Program-made: the position numbers and the translations under genes
In this document: one piece after another, positions 1 through 40,631 of the stretch
Layout of the letters: every line of letters begins with the position of its first letter
How positions within the stretch are numbered: the first letter of the stretch is position 1
Origin: Persicirhabdus sediminis
Lineage (GTDB): Bacteria; Verrucomicrobiota; Verrucomicrobiia; Verrucomicrobiales; Akkermansiaceae
Length of the DNA stretch: 40,631 nucleotides
Direction of reading: 5' to 3'
Assembly: GCF_016595495.1 (NCBI RefSeq)
Contig: NZ_JAENIM010000029.1
Span: 1-40,631 of the forward strand
Notes under the pieces: model-generated
The model's input: the letters and a program-made list of their open reading frames with translations, nothing else
Database searches by the model: none
Told to the model about the DNA's origin: nothing

Positions 1-344
1 CGACGCTGATTTTTAGGCAAAATCTTCGGCTCAAATTCTCCCTTGCGATCTCGCGGGATGGCCACCTCTAACTCACCGTGCTCACTGATCGCTTTTTTGC
101 GGCTGGTTCCGTTGCGCACATTTCCGCGTTTACCGCCTTTGCGCTGGCCTTTTTCGTAGCCTAAATGGTCATCCATCTCACCAGCTAAGGCACTCTCGTA
201 GAACCTTTTCATTAGCTTTTTGATGAGATCGTCACCCTGAACTGCCAGCTCAGCCGGACTCGCTCCAGCTGCCTTTTGTTTCGCTATGAATAAGTTAAAA
301 AATTCATCCAACGCCTTGTCTGCTTCTGTCTTTTTTTTCTTCAT
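1..344 (-). mobile_element. IS256-family (mutator-type) transposase, 5' part only
   Basis: The minus strand encodes an N-terminal fragment of about 114 residues starting MKKKKTEADKALDEF at 344 and running off the left edge of the window. The segments LAGEMDDHLGYEKGQR, NVRNGTSRKK and ELEVAIPRDRKGEFEP are the conserved N-terminal block of IS256-type DDE transposases (a typical member has an acidic LGYEK segment, then NxRNGxSxK, then PRDRxGxFEP). The DDE catalytic residues lie outside the window, so intactness cannot be judged. The terminal inverted repeat on this side should lie a little beyond 344; the region 345-430 has a direct repeat GTCATTG at about 412-425 but I cannot define the element end. 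This is a mobile element next to a degenerate, repeat-rich stretch. Confidence 0.88.
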
Positions 345-558
345 GGTCGTATTTTACAAATGCGACCAAAAACACAAATATTATGTCAGGCTCTCGTCTG
401 CGATCAGAGTGGTCATTGGTCATTGGAGACTGCGCCCGCGGTGAATTATTTCTCTCAGTTGTCTGTCTAGTAATATGCACTTTTAGATGATTGCAAAAAT
501 TATTGGATTTAAACTGTCTATCTTTCTATACAGAATGTCTTTTTATTTATGCAATTTA

Positions 559-1079
559 TCACCATGTAAATCCCCAACTTACCAGCTGACCGGACTCGTC
601 AAATTCAACATCTAATCCCACAGGGTCATCATATAAGGGGTTCCTTGTTAACAACAAACTATCTACACCTTCAACTCGGTAGCTGTAAATCATACTACTT
701 GAATTCTTTAGCTTTTCGTCTGGAGAACCTAAGTATTCAATAAGCTCCTTCTCTGTAACTCTCTGCTTCTTCAAAAAAAGCTCAATATCCAGAACTTTAT
801 GAGTCTTAAAAACCATGCTACTTGCTTGCACTTGCTTGCACTTCTTGCACTTGCTTGCACTTCTTGCACTTCTTGCACTTCTTGCACTTCTTGCACTTCT
901 TGCACTTCTTGCACTTCTTGCACTTCTTGCACTTCTTGCACTTCTTGCACTTCTTGCACTTCTTGCACTTCTTGCACTTCTTGCACTTCTTGCACTTCTT
1001 GCACTTCTTTTGACTCACAAGCACTCAAGTGGAAAGCTGAGACCAACATTATTAATGTCCTATTTTGATACCCTCTCAT
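559..1079 (-). pseudogene. Small lipoprotein with VQE tandem repeats, reading frame broken in the repeat
   Basis: Two minus-strand frames together look like one lipoprotein gene. The first starts ATG at 1077-1079 (an internal ATG at 1049 is an alternative start) and has a hydrophobic leader with lipobox LSAC, Cys21. It then has about 17 Val-Gln-Glu units encoded by the 9-bp repeat and runs into a poor tail that stops at 771. The second frame (831-559) gives a globular domain of roughly 85 residues, with VTEKELIEYLGSPDEK then MIYSYRV and VEFDESGQLVSWGF. This pattern resembles the small SmpA/OmlA-like lipoprotein fold (LG.P followed by an aromatic W/Y-Y strand); the resemblance is by eye. One extra base, or two fewer, in the repeat would join leader and domain into about 174 codons. 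It is either a pseudogene, a phase-variable gene or a repeat-length assembly error. No neighbour is obviously co-transcribed. Confidence 0.6.
821..1008. repeat. 9-bp tandem repeat (CTTCTTGCA) with three 10-bp variant units
   Basis: Sixteen perfect consecutive copies of CTTCTTGCA fill 860-1003, followed by a partial copy. Before them lie units of 10, 10, 9 and 10 bp at 821-859, where the 10-bp units read CTTGCTTGCA. The 9-bp units keep the frame (Val-Gln-Glu on the minus strand), but each 10-bp unit shifts it by one. The array lies inside the lipoprotein gene between leader and C-terminal domain, so copy changes among the 10-bp units would switch the downstream frame. Confidence 0.97.
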
Positions 1080-1719
1080 AATATTTAAAAATACTCCATG
1101 TAGTCAACAGCTTGCATCTAATAGCTTCACTTCCAGAAAGAATACCAGAGGCTGGCCCCTGCCATTCACTTCCCCACCCATCTCTCCAGTCCTCAATTAT
1201 ACCGCCAAGTGTTTGATCGCCATTACACCTCTTAATATGACAAGACAGGTTTAGCATCGTATAACAGGTAGTTCAATCTTCAATCACATCATTTTGTTAG
1301 CTTAAATCGCTGAATTCCCTCCCCTAATGTAGATTTAAAATTCCAGCTGGACGGCTCTCTGACCAACTAGGCTTCAATACGTTACTAAATTTTATAACTG
1401 GAATCATTGAACGTCACTTCAGCAAGTTTCTAGCAAGCATTGCTTGCAACAAAAACACATCTCTCCAACAACAGGCTGATAGCACTGCTTATCTTGATGC
1501 CGGTTTGTTGGGTCAGGTGGATTCATCAAATGGCATCTCAAAATTTCAGCTAGCCGTCTCACTCCAGATCGTTTGCTGGTGCAGCTATCGCTAGGCCCAT
1601 GCATGAGTCAGCACGAATCAACGAAGTGGTGAGACTCTATTTACTCCGCTGATATTCATGCAAAGTACCTGCTTTTACTAGTGACACTATAGTGTACAAA
1701 AGCATCTAATCATAAACGC
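1080..1719. other. Intergenic stretch without a recognised gene
   Basis: No protein family was recognised here. A 65-codon minus-strand frame (1257-1060) overlaps the lipoprotein start by about 20 bases and contains GGIIEDWRDGWGSEWQG; it has no clear ribosome binding site and a stop directly upstream, so it could be a gene remnant or chance. A 61-codon frame at 1604-1419 is equally unsupported. A perfect 12-bp palindrome ACACTATAGTGT lies at 1684-1695, just beyond the tRNA-Ser terminator. Confidence 0.5.
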
Positions 1720-1743
1720 AAAAAAGCCGCAATTGCTTGCGGC
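1720..1743 (-). terminator. Rho-independent terminator of tRNA-Ser
   Basis: On the minus strand the sequence forms a stem GCCGCAA / TTGCGGC with a GCAA loop, followed by a run of six T. It lies 17 bases downstream of the tRNA-Ser 3' end. Confidence 0.85.
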
Positions 1744-1760
1744 TATTTGCTTTAGATCAA

Positions 1761-1848
1761 TGGCAGAGGGGGAGGGATTCGAACCCTCGATACCTTGCGG
1801 TATGCCGGTTTTCAAGACCGGTGCATTCAACCACTCTGCCACCCCTCC
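1761..1848 (-). tRNA. tRNA-Ser(UGA)
   Basis: This is an 88-nt class II tRNA on the minus strand. The acceptor GGAGGGG pairs with CCCCTCT (first pair G-U), and the discriminator G is followed by an encoded CCA. The anticodon TGA reads from 1814-1812 in a TTGAAAA-type loop flanked by CCGGT / ACCGG. The variable arm is long (TACCGCAAGGTA) and the T arm is GAGGG TTCGAAT CCCTC. The long variable arm and UGA anticodon identify serine. It is not tRNA-Sec, which would have anticodon UCA. Confidence 0.97.
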
Positions 1849-1981
1849 GTGTGACCTTGTAAGGCGCGCGCAAAGTGCATGGAAACGTGAATAATTGCAA
1901 GCTACAAAAGCAAAGAAATGGCATTTTTTTCATCTCCCATAGTCAAACCACACACAATTCACTCATCATCAGCGGGTAAAA

Positions 1982-2134
1982 ATGAAAACAGACGAACCTG
2001 AAAATTCCTCGCGAGCAGGCACAGCCATGATGGTGATCGGTATTGCCTTAGCAGGTCGCATTCGCGTCGATGAAAAAGGCCCAACGTCCCCAGCTGATGA
2101 AACTACTCAGAGACCGATTCTATGTGAATGTTGA
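1982..2134 (+). pseudogene. Short decayed ORF, possibly a truncated membrane-anchored protein
   Basis: A 50-codon frame begins MKTDEPENSSRAGTAMMVIG, with a short hydrophobic stretch IALAG, and stops at 2134. In another frame just downstream (about 2110-2175) the translation RDRFYVNVELANRAELSLN looks protein-like, so an older longer gene may have been broken by a frameshift. The charged N-terminus followed by a hydrophobic segment would suit a membrane-anchored protein, but no family can be named with confidence. Random chance is a real alternative. Confidence 0.25.
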
Positions 2135-2421
2135 ACTAGCGAATCGGGCTGAGCTCTCGCTCAACTTAAGATGAAATGGGCTTATGGCCCTGCTGGAGGG
2201 CTTGTGACGCTTGAGGTCAGATCGGCTAAATGCTATGGCTGCATTGCTACCGCATCGCCTTATATAATAAAGCGTGCCCGACGCTAGCTAGAGTTAATGA
2301 GACTAGGAATATAGACACTCCCCTCGCCGCTTACTGTAGCTGTAGCAAACCAGATGCAGTTCATTGAAAATGGCCCGCAGTCACTTTTTTTAACTGACTC
2401 AATGAGCGTAGGGTGCAGGTC
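2135..2421. other. Intergenic stretch before the 159-bp array
   Basis: No gene was recognised. The segment contains GCTAGCTAG near 2284 and an AT-rich stretch TATATAATAAAG near 2261. It may hold decayed coding sequence continuing the frame mentioned for 1982-2134. Confidence 0.4.
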
Positions 2422-2998
2422 GATGACATCGGTGAGCTATAGGAAATTTAAGGTGGATCTATCCTAGCTGGCAAAAGCGGCGAAGGATCGCCGCGCTACA
2501 AAGCCTGAAGCCGAGCTAATGGTGCCGCGCCGGTGCGCGCCACCTAGCTAGAAGGTGTGACTGAGTATAGATCGTAGTTTGATGACGTTGGTGAACTATA
2601 GGAAATTTAAGGTGGATCTATCCTGGCTGGCAAAAGCGGCGAAGGATCGCCGCGCTCCAAAGCCTGCGGCCGAACTCATGTTGCAGCGCCGGTGCGCGCC
2701 ACCTAGCTAGAAGGTGTGACTGAGCATAGATCGTAGTTTGATGACGCCGGTGAACTACGGGTAATATAAGGTGGATCTATCCTAGCTGGCAAAAGCGGCG
2801 AAGGATCGCCGCGCTCCAAAGCCTGCGGCCGAACTCATGTTGCAGCGCCGGTGCGCGCCACCTAGCTAGAAGGTGTGACTGAGCATAGATCATAGTTTGA
2901 TGACGCCGGTGAACTACGGGTAATATAAGGCAGATCTATCTTAACCGGCAAAAGCGGCGAAGGATCGCCGCGCTCCAGAGCCTGCGGCCGAACTCATG
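2422..2998. repeat. 159-bp tandem repeat, about 3.6 copies, each with a hairpin
   Basis: Units start at 2422, 2581, 2740 and 2899, exactly 159 bp apart; similarity ends near 2998 inside the fourth unit, and a weakly similar 28-bp stretch precedes the first. Each unit carries the hairpin GCGGCGAAGGATCGCCGC (2477, 2636, 2795, 2954), a segment ACCTAGCTAGAAGGTG and a second GC-rich segment GCGCCGGTGCGCGCC. Units 2 and 3 are almost identical outside a few positions, while 1 and 4 are more diverged. 159 is a multiple of three, but no convincing open frame spans the units. The array sits between tRNA-Ser and tRNA-Pro. Confidence 0.95.
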
Positions 2999-3026
2999 GA
3001 GCGGCTTCGGCTCCGGTGGCGCGAAG

Positions 3027-3065
3027 CTGATCTGATCTGATCTGATCTGATCTGATCTGATCTGA
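3027..3065. repeat. Pentanucleotide microsatellite CTGAT
   Basis: The 5-bp unit CTGAT is repeated about seven times in succession, directly after the 159-bp array and 36 bases before the tRNA-Pro terminator. It lies outside any gene I can support. Confidence 0.95.
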
Positions 3066-3100
3066 GAAATGTGTGAAGATTTTGCAGCTGGCTAGAAAAC

Positions 3101-3217
<117 letters not shown>

Positions 3218-3765
3218 CTGGCCTTGCGGCGGCGGGAAACTGCACTCGATTACCGTTTCGTTCAAGGAAAAACGATATCGAGAGATGACTTTTTTCAGCA
3301 AGCAGAAATCAATACGCCACGGGAGGCATTTAATTCCAGTCAATTAGCCGATGAAACACCCCATTGAAGATAATAAAGAAATGTGGATTATTAGCACCGC
3401 TGAAACTGTCCCCCTCATGAACAAAATACAAAAACCACCACAATTCCCCCACTATTGCGCCTGCCATTGACAGCAAAAATCACCCCTCTCCTGCCACATT
3501 TACTGAATATTCGTGAAATTATTTTTGCTCACGCGCTCATCTAGCCAGATGAGTTCGACAATCAGCTGGAAATCATCATGAGCGGATACGGAAAAATCCG
3601 CCATTTGGCATGCGCAGCGTGAGCTGACAGCTCACCCAGTCATGAAATAATTCTATAACCAGAATCAATCGAACGTTCATATTTATCTAGCATTTCTGAA
3701 CTTTCAACCTATAGTGTGTGAGTATTGGGGTCAGCCCCGAACAAATAACAAACACAACAACTACG
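3218..3765. other. Intergenic stretch upstream of the Ala-rich lipoprotein
   Basis: No gene was recognised in this stretch of about 550 bases. It contains two inverted repeats: GCGGAT with ATCCGC around 3583-3602, and the perfect odd palindrome GTGAGCTGACAGCTCAC at 3619-3635, annotated separately. A promoter for the lipoprotein presumably lies in the AT-rich part at 3640-3720, but I could not pick convincing -35/-10 boxes. Confidence 0.5.
3619..3635. promoter_or_regulatory. Perfect 8-bp inverted repeat, possible operator
   Basis: GTGAGCTGACAGCTCAC is symmetrical around a single central A and lies 130 bases upstream of the Ala-rich lipoprotein start. The form suits a dimeric regulator site. 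It could also simply reflect the general abundance of AGCT in this genome. Confidence 0.3.
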
Positions 3766-4275
3766 ATGAAAACAATCCATACAATCATTGCGGCAAGCAT
3801 CGCCATGAGCCTTGCTTCATGCGAGAAAGCAGCTGACGAAGCCAACAAAAAGGCCGAAGAAGCAAAAGCGGAAATGGCAGCCGCCACTGAAAAAGCAGCC
3901 GAAGCAGCCAAAGAATCTGCGGGTGAAATCACTGAAGGCAGCAAAAAGGTAGCTAACGAAGTCGTTGAAGAGACAGAAAAAGCCGTCGACGCTACGACCG
4001 AAGCTGCATCTGACGCCATGGACGCCACCAAAGAAGCCGCATCTGACGCCATGGACACTACCAAAGAAGCTGCTAGTGATGCCGCTGACGCCGCTACAGA
4101 AGCAGCCGCCGACGCTACTGAGTCAGTAGAAGAAGCTGCTAGTGACGCAGCTGACAGCGCTCAGGAAGCCGCTGACGACGCCATGGAAGGTGCTGAAAAA
4201 GCAGCTGACGATGCTGCAGACAAAGCACAAGATGCGATGGACGACGCAAAAAATTCATTACCATCAGCTCCATAG
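3766..4275 (+). CDS. Ala/Glu/Asp-rich repetitive lipoprotein, 169 aa
   Basis: The protein starts MKTIHTIIAASIAMSLASC, a lipoprotein signal peptide with lipobox LASC (Cys19), so the mature protein should be lipid-anchored in the envelope. The start at 3766 was chosen because the signal peptide begins there; a longer in-frame extension to 3718 has no such logic. The rest is almost entirely Ala, Glu, Asp, Lys and Thr in imperfect heptad/undecad-like repeats (EAASDAMDATK, EAASDAMDTTK, EAASDAADAATE). This predicts a long amphipathic, acidic helix or coiled coil like LEA-type or Lpp-like spacer proteins. No catalytic domain is visible. A strong terminator follows, so it is probably a single-gene transcript. 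Function unknown; a structural or stress role is an inference. Confidence 0.85.
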   Translation: MKTIHTIIAASIAMSLASCEKAADEANKKAEEAKAEMAAATEKAAEAAKESAGEITEGSKKVANEVVEETEKAVDATTEAASDAMDATKEAASDAMDTTKEAASDAADAATEAAADATESVEEAASDAADSAQEAADDAMEGAEKAADDAADKAQDAMDDAKNSLPSAP

Positions 4276-4314
4276 TTCTAGCTGACTGATCAAAGATAAT
4301 CATTCCATGCATTA

Positions 4315-4347
4315 AAATCCGGCCGCTATCCGCGGTCGGATTTTTTT
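4315..4347 (+). terminator. Rho-independent terminator after the Ala-rich lipoprotein
   Basis: AATCCGGCCGC pairs with GCGGTCGGATT (one mismatch) around a TATC loop and is followed by a run of T. Confidence 0.9.
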
Positions 4348-4401
4348 ACGCAACCTTGCAAGCTAGGTGAGCCGTGCTTAGTGTTGGCCAGAAAGTAAAT
4401 T

Positions 4402-5454
4402 ATGGACAGAGAAGAAATCATCAAGCTAACAAGCATGGCATCCTGTGGTGGATGAGCGTCCAAGCTCGACCCTGCGTCACTGGTGCAAGTTTTGCATCAA
4501 CTACCACAACACAACGATGATAGATTGCTAGTTGGCTCAGCTACCGCTGACGACGCTGGTGTATTCAAAATCGACGATCAGCGCGCGCTTGTGCAGACCT
4601 TAGATTTCTTCACCCCTATCGTCGACGACCCGTATTTGTTTGGCAAAATCGCGGCGGCGAATTCGCTCTCTGACGTCTACGCCATGGGTGGCAGACCGAT
4701 TACGGCGATGGCTATTGCCGGCATGCCCGACGATTTGCTAGACAATGAGACCATTCGCGAAATTTTGCGAGGAGGAGCCGAAATGGTCATGCAAGCAAAG
4801 GCCAGCTTAGTTGGTGGCCATACAATTAAAAATCCAGAGCCGATTTACGGTCTATCAGTCACCGGCATCGTTCACCCAGACAATGTGCTAGCCAATGCTA
4901 ACGCTGAAGCTGGCGAACTCATCATTCTTACTAAACCACTCGGCACAGGCATTCTATCAACTGCCATCAAAAGAGGCCTGTGCGATGCCGAGTTAGAGCT
5001 CAAAGCATCTGAGATCATGATCCACCTGAATACAGTGGGCGCCTATCTAGCTGAAAAAGGTCTGGTAAAAGCCTGCACGGACATCACAGGATTTGGCCTC
5101 GCTGGTCACTTGATAGAAATGGCTGACGCCAGCGGCACCACTGCCATTTTAGACAGCTCGGTCATTCCAGCTATCTCACCGGAGGTGATAGAGTTCATCG
5201 AACAAGGTTGCGTCCCAGGCGGCACGAAAAAGAACCTGCTCAACGCCGAAACCAAAATCAGCTTTGGTGAACACATCAGCGAATCACTCAAACTGCTGCT
5301 GGCTGATGCACAAACATCTGGCGGACTTATGCTCTCTGTACCAGCTGTTCACGCGGAAGAGGTACTCGCCCACCTCCATCAAGAAGCGACTCCGTGCGCC
5401 GTGGTCATCGGCAAAATGGTAGCGCGCGCGCAACACAGCATCATCGTCGAATAA
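4402..5454 (+). CDS. selD: Selenophosphate synthase with in-frame UGA (selenocysteine) at position 18
   Basis: Makes selenophosphate from selenide and ATP, the selenium donor for Sec-tRNA and for selenouridine in tRNA. Reading from ATG 4402 gives MDREEIIKLTSMASCGG, then TGA at 4453-4455, then ASKLDPASL, followed by an open frame to 5454; total 350 codons including the UGA, the normal SelD length. In E. coli SelD catalytic Cys17 is followed three residues later by Lys20; here UGA18 is followed three residues later by Lys21, so the UGA falls exactly on the catalytic Cys. Downstream motifs are typical: SATADDAGVF (ATP/Mg binding), DFFTPIVDDPYLFGKIAAAN, SDVYAMGG, and a later DITGFGLAGHLIEM. Sec-containing SelD proteins are known in several bacteria, so readthrough is the best explanation rather than a nonsense mutation. 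A start after the UGA would lose the catalytic loop. No strong Shine-Dalgarno was seen. selA, selB and selC must be elsewhere. Confidence 0.93.
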
Positions 5455-5518
5455 TCTATCGATTAGACTCTAATCAGCCAGCCTAGGAGAAAATTCCAGC
5501 TGGCTGGAAATTTCTAAC

Positions 5519-5553
5519 TACCGCATCAGCCCAGCGCTGTGCGGTAATTTTTT
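5519..5553 (+). terminator. Rho-independent terminator after selD
   Basis: TACCGCA pairs with TGCGGTA, with an inner CAGC/GCTG stem, followed by a run of six T. Confidence 0.85.
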
Positions 5554-5948
5554 GTCCACCTATCGCGGATAGTTTCCATCTAGCTAGGCCATCGTGCGAG
5601 GTGATCTAGCAAAACCTAGCTAGAATAACTCACTGATCCATTCGGCAAGTTAGATATTTTCTGACCCTTATCAGGAAAAATAAAAACTCTGAGAATGATG
5701 ACGACGATGCCCATTTTCAGCCGATTTGACGAATTCGGACTAGAGTCAGACGCGTGCTATCAATCTCTGCGTTTATGGGGGAAAATCATCCTTGCCAGAG
5801 GAATGACTAGTCCGTAATCAAGCTAAGAAATCAGTAATACACGCGTATTACTGAATCCATATTCTAGCTAGCCCAATGCCATACTCCCACGATGGCAATC
5901 ACCAGCTAGCAAGCTCACAATCAATTCATACCACTAACTACCATCCCT
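5554..5948. other. Intergenic stretch between selD and the MFS gene
   Basis: No gene was recognised. The stretch 5575-5635 is remarkable for five CTAG sites in about 55 bases (TCTAGCTAGG, ATCTAGC, CCTAGCTAGA). An inverted repeat AATACACGCGTATT lies near 5835. The MFS promoter presumably lies in the last 150 bases, but no clear boxes could be chosen. Confidence 0.5.
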
Positions 5949-7514
5949 ATGGATCTTACTAACAAAGAACGGAACCTACTTTTTTGGGCCAGCTTTCTCT
6001 CACTAGCAGCCGCTGGCTTCGGATTTGTCTTCCGCGTCATGATGCCCAACATCTGGGCCGATGAATTTAATATCACGGGAGCCGAAGTTGGCCATCTAGC
6101 TGGCGCCGCACTCTGGCCAATCGCCATCACCATGATTTTATTCAGCTTTTTGGTAGATAAAATTGGCTACAAGAGCTCGATGATGATCGCCTTCGGCCTG
6201 CAGACACTCTCGGTCATTCTCACTTTCGTGGCCAAAGATACACGTATTCTTTGGTATGCCTGTTTCGCAGCCGGCCTCGGTCACGGCGTGGTAGAAGCCT
6301 GCATCAACCCACTGTGCGCAGCCATCTATCGCGAAGAAAAAAGTAAGTGGCTCAACATCCTGCACGCTGCCTGGCCAGCTGGTATCGCCGCTGGCGGCAC
6401 GATTTACCTGCTCACCCGAGATTCCCTCCACTGGAATACCGTTTTCCTTTTCATGCTGCTGCCCGTCATCGCTTACGCCGTGATGTTTCTGCTCTGCCAC
6501 CGCTATCCAGCTGACGAGCGCGTGGAGGCAAATGTTTCCACTCGCGACATGCTCAAAGAGTTTGGTGGCCTAGGTGCCTTTATCGCCATCACCTTCCTGT
6601 TTTATGAGATCGCCAAACAAGCTGGCGGTCATTTCGATCCAGATGGCAGTTCATTTGTCATGCAAAACCACCTTTCCGTCAGCCTTGCCATTGGCGCGCT
6701 GGGCGGCCTGATCTTTGGATTTGTGGTGAAATCCATGGGCCAGATCCTCTTTTTCATCCTCTGCCTGATCATGATCCCGCTCGCCACTGCCGAACTCGCC
6801 ACTGACGGCTGGATTCAAAGCCTGATGCAGCCGGTGCTAGCTGAAGAATATGACATGCACTCTGGCTGGGCAATTGTCGCCTCAGCTTGCATCATGATGA
6901 CGCTGCGCTTCTTTGCAGGCGTGCCGCTGAAATTCATGAGCCCGCCAGCCCTATTGCTCTTTAGCTCGATATTTTCCATCATCGGCCTCTATCTGCTATC
7001 TGGCGCTACTGGCATCATGATTTTTGTGGCCTTTGCTTTCTACGCGGTAGGTCAGACATTTTACTGGCCCACAGTGCTTGGATTTGTCGCTGAGCGATTC
7101 CCTAAAGGTGGCGCGGTTACACTGAATACCGTCAGCGCCATCGGCCTGCTAACCGTTGGCATCTTTGGTTTCCCATTCCTCGGCGCCGTCAAAGATAGCT
7201 TCGACGCTAAAGCAGTGAAAGCCACCGAGCCAGCCATCTACGCCGAAGCTCAGGCGGCTGGAATTGCCGAAAACAAAAAGCTTTTTGGCGTTCCCTACCA
7301 GAGCATCAATACGGAAAAACTGATGGATGAAGTCGAAATCGACGCCCACAACAAAACCGTGCTGGAAGATGAGATCGACAAAAGTGCGCGCAAAACCATC
7401 AAAGTGGCTGCCGTATTGCCGCTCACTATGGCTATCGCATTTTTGTTTATCATCATCTGGTTCCGCATGAATGGTGGCTACAAAGCCATTCACCTCACCC
7501 AGCCAGAAGCGTAA
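5949..7514 (+). CDS. Major facilitator superfamily transporter, 521 aa
   Basis: This is an integral inner-membrane protein with about twelve hydrophobic segments and hence a secondary transporter of small solutes. Family signs are a first helix beginning LLFWASFLSLAAAGFGF, the cytoplasmic loop SFLVDKIGYKSSMM (the MFS loop 2-3 signature with a conserved Asp and Gly), and the segment GLGHGVVEACINPLCAA, which resembles the G-x-G-x-x-E-x-x-x-N-P helix of FucP-like sugar MFS members. A soluble stretch of about 100 residues near the C-terminus, EPAIYAEAQAAGIAENKK onward, lies before the final membrane helix and is unusual. The substrate cannot be read; a sugar is a guess. A terminator follows, so it is likely monocistronic. 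The start at 5949 places the first helix at residue 10. Confidence 0.88.
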   Translation: MDLTNKERNLLFWASFLSLAAAGFGFVFRVMMPNIWADEFNITGAEVGHLAGAALWPIAITMILFSFLVDKIGYKSSMMIAFGLQTLSVILTFVAKDTRILWYACFAAGLGHGVVEACINPLCAAIYREEKSKWLNILHAAWPAGIAAGGTIYLLTRDSLHWNTVFLFMLLPVIAYAVMFLLCHRYPADERVEANVSTRDMLKEFGGLGAFIAITFLFYEIAKQAGGHFDPDGSSFVMQNHLSVSLAIGALGGLIFGFVVKSMGQILFFILCLIMIPLATAELATDGWIQSLMQPVLAEEYDMHSGWAIVASACIMMTLRFFAGVPLKFMSPPALLLFSSIFSIIGLYLLSGATGIMIFVAFAFYAVGQTFYWPTVLGFVAERFPKGGAVTLNTVSAIGLLTVGIFGFPFLGAVKDSFDAKAVKATEPAIYAEAQAAGIAENKKLFGVPYQSINTEKLMDEVEIDAHNKTVLEDEIDKSARKTIKVAAVLPLTMAIAFLFIIIWFRMNGGYKAIHLTQPEA

Positions 7515-7569
7515 TTGATACCATTGGAGAGCTAAATTGGGCGAATGGTATAAGCCCACTTCCCCAGCC

Positions 7570-7604
7570 ATCCCCTGACTAGCGCCGAGCTCAGGGGATT
7601 TTTT
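7570..7604 (+). terminator. Rho-independent terminator after the MFS gene
   Basis: ATCCCCTGA pairs perfectly with TCAGGGGAT, followed by a T run. Confidence 0.9.
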
Positions 7605-7851
7605 CCTGAAAAATCACAATTTCGCAGCTAGCTGACGGGTCATAAAATCACAAACATCACCGCAAAATTGTATTTCGCCTACGCGCAGCTGTGAAATTCA
7701 TCACCAGCAGCAGAAAAAATCATCATCTCAAATCGTTGTATATTAAACACTTCTTAATTAAATCGAAAATTAATACAAAAACGATCTTGCCATGAGGCGA
7801 TTTCTGAGTACTTTTCCGCCGCCGCGAGGCACCAAGCAAATCCAACTAAAG
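7605..7851. other. AT-rich region upstream of tRNA-Lys
   Basis: No gene is visible. An imperfect inverted repeat (ATCGTTGTATATTAA against TTAATACAAAAACGAT) spans about 7733-7788, 65 bases upstream of tRNA-Lys, and the tRNA promoter must lie in this stretch. A frame beginning at 7792 runs through the tRNA and is an artefact. Confidence 0.45.
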
Positions 7852-7924
7852 GCGCAGATAGCTCAGTTGGTAGAGCAGTTGGCTTTTAACCAATTGGTCC
7901 TGGGTTCGAGTCCCAGTCTGCGTA
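7852..7924 (+). tRNA. tRNA-Lys(UUU)
   Basis: This is a 73-nt tRNA with acceptor GCGCAGA pairing TCTGCGT (first pair G-U) and discriminator A. The D arm is GCTC AGTTGGTA GAGC. The anticodon stem GTTGG / CCAAT encloses the loop CTTTTAA with anticodon TTT, and the T arm is CTGGG TTCGAGT CCCAG. Unlike tRNA-Ser and tRNA-Pro in this window, CCA is not encoded (the next bases are CTTT), so a CCA-adding enzyme is required. Its 3' end is the source of the downstream repeat family. Confidence 0.96.
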
Positions 7925-7944
7925 CTTTTAGTTTGCTTAATTTA

Positions 7945-7979
7945 ATCCACACGATTCTCTTGAACGTGTGGATTTTTTT
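7945..7979 (+). terminator. Rho-independent terminator of tRNA-Lys
   Basis: ATCCACACG pairs with CGTGTGGAT and is followed by seven T. It begins 21 bases after the tRNA end. Confidence 0.92.
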
Positions 7980-8116
7980 GCCCAAAACTGGGACGAGAAC
8001 CCAGCTGGGTTTGAATGCACTATCGTGCATCACGATTTCCAATTTCCTGCGCGCAGCGCACATACCGGCATAGCCGAAGGCAATCCCAGTCTGCGTACTT
8101 TTAGTTTGCTTAATTT

Positions 8117-8152
8117 ATCCGCTAGCTCATCCCGAGCCTAGCGGATTTTTTT
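8117..8152 (+). terminator. Terminator hairpin in repeat copy 1
   Basis: ATCCGCTAG pairs with CTAGCGGAT and is followed by seven T. It is at the same place relative to the tRNA tail as the genuine tRNA-Lys terminator, but the stem sequence is different. Confidence 0.85.
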
Positions 8153-8328
8153 GCCCTAAAACACAGCAGCTCTGCCGAAGGCTTTCGGACTGCGGAGATC
8201 CTTCTCCGCTTTGGCCACACTAGCTAGCCACCTCCAACAAACTCACATCCACAGCCAGACACACACAAAAAAACCTCCAGCATAGCTGAAGGCAATCCCA
8301 GCCGCACCCATTTAGATTTGCTTAATAC

Positions 8329-8365
8329 ATCCGCCAGCTCACATCGAGCTCAGCGGATTTTTTTT
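8329..8365 (+). terminator. Terminator hairpin in repeat copy 2
   Basis: ATCCGC pairs with GCGGAT, with an inner GAGCT-type helix, followed by eight T. Confidence 0.8.
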
Positions 8366-8540
8366 GCCCTAAAACACAGCAGCTCTGCCGAAGGCTTTTG
8401 GACTGCGGAGATCCTTCTCCGCTCTGGCCACACCAGCTAGCTAGCCACCTCCAACAAACTCACATCCACAGCCAGACACAAAAAAAACCTCCAGCATAAC
8501 TGAAGGCAATCCCAGCCGCACCCATTTAGATTTGCTTAAC

Positions 8541-8577
8541 ATCCGCCAGCTCACATCGAGCTCAGCGGATTTTTTTT
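8541..8577 (+). terminator. Terminator hairpin in repeat copy 3
   Basis: Same structure as in copy 2: ATCCGC / GCGGAT with an inner stem and eight T. It lies about 160 bases before the putA start, so transcripts entering from upstream should stop before putA. Confidence 0.8.
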
Positions 8578-8735
8578 GCCCTAAAACACAGCAGCTCTGC
8601 CGAAGGCTTTCGGACTGCGGAGATCCTTCTCCGCTTTGGCCACACCAGCTAGCCAGAAATTCACCCACAACCCAAACCAGTAATTCTCCACAAACCCGTG
8701 CAAGTTGCCGAGAATGGCTTATATTTACCGCTGAA

Positions 8736-11700
8736 ATGAATCCCCGCGGTGACACCCCATCATGGCTTCAGCTAGCGCAACAATCATCTGGCCAGCCAGA
8801 TGAAATCGCCTCGCTCGCCAGCCAGCTTGCCAAACAATGGCTCGAGCAAGCCATGGACGCGCGCCAGCCACACGAGATCCACCACGACCAGCGCATGAGC
8901 CGCCTGCTCAACGACCGCCTTGGCCTTGCCTTCACGCTCGCGCTTACCGACCGTGTTTTTCGCCCCAATTACTCAAGGCACTCAGCCCGCCAGCTGCGTC
9001 AACTCATCGCCGAATTTGGCATCCCCAACTACCTCGACATGACTGAAAAACTAGCGCTGCAGATGGCTTCTATCAGCTCATTGTTCATGCCGCATTTCTG
9101 CATGAAAAAAATCCAACGGGAAATCCGTCAACAAAGCCGGCGCGTGATGCTCAACCAACACGACCAACAGAAGCATTTACCGCAACTGCAAGCGGATGGA
9201 TTTGAATCCCAAATTAACCTGCTAGGAGAAGCCGTACTTGGTCAAAAATCCGCCAACCGCAGGCTTGAGCAATTGATTGAGCGCGTCCGCAAGCCAGACA
9301 CCACCGCCGTTTCAGTGAAAATAAGCGCGATCGATAGCCAGCTAACCCCGCTAGCGCACGAGGAATGCGTGAGCCGTGTAGCAGAAAAGCTACAACGCCT
9401 CTATCACACAGCGCTAGAGAACCCAGCTAGCCCATTAGTCACGCTCGACATGGAAGACTATCGGGAATTCCAGCTCACGCTGGACGTTTTCCAACAAATG
9501 CTCGCAGACAAGCAGCTAGATCAAGTCAACGCTGGCATCGTCCTACAAGCATATCTACCAGACAGCCATGCCGCGCTGGAAAAAATTCACCACTGGGCGC
9601 TGCAACGAACTCAACGAGGCGGAAAAAACATCACCCTGCGCATCGTCAAAGGCGCCAACCTAGCTATGGAGAAAATCCACGCCGCTAGCCACAACCACGC
9701 TCTAGCATGTTTTTCTAGCAAATGCGAAGTCGATGCCAGCTACAAACTTCTCATCACCCGCTGCTGCCAGCTCGACGCCGACAGCTGGACCACTATTGCT
9801 GCCGCTAGCCACAACTTGCTAGACCTTGCCTACGCAGTGCTCATCCACAGCTACTACCAATGCACCCATGCCTTACAGATAGAAATGCTACAAGGCATGG
9901 CGATGCCACAAGCGCGCACCTTACAAAAAGGCGGCCAGCCACTTCGGCTATACACCCCAATCATGGACGCCAACAGCTCGTTTACAGATGCACTCGCCTA
10001 TCTGATGCGCCGGCTAGACGAAAATAGCAGCCACGGAAACTTTCTGCGCGATCAGTTTGAAATTTCTAACCAGCCGGAGATATGGCACCGCCAGCTGGAT
10101 GCATTTCATCAGTCTATCAAGATGATGGACAAACTCGACACTTCTAGCCGACGAGCAAAGAACAAGACAGCCAAACCAGCTGATCAAGGCCCCTTCACCA
10201 ACGTGCCTGATAGCGATTGGACTCAGCTAACCCAACGCAAATTAATAGAATCTGCAGTGGAATCATTCCAGCCAGAACAGGTGATTCCATTGCAGATAGA
10301 TGGCAGATTTCTCACTCCCGAGAACCCCAACGCCGCCTACTCACCAGCTAATACAAGCCAAGCACTCTATCATTTCCACTGTGCTGGCAAAGCGCAGATC
10401 AACCAGGCCTATCAATGCGCACACGACAACCAAAATTACTGGAACCAGCTGGGCGCCGCTACAAGGCGCGAAATGCTCATCCGCGCGAGCCGCGAACTCG
10501 CAGGACAACGCTCTCAGCTAACTGCCGCACTCGTTCATGACGCAGGCAAAACCATCAGCGAGGCTGATAGCGAGATCAGTGAAGCCATCGACTTCGCCCA
10601 CTACTACGCCAAATCATTAGATAATAGCTCATTTTTTGATGGCACCATCTGTACCCCGCGCGGCGTCATTACGGTGATTTCCCCGTGGAATTTTCCCATC
10701 GCCATTGCTTGCGGCGGCATATCAGCTTCCCTCATGGCTGGAAATACCGTGATCCTCAAACCCTCATCAAAAACAGTCCTCTGCGCATGGCTGTTAGCTC
10801 AGGCATTCTGGCGCGCAGGAATCCCTAAGAAAGTACTGCAATTCATGCCAGCCAGCCGCATTCACGGTCGGCAAATCAGTCGCCATCCATTGAATAATGG
10901 AGTCATCCTAACTGGATCAGCCAACACAGCCGAACAAATCCTCATCACCAACCCAGAACAATTTCTCATCGCTGAAACGAGCGGCAAAAATGCCATGGTG
11001 ATCTCAGCTAACTGCGATCGCGATCTAGCCATCAAAGACCTGCTCACCAGCGCATTCAGCCATGCTGGCCAGAAATGCTCAGCCGCCTCGCTAGCCATCA
11101 TTGATGCCCAACTATACGATGATGAATCATTTCTCCAAACACTCAAAGATGCCGCGCGCAGCCTGAATATTGGACCAAGCTATCAGGCTAGCAGCAAAAT
11201 CCCACCGCTCATCGGACACGCCAATACAAGACTGCACAAAGCAGCAACCCAACTAGAAGACGGCGAAAAGTGGCTTCTAGAACCACACCTAACGAGCGGC
11301 CAGTCTCATTATTGCACACCGGGAATCAAGCTTGGCGTAAGCGCTCAAAGTTGGCTGCGTAAAACCGAATGCTTTGGCCCCATCCTTGGCATCATGCGCG
11401 CCAACGACCTCCACCACGCCATACAGCTTCAGAACGACTCTAACTTTGGACTTACCGGCGGCTTACACTCACTTTGTGATATAGAAAAAGACACCTGGCA
11501 ACGCGCGGTCGAAGTTGGCAATGCCTACATCAACAAAGCGACCACTGGCGCCATCGTTCAGCGCCAGCCATTCGGCGGCTGGAAGCGATCCAGCTACGGC
11601 CCCGGCCGCAAAGCTGGAGGCCCTAACTACCTAATCCCTCTCATGCATTGGCATGACGATGGGCCACCAGAAATGCAGTCACCTCCCAAATCCTCGTGCC

Positions 11701-12275
11701 TCGTAAGAAAACTTAGCGACTTCTGCCATCGTCCAGCCGAGATAAAGCAAGCCGCCGCCAGCTACGCCTATTGGTGGGACCAGGAATTTTCCAAAGCACA
11801 CGACTTCGCGCCAGTGTTAGGTGAAAAGAACTGGTTCCGCTACCGCGCCCGACACCACATATTAGTTAGGACGCACAAGATGACGCGACTACAGATCAGC
11901 CTGATTCTGCTAGCCGCAAGAACCTGCAATACCCAAGTCGACATCAGCTGCTGCACAGAAGAAACGGCAAATTTTCTCAGCCAGCTGTGCTATCACGTTC
12001 AGATAGAAAGCGACAAACAACTGCAGCAACGACTGAGCAAAATCCACCCACACTACAGCCTAAGAATCCTCAATGCTAGCCAGCAAATCTATCAAACATG
12101 CACGCACAACAAGCTATTCATCAACGATGCCGCACCCGTAAAAAATGGCCGCATCGAGCTGCTACACTACCTCCATGAACAAACTTTATCGATGTGCACA
12201 CATCGATACGGGCACATCGAGCAAAGCGCTAACGAAATCCTAAACGAACTGCAAAATGACGGGTCAACGAGATGA
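8736..12275 (+). CDS. putA: Bifunctional proline dehydrogenase / glutamate-semialdehyde dehydrogenase PutA, 1179 aa
   Basis: Oxidises proline to glutamate in two steps (FAD-dependent PRODH, then NAD-dependent P5C dehydrogenase), with the intermediate passed inside the protein. The PRODH part covers roughly residues 30-440, with SVKISAID, LRIVKGANLAMEK and RRLDEN (from residue 425). The ALDH part runs from about 545 to 968, with GVITVISPWNFP, LTGSANTAEQIL, catalytic Glu747 in ETSGKN, catalytic Cys781 in GQKCS, and QPFGGWKRSSYGPGRKAGG. The last 210 residues match the C-terminal domain of longer PutA proteins (GRIELLHYLHEQ, HRYG). There is no N-terminal ribbon-helix-helix DNA-binding domain, so it should not be an autoregulator. 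The start at 8736 was chosen because the frame open to 8532 runs back through repeat copy 3. It is flanked by a convergent gene and no operon partner is visible. Confidence 0.95.
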   Translation: MNPRGDTPSWLQLAQQSSGQPDEIASLASQLAKQWLEQAMDARQPHEIHHDQRMSRLLNDRLGLAFTLALTDRVFRPNYSRHSARQLRQLIAEFGIPNYLDMTEKLALQMASISSLFMPHFCMKKIQREIRQQSRRVMLNQHDQQKHLPQLQADGFESQINLLGEAVLGQKSANRRLEQLIERVRKPDTTAVSVKISAIDSQLTPLAHEECVSRVAEKLQRLYHTALENPASPLVTLDMEDYREFQLTLDVFQQMLADKQLDQVNAGIVLQAYLPDSHAALEKIHHWALQRTQRGGKNITLRIVKGANLAMEKIHAASHNHALACFSSKCEVDASYKLLITRCCQLDADSWTTIAAASHNLLDLAYAVLIHSYYQCTHALQIEMLQGMAMPQARTLQKGGQPLRLYTPIMDANSSFTDALAYLMRRLDENSSHGNFLRDQFEISNQPEIWHRQLDAFHQSIKMMDKLDTSSRRAKNKTAKPADQGPFTNVPDSDWTQLTQRKLIESAVESFQPEQVIPLQIDGRFLTPENPNAAYSPANTSQALYHFHCAGKAQINQAYQCAHDNQNYWNQLGAATRREMLIRASRELAGQRSQLTAALVHDAGKTISEADSEISEAIDFAHYYAKSLDNSSFFDGTICTPRGVITVISPWNFPIAIACGGISASLMAGNTVILKPSSKTVLCAWLLAQAFWRAGIPKKVLQFMPASRIHGRQISRHPLNNGVILTGSANTAEQILITNPEQFLIAETSGKNAMVISANCDRDLAIKDLLTSAFSHAGQKCSAASLAIIDAQLYDDESFLQTLKDAARSLNIGPSYQASSKIPPLIGHANTRLHKAATQLEDGEKWLLEPHLTSGQSHYCTPGIKLGVSAQSWLRKTECFGPILGIMRANDLHHAIQLQNDSNFGLTGGLHSLCDIEKDTWQRAVEVGNAYINKATTGAIVQRQPFGGWKRSSYGPGRKAGGPNYLIPLMHWHDDGPPEMQSPPKSSCLVRKLSDFCHRPAEIKQAAASYAYWWDQEFSKAHDFAPVLGEKNWFRYRARHHILVRTHKMTRLQISLILLAARTCNTQVDISCCTEETANFLSQLCYHVQIESDKQLQQRLSKIHPHYSLRILNASQQIYQTCTHNKLFINDAAPVKNGRIELLHYLHEQTLSMCTHRYGHIEQSANEILNELQNDGSTR

Positions 12276-12333
12276 CTGGCTCGGCGAACTCATTCATGTG
12301 GTCACAAAAATGCGCGCTGGCTTGAGTTCAACA

Positions 12334-14124
12334 CTACGGCAAAATCACTTTCACCCTACCAAACAGCCTATCAGATTCATCCTCAATGGCATGCTTAACA
12401 GTAACCCTCTGCCAGTTAGCATCAATGACTTCGATTTGCTCGTCTGGTGACTGAACTTGTACAAAACCATCTTCAGCTAGGTCGCTAGATAGCTGACATT
12501 CATATACCAAACCAACGCCGCGGCGCTGCAAATAGACCATCACCAAATAATCATCACCATCCTCCTGCTGGCGCTCTATCAATGGCAGACCACTCGTGCC
12601 TGCGATCGTCATGTGTGAGCGGTCAGCTTCACCCAACTGCATATTAAATGCGTATTTCAGCAAGTTGCTAGAGCCATCAGCAAATGGCTGCGCTGTAGGC
12701 AAAGCATCATCACCAACCAAACCTACTTCTGCAGCAGCATCCGCAAAGAGAGCAGCTGGCGCAATGGCTTCACCTGCTAACTGAATAACAAAGGCACCTT
12801 CATCGAGGTCGTTATTAGCAATCGTCAAACTCGCCGATCTATCACCCGCTGAACTTGGCGCAAACTGCAACTCAATGGACGCGCTCTCTCCAGCCGCCAA
12901 ACTAGCAGGAGGAGAACTTACAAAAGCAAAATCAGAACTAGCCACTCCCTCAATCAGGTAGTCGGATAGGCTCAGTGACGCATCACCTACATTTTTTAAT
13001 GTAAAGCTCAATGTCGAACTGGCACCAATCAAAGTATCATCTGCTGAAAACGTCGTCCCACTAGATAATTCTTGTCCATTAGTATCTTCAGCTGCAATTT
13101 CGCCAAAGCCACTCACCTTAGCCACCGCAAAATAGTTTTTGGGACTAGTGAATGTGCCGCCTACAAAAAGTTTATCTCCGTAGCTAGCCATGGCATTTAC
13201 CGAGCCATTCACACCACTTGCCACTGTTTCCCAGCTAGTTCCCGTATCCACTTTCAAACCAAATGACCCACCTGCAAATAGATTACCATTTTGATAGACC
13301 AAACTATTTACCGTAGAACTAGGTTTGCTAGAACTGCTAGGCGAGCTCCAAGAATCGCCACTATAACGTAACACTTTCTGAGAAAAGCTGCCACCCACAT
13401 AGATAGATCCTCCGCCACCAGTGATAGCATTCACCTCACCGCTAGAAACCCCACTAGCCATCTGACTCCAGCTAGATCCGTTCCATTTCGCGGCTCGGTA
13501 AACGTAGGGAGGCCACGATGCATATGGCTGAAGCTGTGTAAAACTCCCAGCCATGTAGAGATTAGCACCATCTGAATAGAGACTACTCACGCCATTTGCA
13601 GTATATTGCACAGACGCCCCACCTGACGTCTGCCAGACATCACCTGGTGCAAAATACAACCTTGACGCAGTAGCTAAATACACGGCTCCTTGATGATAGG
13701 TCACAGCTACGCCTGGAATATTAATACCACTTCCGATGTGCGACCATGCCCCGCCCGAATACTGAGCAAGATATTTAACAACCCCTCCGTCAACATTAGT
13801 AAAAAGCCCTGCTACATAGAGCCTATTATTTCCCCAATGAAGGTCATTGATAGATCCTGCTGCTGCTCTATTCTTGAAAGCCCCCAACAGAGCCCAGGAA
13901 CCACCGTCCCAACGATAGACCATCGCACCCGAAGCCGCATTCACGGCAACGTAGGCATTGCCCGATCCATCAGACACGATATCGACAATGGCGCCAGATA
14001 CTGGAAAATTGGCTGAGTCCAGCCAGGATGAATTAAAACTAGCTAGAGTCGAAGAAATCGTCACCACCATGACGGCACAACTAAATATCAACCTCCCCGT
14101 GAGGCATACAAAGGCGTTAAACAT
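12334..14124 (-). CDS. Secreted beta-propeller protein with choice-of-anchor-D-type domain, 596 aa
   Basis: A signal peptide (residues 1-28, ending SSTLA) is followed by a region of about 290 residues with repeating motifs such as YVGGSFSQKVLRYSGDSWS, LYMAGSFTQ and LFVGGTF. This is the pattern of a multi-bladed beta-propeller built from G-G-x-F strands and W-containing turns. Residues 345-453 (LSFTLKNVGDASLSL, FAPSSAGDRSASLTIANND) form an Ig-like ASH/choice-of-anchor D domain. The tail from about 480 (SSNLLKYAFNMQLG, YLQRRGVGLVYECQLSSDL) is a C-terminal domain common in verrucomicrobial secreted proteins. It is probably exported to the surface or medium. The ligand is unknown. It converges on putA with a gap of 58 bases. 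Confidence 0.85.
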   Translation of the reverse strand: MFNAFVCLTGRLIFSCAVMVVTISSTLASFNSSWLDSANFPVSGAIVDIVSDGSGNAYVAVNAASGAMVYRWDGGSWALLGAFKNRAAAGSINDLHWGNNRLYVAGLFTNVDGGVVKYLAQYSGGAWSHIGSGINIPGVAVTYHQGAVYLATASRLYFAPGDVWQTSGGASVQYTANGVSSLYSDGANLYMAGSFTQLQPYASWPPYVYRAAKWNGSSWSQMASGVSSGEVNAITGGGGSIYVGGSFSQKVLRYSGDSWSSPSSSSKPSSTVNSLVYQNGNLFAGGSFGLKVDTGTSWETVASGVNGSVNAMASYGDKLFVGGTFTSPKNYFAVAKVSGFGEIAAEDTNGQELSSGTTFSADDTLIGASSTLSFTLKNVGDASLSLSDYLIEGVASSDFAFVSSPPASLAAGESASIELQFAPSSAGDRSASLTIANNDLDEGAFVIQLAGEAIAPAALFADAAAEVGLVGDDALPTAQPFADGSSNLLKYAFNMQLGEADRSHMTIAGTSGLPLIERQQEDGDDYLVMVYLQRRGVGLVYECQLSSDLAEDGFVQVQSPDEQIEVIDANWQRVTVKHAIEDESDRLFGRVKVILP

Positions 14125-14288
14125 GCATGCCTCATAATCAAATCAGCTAAGCTAACAATCATTTAATTACAAAAAATAGTTCACCTAAGAATTAAGGTTA
14201 ACAACTATGCCCGAAAATCTAAAAGTCGATTGACGATTGGCGAGAAATTCTAATTGGAATCCATAGTGATTCGCGCCTAGATTAATGC

Positions 14289-16805
14289 ATGTTCATCAAG
14301 CGCCTATTACGACAATGCCGCCTCTGCCTATTTTTGGCTGGCAGCCTCATTGTCGTTCTTGTTGTAGCCGCGATGGTTTATTACAACGAAGTCGGCCTCG
14401 ATGAAAAATGGCGCACTAAAATAGCAGCTGAAATCGAGCAACTGGGCATTGTTGCAGATTTCGACAACGTCCACTACGACCCATCGCGTGGGCTCGTCGC
14501 CAAAGGAGTGACCATTTATGAAGATGCCACGCGCGAAGTCATCTCAGCTAACATGGCTAGCATGATCATCGACATAGACAAGTCGAAACTAATGCGCGGC
14601 GAAGGCATCCGCGTCAACAAACTCCATCTACGTGGCGTTCACATTTCCCTAGCCGTAGATCCGGCTGACCCAAGCAGCGAGCACATCGACATCCACGACC
14701 TGAAGGGCAATATTTACCTGCCCGAGGCAGATGTATTGCAAGCAAACAGCCTATCAGGGTATGTTAGCGGCATCAATATCCAGCTAGATGCCAAACTTTG
14801 GGGACGCAAATTCATCGACGAATCCAAGCCAGCCAGCGAAAAAGACGTTGTTGCACACGCGTCACGGCTGCGCTTGATCACCGAAACCATCAAGGAACTC
14901 AAACAATGGCACTGGCCAGATGAGTCACCGCCAGTGCTCAAAGTGTTTGTTGAAGGCAATCTAACTAACCCGCAAGACCTCAGGGTAGATTTAGAGATTA
15001 TTGCTAAAGAACTCAACAAAGGAGACCGCACGCTACGCGACGTTTTAATTCGCGGTGATTTTAAAAATCAGCTCATCACAGTTGACCAACTAGCCTTCAA
15101 ATTCAAAGACGGACAGCTTAAAGGACAGGCTGACTATCATATGGCGACTAAACGAGGACGCTTCATCGCCGACTCAAGCATCGACCTCGAAGCCATGTTG
15201 GAAGAATATTTTGGCTTGGAAATCGAGCTACCCGTAGTTCTCGACGCCCCACCTAACATCCACTGCTCTGGTGATTTCACCATCCGCGAAGGTCAACTCC
15301 CCGATCTTCGTTTGGTTGGTAGATTTAACGATGCTAGCGGCACGATTCTCAAAACTGAATTTGACGCTATTTCTGGCGACGTATCGTGGAAGAGCAATGG
15401 CGACGTCTACATCACTAACTTGCAGGCCAAAAGACTCGATGGCGAACTCTCGGGACGCTGCCTACATAAAAACGGCAAGATTCGCTTCGAGTTTGATAGC
15501 ACCTTACCGTACTCAAGCTTCAACCCACTGCTCGCCTCTATCAAATCAGAAAAAGGCCAACAAGCGCTGTCCCGCGCCAAGCTCGGCAAGAAAAGTAAAA
15601 TTCACCTCAAAGCCTCCGGCGAATACGACCTACACAATAAGGCAGAATGGTTAGTAAGCGGTCGTGTGCAACTCGACAAATTTGCTTACAAGAAAGTAGA
15701 CCTTCACCACGCCTCAGCTGATTTTGACATCAACCCGACGCGCTTGATATTCGACGACATCAACATCCGCAGCGACCACAGAGATTACAAATTATACAAA
15801 AAATGGGGCGGCCCATCATCGGGCAAAGTGACAGCCGATCAGGTAGAGGTGAATTTTGCAGACAAAATGGTTCACATCAAAAATGCTAACGGCACCGTGT
15901 GGCCAGCCCCTATCGTTAGGTTGTTTCATACTAAAGTCGCCGATCACATCGAGCAATACAGATTCCACCACCCCCCAAGCCTTAGCGCCAATGGCAGCTT
16001 TGATCTCGTCGGGCCGTGGCCAAAAACAGATTTTTTCATCAATGTGAAATCCAAGGGCATCACCGACTACAAATTGCTTGGTGAAGATGTGCCAGTGCGC
16101 GGACTATCAGGCAAAGTGCACATCACCCAAGGCCGCGTAGATGTAACCAAGTTAGACTTCGTCGCTTGCCAAGGAAGCATAGAGGGCAATATCAACGTAA
16201 AAACTACCAACCCAAAGTTAGTCACTTATAAAGGAAATTTCCACGGTGAGCGCATCCACCTGGGTGACATCGGCCGCATCTACGACTTTGACGCCAACCA
16301 AGGACTGATCACGGGAAATATAGAATTCAGTGGCGCAGCTAACGACATTCGTAAATTCAACGGCTCAGGTGATGCAGGACTAGAAAATGGTAACCTATTC
16401 TCGATTCCTATGCTGGGACCACTCAGCCCGCTGATAGGCGGAATCCTCAACGATAAGGACATTGCTAGAGAGCAGGTTGAAAATGCCTCCATGAGCTTTG
16501 TGATTCGCGACGGCATCATCTACTCAAACGACTTCATCGCAGCTTCCAACACCATCAAATTTACAGGTGAGGGCAACATCGACATGAAAACGAAAGTTGT
16601 TGATGCCACCATGCGCATGAACGCAAAAGGACCGTTAGGCATCCTAATGATCCCGCTAAAACCATTCGCCGGACTCTTTCAGTTTCAAGGATCAGGAACT
16701 CTATCATCGGCAAAATGGCGGGCTGTCGTCTTCTCTTCACCGAAAAAAGGTAAAAACGACCCCATTTTCAGCAAAGCGCCTAAAGCACAACAAGTCAGAG
16801 AATAA
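14289..16805 (+). CDS. AsmA-like envelope protein, 838 aa
   Basis: A single N-terminal membrane anchor (residues 14-33, LFLAGSLIVVLVVAAMVYY) precedes a very long periplasmic region rich in beta-strand repeats. The N-terminal part has the AsmA-type pattern of a short domain evaluating inner layers (VNKLHLRGVHISLAV). The C-terminal 150 residues (GDAGLENGNLFSIPMLGPLSPL, a degenerate IKFTGEGNIDMKTK, GLFQFQGSGTLSSAKWRA) match the conserved AsmA-like C-terminal region. AsmA/TamB/YhdP proteins form hydrophobic-groove bridges that move phospholipids between inner and outer membrane, so such a role is likely by family. The start at 14289 is 160 bases from the divergent propeller gene. The sequence cannot decide which AsmA subfamily it is. 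Confidence 0.85.
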   Translation: MFIKRLLRQCRLCLFLAGSLIVVLVVAAMVYYNEVGLDEKWRTKIAAEIEQLGIVADFDNVHYDPSRGLVAKGVTIYEDATREVISANMASMIIDIDKSKLMRGEGIRVNKLHLRGVHISLAVDPADPSSEHIDIHDLKGNIYLPEADVLQANSLSGYVSGINIQLDAKLWGRKFIDESKPASEKDVVAHASRLRLITETIKELKQWHWPDESPPVLKVFVEGNLTNPQDLRVDLEIIAKELNKGDRTLRDVLIRGDFKNQLITVDQLAFKFKDGQLKGQADYHMATKRGRFIADSSIDLEAMLEEYFGLEIELPVVLDAPPNIHCSGDFTIREGQLPDLRLVGRFNDASGTILKTEFDAISGDVSWKSNGDVYITNLQAKRLDGELSGRCLHKNGKIRFEFDSTLPYSSFNPLLASIKSEKGQQALSRAKLGKKSKIHLKASGEYDLHNKAEWLVSGRVQLDKFAYKKVDLHHASADFDINPTRLIFDDINIRSDHRDYKLYKKWGGPSSGKVTADQVEVNFADKMVHIKNANGTVWPAPIVRLFHTKVADHIEQYRFHHPPSLSANGSFDLVGPWPKTDFFINVKSKGITDYKLLGEDVPVRGLSGKVHITQGRVDVTKLDFVACQGSIEGNINVKTTNPKLVTYKGNFHGERIHLGDIGRIYDFDANQGLITGNIEFSGAANDIRKFNGSGDAGLENGNLFSIPMLGPLSPLIGGILNDKDIAREQVENASMSFVIRDGIIYSNDFIAASNTIKFTGEGNIDMKTKVVDATMRMNAKGPLGILMIPLKPFAGLFQFQGSGTLSSAKWRAVVFSSPKKGKNDPIFSKAPKAQQVRE

Positions 16806-16942
16806 GCGTATTGAACCCGCGCATTCTTGGGTTGAATTTTTGATTATTTCCCTCACTCTGCCTCACCAGCGACAGGCACTTTGTCATGAATCCCTAAATC
16901 TAATTGGCGATTCGGGAAAATGCTTTTAGCTAATTTCTATTT

Positions 16943-17860
16943 ATGAGCCCATTCATTAAAGCCTGCCTAGCGACTGGACGAGTTTCTAACCTACCAACAG
17001 TATGGTCGACTACAGCCGTCGCCTACTTCCTGAGCTCCGCATGCTTCTGCCACAGCAATGAATCTCTCTGGATGATCATCGCTCTATGCCTAGCCAATGC
17101 GCTATTTTACGTTGGTGGCTGCTTTATGGGTGATGCCATCGATGCCGACTACGACCGCAAGCATCGCCCTAACCGCCCCATACCATCTGGCGTACTCAAC
17201 GTAAGCAAAGTGATGGCTACGGGAGCTAGCATGATGGGCCTCGCCTATATTCTCATCTGCTTGCTATACCCCGATACTTCCACACGCACAGCCATGACTG
17301 CGATGGTCGCCTGCATCTGCACCTACGCCATCTGGCATAAGAAGAAGCCTCAGTTAGCATTGCCACTCATGAGCTCATGCCGCGCGCTGCTAGTCATATT
17401 TTCCGCAACAGCTGGCATCAGCCAGCACCCAGAGAACCTAACTAGCAGCATCGCAATAACAGTGATTTTCTTTTCACTAAGCATGTTTGTCTACACCTAT
17501 GTCTTTGCTAGCGTGGCTAGGCACGAGCACAAAGCTAATGTAACTTCCCCTGTTCGGCTGCTAGCAAGCATCGTATTTGTCCTCCCTTTCGCCGCCCTAA
17601 TCTCTAACTACAACTGCTTCATTAGCCTTCACTGCTCGATCGCGTTCACCCTCATCGCACTCGTGACTTACTGGCTCTGGCAGCTCGTCTCGTTCCAGCT
17701 ACTGAAAAAGAGCAAGATTGGTTACGTCAGTTATTCGCTGGCTGGATTTTGTCTGATAGACGCGATTTATGCCAGCTTCCATTCACCAGCACTGGTCGGG
17801 CTAACATTCATTTTCTTCGCCTGCGCACTGGGGCTGCAGAAAATATCATCAGCTACATAG
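16943..17860 (+). CDS. UbiA-family prenyltransferase, EboC-like, 305 aa
   Basis: This is a polytopic membrane protein with eight or nine hydrophobic segments. It carries the first aspartate-rich motif of the UbiA superfamily, GDAIDADYDRKHRPNRPIPS: D-x-x-x-D followed by R-x-x-R-P-I-P-S-G, which binds the prenyl diphosphate through Mg. The canonical Asn before the first Asp is Gly here. The second motif is weak (YTYVFASVARHEHK), as in EboC-type members, which are associated with eboABCDEF clusters of eukaryotic-like transport metabolites. None of the other ebo genes lie in the window. The acceptor is therefore unknown and could be a quinone, tetrapyrrole or other ring compound. The start 16943 gives a cytoplasmic N-terminus with no leader. 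Confidence 0.8.
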   Translation: MSPFIKACLATGRVSNLPTVWSTTAVAYFLSSACFCHSNESLWMIIALCLANALFYVGGCFMGDAIDADYDRKHRPNRPIPSGVLNVSKVMATGASMMGLAYILICLLYPDTSTRTAMTAMVACICTYAIWHKKKPQLALPLMSSCRALLVIFSATAGISQHPENLTSSIAITVIFFSLSMFVYTYVFASVARHEHKANVTSPVRLLASIVFVLPFAALISNYNCFISLHCSIAFTLIALVTYWLWQLVSFQLLKKSKIGYVSYSLAGFCLIDAIYASFHSPALVGLTFIFFACALGLQKISSAT

Positions 17861-17911
17861 CGGGCAGCATTGCCGCCATTGCGGAGCCTCTATCGGCTAA
17901 ACTATGGGGCA

Positions 17912-18292
17912 TCAAAATTCCGCCCAAAGAAAGTAGTGAATGCCAATACCTGATGCCATCCACAGCCAGCCTAACATGCATAAAAACAGTCGCAAAGTAG
18001 CTTGCGAGCTTGAGCCAGCCAGCTGACTTAGCAAACTAGAAAAAGCTGCAGCAAAGATACAAACTCCAATCAAACAGCCTAGCATATAGGTGACCGCTAC
18101 TACTCTCCTACCAGTAACATCCCTCTGGCCAATCTGCCATTCATCATAAGAATAACCAATCGCCGCAGGCTGATTCATCGCCACCATTTGCTTATACCTA
18201 CACTTTGATGATGGAGAAATACTAAGCCAGCCAGAGAAGAGAACTAGCAATCCAAGCGCAAATATAATCCAACATTTATTTCGGCTGACCAT
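17912..18292 (-). CDS. Small membrane protein of unknown function, 126 aa
   Basis: Not recognised. Three predicted membrane helices: about residues 8-24 (WIIFALGLLVLFSGWLS), 64-90 (VVAVTYMLGCLIGVCIFAAA) and 98-123 (LRLFLCMLGWLWMASGIGIH). A hydrophilic loop of about 40 residues containing YSYDEWQIGQRDVTGRR lies between helices 1 and 2. The hydrophobic profile and length make it more likely to be a real gene than chance. It converges with the UbiA gene (gap 51) and diverges from the next small membrane protein gene at 18407, with 114 bases between. No role can be assigned. Confidence 0.6.
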   Translation of the reverse strand: MVSRNKCWIIFALGLLVLFSGWLSISPSSKCRYKQMVAMNQPAAIGYSYDEWQIGQRDVTGRRVVAVTYMLGCLIGVCIFAAAFSSLLSQLAGSSSQATLRLFLCMLGWLWMASGIGIHYFLWAEF

Positions 18293-18406
18293 ATCAATTA
18301 GCTAACTCGAAACAGCCATCACCACCAGCCCCATTCACTGAGGCCGGCAAGTTTGAACAAAGGTACATTTACAATGATGCTTAAGCCATATAATTAGAAA
18401 TCAATC

Positions 18407-18916
18407 ATGCTCAGCAAACAAACCGTTCTATCTGAAAAGATATGCCTCAATCTAAATATGCCGTACGAGCAAGCTAGACAAAGCTTGCTGCTCACCCTCG
18501 AGCTAGACGAAGCACCCATTTCAGCGATGGGCTACAACAACTCCCCACTGCTGCGCGGTCAAATCACTAGCTCTAGCGACGATCACATTGAGTTTCATGC
18601 CAACTACGGCAATACTGGGCCAGCCAGCGTCGCGGGCGAGCTACAACGACAAGGCGAGGCATGCACGCTCACCATCTGGAGCAAAAGGGTCAACATACAA
18701 AACCAGCTCTATTTCAGCCTACTCTGCGCCATCATCGCTACAATTTTACTCATATTCTTCCCCGAGCGTTCAGTGAGCGCCATTGCTCTGGGCTCCTTGG
18801 CCGTTTTTCTACTGTGGAAAATATCCAACACCTTGGTTCAAACATCTAGCATTCGCTCTCATTTTCTCAGCATCTATCAAACGACACTAGATGTTCAGCG
18901 AAATATAAATAAATAA
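18407..18916 (+). CDS. Small membrane protein of unknown function, 169 aa
   Basis: Not recognised. Residues 1-95 are a soluble domain (LNMPYEQARQSLLLTLELDE, then a beta-rich SSSDDHIEFHANYG and GEACTLTIWSKR), followed by a helical hairpin of two membrane segments at about 101-119 and 123-145, and a short C-terminal tail. The layout, a small beta-rich domain plus a two-helix anchor, resembles many uncharacterised envelope proteins with a PH-like fold, but I cannot show that here. It converges with the transporter gene ending at 18930 (gap 13). Confidence 0.6.
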   Translation: MLSKQTVLSEKICLNLNMPYEQARQSLLLTLELDEAPISAMGYNNSPLLRGQITSSSDDHIEFHANYGNTGPASVAGELQRQGEACTLTIWSKRVNIQNQLYFSLLCAIIATILLIFFPERSVSAIALGSLAVFLLWKISNTLVQTSSIRSHFLSIYQTTLDVQRNINK

Positions 18917-18929
18917 ACAGCTAGGGCTA

Positions 18930-19781
18930 TTATGCACGCATTAGCCGAGCACGATAGAATGCCAAGCCCAACACAAAGGGCGCTTGAATAAGGAAGAACG
19001 AGGTAGCCGTAAGCATCAACTCCGGTCGATCTAGCGCCGTGATACCTAGCAACCCCGCGATAGCCAAATTACGACATGGCCACTCGAAGATGACCGCTGA
19101 GCGATCAGCTGAGTTATCTGCACATGCCCTAGCCACCAAAACAGCAACTAACAACATCACCGTGCTGATTAATAGCGCAGGGAAAAACAGCTGACGCAAC
19201 TCCTGAATCACTGAGCCAGGGCTGGCGTAGAGCACGATGCCTATCACCACAAATAACAAAATCAAACTGCCGTAGCGCAATAAGTTAGCATTTTTAGTCA
19301 CCCAGCTATCAGCAAACTGCTTCACCACCATGCCAAGTGTCGTTGGCAGAATCATTAGAAATGCTAACTGGGCAAACAAGATTGATAGAGGGATCTGAAA
19401 TTTCGACCCCTCAACTTCGTTAAGCATAGAAACCGCAATCCCCAGACTGAGTGGCGTCATGACAAATGCAGCCAGAGTAGATAGGCCCGTTAGTGATACG
19501 GAGAGCGAAACATTGCCCCTAGAAACAAAAGTATAGGTATTGGAAATCACTCCAGACGGACATGCCGACATCAACAATAATGCAAGGGTGATCGACTCAT
19601 CGAGGTCGAGCCATACGGCAATCAACAGCGTCACAGCTGGAACCAGTAGATATTGGCCAAATATCGCCGTCGCCACCAGACCCGGCTGCCTTAGACATTT
19701 CCTGAAATCGGCAAGACGACAGTCCGTGCCAACAATGAACATCAGGCAAAAAACCGTAGCTGAAGTAATTATATCTATCAT
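18930..19781 (-). CDS. Bile acid:sodium symporter family transporter, 283 aa
   Basis: A polytopic inner-membrane protein with nine or ten helices. The segments LLLMSACPSGVISNTYTFVSRGN and, after it, VSLSVSLTGLSTLAAFVMTP are the conserved BASS/SBF region (S-x-C-P-x-G-x-x-S-N and the crossing helix with Thr/Ser), which binds sodium in this fold. The substrate is not readable; family members carry bile acids, pyruvate, pantothenate or other organic anions. The start is chosen at the ATG at 19781; a GTG ten codons upstream (19811) would add MDTLFCITLK and is possible. The gene diverges from hemB, with about 245 bases between. Confidence 0.85.
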   Translation of the reverse strand: MIDIITSATVFCLMFIVGTDCRLADFRKCLRQPGLVATAIFGQYLLVPAVTLLIAVWLDLDESITLALLLMSACPSGVISNTYTFVSRGNVSLSVSLTGLSTLAAFVMTPLSLGIAVSMLNEVEGSKFQIPLSILFAQLAFLMILPTTLGMVVKQFADSWVTKNANLLRYGSLILLFVVIGIVLYASPGSVIQELRQLFFPALLISTVMLLVAVLVARACADNSADRSAVIFEWPCRNLAIAGLLGITALDRPELMLTATSFFLIQAPFVLGLAFYRARLMRA

Positions 19782-20025
19782 TTTGAGGGTGATACAAAAA
19801 AGTGTGTCCACTCAGCTTGCCGTAATCTCGTAAGCGCACCGCAGCTGAATGTTCGTGTGATACAATCATACCAGCGAACACGGAAACGAATTTCTTTAAA
19901 TTTCCTCGTAAATTAGAGAAACAATTTTTCATACACAGTTCGAACACACCCTCATTTCAATCACCTCACACTAGCAAGAAATTTGAAAATCTCGCGCGTG
20001 ACAAATGCCCTAGCTGGCAGTAGCA

Positions 20026-21018
20026 ATGGGCATGCATATTCGCCCACGCCGCAACCGCAAATCACCCGCTGTCCGCTCATTAGTGCAGGAAACCTCACTC
20101 AGCGCCAGCGACTTTATCTACCCGCTATTCCTCCACGATAAAGAGGTAGACGAGCAGATTGAATCCATGCCGGGCTGTGTGCGTTGGTCGCTAACAGGCC
20201 TAATCAAAGAAGCCGGCGAAGCCTACGCCTTGGGCGTTCCAGCTGTGGTTTTATTTCCAGCCATTGACGAATCATTAAAAACATCAGACGCCGCTGAGTG
20301 TCACAACGACGCTGGTCTTGTCCCGCGTGCCGTGCGCGCCCTCAAAGACGCCTACCCAGGGCTATGTGTGATCACTGACGTCGCGCTAGATCCATACAAT
20401 AGCGACGGCCACGACGGCTTGGTAGAAAAAGATGCCAATGGCGAGCTGGAAATCGTCAACGATGAAACTGTCGCCGTGCTCTGCGAACAAGCCCTTTGCC
20501 ACGCCCGCGCCGGTGTCGACATCGTCTCACCCAGCGACATGATGGACGGACGCGTTGCCGCCATTCGCGATGCTCTAGACGCTTCTGGTTTTGAAAAAGT
20601 ATCCATTCTCAGCTACTCAGCCAAATACGCATCCGCCTACTACGGTCCATTCCGCGGCGCACTGGAATCAGCGCCGAAAGCAGGTGACAAAAAAACCTAT
20701 CAAATGGACCCAGCTAACATCCGCGAGGCGATCCGCGAGATAGAGCTGGATGAGGCTGAAGGCGCCGACATGATCATGGTGAAGCCAGCTGGCCCCTACC
20801 TCGATGTCATCGCCAAAGTCAGCGATCACACCACCCTGCCTGTCGCAGCCTATCAGGTGAGCGGTGAATATTTGATGATCAAAGCCGCCTCCAAAGACGG
20901 CTGGGTCAACGAAAAAGCCATCGCGCTAGAATCACTCATGGGCATCAAACGCGCTGGCGCTAGCATGATCCTAACATACTACGCCAAACTTGCTGCTGAG
21001 TGGCTGAAGGACGCGTAG
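20026..21018 (+). CDS. hemB: Porphobilinogen synthase (delta-aminolevulinic acid dehydratase), 330 aa
   Basis: Condenses two 5-aminolevulinate molecules to porphobilinogen, the second common step of haem and corrin synthesis, in the cytosol. The two Schiff-base lysines are Lys200 in SYSAKYAS and Lys253 in MVKPAGPYLD. The region after ITDVALDPYNSDGHDG carries Asp residues (118, 122, 127, 130) where Zn-dependent enzymes have three cysteines, which places this enzyme in the Mg-type group. Length fits the family. The start at 20026 gives MGMHIRPRRNRKSP; ATG at 20032 is an alternative. The gene stands alone with a strong hairpin after it. Confidence 0.97.
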   Translation: MGMHIRPRRNRKSPAVRSLVQETSLSASDFIYPLFLHDKEVDEQIESMPGCVRWSLTGLIKEAGEAYALGVPAVVLFPAIDESLKTSDAAECHNDAGLVPRAVRALKDAYPGLCVITDVALDPYNSDGHDGLVEKDANGELEIVNDETVAVLCEQALCHARAGVDIVSPSDMMDGRVAAIRDALDASGFEKVSILSYSAKYASAYYGPFRGALESAPKAGDKKTYQMDPANIREAIREIELDEAEGADMIMVKPAGPYLDVIAKVSDHTTLPVAAYQVSGEYLMIKAASKDGWVNEKAIALESLMGIKRAGASMILTYYAKLAAEWLKDA

Positions 21019-21043
21019 ATAGATCTCTAATTAAAATCTCCCG

Positions 21044-21078
21044 CCAGCTAGAATTCGGCATTCTAGCTGGGTGGCGAA
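21044..21078 (+). terminator. Hairpin after hemB, probable terminator
   Basis: A perfect 11-bp stem CCAGCTAGAAT / ATTCTAGCTGG encloses a TCGGC loop, extended by CGCCA/TGGCG-like bases. The following T run is short (AATTTTC), so termination may be partial. The stem itself is built from the AGCTAG-type words abundant in this window. Confidence 0.6.
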
Positions 21079-21303
21079 TTTTCAAGCACTAGCAAATGGC
21101 GCTAACACATTGTACTACCACTGCGCTACAACTTAGCCACTAGGGCTAACACAGGTGAGTTTATCATTTTCTCTAAGTTCTAACTAGCCTGCTACGCCAG
21201 CTTACTAAATCCAGCTAGCTGGAAATCACAGTAACACAAGCTAGTTACTTACCAATCAAACGTATCACCTTCTCGCCTTGTTGATTGATACGCATGCAGC
21301 GAA

Positions 21304-22134
21304 ATGATGCTGATTTACGCTTGGCTTTCTGGGCAGATCGTTCATAAGTACCGTCCAGATTTGCGTATCGTGAAAGACAATCAACCATCACCACACATTC
21401 TGGGAATTATTCCAGCTCGCTGGGCGTCCACTCGCTTCCCCGGTAAACCTCTCCACCTCATAGCTGGCAAGCCATTGGTGCAGCACGTTTGGGAGCGCTG
21501 TCAGGAGTGCTCCAAGCTCGACGGCGTCTTAATTGCTACCGACGATACTCGTATCGCCCAAGCAGCGCAGGCATTTGGCGCTAACGTTGCCATGACTTCA
21601 GCCGATCATCCAACGGGAACAGATCGCATTGCTGAAGCTGCACAGGTAGATCCAGCGGCTACCCACATCGTCAACATTCAGGGTGATGAACCATTGATCG
21701 ACCCAGAACTAATCGACCAGCTGGCTGAGTCATTGCTTAATGATGCGGGCTTGGCAATGGCTACAGCGGCTAACGAAATTGACGACGACGATTTGATTGC
21801 CGACGCAAATGTGGTTAAAGTGGTAATGAACAAACTTGGTGATGCCATGTATTTCTCCCGCAGCCCACTGCCCTACCGTCGCGCCGACAGCCCTGAGCTG
21901 AAGATTTACCGCCACAAAGGCATCTACGCGTACCGCCGCGACTTTTTAGAATCATTTATTACTTGGCAACCATCACCGCTTGAGCTTGCAGAATCCTTAG
22001 AGCAGTTGCGAGCGCTGGAAAATGGTGCCCGAATCCGCGTGATCATCACTGATGACGAATCCGGCGGAGTCGACACATTAGAACAAGCTAACCAGCTTGA
22101 AGCGTATTTAACAAAACAACCATCATCTCACTAA
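21304..22134 (+). CDS. kdsB: 3-deoxy-manno-octulosonate cytidylyltransferase (CMP-KDO synthetase)
   Basis: Activates KDO with CTP for lipopolysaccharide core synthesis; the product of the next gene, pyrG, supplies the CTP. The signature [17 protein letters not shown] (nucleotide binding), [34 protein letters not shown] and [11 protein letters not shown] with [10 protein letters not shown] are all present. The family normally begins two or three residues before GIIPAR, so the first 30 residues are additional; GTG at 21370 ([12 protein letters not shown]) is a reasonable alternative start. It is followed by pyrG after 19 bases, so the two are very likely co-transcribed. Confidence 0.95.
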
Positions 22135-22153
22135 TAGAGCCCATATTACCGAC

Positions 22154-23776
22154 ATGTCTCAACCAACAAAATACATCTTTGTCACCGGTGGCGTCGTTTC
22201 CTCATTAGGAAAAGGCCTTGCCGCTGCCTCCCTCGGCACCCTGCTAGAACACCGTGGGCTCTCCGTAACCCTGCAGAAATTTGACCCGTACCTGAACGTA
22301 GACCCAGGCACCATGTCACCATTCCAGCACGGTGAAGTTTACGTGCTCGATGACGGCGCCGAGACCGACCTCGACCTCGGTCACTACGAGCGCTTCACTA
22401 ACTGTACGCTGACCCGCTTCAACAACCTAACTTCAGGGCAAATTTTTGAAAACGTCATCCGCAAAGAGCGCGCTGGCGACTACCTCGGCAAGACCGTTCA
22501 GTTCATCCCTCACTGCACAGACGTCATCAAAGAGCGCCTGCGCGACGTCACCCTGCGCACCGATGCGGATGTGATCATTACTGAAATCGGCGGCACAACT
22601 GGCGACATCGAAGGTCACCTATTCCTCGAAGCCATGCGCCAATTTGCACTAGAAGTTGGCCACGAGAACGTCTGCTTCATCCACGTCACTCTGCTGCCAT
22701 ACATTTCTGCAGCTGGCGAAATGAAAACCAAGCCGACCCAACAATCGGTAGCTAAATTGCGCGAGATCGGCATCATGCCAGACATCATCGTTTGCCGCAC
22801 CGAGCACGACATGGAAGAAGATCATCGCCAAAAGATCGCCATGTTCTGCAACGTTCAGCCAAAGAACGTGGTCGCCTTCAACGACGTCAACCACACGATT
22901 TACGAATGTCCGCTCGACCTGCGCCGCGACAAACTCGACCGCCTCGTCTGCGAAAAACTTGGTTTAGAAACTGACACACCAGACCTCACCGAGTGGCGCC
23001 AGTTCGTCAATAACATCATCAACCCAGCTAACGAAGTTAGCGTTGCTGTTGTTGGAAAATACATCGAGCTGCAAGATGCCTACAAGTCCATCTACGAATC
23101 TCTAACTCACGCCGGCGCCGCTAACGACACCCGCGTGAAAATCCTCCGTGTGGATGCAGAGAAAATCGAAGACTGTGGTGCTGATGAAATCCTCAAGCAC
23201 GTTGACGCCATCCTTATCCCTGGTGGATTTGGCGACCGCGGCACAGAAGGCAAAATCCGCGCAGCTCGTTATGCTCGTGAAAACAAGATCCCATACTTCG
23301 GCATCTGCCTCGGCATGCAAATTGCCACCATCGAGTTTGCCCGCAATGTCTGCAAACTAGAAGGCGCGAACTCCACCGAGTTCAACAAAAACACCGCTCA
23401 CCCGGTGATCAGCCTGCAGGAAGAGCAAGAAGGCATCGAAGACATGGGCGCCACAATGCGCTTGGGTGCTAACGAAGCCAAAGTCACCCCAGGCACTAAG
23501 ATGGCTGAGATTTACAAATCCGAGTCTATCACCGAGCGTCACCGTCACCGCTATGAGTTCAACCCAGCTTACCGTGAGCAGATCGAAGGCGCCGGCCTGA
23601 AGATCTCAGCCACCTCAGCTGAAGAAGGTCTGGTAGAAGCTGTGGAAATCACTGATCACCCATTCTTCATTGGCGCTCAGTACCACCCAGAGTTCCTCTC
23701 CAAGCCAAATAAACCTCACCCGATCTTCTTCGCATTTGTGCAGGCAGCACTAACACGCAAGAACGACTGCAAGTAA
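22154..23776 (+). CDS. pyrG: CTP synthase, 540 aa
   Basis: Aminates UTP to CTP with glutamine as nitrogen donor. The N-terminal synthetase domain begins [20 protein letters not shown] with the P-loop, and continues with [20 protein letters not shown] and [12 protein letters not shown]. The C-terminal class I glutamine amidotransferase domain shows [11 protein letters not shown], the nucleophile Cys385 in YFGICLGMQ and the triad His in [10 protein letters not shown]. Length equals the usual 540-545. It lies in a tight set with kdsB upstream (19 bases) and a RidA-family gene downstream (23 bases). Confidence 0.98.
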
Positions 23777-23799
23777 ACACTCTAAGAACCCTACCTCCC

Positions 23800-24264
23800 A
23801 TGTCCAAAGCAGAAGATAAAATCAAAGCATTAGGATACGAGCTCCCAGCTCCACCAGCACCAGCTGGTAGCTACCTCAACTGTGTGCGCTCAGGAAACTT
23901 GCTCTTTCTAGCTGGTGGCATCCCGCCGCTAGACTCAGAAGACTACATTGGCAAAGTTCCAACAGACACATCTATCGAGTCAGCTCAGGAAGCTGCGCGC
24001 CTGATCACCCTGAACCGCCTCGCCGTGGTGAAGGAGGAAATTGGCGACCTCGACAAAGTCACTCGCATCGTCACCGTGAATGGCTTTGTTAACTCAGAGC
24101 CAGATTTTTACGGCCACCCAGCTGTGATCAATGGTTGCTCAGATTTCCTCGTGCAGATCTTTGGCAAAGAAATCGGCACTCACTCACGTACCGCTCTCGG
24201 CGCCGCCGCGCTGCCGCTCAACGTGTCTGTCGAGATCAACTTCGTTGTCGAAGTGGCTGATTAA
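23800..24264 (+). CDS. RidA/YjgF/YER057c/UK114-family protein, 154 aa
   Basis: RidA-type enzymes hydrolyse reactive enamine/imine intermediates to ketoacids; other subfamilies have different uses. The sequence shows the family core: FLAGGIPPLDSEDYIGKV, then ARLITLNRLAVVKEEIGDLD, and a C-terminal THSRTALGAAALPLNVSVEI, which supplies the Arg and Glu that in RidA hold and deaminate the substrate. The length (154) and the N-terminal LGYELPAPPAPAGSY extension match the longer YjgF-like subgroup rather than canonical 128-residue RidA, so the substrate is uncertain. It is the last gene of the kdsB-pyrG set and is followed by a strong terminator. Confidence 0.88.
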   Translation: MSKAEDKIKALGYELPAPPAPAGSYLNCVRSGNLLFLAGGIPPLDSEDYIGKVPTDTSIESAQEAARLITLNRLAVVKEEIGDLDKVTRIVTVNGFVNSEPDFYGHPAVINGCSDFLVQIFGKEIGTHSRTALGAAALPLNVSVEINFVVEVAD

Positions 24265-24308
24265 TCAAGCCAGCTAGAAAATCTCCAGCTAACTAAAATT
24301 CTATCATC

Positions 24309-24340
24309 AAGCCCTGCAGCCCAGCTGCAGGGCTTTTTTA
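24309..24340 (+). terminator. Rho-independent terminator after the RidA-family gene
   Basis: GCCCTGCAG pairs perfectly with CTGCAGGGC around a CCCAG loop and is followed by six T. Confidence 0.95.
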
Positions 24341-24402
24341 TTTCTAGCCATCTAGCTAAATCATCAATTGACCTAGCCTAGCAAATCATCTCACTAAGGC
24401 GC

Positions 24403-24603
24403 ATGAACCTCACCCAATTCATATTCCTAGCTACTATACTCACCCTAAGCTCGTGCGTCACTAACGAAGACCAACACCTCCCTAAAGAACTCAGACCTAC
24501 CAGTAATCAAAATAGCTGGCAAAACCACGTCTCGGATGCAGACAGGTTTGACCAAGACGCACGTATCGAAAGCAGCTCTGGCTCACACAACTCCTGGCGT
24601 TAA
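24403..24603 (+). CDS. Small lipoprotein, 66 aa
   Basis: Begins MNLTQFIFLATILTLSSC, a lipoprotein leader with lipobox LSSC (Cys18). The mature part of 49 residues is hydrophilic, rich in Asn, Asp, Ser and Gln (NEDQHLPKELRP, DADRFDQDARIESSSGSHNS), with no recognised domain. It is preceded by the ridA-like terminator and followed by a hairpin that can terminate in both directions. Function unknown; a real gene is likely because of the well-formed leader. Confidence 0.65.
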   Translation: MNLTQFIFLATILTLSSCVTNEDQHLPKELRPTSNQNSWQNHVSDADRFDQDARIESSSGSHNSWR

Positions 24604-24609
24604 CGATAC

Positions 24610-24641
24610 AAAAAATTGGCCGCACCCGAAGGAGCGGCCAA
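24610..24641 (-). terminator. Terminator for the Cys-rich protein gene (minus strand)
   Basis: TTGGCCGC pairs with GCGGCCAA, and on the minus strand the stem is followed by six T. It lies 43 bases beyond the minus-strand gene stop and seven bases beyond the plus-strand lipoprotein stop, so it may also end that transcript weakly. Confidence 0.88.
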
Positions 24642-24683
24642 TACGATCAACTCAAACAAATTGAGTAGAGAAATAAGCAAGGA

Positions 24684-24896
24684 CTACTTCTTCTTGCACT
24701 TGTCGCAGTCTTTTTTGTCACAGTCTTTTTTGCACTTATCTTTCTTTTCGCAGCCACCGCAGTCGTTGCTGAATTCAGTTTTTTCGACTTTCTTTTTGTC
24801 TTTACCGCCACACTTACCACAGTCGCTGTCAGCGAGCGCGAGTGGTGCAGAGAACATAAAGGCGATGAGGGAGCAGGCTTTGATTGCGTTTTTCAT
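24684..24896 (-). CDS. Small exported Cys/Lys-rich protein, 70 aa
   Basis: A signal peptide MKNAIKACSLIAFMFSAPLALA is followed by a 48-residue mature part with eight Cys in four pairs: C26-x2-C29, C46-x2-C49, C55-x3-C59 and C64-x2-C67. The remainder is mostly Lys, Asp and Gly (GGKDKKK, CKKDCDKKDCDKCKKK). The spacing and charge suggest a metal- or thiol-binding exported peptide, similar in style to metallothionein-like or small GGDxxKKC lipoprotein-type peptides, but no named family was recognised. It has its own terminator and is about 175 bases from the dnaN stop with a terminator between, so it is probably a separate transcript. Confidence 0.75.
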   Translation of the reverse strand: MKNAIKACSLIAFMFSAPLALADSDCGKCGGKDKKKVEKTEFSNDCGGCEKKDKCKKDCDKKDCDKCKKK

Positions 24897-24997
24897 ATTT
24901 CGTATTTTTAGGGTTGGGCGACCGTTTCAATAGGTCGTGTGATCATACTCACGTTACTATGAGTACTACGGACAGAAATTATTTCATTATTTTTTTC

Positions 24998-25033
24998 AAA
25001 AAAAATCCGCCACTCATAGAAATGAATGGCGGA
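24998..25033 (-). terminator. Rho-independent terminator after dnaN
   Basis: On the minus strand TCCGCCATTCAT pairs with ATGAGTGGCGGA (one mismatch) and is followed by eight T. Confidence 0.92.
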
Positions 25034-25070
25034 CTTCGATTCGTCTAAGGATAAACCTCTTGAATATTAA

Positions 25071-26174
25071 TTACTTCTGCTGAGTCACACGCATTGGCAT
25101 AATGACATACAGGAATGACTCGTCGATGCGAACCACACCTGGGCTCATGCTATCGATAAGGTCTAAATAAATGGTCTCTTCGTTGAGATTCTTCAGCGGA
25201 GCCATCAAGAATGTTGGGTTAAATGCGATAGAAAACTCTTCGCCATTATAATCAGCTGGAATGCTCTCTTCGGCATTACCAATCTCCTTGGAGTTAGCCT
25301 GCACATCTACGCTGCCTTGGCTGAATGAAAGCTTCACTGAGTTAGAGCTCTCAGATGTTAGCAGAGAAACACGACGGATCGTATTTAGGAAATCTTCACG
25401 GCTAATGCTCAGACGCTCTTTGCGCTGGCCTGGAATCACCTGCTTGTAGTTAGGGTAGTTACCTTCAATCAGCTTGGAAACAATCAAGCTGCCGTCGATT
25501 TCAAAACTAATCTGGCTGCCACTGAGCTGAACATGTACATCACCGTCATCGCTGAGCATGCGCTGAAGTTCAGCCACAGCCTTAGCTGGCACAATGATGT
25601 CAGCTTCGTTGCTAGCTGGGTATTCGAGATCGTTCTCTACCATAGCCAGACGACGACCGTCTGTAGCCACGAATGTTACTTTGCCTTCTTTGAATGAGAC
25701 GTACACGCCATTGAGCACGTAACGAGTCTCATCGTTAGAGATGGCATAAGATGTTTTCTTCAGCGCGTTAAGCAACAGCGCTTGAGGAATCTTATACTCT
25801 TTACCATCATCAAATGTTGGAAGTGGAGGGAACTCCTCTTCACCAAGACCGATGATTTTGAAAAATGATGGCCCACTCTTAATGCTAGCCTGATTATCAC
25901 TACCAACTTCTACAGAAACTTCACTTGCAGGCAACTCGCGCACGATACTTGCTAGACGCTTAACAGGAAGTGTTGTCGCGCCATCCTGCTGGACATCAGC
26001 TGAAATAACAGCACTCACGCCAACGTCGAGATCTGTTGCTGTTAGTCGAATACTCCCACTTGCGGCTTCAATGAGCACGTTTGAGAGAATTGGTAATGTA
26101 GCTCGAGAGCTTACAACGTGCTGCACCTGCTGCAACACGTCCAAAAACGCTTCCTTGGTGATAGTGAATTTCAT
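25071..26174 (-). CDS. dnaN: DNA polymerase III beta subunit (sliding clamp), 367 aa
   Basis: The ring-shaped clamp that holds DNA polymerase III on DNA. Three clamp domains are visible from typical segments: VSSRATLPILSNVLIEAASG in domain 1, KTSYAISNDETRYVLNGVYV and FVATDGRRLA in domain 2, and the C-terminal YVIMPMRVTQ in domain 3 (the end that lines the partner-binding pocket). The length equals the family norm. It follows dnaA with 130 bases between, the usual dnaA-dnaN order, and is closed by a strong terminator. Confidence 0.97.
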   Translation of the reverse strand: MKFTITKEAFLDVLQQVQHVVSSRATLPILSNVLIEAASGSIRLTATDLDVGVSAVISADVQQDGATTLPVKRLASIVRELPASEVSVEVGSDNQASIKSGPSFFKIIGLGEEEFPPLPTFDDGKEYKIPQALLLNALKKTSYAISNDETRYVLNGVYVSFKEGKVTFVATDGRRLAMVENDLEYPASNEADIIVPAKAVAELQRMLSDDGDVHVQLSGSQISFEIDGSLIVSKLIEGNYPNYKQVIPGQRKERLSISREDFLNTIRRVSLLTSESSNSVKLSFSQGSVDVQANSKEIGNAEESIPADYNGEEFSIAFNPTFLMAPLKNLNEETIYLDLIDSMSPGVVRIDESFLYVIMPMRVTQQK

Positions 26175-26304
26175 AAGACGAATATAAGTGGCCCAGAGCC
26201 GCGAATCGACTCCAGATGCACATTACTGTGTCTGGATTTTCACCAAAGGCAAGCATTCATTAACTTTCCTTTACTATTATTTCCCCCACCTAGGGGTCTA
26301 TCAC

Positions 26305-27729
26305 CTACGCCCGAGAGAGCGTAGAGCTTAATAAATCAACGGTATCGCCGACACCGCGCTCACTCTCAATGCGTTGTTTAATTTTTCTACAAGCATGAAT
26401 AACAGTACCGTGATCGCGACCACCAAAGGCATCACCAATCTCCATTAGAGAGCTTTGTGTGAGCTGACGGCTAAGATACATCGCCATTTGTCTAGCAAAG
26501 GCAATATTCGCTGGACGACGACGGCTAGTCATATCTGCCATGCGCACATCATAGTGCTCACAAACAGCTTTTTGGATAGCGTCGATAGTCACACGCTGAG
26601 AGCCTTCCTGACGAAGAATGTCTTTAAGTAATTCCTCGGCGCGCTCCTGAGTCATTAGACCGCTACCTAGCGACGCGTATGTCGCCAGACGAACAAGACC
26701 ACCCTCCAAGCGACGCACGTTACTGCGAATGCGCTCAGCTAGGAAATAAAGCAGGCCGTCATCTAACTTCACGTCCCAATCTTCCATCTTGCGCTGCAGA
26801 ATTGCTAGACGCGTCTCCATGCTAGGCGGCTGCATCTCTACAGTGAGACCACACTCAAATCGTGAGATAAGACGCGGCTCGACGTTTTTGATTTCAGATG
26901 CTGGACGATCAGACGTTAGAACAATCTGACTTTGCAGATCGAGCAGCGTATTGAAGGTATGGAAAAATTCTTCCTGCGAACGTTCTTTACCAGCGAGGAA
27001 CTGAATATCATCGATCAGCAGAATGTCAGCACGACGATACTTCTTACGGAAATTTTCTAACGACCCCTTGCGAACCATGTCGATAAACTCGTTAGTGAAT
27101 TTCTCACAAGTAAGGTAAACAACACGCGCGCTTGGGTTATCATTCATCAACTGCTGGCCAATTGCCTGCATCAGGTGAGTTTTACCAAGACCTGATCCAC
27201 CGTGAATGAATAGTGGATTGTAAACTGCCCCACCGCGCTTCTCAGCAACAGCCGCACAAGCAGCGTGGGCAAATTCGTTATTGTGACCAACCACAAAACG
27301 ATCAAAGGCAAATTGTGGATTCAGCCCAGCTGTCTTCAAACGCTTATCGATATCACCCTTTGGTTGAACTCTACCCTGAGAGCTAGTCGATACAGCCTCC
27401 TCTTTAACAGCCGCCTTAACGATGCCATCTTCAGCCACCACTACGGAAACCTTGCTAGGAAGCCCTGAGTCCTTAGTGAAGGCGTTCTGCAGCTCTGGCA
27501 GGTAGTTAGTCTCAATCCACACCTGGTGCATATCACTCGGCACTCCGAGCAGCGCCTGAGTCTCAGAAACGTCGATGAGCTCAGCAGATTGGAACCAGCG
27601 ACTGTATGCATCCGGGCTTACTAACTCCTTCAACGACACTGAAATTTTTTCCCAAAGGCCAGGTAAATCTAGACGCTCGGTTTTGGAAACTTCAGTCATT
27701 TTGTCGTTTATGGAGATAGCGGATGACAT
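26305..27729 (-). CDS. dnaA: Chromosomal replication initiator DnaA, 474 aa
   Basis: AAA+ initiator that binds DnaA boxes and opens the origin. Domain I is at about 22-95 (LWEKISVSLKELVSPDAYSRWF), a short linker domain II at 100-135, and domain III carries the Walker A GGSGLGKTHL (176-185) and Walker B ILLIDDIQF (near 236). Domain IV holds the DNA-binding signature GGRDHGTVIHACRKI near the C-terminus. Two starts are possible, 27729 or the ATG ten codons in at 27699; neither has a clear Shine-Dalgarno. The upstream AT-rich region may be the origin or a self-regulated promoter. Confidence 0.97.
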   Translation of the reverse strand: MSSAISINDKMTEVSKTERLDLPGLWEKISVSLKELVSPDAYSRWFQSAELIDVSETQALLGVPSDMHQVWIETNYLPELQNAFTKDSGLPSKVSVVVAEDGIVKAAVKEEAVSTSSQGRVQPKGDIDKRLKTAGLNPQFAFDRFVVGHNNEFAHAACAAVAEKRGGAVYNPLFIHGGSGLGKTHLMQAIGQQLMNDNPSARVVYLTCEKFTNEFIDMVRKGSLENFRKKYRRADILLIDDIQFLAGKERSQEEFFHTFNTLLDLQSQIVLTSDRPASEIKNVEPRLISRFECGLTVEMQPPSMETRLAILQRKMEDWDVKLDDGLLYFLAERIRSNVRRLEGGLVRLATYASLGSGLMTQERAEELLKDILRQEGSQRVTIDAIQKAVCEHYDVRMADMTSRRRPANIAFARQMAMYLSRQLTQSSLMEIGDAFGGRDHGTVIHACRKIKQRIESERGVGDTVDLLSSTLSRA

Positions 27730-27983
27730 TTTTTAAAATTATAGGAATTGGGTTTGAAAATGTGTGATGGAGTCGCCTTGCGGCAAGACCAAGTTAATGC
27801 CAAATTTTTAAAAATTTGCAAAACATTTTACGCCTTCTAACTTTTGCAAAAATTTAACTCCCCATTCCACAATGGTTCCACGCTAAAAGTTTAAAAAAAA
27901 ATAAAAATCCTTGACTGCAGTGGACCTCAAGAAAAGTCAAACACCTGTGCTAACAGCCGCAATCCATTGGTACATATAGGTTT
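27730..27983. other. AT-rich region upstream of dnaA, possible oriC or dnaA control region
   Basis: The stretch is strongly AT-rich and contains a perfect 18-bp palindrome CAAATTTTTAAAAATTTG (27801-27818), two TTTGCAAAA-type words, and an A9 run near 27893. One 9-mer, CATTCCACA at 27863-27871, differs at two positions from the DnaA-box consensus TTWTNCACA. This is less than the usual cluster of boxes, so an origin is possible but not shown. Confidence 0.35.
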
Positions 27984-29711
27984 TTAATTTTTACTCGGAA
28001 TAAGTAAACCGCACAGGACGGTCAAAACTGTGGTCACTGGCCAGGCCCATACAAAACAGTAAACTGGTGCAATTGATGGGCTTACACCCACTTCACCAGT
28101 TAGAACATAAGTAGGCAGTTTTGCTAGATGCTCAGCAAACGCAGGAATCACCTTTATCACCAAAACCCATACATCGGTGCGAATAAAGAGAACCAGCAGG
28201 AATGATACACAGACCCCGACTATCAAGCCACGAACAGACCCCCTGCCCAGCAATGAACATAAAAATAATCCCAGTAGCGGCCCCATAGCATAGGCCGTCA
28301 TACCAAAAGCTAAGCTGAGAATAGGAATCCCCTGGCTCGCCACCTGAAGCAGCAGAGTAAATATGGTCAACCCAATGCCCCACATCACCACTAAGTAACG
28401 TGACTTCTTCACCAAGTTCATTTCCTCCAACTCTTCATCGGTGCGATCTTCTGGATGGTATATAAGAGACAGCGTGGTCTGACTGAGAGCCGCCAAAATG
28501 GAATCCAAACTAGAAACCGCGGCTGCAAATATTCCAGCTAGAATCAAACCCGACAAACCAACTGGCAGCACGGTGACAATCCACATTGGAAAGACCGAGT
28601 CTTTCTTATCTGGGACAGGCACGTTAGACACTAGCTCAGGATTGACGATCACGCCATTCTGATAGGCATCGGGGTGAGCCGCTCGCGGCGCTTCAGTTAG
28701 CGCCAACTCAGCAGCTTGGTACTTCGCGGATAACTCCATAGGTTGCTCAATGTCCATAACCACCGCCCCCTCTTGCGGTGTAAATGGATTCTGATGGTAG
28801 TGAACAAATAAACCTGCACCAACCAAAAGCATCAGCAGAGTTAGAAACTGCCCCATTGAACTCCAAACCAAAGCTTTCGCTGCATCCTTAGCATTTTTGC
28901 AGCAGAACATGCGCTGTGCATTCAATTGATCAACACCAAATGCTGTTAGATTCTGGAATGGCACCGCAATGATAGCCACCCATAAGGTAAACTGCAATTC
29001 AGCTGAAAAACCAAAAGTAGTATCCCATGTTTTAGTACGGCCAAACTGCTCGGCAGTTTGCCAGTATTCAGCCCAGCCGCCAGAAAGCGAATTCACCACC
29101 CAGAACAGAGCCAAAAACCCACCAAAAGTGAACAGGCAGAACTGCATCACGTCGGTCCAGATCACCGTGCGCATGCCGCCCATCAATGTCCACCCGATAG
29201 CAAAAATACCGATGGCGACGATGCAGATCCAGATTGGCAAACCTGTGACTACTTGAAGCGGGATCGCAGCCACTAACACACGCACACTTTGTCCTAGAAT
29301 ACTACCGACGGTAAATACAACGGTCGCTAGCGTTTTGATAGGAGAGCCCAGTCGCTTGCCCATATAGTCGTATGGGCTATAAATTTCATCTTTATAAAAT
29401 ACAGGAACAAAATATTTGGCGACGATGATACGACCGAGCACCGATCCTATCCCCCACAGTAGATAGGTAAAGTTTCCATGCAACGCGAAGAGCGTACCAG
29501 CGACACCAATGAAGGTCACGCCGCTGATTTCAGTCGCTATGATAGATCCACAAACAGCAGGCCATGGCAGTGAACGACCACCGAGAAAGAAATCTCTAAT
29601 GGTGCCCTGCTTACCGCGCATCGCGTGGCCAACTAATGTCGTCAGCATGAGGTAGCCAACGATGACTACCCAATCCCAGTTAGTAAAAAGTTCGTGAACT
29701 TGAGGCTCCAT
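27984..29711 (-). CDS. Sodium:solute symporter family (SSS/SLC5) transporter, 575 aa
   Basis: Inner-membrane protein with about 13 helices; family members import sugars, amino acids, carboxylates or other solutes with sodium. Characteristic segments are DFFLGGRSLPWPAVCGSI with ATEISGVTFIG (helix 1, which shapes the sodium site), YFVPVFYKDEIYSPYDYMGKR after helix 2, and GWTLMGGMRTVIWTDVMQF in helix 5. GIFAAAVSSLDSILAALSQT in helix 8 holds the Ser-Ser/Asp pattern of the second sodium site. A hydrophilic insertion of about 70 residues (AHPDAYQNGVIVNPELVSNVPV) lies between helices 7 and 8. The substrate is not readable. The next gene on the same strand upstream is the DUF1080 gene, 123 bases away; in Planctomycetes and Verrucomicrobia such pairs often go together in sugar use. 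Confidence 0.9.
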   Translation of the reverse strand: MEPQVHELFTNWDWVVIVGYLMLTTLVGHAMRGKQGTIRDFFLGGRSLPWPAVCGSIIATEISGVTFIGVAGTLFALHGNFTYLLWGIGSVLGRIIVAKYFVPVFYKDEIYSPYDYMGKRLGSPIKTLATVVFTVGSILGQSVRVLVAAIPLQVVTGLPIWICIVAIGIFAIGWTLMGGMRTVIWTDVMQFCLFTFGGFLALFWVVNSLSGGWAEYWQTAEQFGRTKTWDTTFGFSAELQFTLWVAIIAVPFQNLTAFGVDQLNAQRMFCCKNAKDAAKALVWSSMGQFLTLLMLLVGAGLFVHYHQNPFTPQEGAVVMDIEQPMELSAKYQAAELALTEAPRAAHPDAYQNGVIVNPELVSNVPVPDKKDSVFPMWIVTVLPVGLSGLILAGIFAAAVSSLDSILAALSQTTLSLIYHPEDRTDEELEEMNLVKKSRYLVVMWGIGLTIFTLLLQVASQGIPILSLAFGMTAYAMGPLLGLFLCSLLGRGSVRGLIVGVCVSFLLVLFIRTDVWVLVIKVIPAFAEHLAKLPTYVLTGEVGVSPSIAPVYCFVWAWPVTTVLTVLCGLLIPSKN

Positions 29712-29834
29712 GCCGCAGACCCTATCACCCTAATCTTCCAGCCAACAATCACCAAATCATTGAAGGTCGATAAATCCCCAATATCATCATTGTTAGCCAG
29801 TAATTAACACCATTTCAGTTACCTCAAAAATGAA

Positions 29835-30641
29835 TCACTTAGAGGCTTTAGTTGGAGATTCTACTTTCTCTACCAAATGACGTGCCCAGATATTACGAAA
29901 TTCGACAGGATCGCTGTGCCACTGCAATCTAATGGGCGCTTTCGCTGGCATGGATGCTGGGTATTTACCGAGTTTGCGAAACTTTGTAGGCCCCAAAAAC
30001 GCTCGCTGAGCCTGTACCACCACGCCATTATGAATCACAGTAACCAACGCAGGAGACTTCAGCCCGCTCTCGTCATAAACTGGAGCCTGAAAAATAATAT
30101 CATAACTCTGCCATTCACCCTGAGCTGTAGAAGCATTCACTAGTGGTGGATACTGACCGTACATCGCCGCCGCCTGACCGTCCGCATAAGTGACGTTAGA
30201 ATGACTCTCTTGAATTTGAATTTCAAAATTATCCATCAAGAAGACGCCACTATTAGCGCCTTTTTGCCCAGAGACTTCACGCCCAGCTGGAACCCGCCAC
30301 TCAATGTGCAGCTGCATATCGCCAAAGGATTCTTTACTGCGGATGTCGCCAGCTTCTTTACCGCCAGTGGCAATCATCACCCCATCTTTGACCTCCCACG
30401 CCTTATCCCAAGCATCCGTCGACTTGCCATCAAACAACACCACCGCATCTGCTGGCGGAGCTTGCACAACTACACCCTGCGAAACCACTTTTTGCGGACG
30501 CGGACGCTTAACATCATGAACATGATATTTTTCATCCGGCGGCAACAGCGGGGTTAATTTAGGGCCCGCTAGAAGAGACAGACTTCCAGCTAACGACAGC
30601 GAACCGAGCATGCAAAGGCTTGGGAGACATATAGGATTCAT
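29835..30641 (-). CDS. Secreted DUF1080 (3-keto-disaccharide hydrolase-like) protein, 268 aa
   Basis: A signal peptide (MNPICLPSLCMLGSLSLAGS, cleaved near LLAG) precedes a DUF1080 domain of about 190 residues. It has VVLFDGKSTDAWDKAWEVKDG, LHIEWRVPAG, NSGVFLMDNFEIQIQESHSN, GEWQSYDIIFQAP and IRLQWHSDPVEFRNIWAR, all landmarks of this jelly-roll family. Some members hydrolyse 3-keto-glycosides; others are carbohydrate-binding modules. It is expected in the periplasm or at the surface. Divergent chemistry within the family means the substrate cannot be assigned. It lies upstream of the sodium symporter on the same strand. Confidence 0.9.
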   Translation of the reverse strand: MNPICLPSLCMLGSLSLAGSLSLLAGPKLTPLLPPDEKYHVHDVKRPRPQKVVSQGVVVQAPPADAVVLFDGKSTDAWDKAWEVKDGVMIATGGKEAGDIRSKESFGDMQLHIEWRVPAGREVSGQKGANSGVFLMDNFEIQIQESHSNVTYADGQAAAMYGQYPPLVNASTAQGEWQSYDIIFQAPVYDESGLKSPALVTVIHNGVVVQAQRAFLGPTKFRKLGKYPASMPAKAPIRLQWHSDPVEFRNIWARHLVEKVESPTKASK

Positions 30642-30713
30642 AACTATCTATACGCACTAGCATCTACGCCCTATCAGCTCAATCAATAATAACAGGTTTT
30701 ACCTATCATTACT

Positions 30714-32723
30714 CTAGCGCCTAAACGAACTCTTAAGCTCGGCAATACTCGTCGCCTTCAGCAATAAAACAAATCCAGCGTAACTAGCCATACCTGCAGC
30801 CACCATTATTGATAGAGAAATGAGGCGCTCGATAAAACTGCCATCGAGCCAGCTGATCAATGATACACGCAGAGCAAACACAACTACGCCCATCAGCACG
30901 CTGGCACCCAACATCATGGAAATACGACGTAAAAATGCGGCATTTGGTTTCACCAACCCGCGTAAGCCGTAAACTAACAAACCAACATTAACCCATGCCG
31001 CCACGGAAGTAGCCACTGCAATACCAACATGACCAAATTTAGGGAACAACAGCAGGCTAACAACAATATTCACCAGCACAGTCACCCCAGCCATCTTCAT
31101 TGGCGACTTGGTATTTTCCTGTGCAAAGTAACCCGGCTGAAGAACCTTGATCAAAACGTAACCTGGAAGGCCAACAGCAAATCCAGCTAGAGCAGCAGCA
31201 CTCGCCTTGGTGCTCACGGCATCAAACTCACCGCGCTGGAATAACACCGAGATGATAGAATCCGGAATCACCATCATCGCCACCGCAGCTGGCAGCGTAA
31301 TAATCAAGCCGAACTCAGCACCACGCAAAATACTCTCGTTAGCCCCCTCACGGTCATTTTTACGCAATTGACGTGTCACCTCAGGCAACAAGACAACACC
31401 TAACGCGATTCCTATCATACCTAGCGGCAATTGATAGACGCGCTCAGAATAATACAGATAAGAAATAGCCCCAGCTTGGAAAGAAGCGATGATCGTTCCT
31501 ATCACCAAGTTCACCTGCTGGATGCCAGCGGCAATCACCCCAGGACCCATCAGGCCAAAGAGCCGCTTCATGTCGGCATTGAAATGCGGCCAGCTAATAA
31601 CAATAGGACAGGCGTAATGTTTGCACGCCCACCATAACAAAGCAAATTGTACCACGCCAGCTAGAGCCACACACCAAGCCAGCACGTGGCCAGGGAACTC
31701 AGATTTCATGCCGTAGACAAAAATCGACAAGCCAAGAATAAATACAATATTCAATAATATGGGCGCAGCTGCTGGAATGCTAAAAATATTAAAGGTATTG
31801 AGCATGCCGCTCATGTGAGCCACCAACGCCATGAATAACAAATAACAGAAAGTAATCTGTGAAAGCTTAATCGTTAGCGCCAAGGTATCTGGATGATTTC
31901 GATAAATGCTGAGCTCAGCAACGCGGCCAAGGTTTTCTTCAGTTGCGCCGATCTGGCTGGAAATCCAGTTCACCCGGTTGCCGCTCGCCAGCTGAATGTT
32001 AGCCACCTCATCAGTCAACACCCACTGATCTTCTATGTACTCAAACCCGGTTAACTTGAAAAGTTGATGGTTTTTCACCAATTCTTTTTGCTCAGCTGAT
32101 AATTTCAGCTCGCTACCATCAGCAGGCATGATGACCGTATTGCTCTGATCGAGAACAATGTGTTCACCTTTCGCGCCGGGCTCAAAGATTCGCAGCAGCG
32201 CGCCAAGTGAATCTAATGATTTTTCCTGCTCAACCACCAATGTGAGATCGTGCAGCTGGATTTCTTCTAGATGGTTCTTATCAGCATCTAGCGAAAAGAA
32301 GATCTGTTTGGCGTGCTTGGTGCGCGCTTCTACCAGCTGAGCCTCTTGAGCAATTTCGCTAACCGACTCTGGATTAAATCCAGGCACGATCACCTTGCCC
32401 ATAATCCACGGCATGCATGGAATGGCTATCAGCGAGGCAATACCCAAGACCACTAGCAAGGTGCTGAAGGCATTGTTAGCAAATTGCATCGCCGTCGGCT
32501 TTCCCCCATCAGCCACGCGCCGACCAAACATCGGCACAAATGCCGCATTGAAGGCGCCTTCGCCAAAAATGCGGCGAAACATGTTAGGGAAACGGAAGGC
32601 AGCAAAAAAGGCATCACCAACCAAACCCGCCCCAACAAATGCAGCAATAAATGCGTCGCGCAGAAATCCAAGCACCCGGCTAATTGCCGTGAAGCCGGAT
32701 ACTTTCATGATAGATTTCAGCAT
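30714..32723 (-). CDS. murJ: Lipid II flippase MurJ with a large internal insertion, 669 aa
   Basis: Flips the peptidoglycan precursor lipid II across the inner membrane. The N-terminus SGFTAISRVLGFLRDAFIAA, the pair FRFPNMFRRIFGEGAFNAAF and the segment SYLYYSERVYQLPLGMIGIA are hallmark MurJ motifs, including the Arg residues that line the cavity. The usual MurJ has about 510-530 residues. Here an extra block of about 150 residues sits between VIVPGFNPESV (residue 120) and LALTIKLSQITFCYLL (from about 281), that is between helices 3 and 4, where E. coli has only a short loop. The insert is hydrophilic with LKLSAEQKELVKNHQ and WVLTDEVANIQLASG. The gene follows the Sua5 gene with a 49-base gap and may be co-transcribed with it. 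Confidence 0.92.
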   Translation of the reverse strand: MLKSIMKVSGFTAISRVLGFLRDAFIAAFVGAGLVGDAFFAAFRFPNMFRRIFGEGAFNAAFVPMFGRRVADGGKPTAMQFANNAFSTLLVVLGIASLIAIPCMPWIMGKVIVPGFNPESVSEIAQEAQLVEARTKHAKQIFFSLDADKNHLEEIQLHDLTLVVEQEKSLDSLGALLRIFEPGAKGEHIVLDQSNTVIMPADGSELKLSAEQKELVKNHQLFKLTGFEYIEDQWVLTDEVANIQLASGNRVNWISSQIGATEENLGRVAELSIYRNHPDTLALTIKLSQITFCYLLFMALVAHMSGMLNTFNIFSIPAAAPILLNIVFILGLSIFVYGMKSEFPGHVLAWCVALAGVVQFALLWWACKHYACPIVISWPHFNADMKRLFGLMGPGVIAAGIQQVNLVIGTIIASFQAGAISYLYYSERVYQLPLGMIGIALGVVLLPEVTRQLRKNDREGANESILRGAEFGLIITLPAAVAMMVIPDSIISVLFQRGEFDAVSTKASAAALAGFAVGLPGYVLIKVLQPGYFAQENTKSPMKMAGVTVLVNIVVSLLLFPKFGHVGIAVATSVAAWVNVGLLVYGLRGLVKPNAAFLRRISMMLGASVLMGVVVFALRVSLISWLDGSFIERLISLSIMVAAGMASYAGFVLLLKATSIAELKSSFRR

Positions 32724-32772
32724 ATGCGTCGCAGATTTCTAATGAAGCGTAAGTCACGAATGACCCACGAGC

Positions 32773-33822
32773 CTACTTTTCGCTGGCGCGACGGAGTCGA
32801 TCCATGATGGCAACACCAATGCCTACTTCTGATAGCGGCTCAGCGACAATCATGTCCACGCCAGCTTCATCCAGCTTGCGCATGCAGTAGAATAAGCGCA
32901 CGGCAGCCTCTGACAGCTTCCCTTTACCTGGGCTAAGAATTTCCACTGTATCCCAGTCATGCAGATGCAGGTATCCAGCTTTAGAAGTACCGCGATGGCT
33001 GAGCAGAGCGTAAACTTTCCCTTCTTCAGCAACAAAGTCTTCAGGTTTTTCAAGCAACTTAAATGGTGTCACTGGAGAATAATGGCTATCTAGCATACCT
33101 GGAGATTCCTGTGCTTTTGCATCAGCTTTCCCTTCAGCATCACGCTTCACCTTTGGTTTCACCATTTTACCAAATGGCAACATCATCTCACGTGTCACAG
33201 GACCACTGCGCAGCAGAACGATCTCATCTTTAGATTTTTTACCTGGCTGAACTTTGACGATGGTGCTCTCAAGACCATTGAGGCAAGCGCCGCCGTCGAT
33301 AATAGCTGGAATGCGACCACCGAGCTCCTTGAGCACAGCCTGCGCAGAAGTTGGGCTGATGCGACCAAACAAGTTGGCGCTTGGCGCTGCGATTGGTTTG
33401 CCAAATTTTTTGCAAATAGCACGCATCACTGGGTGAGCGCTCATGCGTACAGCTACGGTAGGCAGACCAGCGGTCACTGAATCAGGCACGGAATCTTTTT
33501 TCGGCAGAACAAAAGTAAGTGCACCTGGCCAGAACTCAGCCATCAGCTTGTTGATGGTTTCTTCCACCTCAGCTGGAATTTCAGCCACCAAATGAACATC
33601 TTCAGGTTTGGCAACGTGCACAATCAATGGATCGTACGATGGGCGGTCTTTGGCTTCAAAAATTTTAGCAACGGCATTTTCATCCAAGGCATTGGCAGCC
33701 AGCCCGTACACAGTCTCGGTAGGCAAGGCAACAATCTCCCCAGCTGCAAGCAATTCAGCAGCAGCATTGATGGCGATTTGCGGGTCCTCAGGATCAGCTT
33801 CGATGATTTTAGTGGTGCTCAC
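32773..33822 (-). CDS. tsaC: L-threonylcarbamoyladenylate synthase, two-domain Sua5 type, 349 aa
   Basis: Makes threonylcarbamoyl-AMP from threonine, bicarbonate and ATP for the t6A37 modification of tRNAs reading ANN codons. Residues 1-205 are the YrdC/TsaC domain: ALPTETVYGLAANALDE (substrate site), KDRPSYDPLIVHV, LPKKDSVPDSVTAGLPTVAV, GKPIAAPSANLFGRISPT and a later IDGGACLNGLESTIVKV. A linker with MVKPKVKRDAEGKADAKAQ leads to the Sua5 C-terminal domain (SPGMLDSHYSPVTPF, YYLLSHRGT-like VYALLSHRGT). The two-domain length agrees with Sua5. It diverges from aroK across about 70 bases, which should hold both promoters. Confidence 0.93.
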   Translation of the reverse strand: MSTTKIIEADPEDPQIAINAAAELLAAGEIVALPTETVYGLAANALDENAVAKIFEAKDRPSYDPLIVHVAKPEDVHLVAEIPAEVEETINKLMAEFWPGALTFVLPKKDSVPDSVTAGLPTVAVRMSAHPVMRAICKKFGKPIAAPSANLFGRISPTSAQAVLKELGGRIPAIIDGGACLNGLESTIVKVQPGKKSKDEIVLLRSGPVTREMMLPFGKMVKPKVKRDAEGKADAKAQESPGMLDSHYSPVTPFKLLEKPEDFVAEEGKVYALLSHRGTSKAGYLHLHDWDTVEILSPGKGKLSEAAVRLFYCMRKLDEAGVDMIVAEPLSEVGIGVAIMDRLRRASEK

Positions 33823-33892
33823 GCAGACGTGGTAGCTGAAAATATCCGTAATTAGAATTTAAATTTCACCTTAGTTCAGTAGTGTCACTCTC

Positions 33893-34447
33893 ATGAATGA
33901 AGATCAGACCAACCCGATGAGGAAAAATATTATCCTCATCGGCTTTATGGGCTGTGGAAAATCGACCATCGGCATCAAGCTTAGCAAATCGCTAAACTAT
34001 ACGATGATTGACACAGATCACTATATAGAAAGCCGCGAAAAACTCACCATTCCCGAAATTTTCGAAGCGCGTGGGCAAGAAGCCTTCCGCGACATGGAGA
34101 CCAAGCTCTTGCGCGAGCTGGTAGCCAACAAAACCACCTGCCACATCATTGCCACCGGCGGAGGCATTATCAGCAGACCGGAAAATATCGACCTGCTGCG
34201 CCAGCTGGGATTTGTCGTCTGGCTGAATGCGCGACCAGAAATCATTCTCGAGCGCACGTCACGCAACCAGAACCGCCCGCTGCTGCAAGTTGACGATCCG
34301 CTCAGCGTGATCAAAAAACTACTCAAGGAACGCAAACCTCTGTACAAATCGGCCGCTCATGTGAAAATTTCCACCTCGGACCTGTCACAAAGAGAATTAA
34401 CTCTTGGAATTTCCGAAAGTGCCCGCTACCACTTCGGCCACCACTAA
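33893..34447 (+). CDS. aroK: Shikimate kinase, 184 aa
   Basis: Phosphorylates shikimate in chorismate synthesis. The Walker A loop is GFMGCGKST (residues 17-25); the shikimate-site motif DTDHYIE and the GGGIISRPENIDLLRQ glycine-rich loop follow, and the C-terminal part has RNQNRPLL (lid Arg) and ERKPLYK. A start at the ATG at 33917 (MRKNIILIG) would give a more typical length for the family; the upstream one is kept because it is in frame and adds only eight residues. The next gene on this strand starts 144 bases after the stop. Confidence 0.95.
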   Translation: MNEDQTNPMRKNIILIGFMGCGKSTIGIKLSKSLNYTMIDTDHYIESREKLTIPEIFEARGQEAFRDMETKLLRELVANKTTCHIIATGGGIISRPENIDLLRQLGFVVWLNARPEIILERTSRNQNRPLLQVDDPLSVIKKLLKERKPLYKSAAHVKISTSDLSQRELTLGISESARYHFGHH

Positions 34448-34591
34448 GGGCACTTCACACAAACTCGCGCTAGATACGTATAGCAACTCGCTAAATCCAT
34501 CAGCTGACAAAGAGTTTTCCCCCACGCCCCCAAAAGGCAGTTGCAATGCAGCTGACACTGTGACACCTATTCCTAAGAAATTACCGATCAT

Positions 34592-35602
34592 ATGGCGCTG
34601 ATACGCACATCAAAAAATAAGCATCAACTTCCTGTAAACCTCGTTCGCAAGGAACTCAAAGTCGTTGAAGCACAGATCCGCCAACAGGTAGAGGGATTTG
34701 ACCCAGGCGTCGCGCCTTACATTGACTACATCTGCAATACTAGCGGCAAACGTCTCCGACCCGTTCTCGCCATCCTCGCTGGAGCTGCTGCAGGTGGAAA
34801 AAATACCGAAGATCACATCAAGATCGGCGTCATTCTCGAGCTCATCCACATGGCCACTTTGGTTCACGATGACATCATCGACGGAGCTGATACACGCCGC
34901 AAAGTCCCTACAGCAAATGCCAAATGGGGCAACGGCATGGCCGTCCTCCTCGGCGACGCACTCTTTTCTCACTCACTCATGCTCGCCACCGAATTTGGCA
35001 GCATCGATATCTGCAGCAAAGTTGGCAAAGCATCACGCGAAGTTTGCGAAGGCGAAGTCATCCAGACTCAACGCCGCTTTGATCTCACCCTGAGCAAGGC
35101 TGAGTATTTCCGCATTATCGAAATGAAAACCGGCGCGTTATTTGCCGCCGCAGCTGGCATCGCTGGCGCCCTCTCCGGCGCATCGGAAGATGCTGAAGAA
35201 AAACTTTACCAATACGGACTCAAGCTCGGCACTGCCTATCAAATCTACGACGACGTTCTCGACCTCGTGGGCGACGAAGAAGAAGTGGGCAAAACTCTGC
35301 GCACCGACCTAGAAAAGGGCAAACTCACATTGCCAATGCTCAATTTGCTGGAAGTCGCCAATAAAGAGCAACGTGACAAACTCAATAAACGCATCATCGA
35401 GCAGAAGCCGCTCGACCTGCACGTGCTCGTTGGCATCGCCGAATACGAAGGTGCTGTAGAAAGCGCCATCGACACCGCCATCCAGCTACTTGTTGAAGCG
35501 CGCGAAGGCCTCAAGCTCGTTCTGCCAGAAAATAAATACCGTGACGGTCTCGACCAAGTCACCCTGTACCTCGAGCAGCTGATCAACGACTGCCGCAAGT
35601 AA
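34592..35602 (+). CDS. Trans-isoprenyl (polyprenyl) diphosphate synthase, 336 aa
   Basis: Condenses isopentenyl diphosphate units onto an allylic primer. The first Asp-rich motif is DDIID (residues 93-97, in LVHDDIIDGADTRRKVP) and the second DDVLD (220-224, in YQIYDDVLDLVGDEEE). GKRLRPVLAILAG near residue 52, EMKTGALFAAAAG and a DLEKGKLTLPMLN segment complete the family pattern. The length and the small residues before the first motif suit a medium- or long-chain enzyme of the octaprenyl type, probably for quinone side chains or carrier lipids, but chain length cannot be fixed from sequence by eye. A strong terminator follows. Confidence 0.93.
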   Translation: MALIRTSKNKHQLPVNLVRKELKVVEAQIRQQVEGFDPGVAPYIDYICNTSGKRLRPVLAILAGAAAGGKNTEDHIKIGVILELIHMATLVHDDIIDGADTRRKVPTANAKWGNGMAVLLGDALFSHSLMLATEFGSIDICSKVGKASREVCEGEVIQTQRRFDLTLSKAEYFRIIEMKTGALFAAAAGIAGALSGASEDAEEKLYQYGLKLGTAYQIYDDVLDLVGDEEEVGKTLRTDLEKGKLTLPMLNLLEVANKEQRDKLNKRIIEQKPLDLHVLVGIAEYEGAVESAIDTAIQLLVEAREGLKLVLPENKYRDGLDQVTLYLEQLINDCRK

Positions 35603-35627
35603 ACCTCTAGTTATTTAAATTTTCCTC

Positions 35628-35661
35628 ACCGCATGGCCAGCTGGCCGTGCGGTATTTTTTT
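35628..35661 (+). terminator. Rho-independent terminator after the polyprenyl synthase gene
   Basis: ACCGCA and TGCGGT flank an inner GGCCAGCTGGCC palindrome, and the hairpin is followed by seven T. Confidence 0.92.
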
Positions 35662-36147
35662 GCCTATCTATTAGAGCAAATCGCCCAGCTCACCTCTTTA
35701 CCTCCAGCTGGAGCTAGACGGCACCAGCCAACACTATTTGGAGAATCGATTAAACCGCCGTATATCAGCGATAAAGTCCTTAGCGATAACAGTCGATGCT
35801 ACAAATCGCCATCAAAATGCGGCCACCACCGCCACGCCGAAAAAATCATTAGGTCAGCCAGCGCAGCACACAAACCTAATTAAAAGCTCCACAGCCAGGC
35901 TAGGCCACCCCTTATTTCGTGAGACCTCCTTGCAAACCAACTAATCACCCCCTGTCACCCACCCAAAGAAACCAAAGGCGCTAAATTTCAATCGGAATTG
36001 CACAATCGTGATGATTTGACAGCAAAGTAGCCTGATTTTTCAAATAAAAATGATTTTTGGTCGTATAGAGATATCAACAATAAATTTCTATCCGAAAGAA
36101 GCTATCTGGCCTGTGCCAGAATAGATAAAATAATCCACATTATCACT
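35662..36147. other. Intergenic stretch upstream of the DUF6067-like gene
   Basis: Nothing here looks like a gene; open frames near 35647-35944 are low-complexity and lack start signals. AT content rises after about 36000, where a plausible promoter is annotated. Confidence 0.5.
36016..36045 (+). promoter_or_regulatory. Possible sigma-70-type promoter for the DUF6067-like gene
   Basis: A perfect TTGACA (36016-36021) is followed after 18 bases by TCAAAT (36040-36045), which matches four of six positions of TATAAT. The start codon is about 100 bases further on. Confidence 0.35.
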
Positions 36148-39100
36148 ATGAATGACCAAAATAAAACCAGTCCTTTATTTTCTCATAGCAGCCGAACGAT
36201 CACATGCCTGAGCTTAGGTGTGATGCTCGCTATGTCAGCTGCTACTCCTGCCATCGCGGCGGGCAATGATGTTAGCACTCCAAGACAAGTTGCCGTTTGG
36301 CAAAAAGAACTTGGTAACCACCGTGTGCTGCTCAAAGTAGACAAAGCCAGCCCAGCTGTAGCTGCCAAGATGGATTGGCGCCGTCCAGGCCGCCTCTCTG
36401 AGAAAAATAACCTTCTCGTCGTTCATCTCGATAGCGGCAAAACAGTTGATAACCGTGTGATCATCAAAAGCGATCGCGAGTCCGGTGAAATCATCTTTGA
36501 TGCAAGTGCAGGCCCAGGTTTATACGCAGTTTACACTCACCAGCCACGCAACCCAGCCCAGGTCATCCTCGAAGCTGACCCAAATGCTCTGAAAAAAGCC
36601 TCTAAAGGCAAAAAGAATTTCGACCCGAGCAAGATGGCTAGCTCCAAGCCAACTGGCTACAAAAGAGCTGATTTGAATGCTGAGTACCCGCTGGTTACTT
36701 ACGTTACTAAAAAGGACACTGCTGATGCCAAGTGGCTCAAAGCAAACAACCTTAACGACAGCAAAGCTCAAGCAGCTCAGCTGGATAAACTTCCTCAGGC
36801 ATCCGTTGTTGCCTTTGAAGCTCTCAAGATTTCAGGCGATCCATCCACTCAGTCACGCAACTTGTTTGACAACATGGAGACCATTGCCACAGCTAAAGAG
36901 ACTGCTGATTTCCTCAGCAAGCAAAATTCAGCTAATGGATTCCTCGTTTTCCCTGAGCCACGTGAAAACCAAATCAAGATGCGCCGCGACATGCCCCAGC
37001 ACTGGGTGCAAAATGGCACATCTGACAAATTCACTGTGAAAGCTCAACCAGGTGAGTACATCCCGTTCCAGATGGGTGTCTACGCCATGGCGGAACTGAA
37101 AAACCTCAAAGTGAATTTCAGCCCAATCTCAAACGGCAGCGAAGAAATCTCAACAGACCAGATGAACTGCTTCCAAAATGGTGGTAATGACTGGACTGGT
37201 AAGCCATTTGAAAAATCAGTAGAAGTAGGCGCTAACCGCGTACAACCAATGTGGTGTGGCATCATGCTGCCAAAAACTGCCTCCGGCAACTATAACGGCA
37301 AACTCACCATCACTGCTGACGGATTCCCAACTCAAGAAATCGACCTCACCGTAGCTGTGAGCGGCGCCGTTCTCGAAGATCACGGTGACAGCAACCCAAG
37401 CAAGCTTACTCGCCTTCGCTGGCTCGATTCTACTCGTGGTGCTAATGACGACGACGTTGTGACTCCATTCACTCCGCTCGAGCGTAAAGGCAATAAAATC
37501 AGCCTACTCGGCCGCGAAGTTGAGCTAGCTGAAAATGGCCTGCCAAAACAGCTGACTAGTTACATCGACATGTATTCAATCCAGCCAAACGGCCAGGATT
37601 TGTTTGCTGAGGCAGCCAGCCTTAAACTCACTGGCGCCAACGGCGATATCGCCCTGAAGTCAGAAGGCATCAAGTACGTCACTGAGAAAGTTGGAGCGAT
37701 CTCATTTGAAACTGTTCAGACATCAGACAAAATCAAACTTGTTGGTGAAGGTAAACTCGAAGCAGATGGCTACATCCGCTACCGTTACACATTCACTTCT
37801 GATCAAGCAGTTAAGCTCGACAATGTTGCGCTGACTCTGCCACTGCAAGCTGACACCGCAAAATACGTTGCGGGTTCACTTTCAAATATCGCTGGCCTCA
37901 GACCTGAGAAAGCCAACATTCCAATCGAAGGTGGCATCATGTACCAGGCATTCTGGTCAGGTGATTACAACGTCGGTGTTGGTTGTATCCTCAAAAACCA
38001 CGAAGACGAGTGGAACGCAGAGAACAAAACTAAGAAGTCCACACCTACCTCCCCAACATGGGAAAACGGTGGCAACGGTAACTACCAGATCAGTGAATCC
38101 AATAATACTGCAGTGGTCTCCGTTAACACAGGTGCAATCACTATCTCACCTGATGAACCTCTTGAGCTGAACTTCTCACTCCTGCTTACACCATTCAAGC
38201 CGATCCGCGGTGACCGTTGGGGATTCCGTATCAACCACCGTAAGCCAGGTATGGACCCTGAGCTTCCTTACGCCAAAAAACATGGCGCTAAAGTGGTTAA
38301 CCTCCACCACGGTGCTACTTGGAACCGTCACATCAACTACCCGTTCATCGACTCACAAGGTCTGAAAGCATTTGTTGATGAGGCTGCTAAGTTAGACATC
38401 TCAGTCAAACTCTACAACACAGTGCGCGAACTTTCTACTCGCTGTGAAGAGCTCTGGATTCTCCGTAGCTTAGGTGACGAAATCCTCTGTGATGATGTAG
38501 GCTTTGAAACATTGGACCCACAGCCTGCTACAGCTCAGATCGACCGCTTTACACGTACTGGTGGTCAGTGGATGAGTGAGCACATGCGCGACAATTACCG
38601 CGTAAGATGGCACACTAACGTGCACTCACTTGACGAAGAACTCGAAACCAAAGTTGGTCGCCAACACGATGGCGCATTCTCAGTACAAGGTCTGAGCCGC
38701 TGGCACAACTTCTACGTTGAAGGCCTCAACTGGCTGAGAAAGAATACTGGCGTCCGTGGTGTTTACCTCGACGGTATCGGTTACGACCGCGGTATCATCA
38801 AACGTGCTCGTAAAGCAATGACCATCGAAGGTCTTCCTGCTCCACAAATCGATTTCCATGGAGCCGTTAACTACGCATGGATTCAGCACGCACCATACTG
38901 TGATAGCATGTGGTACGGTGAAGGAGCTAAGTACACTGCTGACCCAGCATACTGGCTGGTAGAAGTATCAGGTATTCCATTTGGCCTCACAGGTGAAATC
39001 CTCTCAGGCAGCCCTACAGCTAACCAGTACCGTGGTATGCTCTACGGTATGTCACGTCGACTCGACTGGGGCGGCAAAGAAGAAACAGCTGCGCTGTGGA

Positions 39101-39426
39101 AACTCTGGGACGACTTCAAAATCGAAGACGCTGAGTGGATTGGCTACTTCTCTGAGAAGCCACTGGGTAAAACCAACCTCGATAACGTACCTATGACCAT
39201 CTACAAAAAAGATGGCGAGTCCATGCTGGTGATTGCTAGCTGGGAAAAAGGTGACTGCGAAGTGACTCTTGACGTTGACTGGAAAGCTCTTGGGCTCGAT
39301 CCAGCCAAAGTTACCCTCACTGCTCCAGCAATTGACGGCATGCAAGATGCTGGCCAATTCAAAGCCAACGATAAGATCAAGCTGGAAGAACTCGGCGGCA
39401 AGATCCTCATCGCTAGCGAGAAATAA
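36148..39426 (+). CDS. Secreted glycoside-hydrolase-like protein of the DUF6067 type, 1092 aa
   Basis: A signal peptide of about 38 residues (hydrophobic core LGVMLAMSAATPAIA) precedes a very long extracytoplasmic protein. Residues 40-660 are beta-rich modules of unknown identity. The C-terminal part, from about residue 685 to 1000, has the pattern of a TIM-barrel glycosidase-like domain: RWGFRINHRKPGMDPELPYA, VVNLHHGATWN, VKLYNTVRELSTRCEELWIL, SRWHNFYVEGLNWLRKN, GVYLDGIGYDRGIIKRARKA, MWYGEGAKYTADPAYWLVE and QYRGMLYGMSRRLDW. I match this by eye to the DUF6067 glycoside-hydrolase-related family found in polysaccharide-degrading bacteria; the acidic residues in YLDGIGYD and YGEG are candidates for catalysis. 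The substrate is unknown. Codon use appears more uniform, with fewer rare choices than neighbours such as putA, suggesting high expression. Confidence 0.8.
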   Translation: MNDQNKTSPLFSHSSRTITCLSLGVMLAMSAATPAIAAGNDVSTPRQVAVWQKELGNHRVLLKVDKASPAVAAKMDWRRPGRLSEKNNLLVVHLDSGKTVDNRVIIKSDRESGEIIFDASAGPGLYAVYTHQPRNPAQVILEADPNALKKASKGKKNFDPSKMASSKPTGYKRADLNAEYPLVTYVTKKDTADAKWLKANNLNDSKAQAAQLDKLPQASVVAFEALKISGDPSTQSRNLFDNMETIATAKETADFLSKQNSANGFLVFPEPRENQIKMRRDMPQHWVQNGTSDKFTVKAQPGEYIPFQMGVYAMAELKNLKVNFSPISNGSEEISTDQMNCFQNGGNDWTGKPFEKSVEVGANRVQPMWCGIMLPKTASGNYNGKLTITADGFPTQEIDLTVAVSGAVLEDHGDSNPSKLTRLRWLDSTRGANDDDVVTPFTPLERKGNKISLLGREVELAENGLPKQLTSYIDMYSIQPNGQDLFAEAASLKLTGANGDIALKSEGIKYVTEKVGAISFETVQTSDKIKLVGEGKLEADGYIRYRYTFTSDQAVKLDNVALTLPLQADTAKYVAGSLSNIAGLRPEKANIPIEGGIMYQAFWSGDYNVGVGCILKNHEDEWNAENKTKKSTPTSPTWENGGNGNYQISESNNTAVVSVNTGAITISPDEPLELNFSLLLTPFKPIRGDRWGFRINHRKPGMDPELPYAKKHGAKVVNLHHGATWNRHINYPFIDSQGLKAFVDEAAKLDISVKLYNTVRELSTRCEELWILRSLGDEILCDDVGFETLDPQPATAQIDRFTRTGGQWMSEHMRDNYRVRWHTNVHSLDEELETKVGRQHDGAFSVQGLSRWHNFYVEGLNWLRKNTGVRGVYLDGIGYDRGIIKRARKAMTIEGLPAPQIDFHGAVNYAWIQHAPYCDSMWYGEGAKYTADPAYWLVEVSGIPFGLTGEILSGSPTANQYRGMLYGMSRRLDWGGKEETAALWKLWDDFKIEDAEWIGYFSEKPLGKTNLDNVPMTIYKKDGESMLVIASWEKGDCEVTLDVDWKALGLDPAKVTLTAPAIDGMQDAGQFKANDKIKLEELGGKILIASEK

Positions 39427-39497
39427 TATCCCAGCCAGTTGGGTTACATGATCCAGCTGGCTAGTTAATTCTGCGCTAATTGCGTAGATGCACTGAA

Positions 39498-39529
39498 AAC
39501 CTGATCAGCCTAGCTGGTCAGGTTTTTTT
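39498..39529 (+). terminator. Rho-independent terminator after the DUF6067-like gene
   Basis: AACCTGA pairs with TCAGGTT, with an inner CAGC/GCTG stem, and is followed by a run of seven T. Confidence 0.92.
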
Positions 39530-39680
39530 CTTTTTTAGCTGAAATAGGCAAATCGCTCGGCATGAATAAGTGATTCACAGAAATTTCTGCGCAATCACCA
39601 CCTCGCATCTACTTTCAGCCAATCAAAACAATCTCCCACCAAAACGTCATGATGACGGCGTATCTGTAGTTACCATGTGT

Positions 39681-40631
39681 CTAGCTGGAAAACCTTCGTA
39701 GCGAGTAGAGTTTGCTAGGACTTTCAGCTGGCTGGCCAGCTGAGGTGATAGGTTTTGCGCCTTGCTTGCGTTTCTTGCCAAATTTTTTGCGGTGAGTTCT
39801 GAATTGATTGTTGATAAAGGCTTTGCCGCCGATGGCCACGCCGTCGGTGAAGTATTTTATTTTGTGTCGTAGCAGCTCGGCGGGTGAGATTTTGCCCTCT
39901 CTAGCACGTTCATTTTCTAGCTGAGATTTGGCATTTTCATTAGTCACGGCAGCGTCTTCTATCAGCCAGAGTCGGTAGCGATGGGCGTTTTTGAGCCAGC
40001 TGGTTTGCGCTACGCGCATCAACTCGCAGAGCCCGTAACGACAGCGTTTGCTGCCAGCCAGCGCGGCGGCGTAACCACACCAGCGGTAGTCTTTTGGATC
40101 GCTAACGACGCCCGCTCTAACTGGGTTCAGATCGATGTAGGCGGCGATGGCATGCAGCGCGGTGAAATCTTCACCGGTTTCGTGTTCGGCTGGTTTGTTA
40201 GTAGATTCTACCAACACGCTTTTGTAACGGCCCATCCACAGCGCACCGCGTCTACCGTGAGTTTTGTTATACCATCGGCTGTAGCGCTCTTTGAGTTCTT
40301 TAACGAATTTTTCTAAGTTACAAAAACGCTCTTTGTATTTAGTTAGTTGCTCATCAGCATAGCGCTCCATGCCATTGGCGCGCATGTGCGCCAACTCGGC
40401 TCGCAGCTGGCTGATGTACGCTTTGCTATACAGCGTTCGCAGGTGGTCGATCAGCCGCTCTTCTCCTTGCTGCTTGGTTTGCGTCGGTCTTTCGTCTGGC
40501 CTACCTTGTGACTCGTAGGCTTCAAACTTGGCGTTAAATTTCACCCTGCTAGGCACGCGAATGAGCAAGTGAAAATGGTTATCCATCAAACAATAAGTCA
40601 GGATTTTTATGCCTGAGAAGCGCGCCATGCG
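39681..40631 (-). mobile_element. Y1 (IS200-like/RAYT-type) transposase, C-terminal part, 5' end cut by the window
   Basis: The minus-strand frame stays open to the window edge, so the first 40-60 residues are missing. ILTYCLMDNHFHLLIRVPSR contains the HUH motif (His-Phe-His) of Y1 tyrosine transposases, and LHAIAAYIDLNPVRAGVV with DYRWCGYAAALAG is the conserved region found in REP-associated and related single-copy Y1 transposases. YNKTHGRRGALWMGRYKSVLVE is another hallmark. The protein is longer than IS200 transposases, with a basic C-terminal tail (KFGKKRKQGAKP). Such genes are often domesticated and act on palindromic repeats rather than forming classical insertion sequences; the hairpin repeats elsewhere in this window make that worth testing. 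Confidence 0.88.

Follow-up and report, generated by a model that had tools for sequence, protein, structure and literature searches.

The window, that is, the whole 40,631-nt stretch of Persicirhabdus sediminis contig NZ_JAENIM010000029.1, carries a selD gene with one in-frame TGA (Table 1). Translated from ATG 4402, the gene meets this single TGA at codon 18 and then stays open for 332 codons up to a TAA; retranslation of 4402–5454 reproduces what the first-pass annotation had described, and the in-frame UGA is confirmed as real. The 350-residue reading reaches 376.6 bits with the selD profile TIGR00476 (cutoff 125; residues 8–315), which places it in the family, and it aligns with E. coli SelD (PDB 3u0o) over residues 4–327 (E 5e-78). 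U18 falls on Cys17 and K21 on Lys20, the correspondence that had been proposed from the spacing of the UGA and Lys21. The E. coli enzyme differs in having Cys at the catalytic position and Gly three residues before it.

Table 1. Features of the selD locus and the second UGA-containing gene of the genome
Feature	Position	Strand	Basis
selD, selenophosphate synthetase, 350 aa, one in-frame UGA predicted to be read through	4402..5454	+	Translation, TIGR00476, E. coli SelD alignment
UGA codon 18, predicted Sec at the catalytic position, CGGUASK (Cys15-x-x-Sec18, Sec18-x-x-Lys21)	4453..4455	+	Alignment to E. coli Cys17, TGA in the family
Predicted bacterial SECIS hairpin: stem 4481–4488/4492–4499, apical loop GUU 4489–4491	4481..4499	+	Fold, covariation, synonymous-codon controls
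Hairpin of the first-pass annotation, rejected as SECIS	4473..4487	+	Present here; 41.7% of cells paired
Terminator-like hairpin and T run, upstream of selD	4328..4341	+	Consensus match only
Thioredoxin-like UGA gene, 233 residues	C9:143214-143915 (L071:1174-1875; TGA L071:1573-1575)		PF00578 search, internal TGA

Under the standard code, the ORF list starts selD at GTG 4483 (4483–5454, 323 aa) and so drops the active site, as had been anticipated for automated annotation. Ordinary ORF calling would in this way lead to a misreading of the selenium metabolism of the clade. The listed ORF is what would be expected if only the short protein were made and the upstream part were untranslated, but relatives conserve the N-terminal part at the protein level (pattern T-x-x-x-[SA]-C-x-G-U-A-S-K in most rows), and it aligns with the N terminus of the E. 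coli enzyme. The short product would also be without residue 18, which we take to be catalytic, and without Lys21 three residues on, which we presume to be functional, and GTG 4483 falls within the conserved stem described below. We consider production of the short form alone highly improbable.

The rest of the genome (4.17 Mb in 47 contigs, 96.66% complete, the window being one contig) holds the machinery expected of a selenocysteine user. A profile search finds selA at 504 bits and selB at 264.2 bits, the latter rising to 277.7 bits for a 637-aa ORF (cutoff 242.25) that contains the SelB beta-barrel and winged-helix domains. The genome's tRNA-Sec, whose anticodon is UCA, scores a modest 51.8 bits against a gathering score of 47, with a model that also matched tRNA-Ser genes in the same genome. 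The full Sec system inferred in the first-pass annotation is thus represented by all three components. That annotation had named two observations that would speak against its reading, the absence of selB or selC and a second intact Cys-type selD; selB (over its cutoff) and the tRNA-Sec (UCA) are both there, and the three AIRS-domain genes of this 96.66% complete genome are the window SelD, ThiL and PurM, with no second SelD or Cys-type backup among them.

The TGA is widely conserved. Seven named relatives (uncultured Rubritalea, Akkermansiaceae or Verrucomicrobiales MAGs, 61–65% identity), which would place the genome in their part of Verrucomicrobiota, all carry TGA at the same codon in frames that are otherwise open. 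Across 260 genomes of the same bacterial family, SelD is matched in 74, three of the matches stopping short of residue 18; the codon is TGA in 64 of the 71 informative genomes and Cys in the other 7. Chance or sequencing error is excluded by this retention in 7/7 named relatives and 64/71 family genomes. Comparison of 68 distinct TGA-type with 28 Cys-type SelD proteins shows what is typical of a bacterial selenoprotein, an in-frame UGA at a catalytic position that is Cys in homologues. In a wider sample of 387 genomes from the phylum, SelD is matched in 32, with a TGA row in six, of which G410, G457 and G311 do not belong to the family. Loci L078, L099 and L101 gave no SelD motif row; a separate reading of L078 displays a Cys-type motif.

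The distribution of the TGA follows that of SelB, which is matched (E <= 1e-60) in 69 of the 260 family genomes: in 58 of the 64 with TGA-SelD versus none of the 7 with Cys-SelD. The six TGA-SelD genomes with no SelB match are 84% (G177), 86% (G195), 93% (G213), 58% (G215), 80% (G221) and 88% (G227) complete, and G177, G213 and G221 have a tRNA-Sec match above cutoff; family matches to this model, many of them 84–86-nt rows near the cutoff that resemble tRNA-Ser, were kept out of the counts. Conversely, 11 SelB genomes yield no readable TGA-SelD, three having only a fragment that lacks the N terminus and eight (G099, G180, G190, G200, G209, G223, G236 and G242) being without any SelD match at the thresholds applied. 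These eight may be incomplete assemblies or may use another selenium donor.

Stop codons of the 23 ORFs taken as genes in the window (1–40631) are TAA in 13, TAG in 8 and TGA in 2, so that TGA is rare. Few genes stopping at TGA (2/23) would fit a UGA read as some other amino acid, whether the codon is generally reassigned to Trp or readthrough is leaky. Against this, a 1247-residue PutA-like protein (below family cutoffs) has TGA as its stop, and TGG codons abound (143 in the same window ORFs); the selD UGA also stands at the catalytic Cys position, in a genome with SelA, SelB and tRNA-Sec, and tracks SelB through the family. Decoding as an amino acid other than Sec is accordingly given a very small chance.

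Downstream of the UGA, both the minimum-energy and the centroid fold of 4453–4505 place an 8-bp stem closed by a GUU loop, 33 nt after the UGA. An alignment of 20 rows shows pairing in 95% of the cells of this stem, and five of the eight pairs have changed on both sides, counts that take no account of shared ancestry; pairing is kept by compensatory change. None of 500 shuffles matches the observed pairing, both-side changes or covariation score (0.401 versus 0.193 shuffled), two match the number of pair types, and sliding the partner strand by 1–3 columns lowers pairing to 21–64%.

We also compared the hairpin with codon-level controls. These drew on 74 rows, 63 of them unique and 60 used, which include the seven named relatives where they are not duplicates; L025 and L049 (spurious motif, minus strand), L153 (an N) and duplicates were dropped, and the distant TGA-SelDs from outside the family (L076, L094 and L096) were excluded from pair counts. 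Pairing across the 60 unique sequences reaches 96.4% in the cells of the inner seven pairs, versus a mean of 61.7% (highest 67.6%) after synonymous-codon resampling. Shuffling codons for the same residue within the same column gives a mean of 87.8% (highest 90.2%), and 0 of 1000 shuffles attain the observed value. All seven inner pairs are present in 45 of the 60; the other 15 miss at least one, and seven of these 15 show C-A in one pair. In one pair, the Ser/Thr/Ala codon ahead of Gln contributes its first base, and the Arg codon that follows contributes its third, which is mostly silent. This pair covaries (TCG/CGA, ACG/CGT, GCG/CGC) and is standard in 57/60 rows. The loop is GUU, GUC or GUG in every one of the 60. 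The corresponding stretch in 28 Cys-type SelD rows is 46.9% paired, and its local energy has a median of −3.05 kcal/mol, versus −9.15 kcal/mol in TGA-type SelD.

In its 8-bp stem, its 3-nt loop of G followed by U and its 33-nt distance from the UGA, the hairpin resembles the bacterial SECIS consensus model, which calls for a 4–16-bp upper stem, a 3–9-nt loop with G in the first two positions, 16–37 nt from the UGA and a free energy of at most −7.5 kcal/mol (PMC13188914, in excerpt). It departs from the model as excerpted in that the bare 19-nt stem-loop reaches −7.1 kcal/mol, marginally short of the limit; with flanks the energy is lower (−9.8 for 38 nt, −15.9 for 53 nt). As a single sequence the window hairpin is of unexceptional stability (z −1.64; 13 of 200 shuffles as good), and single-sequence folding energy lends weak support to either hairpin. 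The evidence from the alignments supports 4481–4499 as the predicted SECIS.

The first-pass annotation had instead put its SECIS-like hairpin at 4473–4487. This structure overlaps the supported stem, is not conserved (no compensatory changes in the 20-row alignment) and is replaced by 4481–4499. It also scored as terminator-like, one of three such sites in 4200–5650 versus 1.4 expected by chance. The terminator-like hairpin upstream of selD is perhaps the terminator of the preceding gene, and no promoter-like site was found in 4200–5650.

The same covariation bears on the idea that selD is a decayed or mis-sequenced Cys-type gene in which a Cys codon has turned into the nonsense codon TGA: TGA is one base from TGC and TGT, but 64 family genomes and 7/7 named relatives share the TGA in otherwise open frames, no second SelD was found in the genome and the hairpin covaries. 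We regard this idea as the least probable reading of all.

We therefore favor, with a probability of about 0.97, the reading that selD encodes a selenophosphate synthetase with Sec as its catalytic residue, predicted to be inserted by SelB and the hairpin 4481–4499. Its basis is the open frame, the family assignment, the E. coli alignment, the machinery, the conserved UGA, the covarying hairpin and the co-occurrence with SelB, and on these grounds the earlier view of this SelD as a selenoprotein is supported at the level of sequence. SelB carrying Sec-tRNA(Sec) would recognize the predicted hairpin 33 nt downstream, and Sec would be put in at the UGA, as established knowledge of SelA–SelD suggests. 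The full-length SelD would then convert selenide and ATP to selenophosphate, by the catalysis established for such enzymes, and selenophosphate would be the selenium donor with which SelA makes Sec-tRNA(Sec). Because selenophosphate would feed this synthesis, SelD would be required for its own production. A Sec-SelD with no Cys-SelD found thus poses a bootstrapping question, that of an enzyme needed to make itself.

Among 96 SelD proteins placed in a tree, 68 with Sec and 28 with Cys, there are at least five switches between the Sec and Cys states on supported branches. The Sec-SelDs of the family and the named relatives split into one group of 25 rows and another of 40; deep placement in the tree is unsure owing to several long branches. 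The 40-row group adjoins three class-level relatives that alternate Cys, Sec, Cys, and a long branch leads to the 13-row Cys group that holds the seven Cys-SelDs of the family. The class-level proteins L076 (Sec), L077 and L075 (both Cys) are closely related, with TGA and Cys alternating among them. By eye, the Cys gene L077 retains part of the hairpin sequence, and perhaps changed from Sec to Cys recently.

The first-pass annotation had also expected further selenoproteins, and at least one candidate is found. We searched the genome with PF00578, PF00384 and PF10262. One of the 11 rows from PF00578 has an internal TGA; PF00384 gave four rows, none with TGA, and PF10262 (SelW-like) gave no match. 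The UGA-containing gene encodes a thioredoxin-like protein with the motif S-A-S-W-U-G-P-C-K, an N terminus that resembles a signal peptide by eye, a PF13905 domain (43.9 bits) and an SHD1 match of 20.9 bits, below the cutoff of 23.7. It is likely a second selenoprotein.

A thioredoxin-like gene is matched in 127 of the 260 family genomes. Among the matches listed, which cover 115 of these 127 genomes, TGA rows occur in 64 genomes, 61 of which have SelB. In the other 51 genomes every listed row lacks TGA, and none of these genomes has SelB; nine of the genes from them (L203–L211) were read and have Cys. For eight SelB genomes, the matches listed include no TGA thioredoxin row. Several SelB-bearing genomes have two to four thioredoxin-like matches, some of them adjacent.

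The thioredoxin UGA set comprises 64 rows, 58 of them unique, after removal of L104 (another gene, on the minus strand) and of motif matches that lack TGA; L117, L120, L189, L190, L192, L194 and L197 gave no motif row. A hairpin follows the UGA here too, with the loop AGUU[AGU] in 56 of the 58 sequences and AGGUU in two, and in those 56 rows the GUU begins 26 nt after the UGA. Its cells are 88.5% paired, versus 61.0% after synonymous resampling and 84.3% (highest 86.5%) after same-column shuffling, and nine Cys-type thioredoxin genes are 51.9% paired at this place. All six pairs are present together in 20/58 rows, a count reached by the same-column shuffle (mean 17.5, highest 24), and the evidence for this hairpin is therefore weaker than for that of selD. 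When the SelD and thioredoxin UGA regions are aligned jointly, their GUU loops lie one column out of register.

Sec-SelD as such is already a known selenoprotein, and the finding is ordinary in kind. Sec-containing SelD with a UxxK motif is among the experimentally verified selenoproteins (PMC13188914, in excerpt), and prokaryotic Sec-SelD genes possess bacterial SECIS elements (PMC4561486, in excerpt). The present gene is like these in family (TIGR00476), catalytic UGA, UxxK and a predicted SECIS after the UGA, and would not differ in mechanism. The difference is one of frequency: of the 65 TGA SelD rows of the family read for motifs, 64 have CxxU, versus approximately 5.6% of the single-domain Sec-SelDs in a 2008 marine survey (PMC2398784, in excerpt). 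In its W-U-G-P-C motif the second UGA gene is like the thioredoxin-like UxxC selenoproteins (PF00085, PF00578, PF13098; PMC13188914, in excerpt), and it is unlike them in its N-terminal extension, its sub-threshold SHD1 match and PF13905 as its best domain; PF13905 and SHD1 are absent from the main text of that source. Among the titles listed from the open-licence literature, none indicates a study devoted to Verrucomicrobiota selenoproteins, and the single paper listed for Rubritalea with selenocysteine has an unrelated title. What is added here is the correct SECIS with strong evidence, CxxU as a rule of the clade and a co-distributed family of thioredoxin-like UGA genes.

Taken together, these observations lead us to lean, at somewhat better than even odds, towards a small Sec economy in this Verrucomicrobiota clade. 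It would consist of a CxxU Sec-SelD and an undescribed, clade-expanded set of SHD1-like/thioredoxin selenoproteins that carry W-U-[GP]-P-C, are probably secreted and are often present as several copies. These two unrelated genes would have come to resemble each other in their hairpins, in which a GUU loop starts 33 nt (SelD) and 26 nt (thioredoxin) downstream of the UGA. Members that lack SelB would have a Cys-type SelD or none, and thioredoxins with no UGA. This reading is made slightly less likely by the thioredoxin hairpin, whose full-stem control is weaker, and by the uncertain joins of the SelD tree. The 60 unique SelD and 58 unique thioredoxin UGA regions provide a covariation-backed picture of bacterial SECIS elements outside model organisms, and the GUU loop common to both gene sets can be tested against SelB. 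In the relative G240, locus L104 holds another thioredoxin-like W-U-G-P-C frame on the minus strand, at position 1050 once the locus is reversed, near an SHD1-like gene, hinting at further selenoprotein families in the clade.
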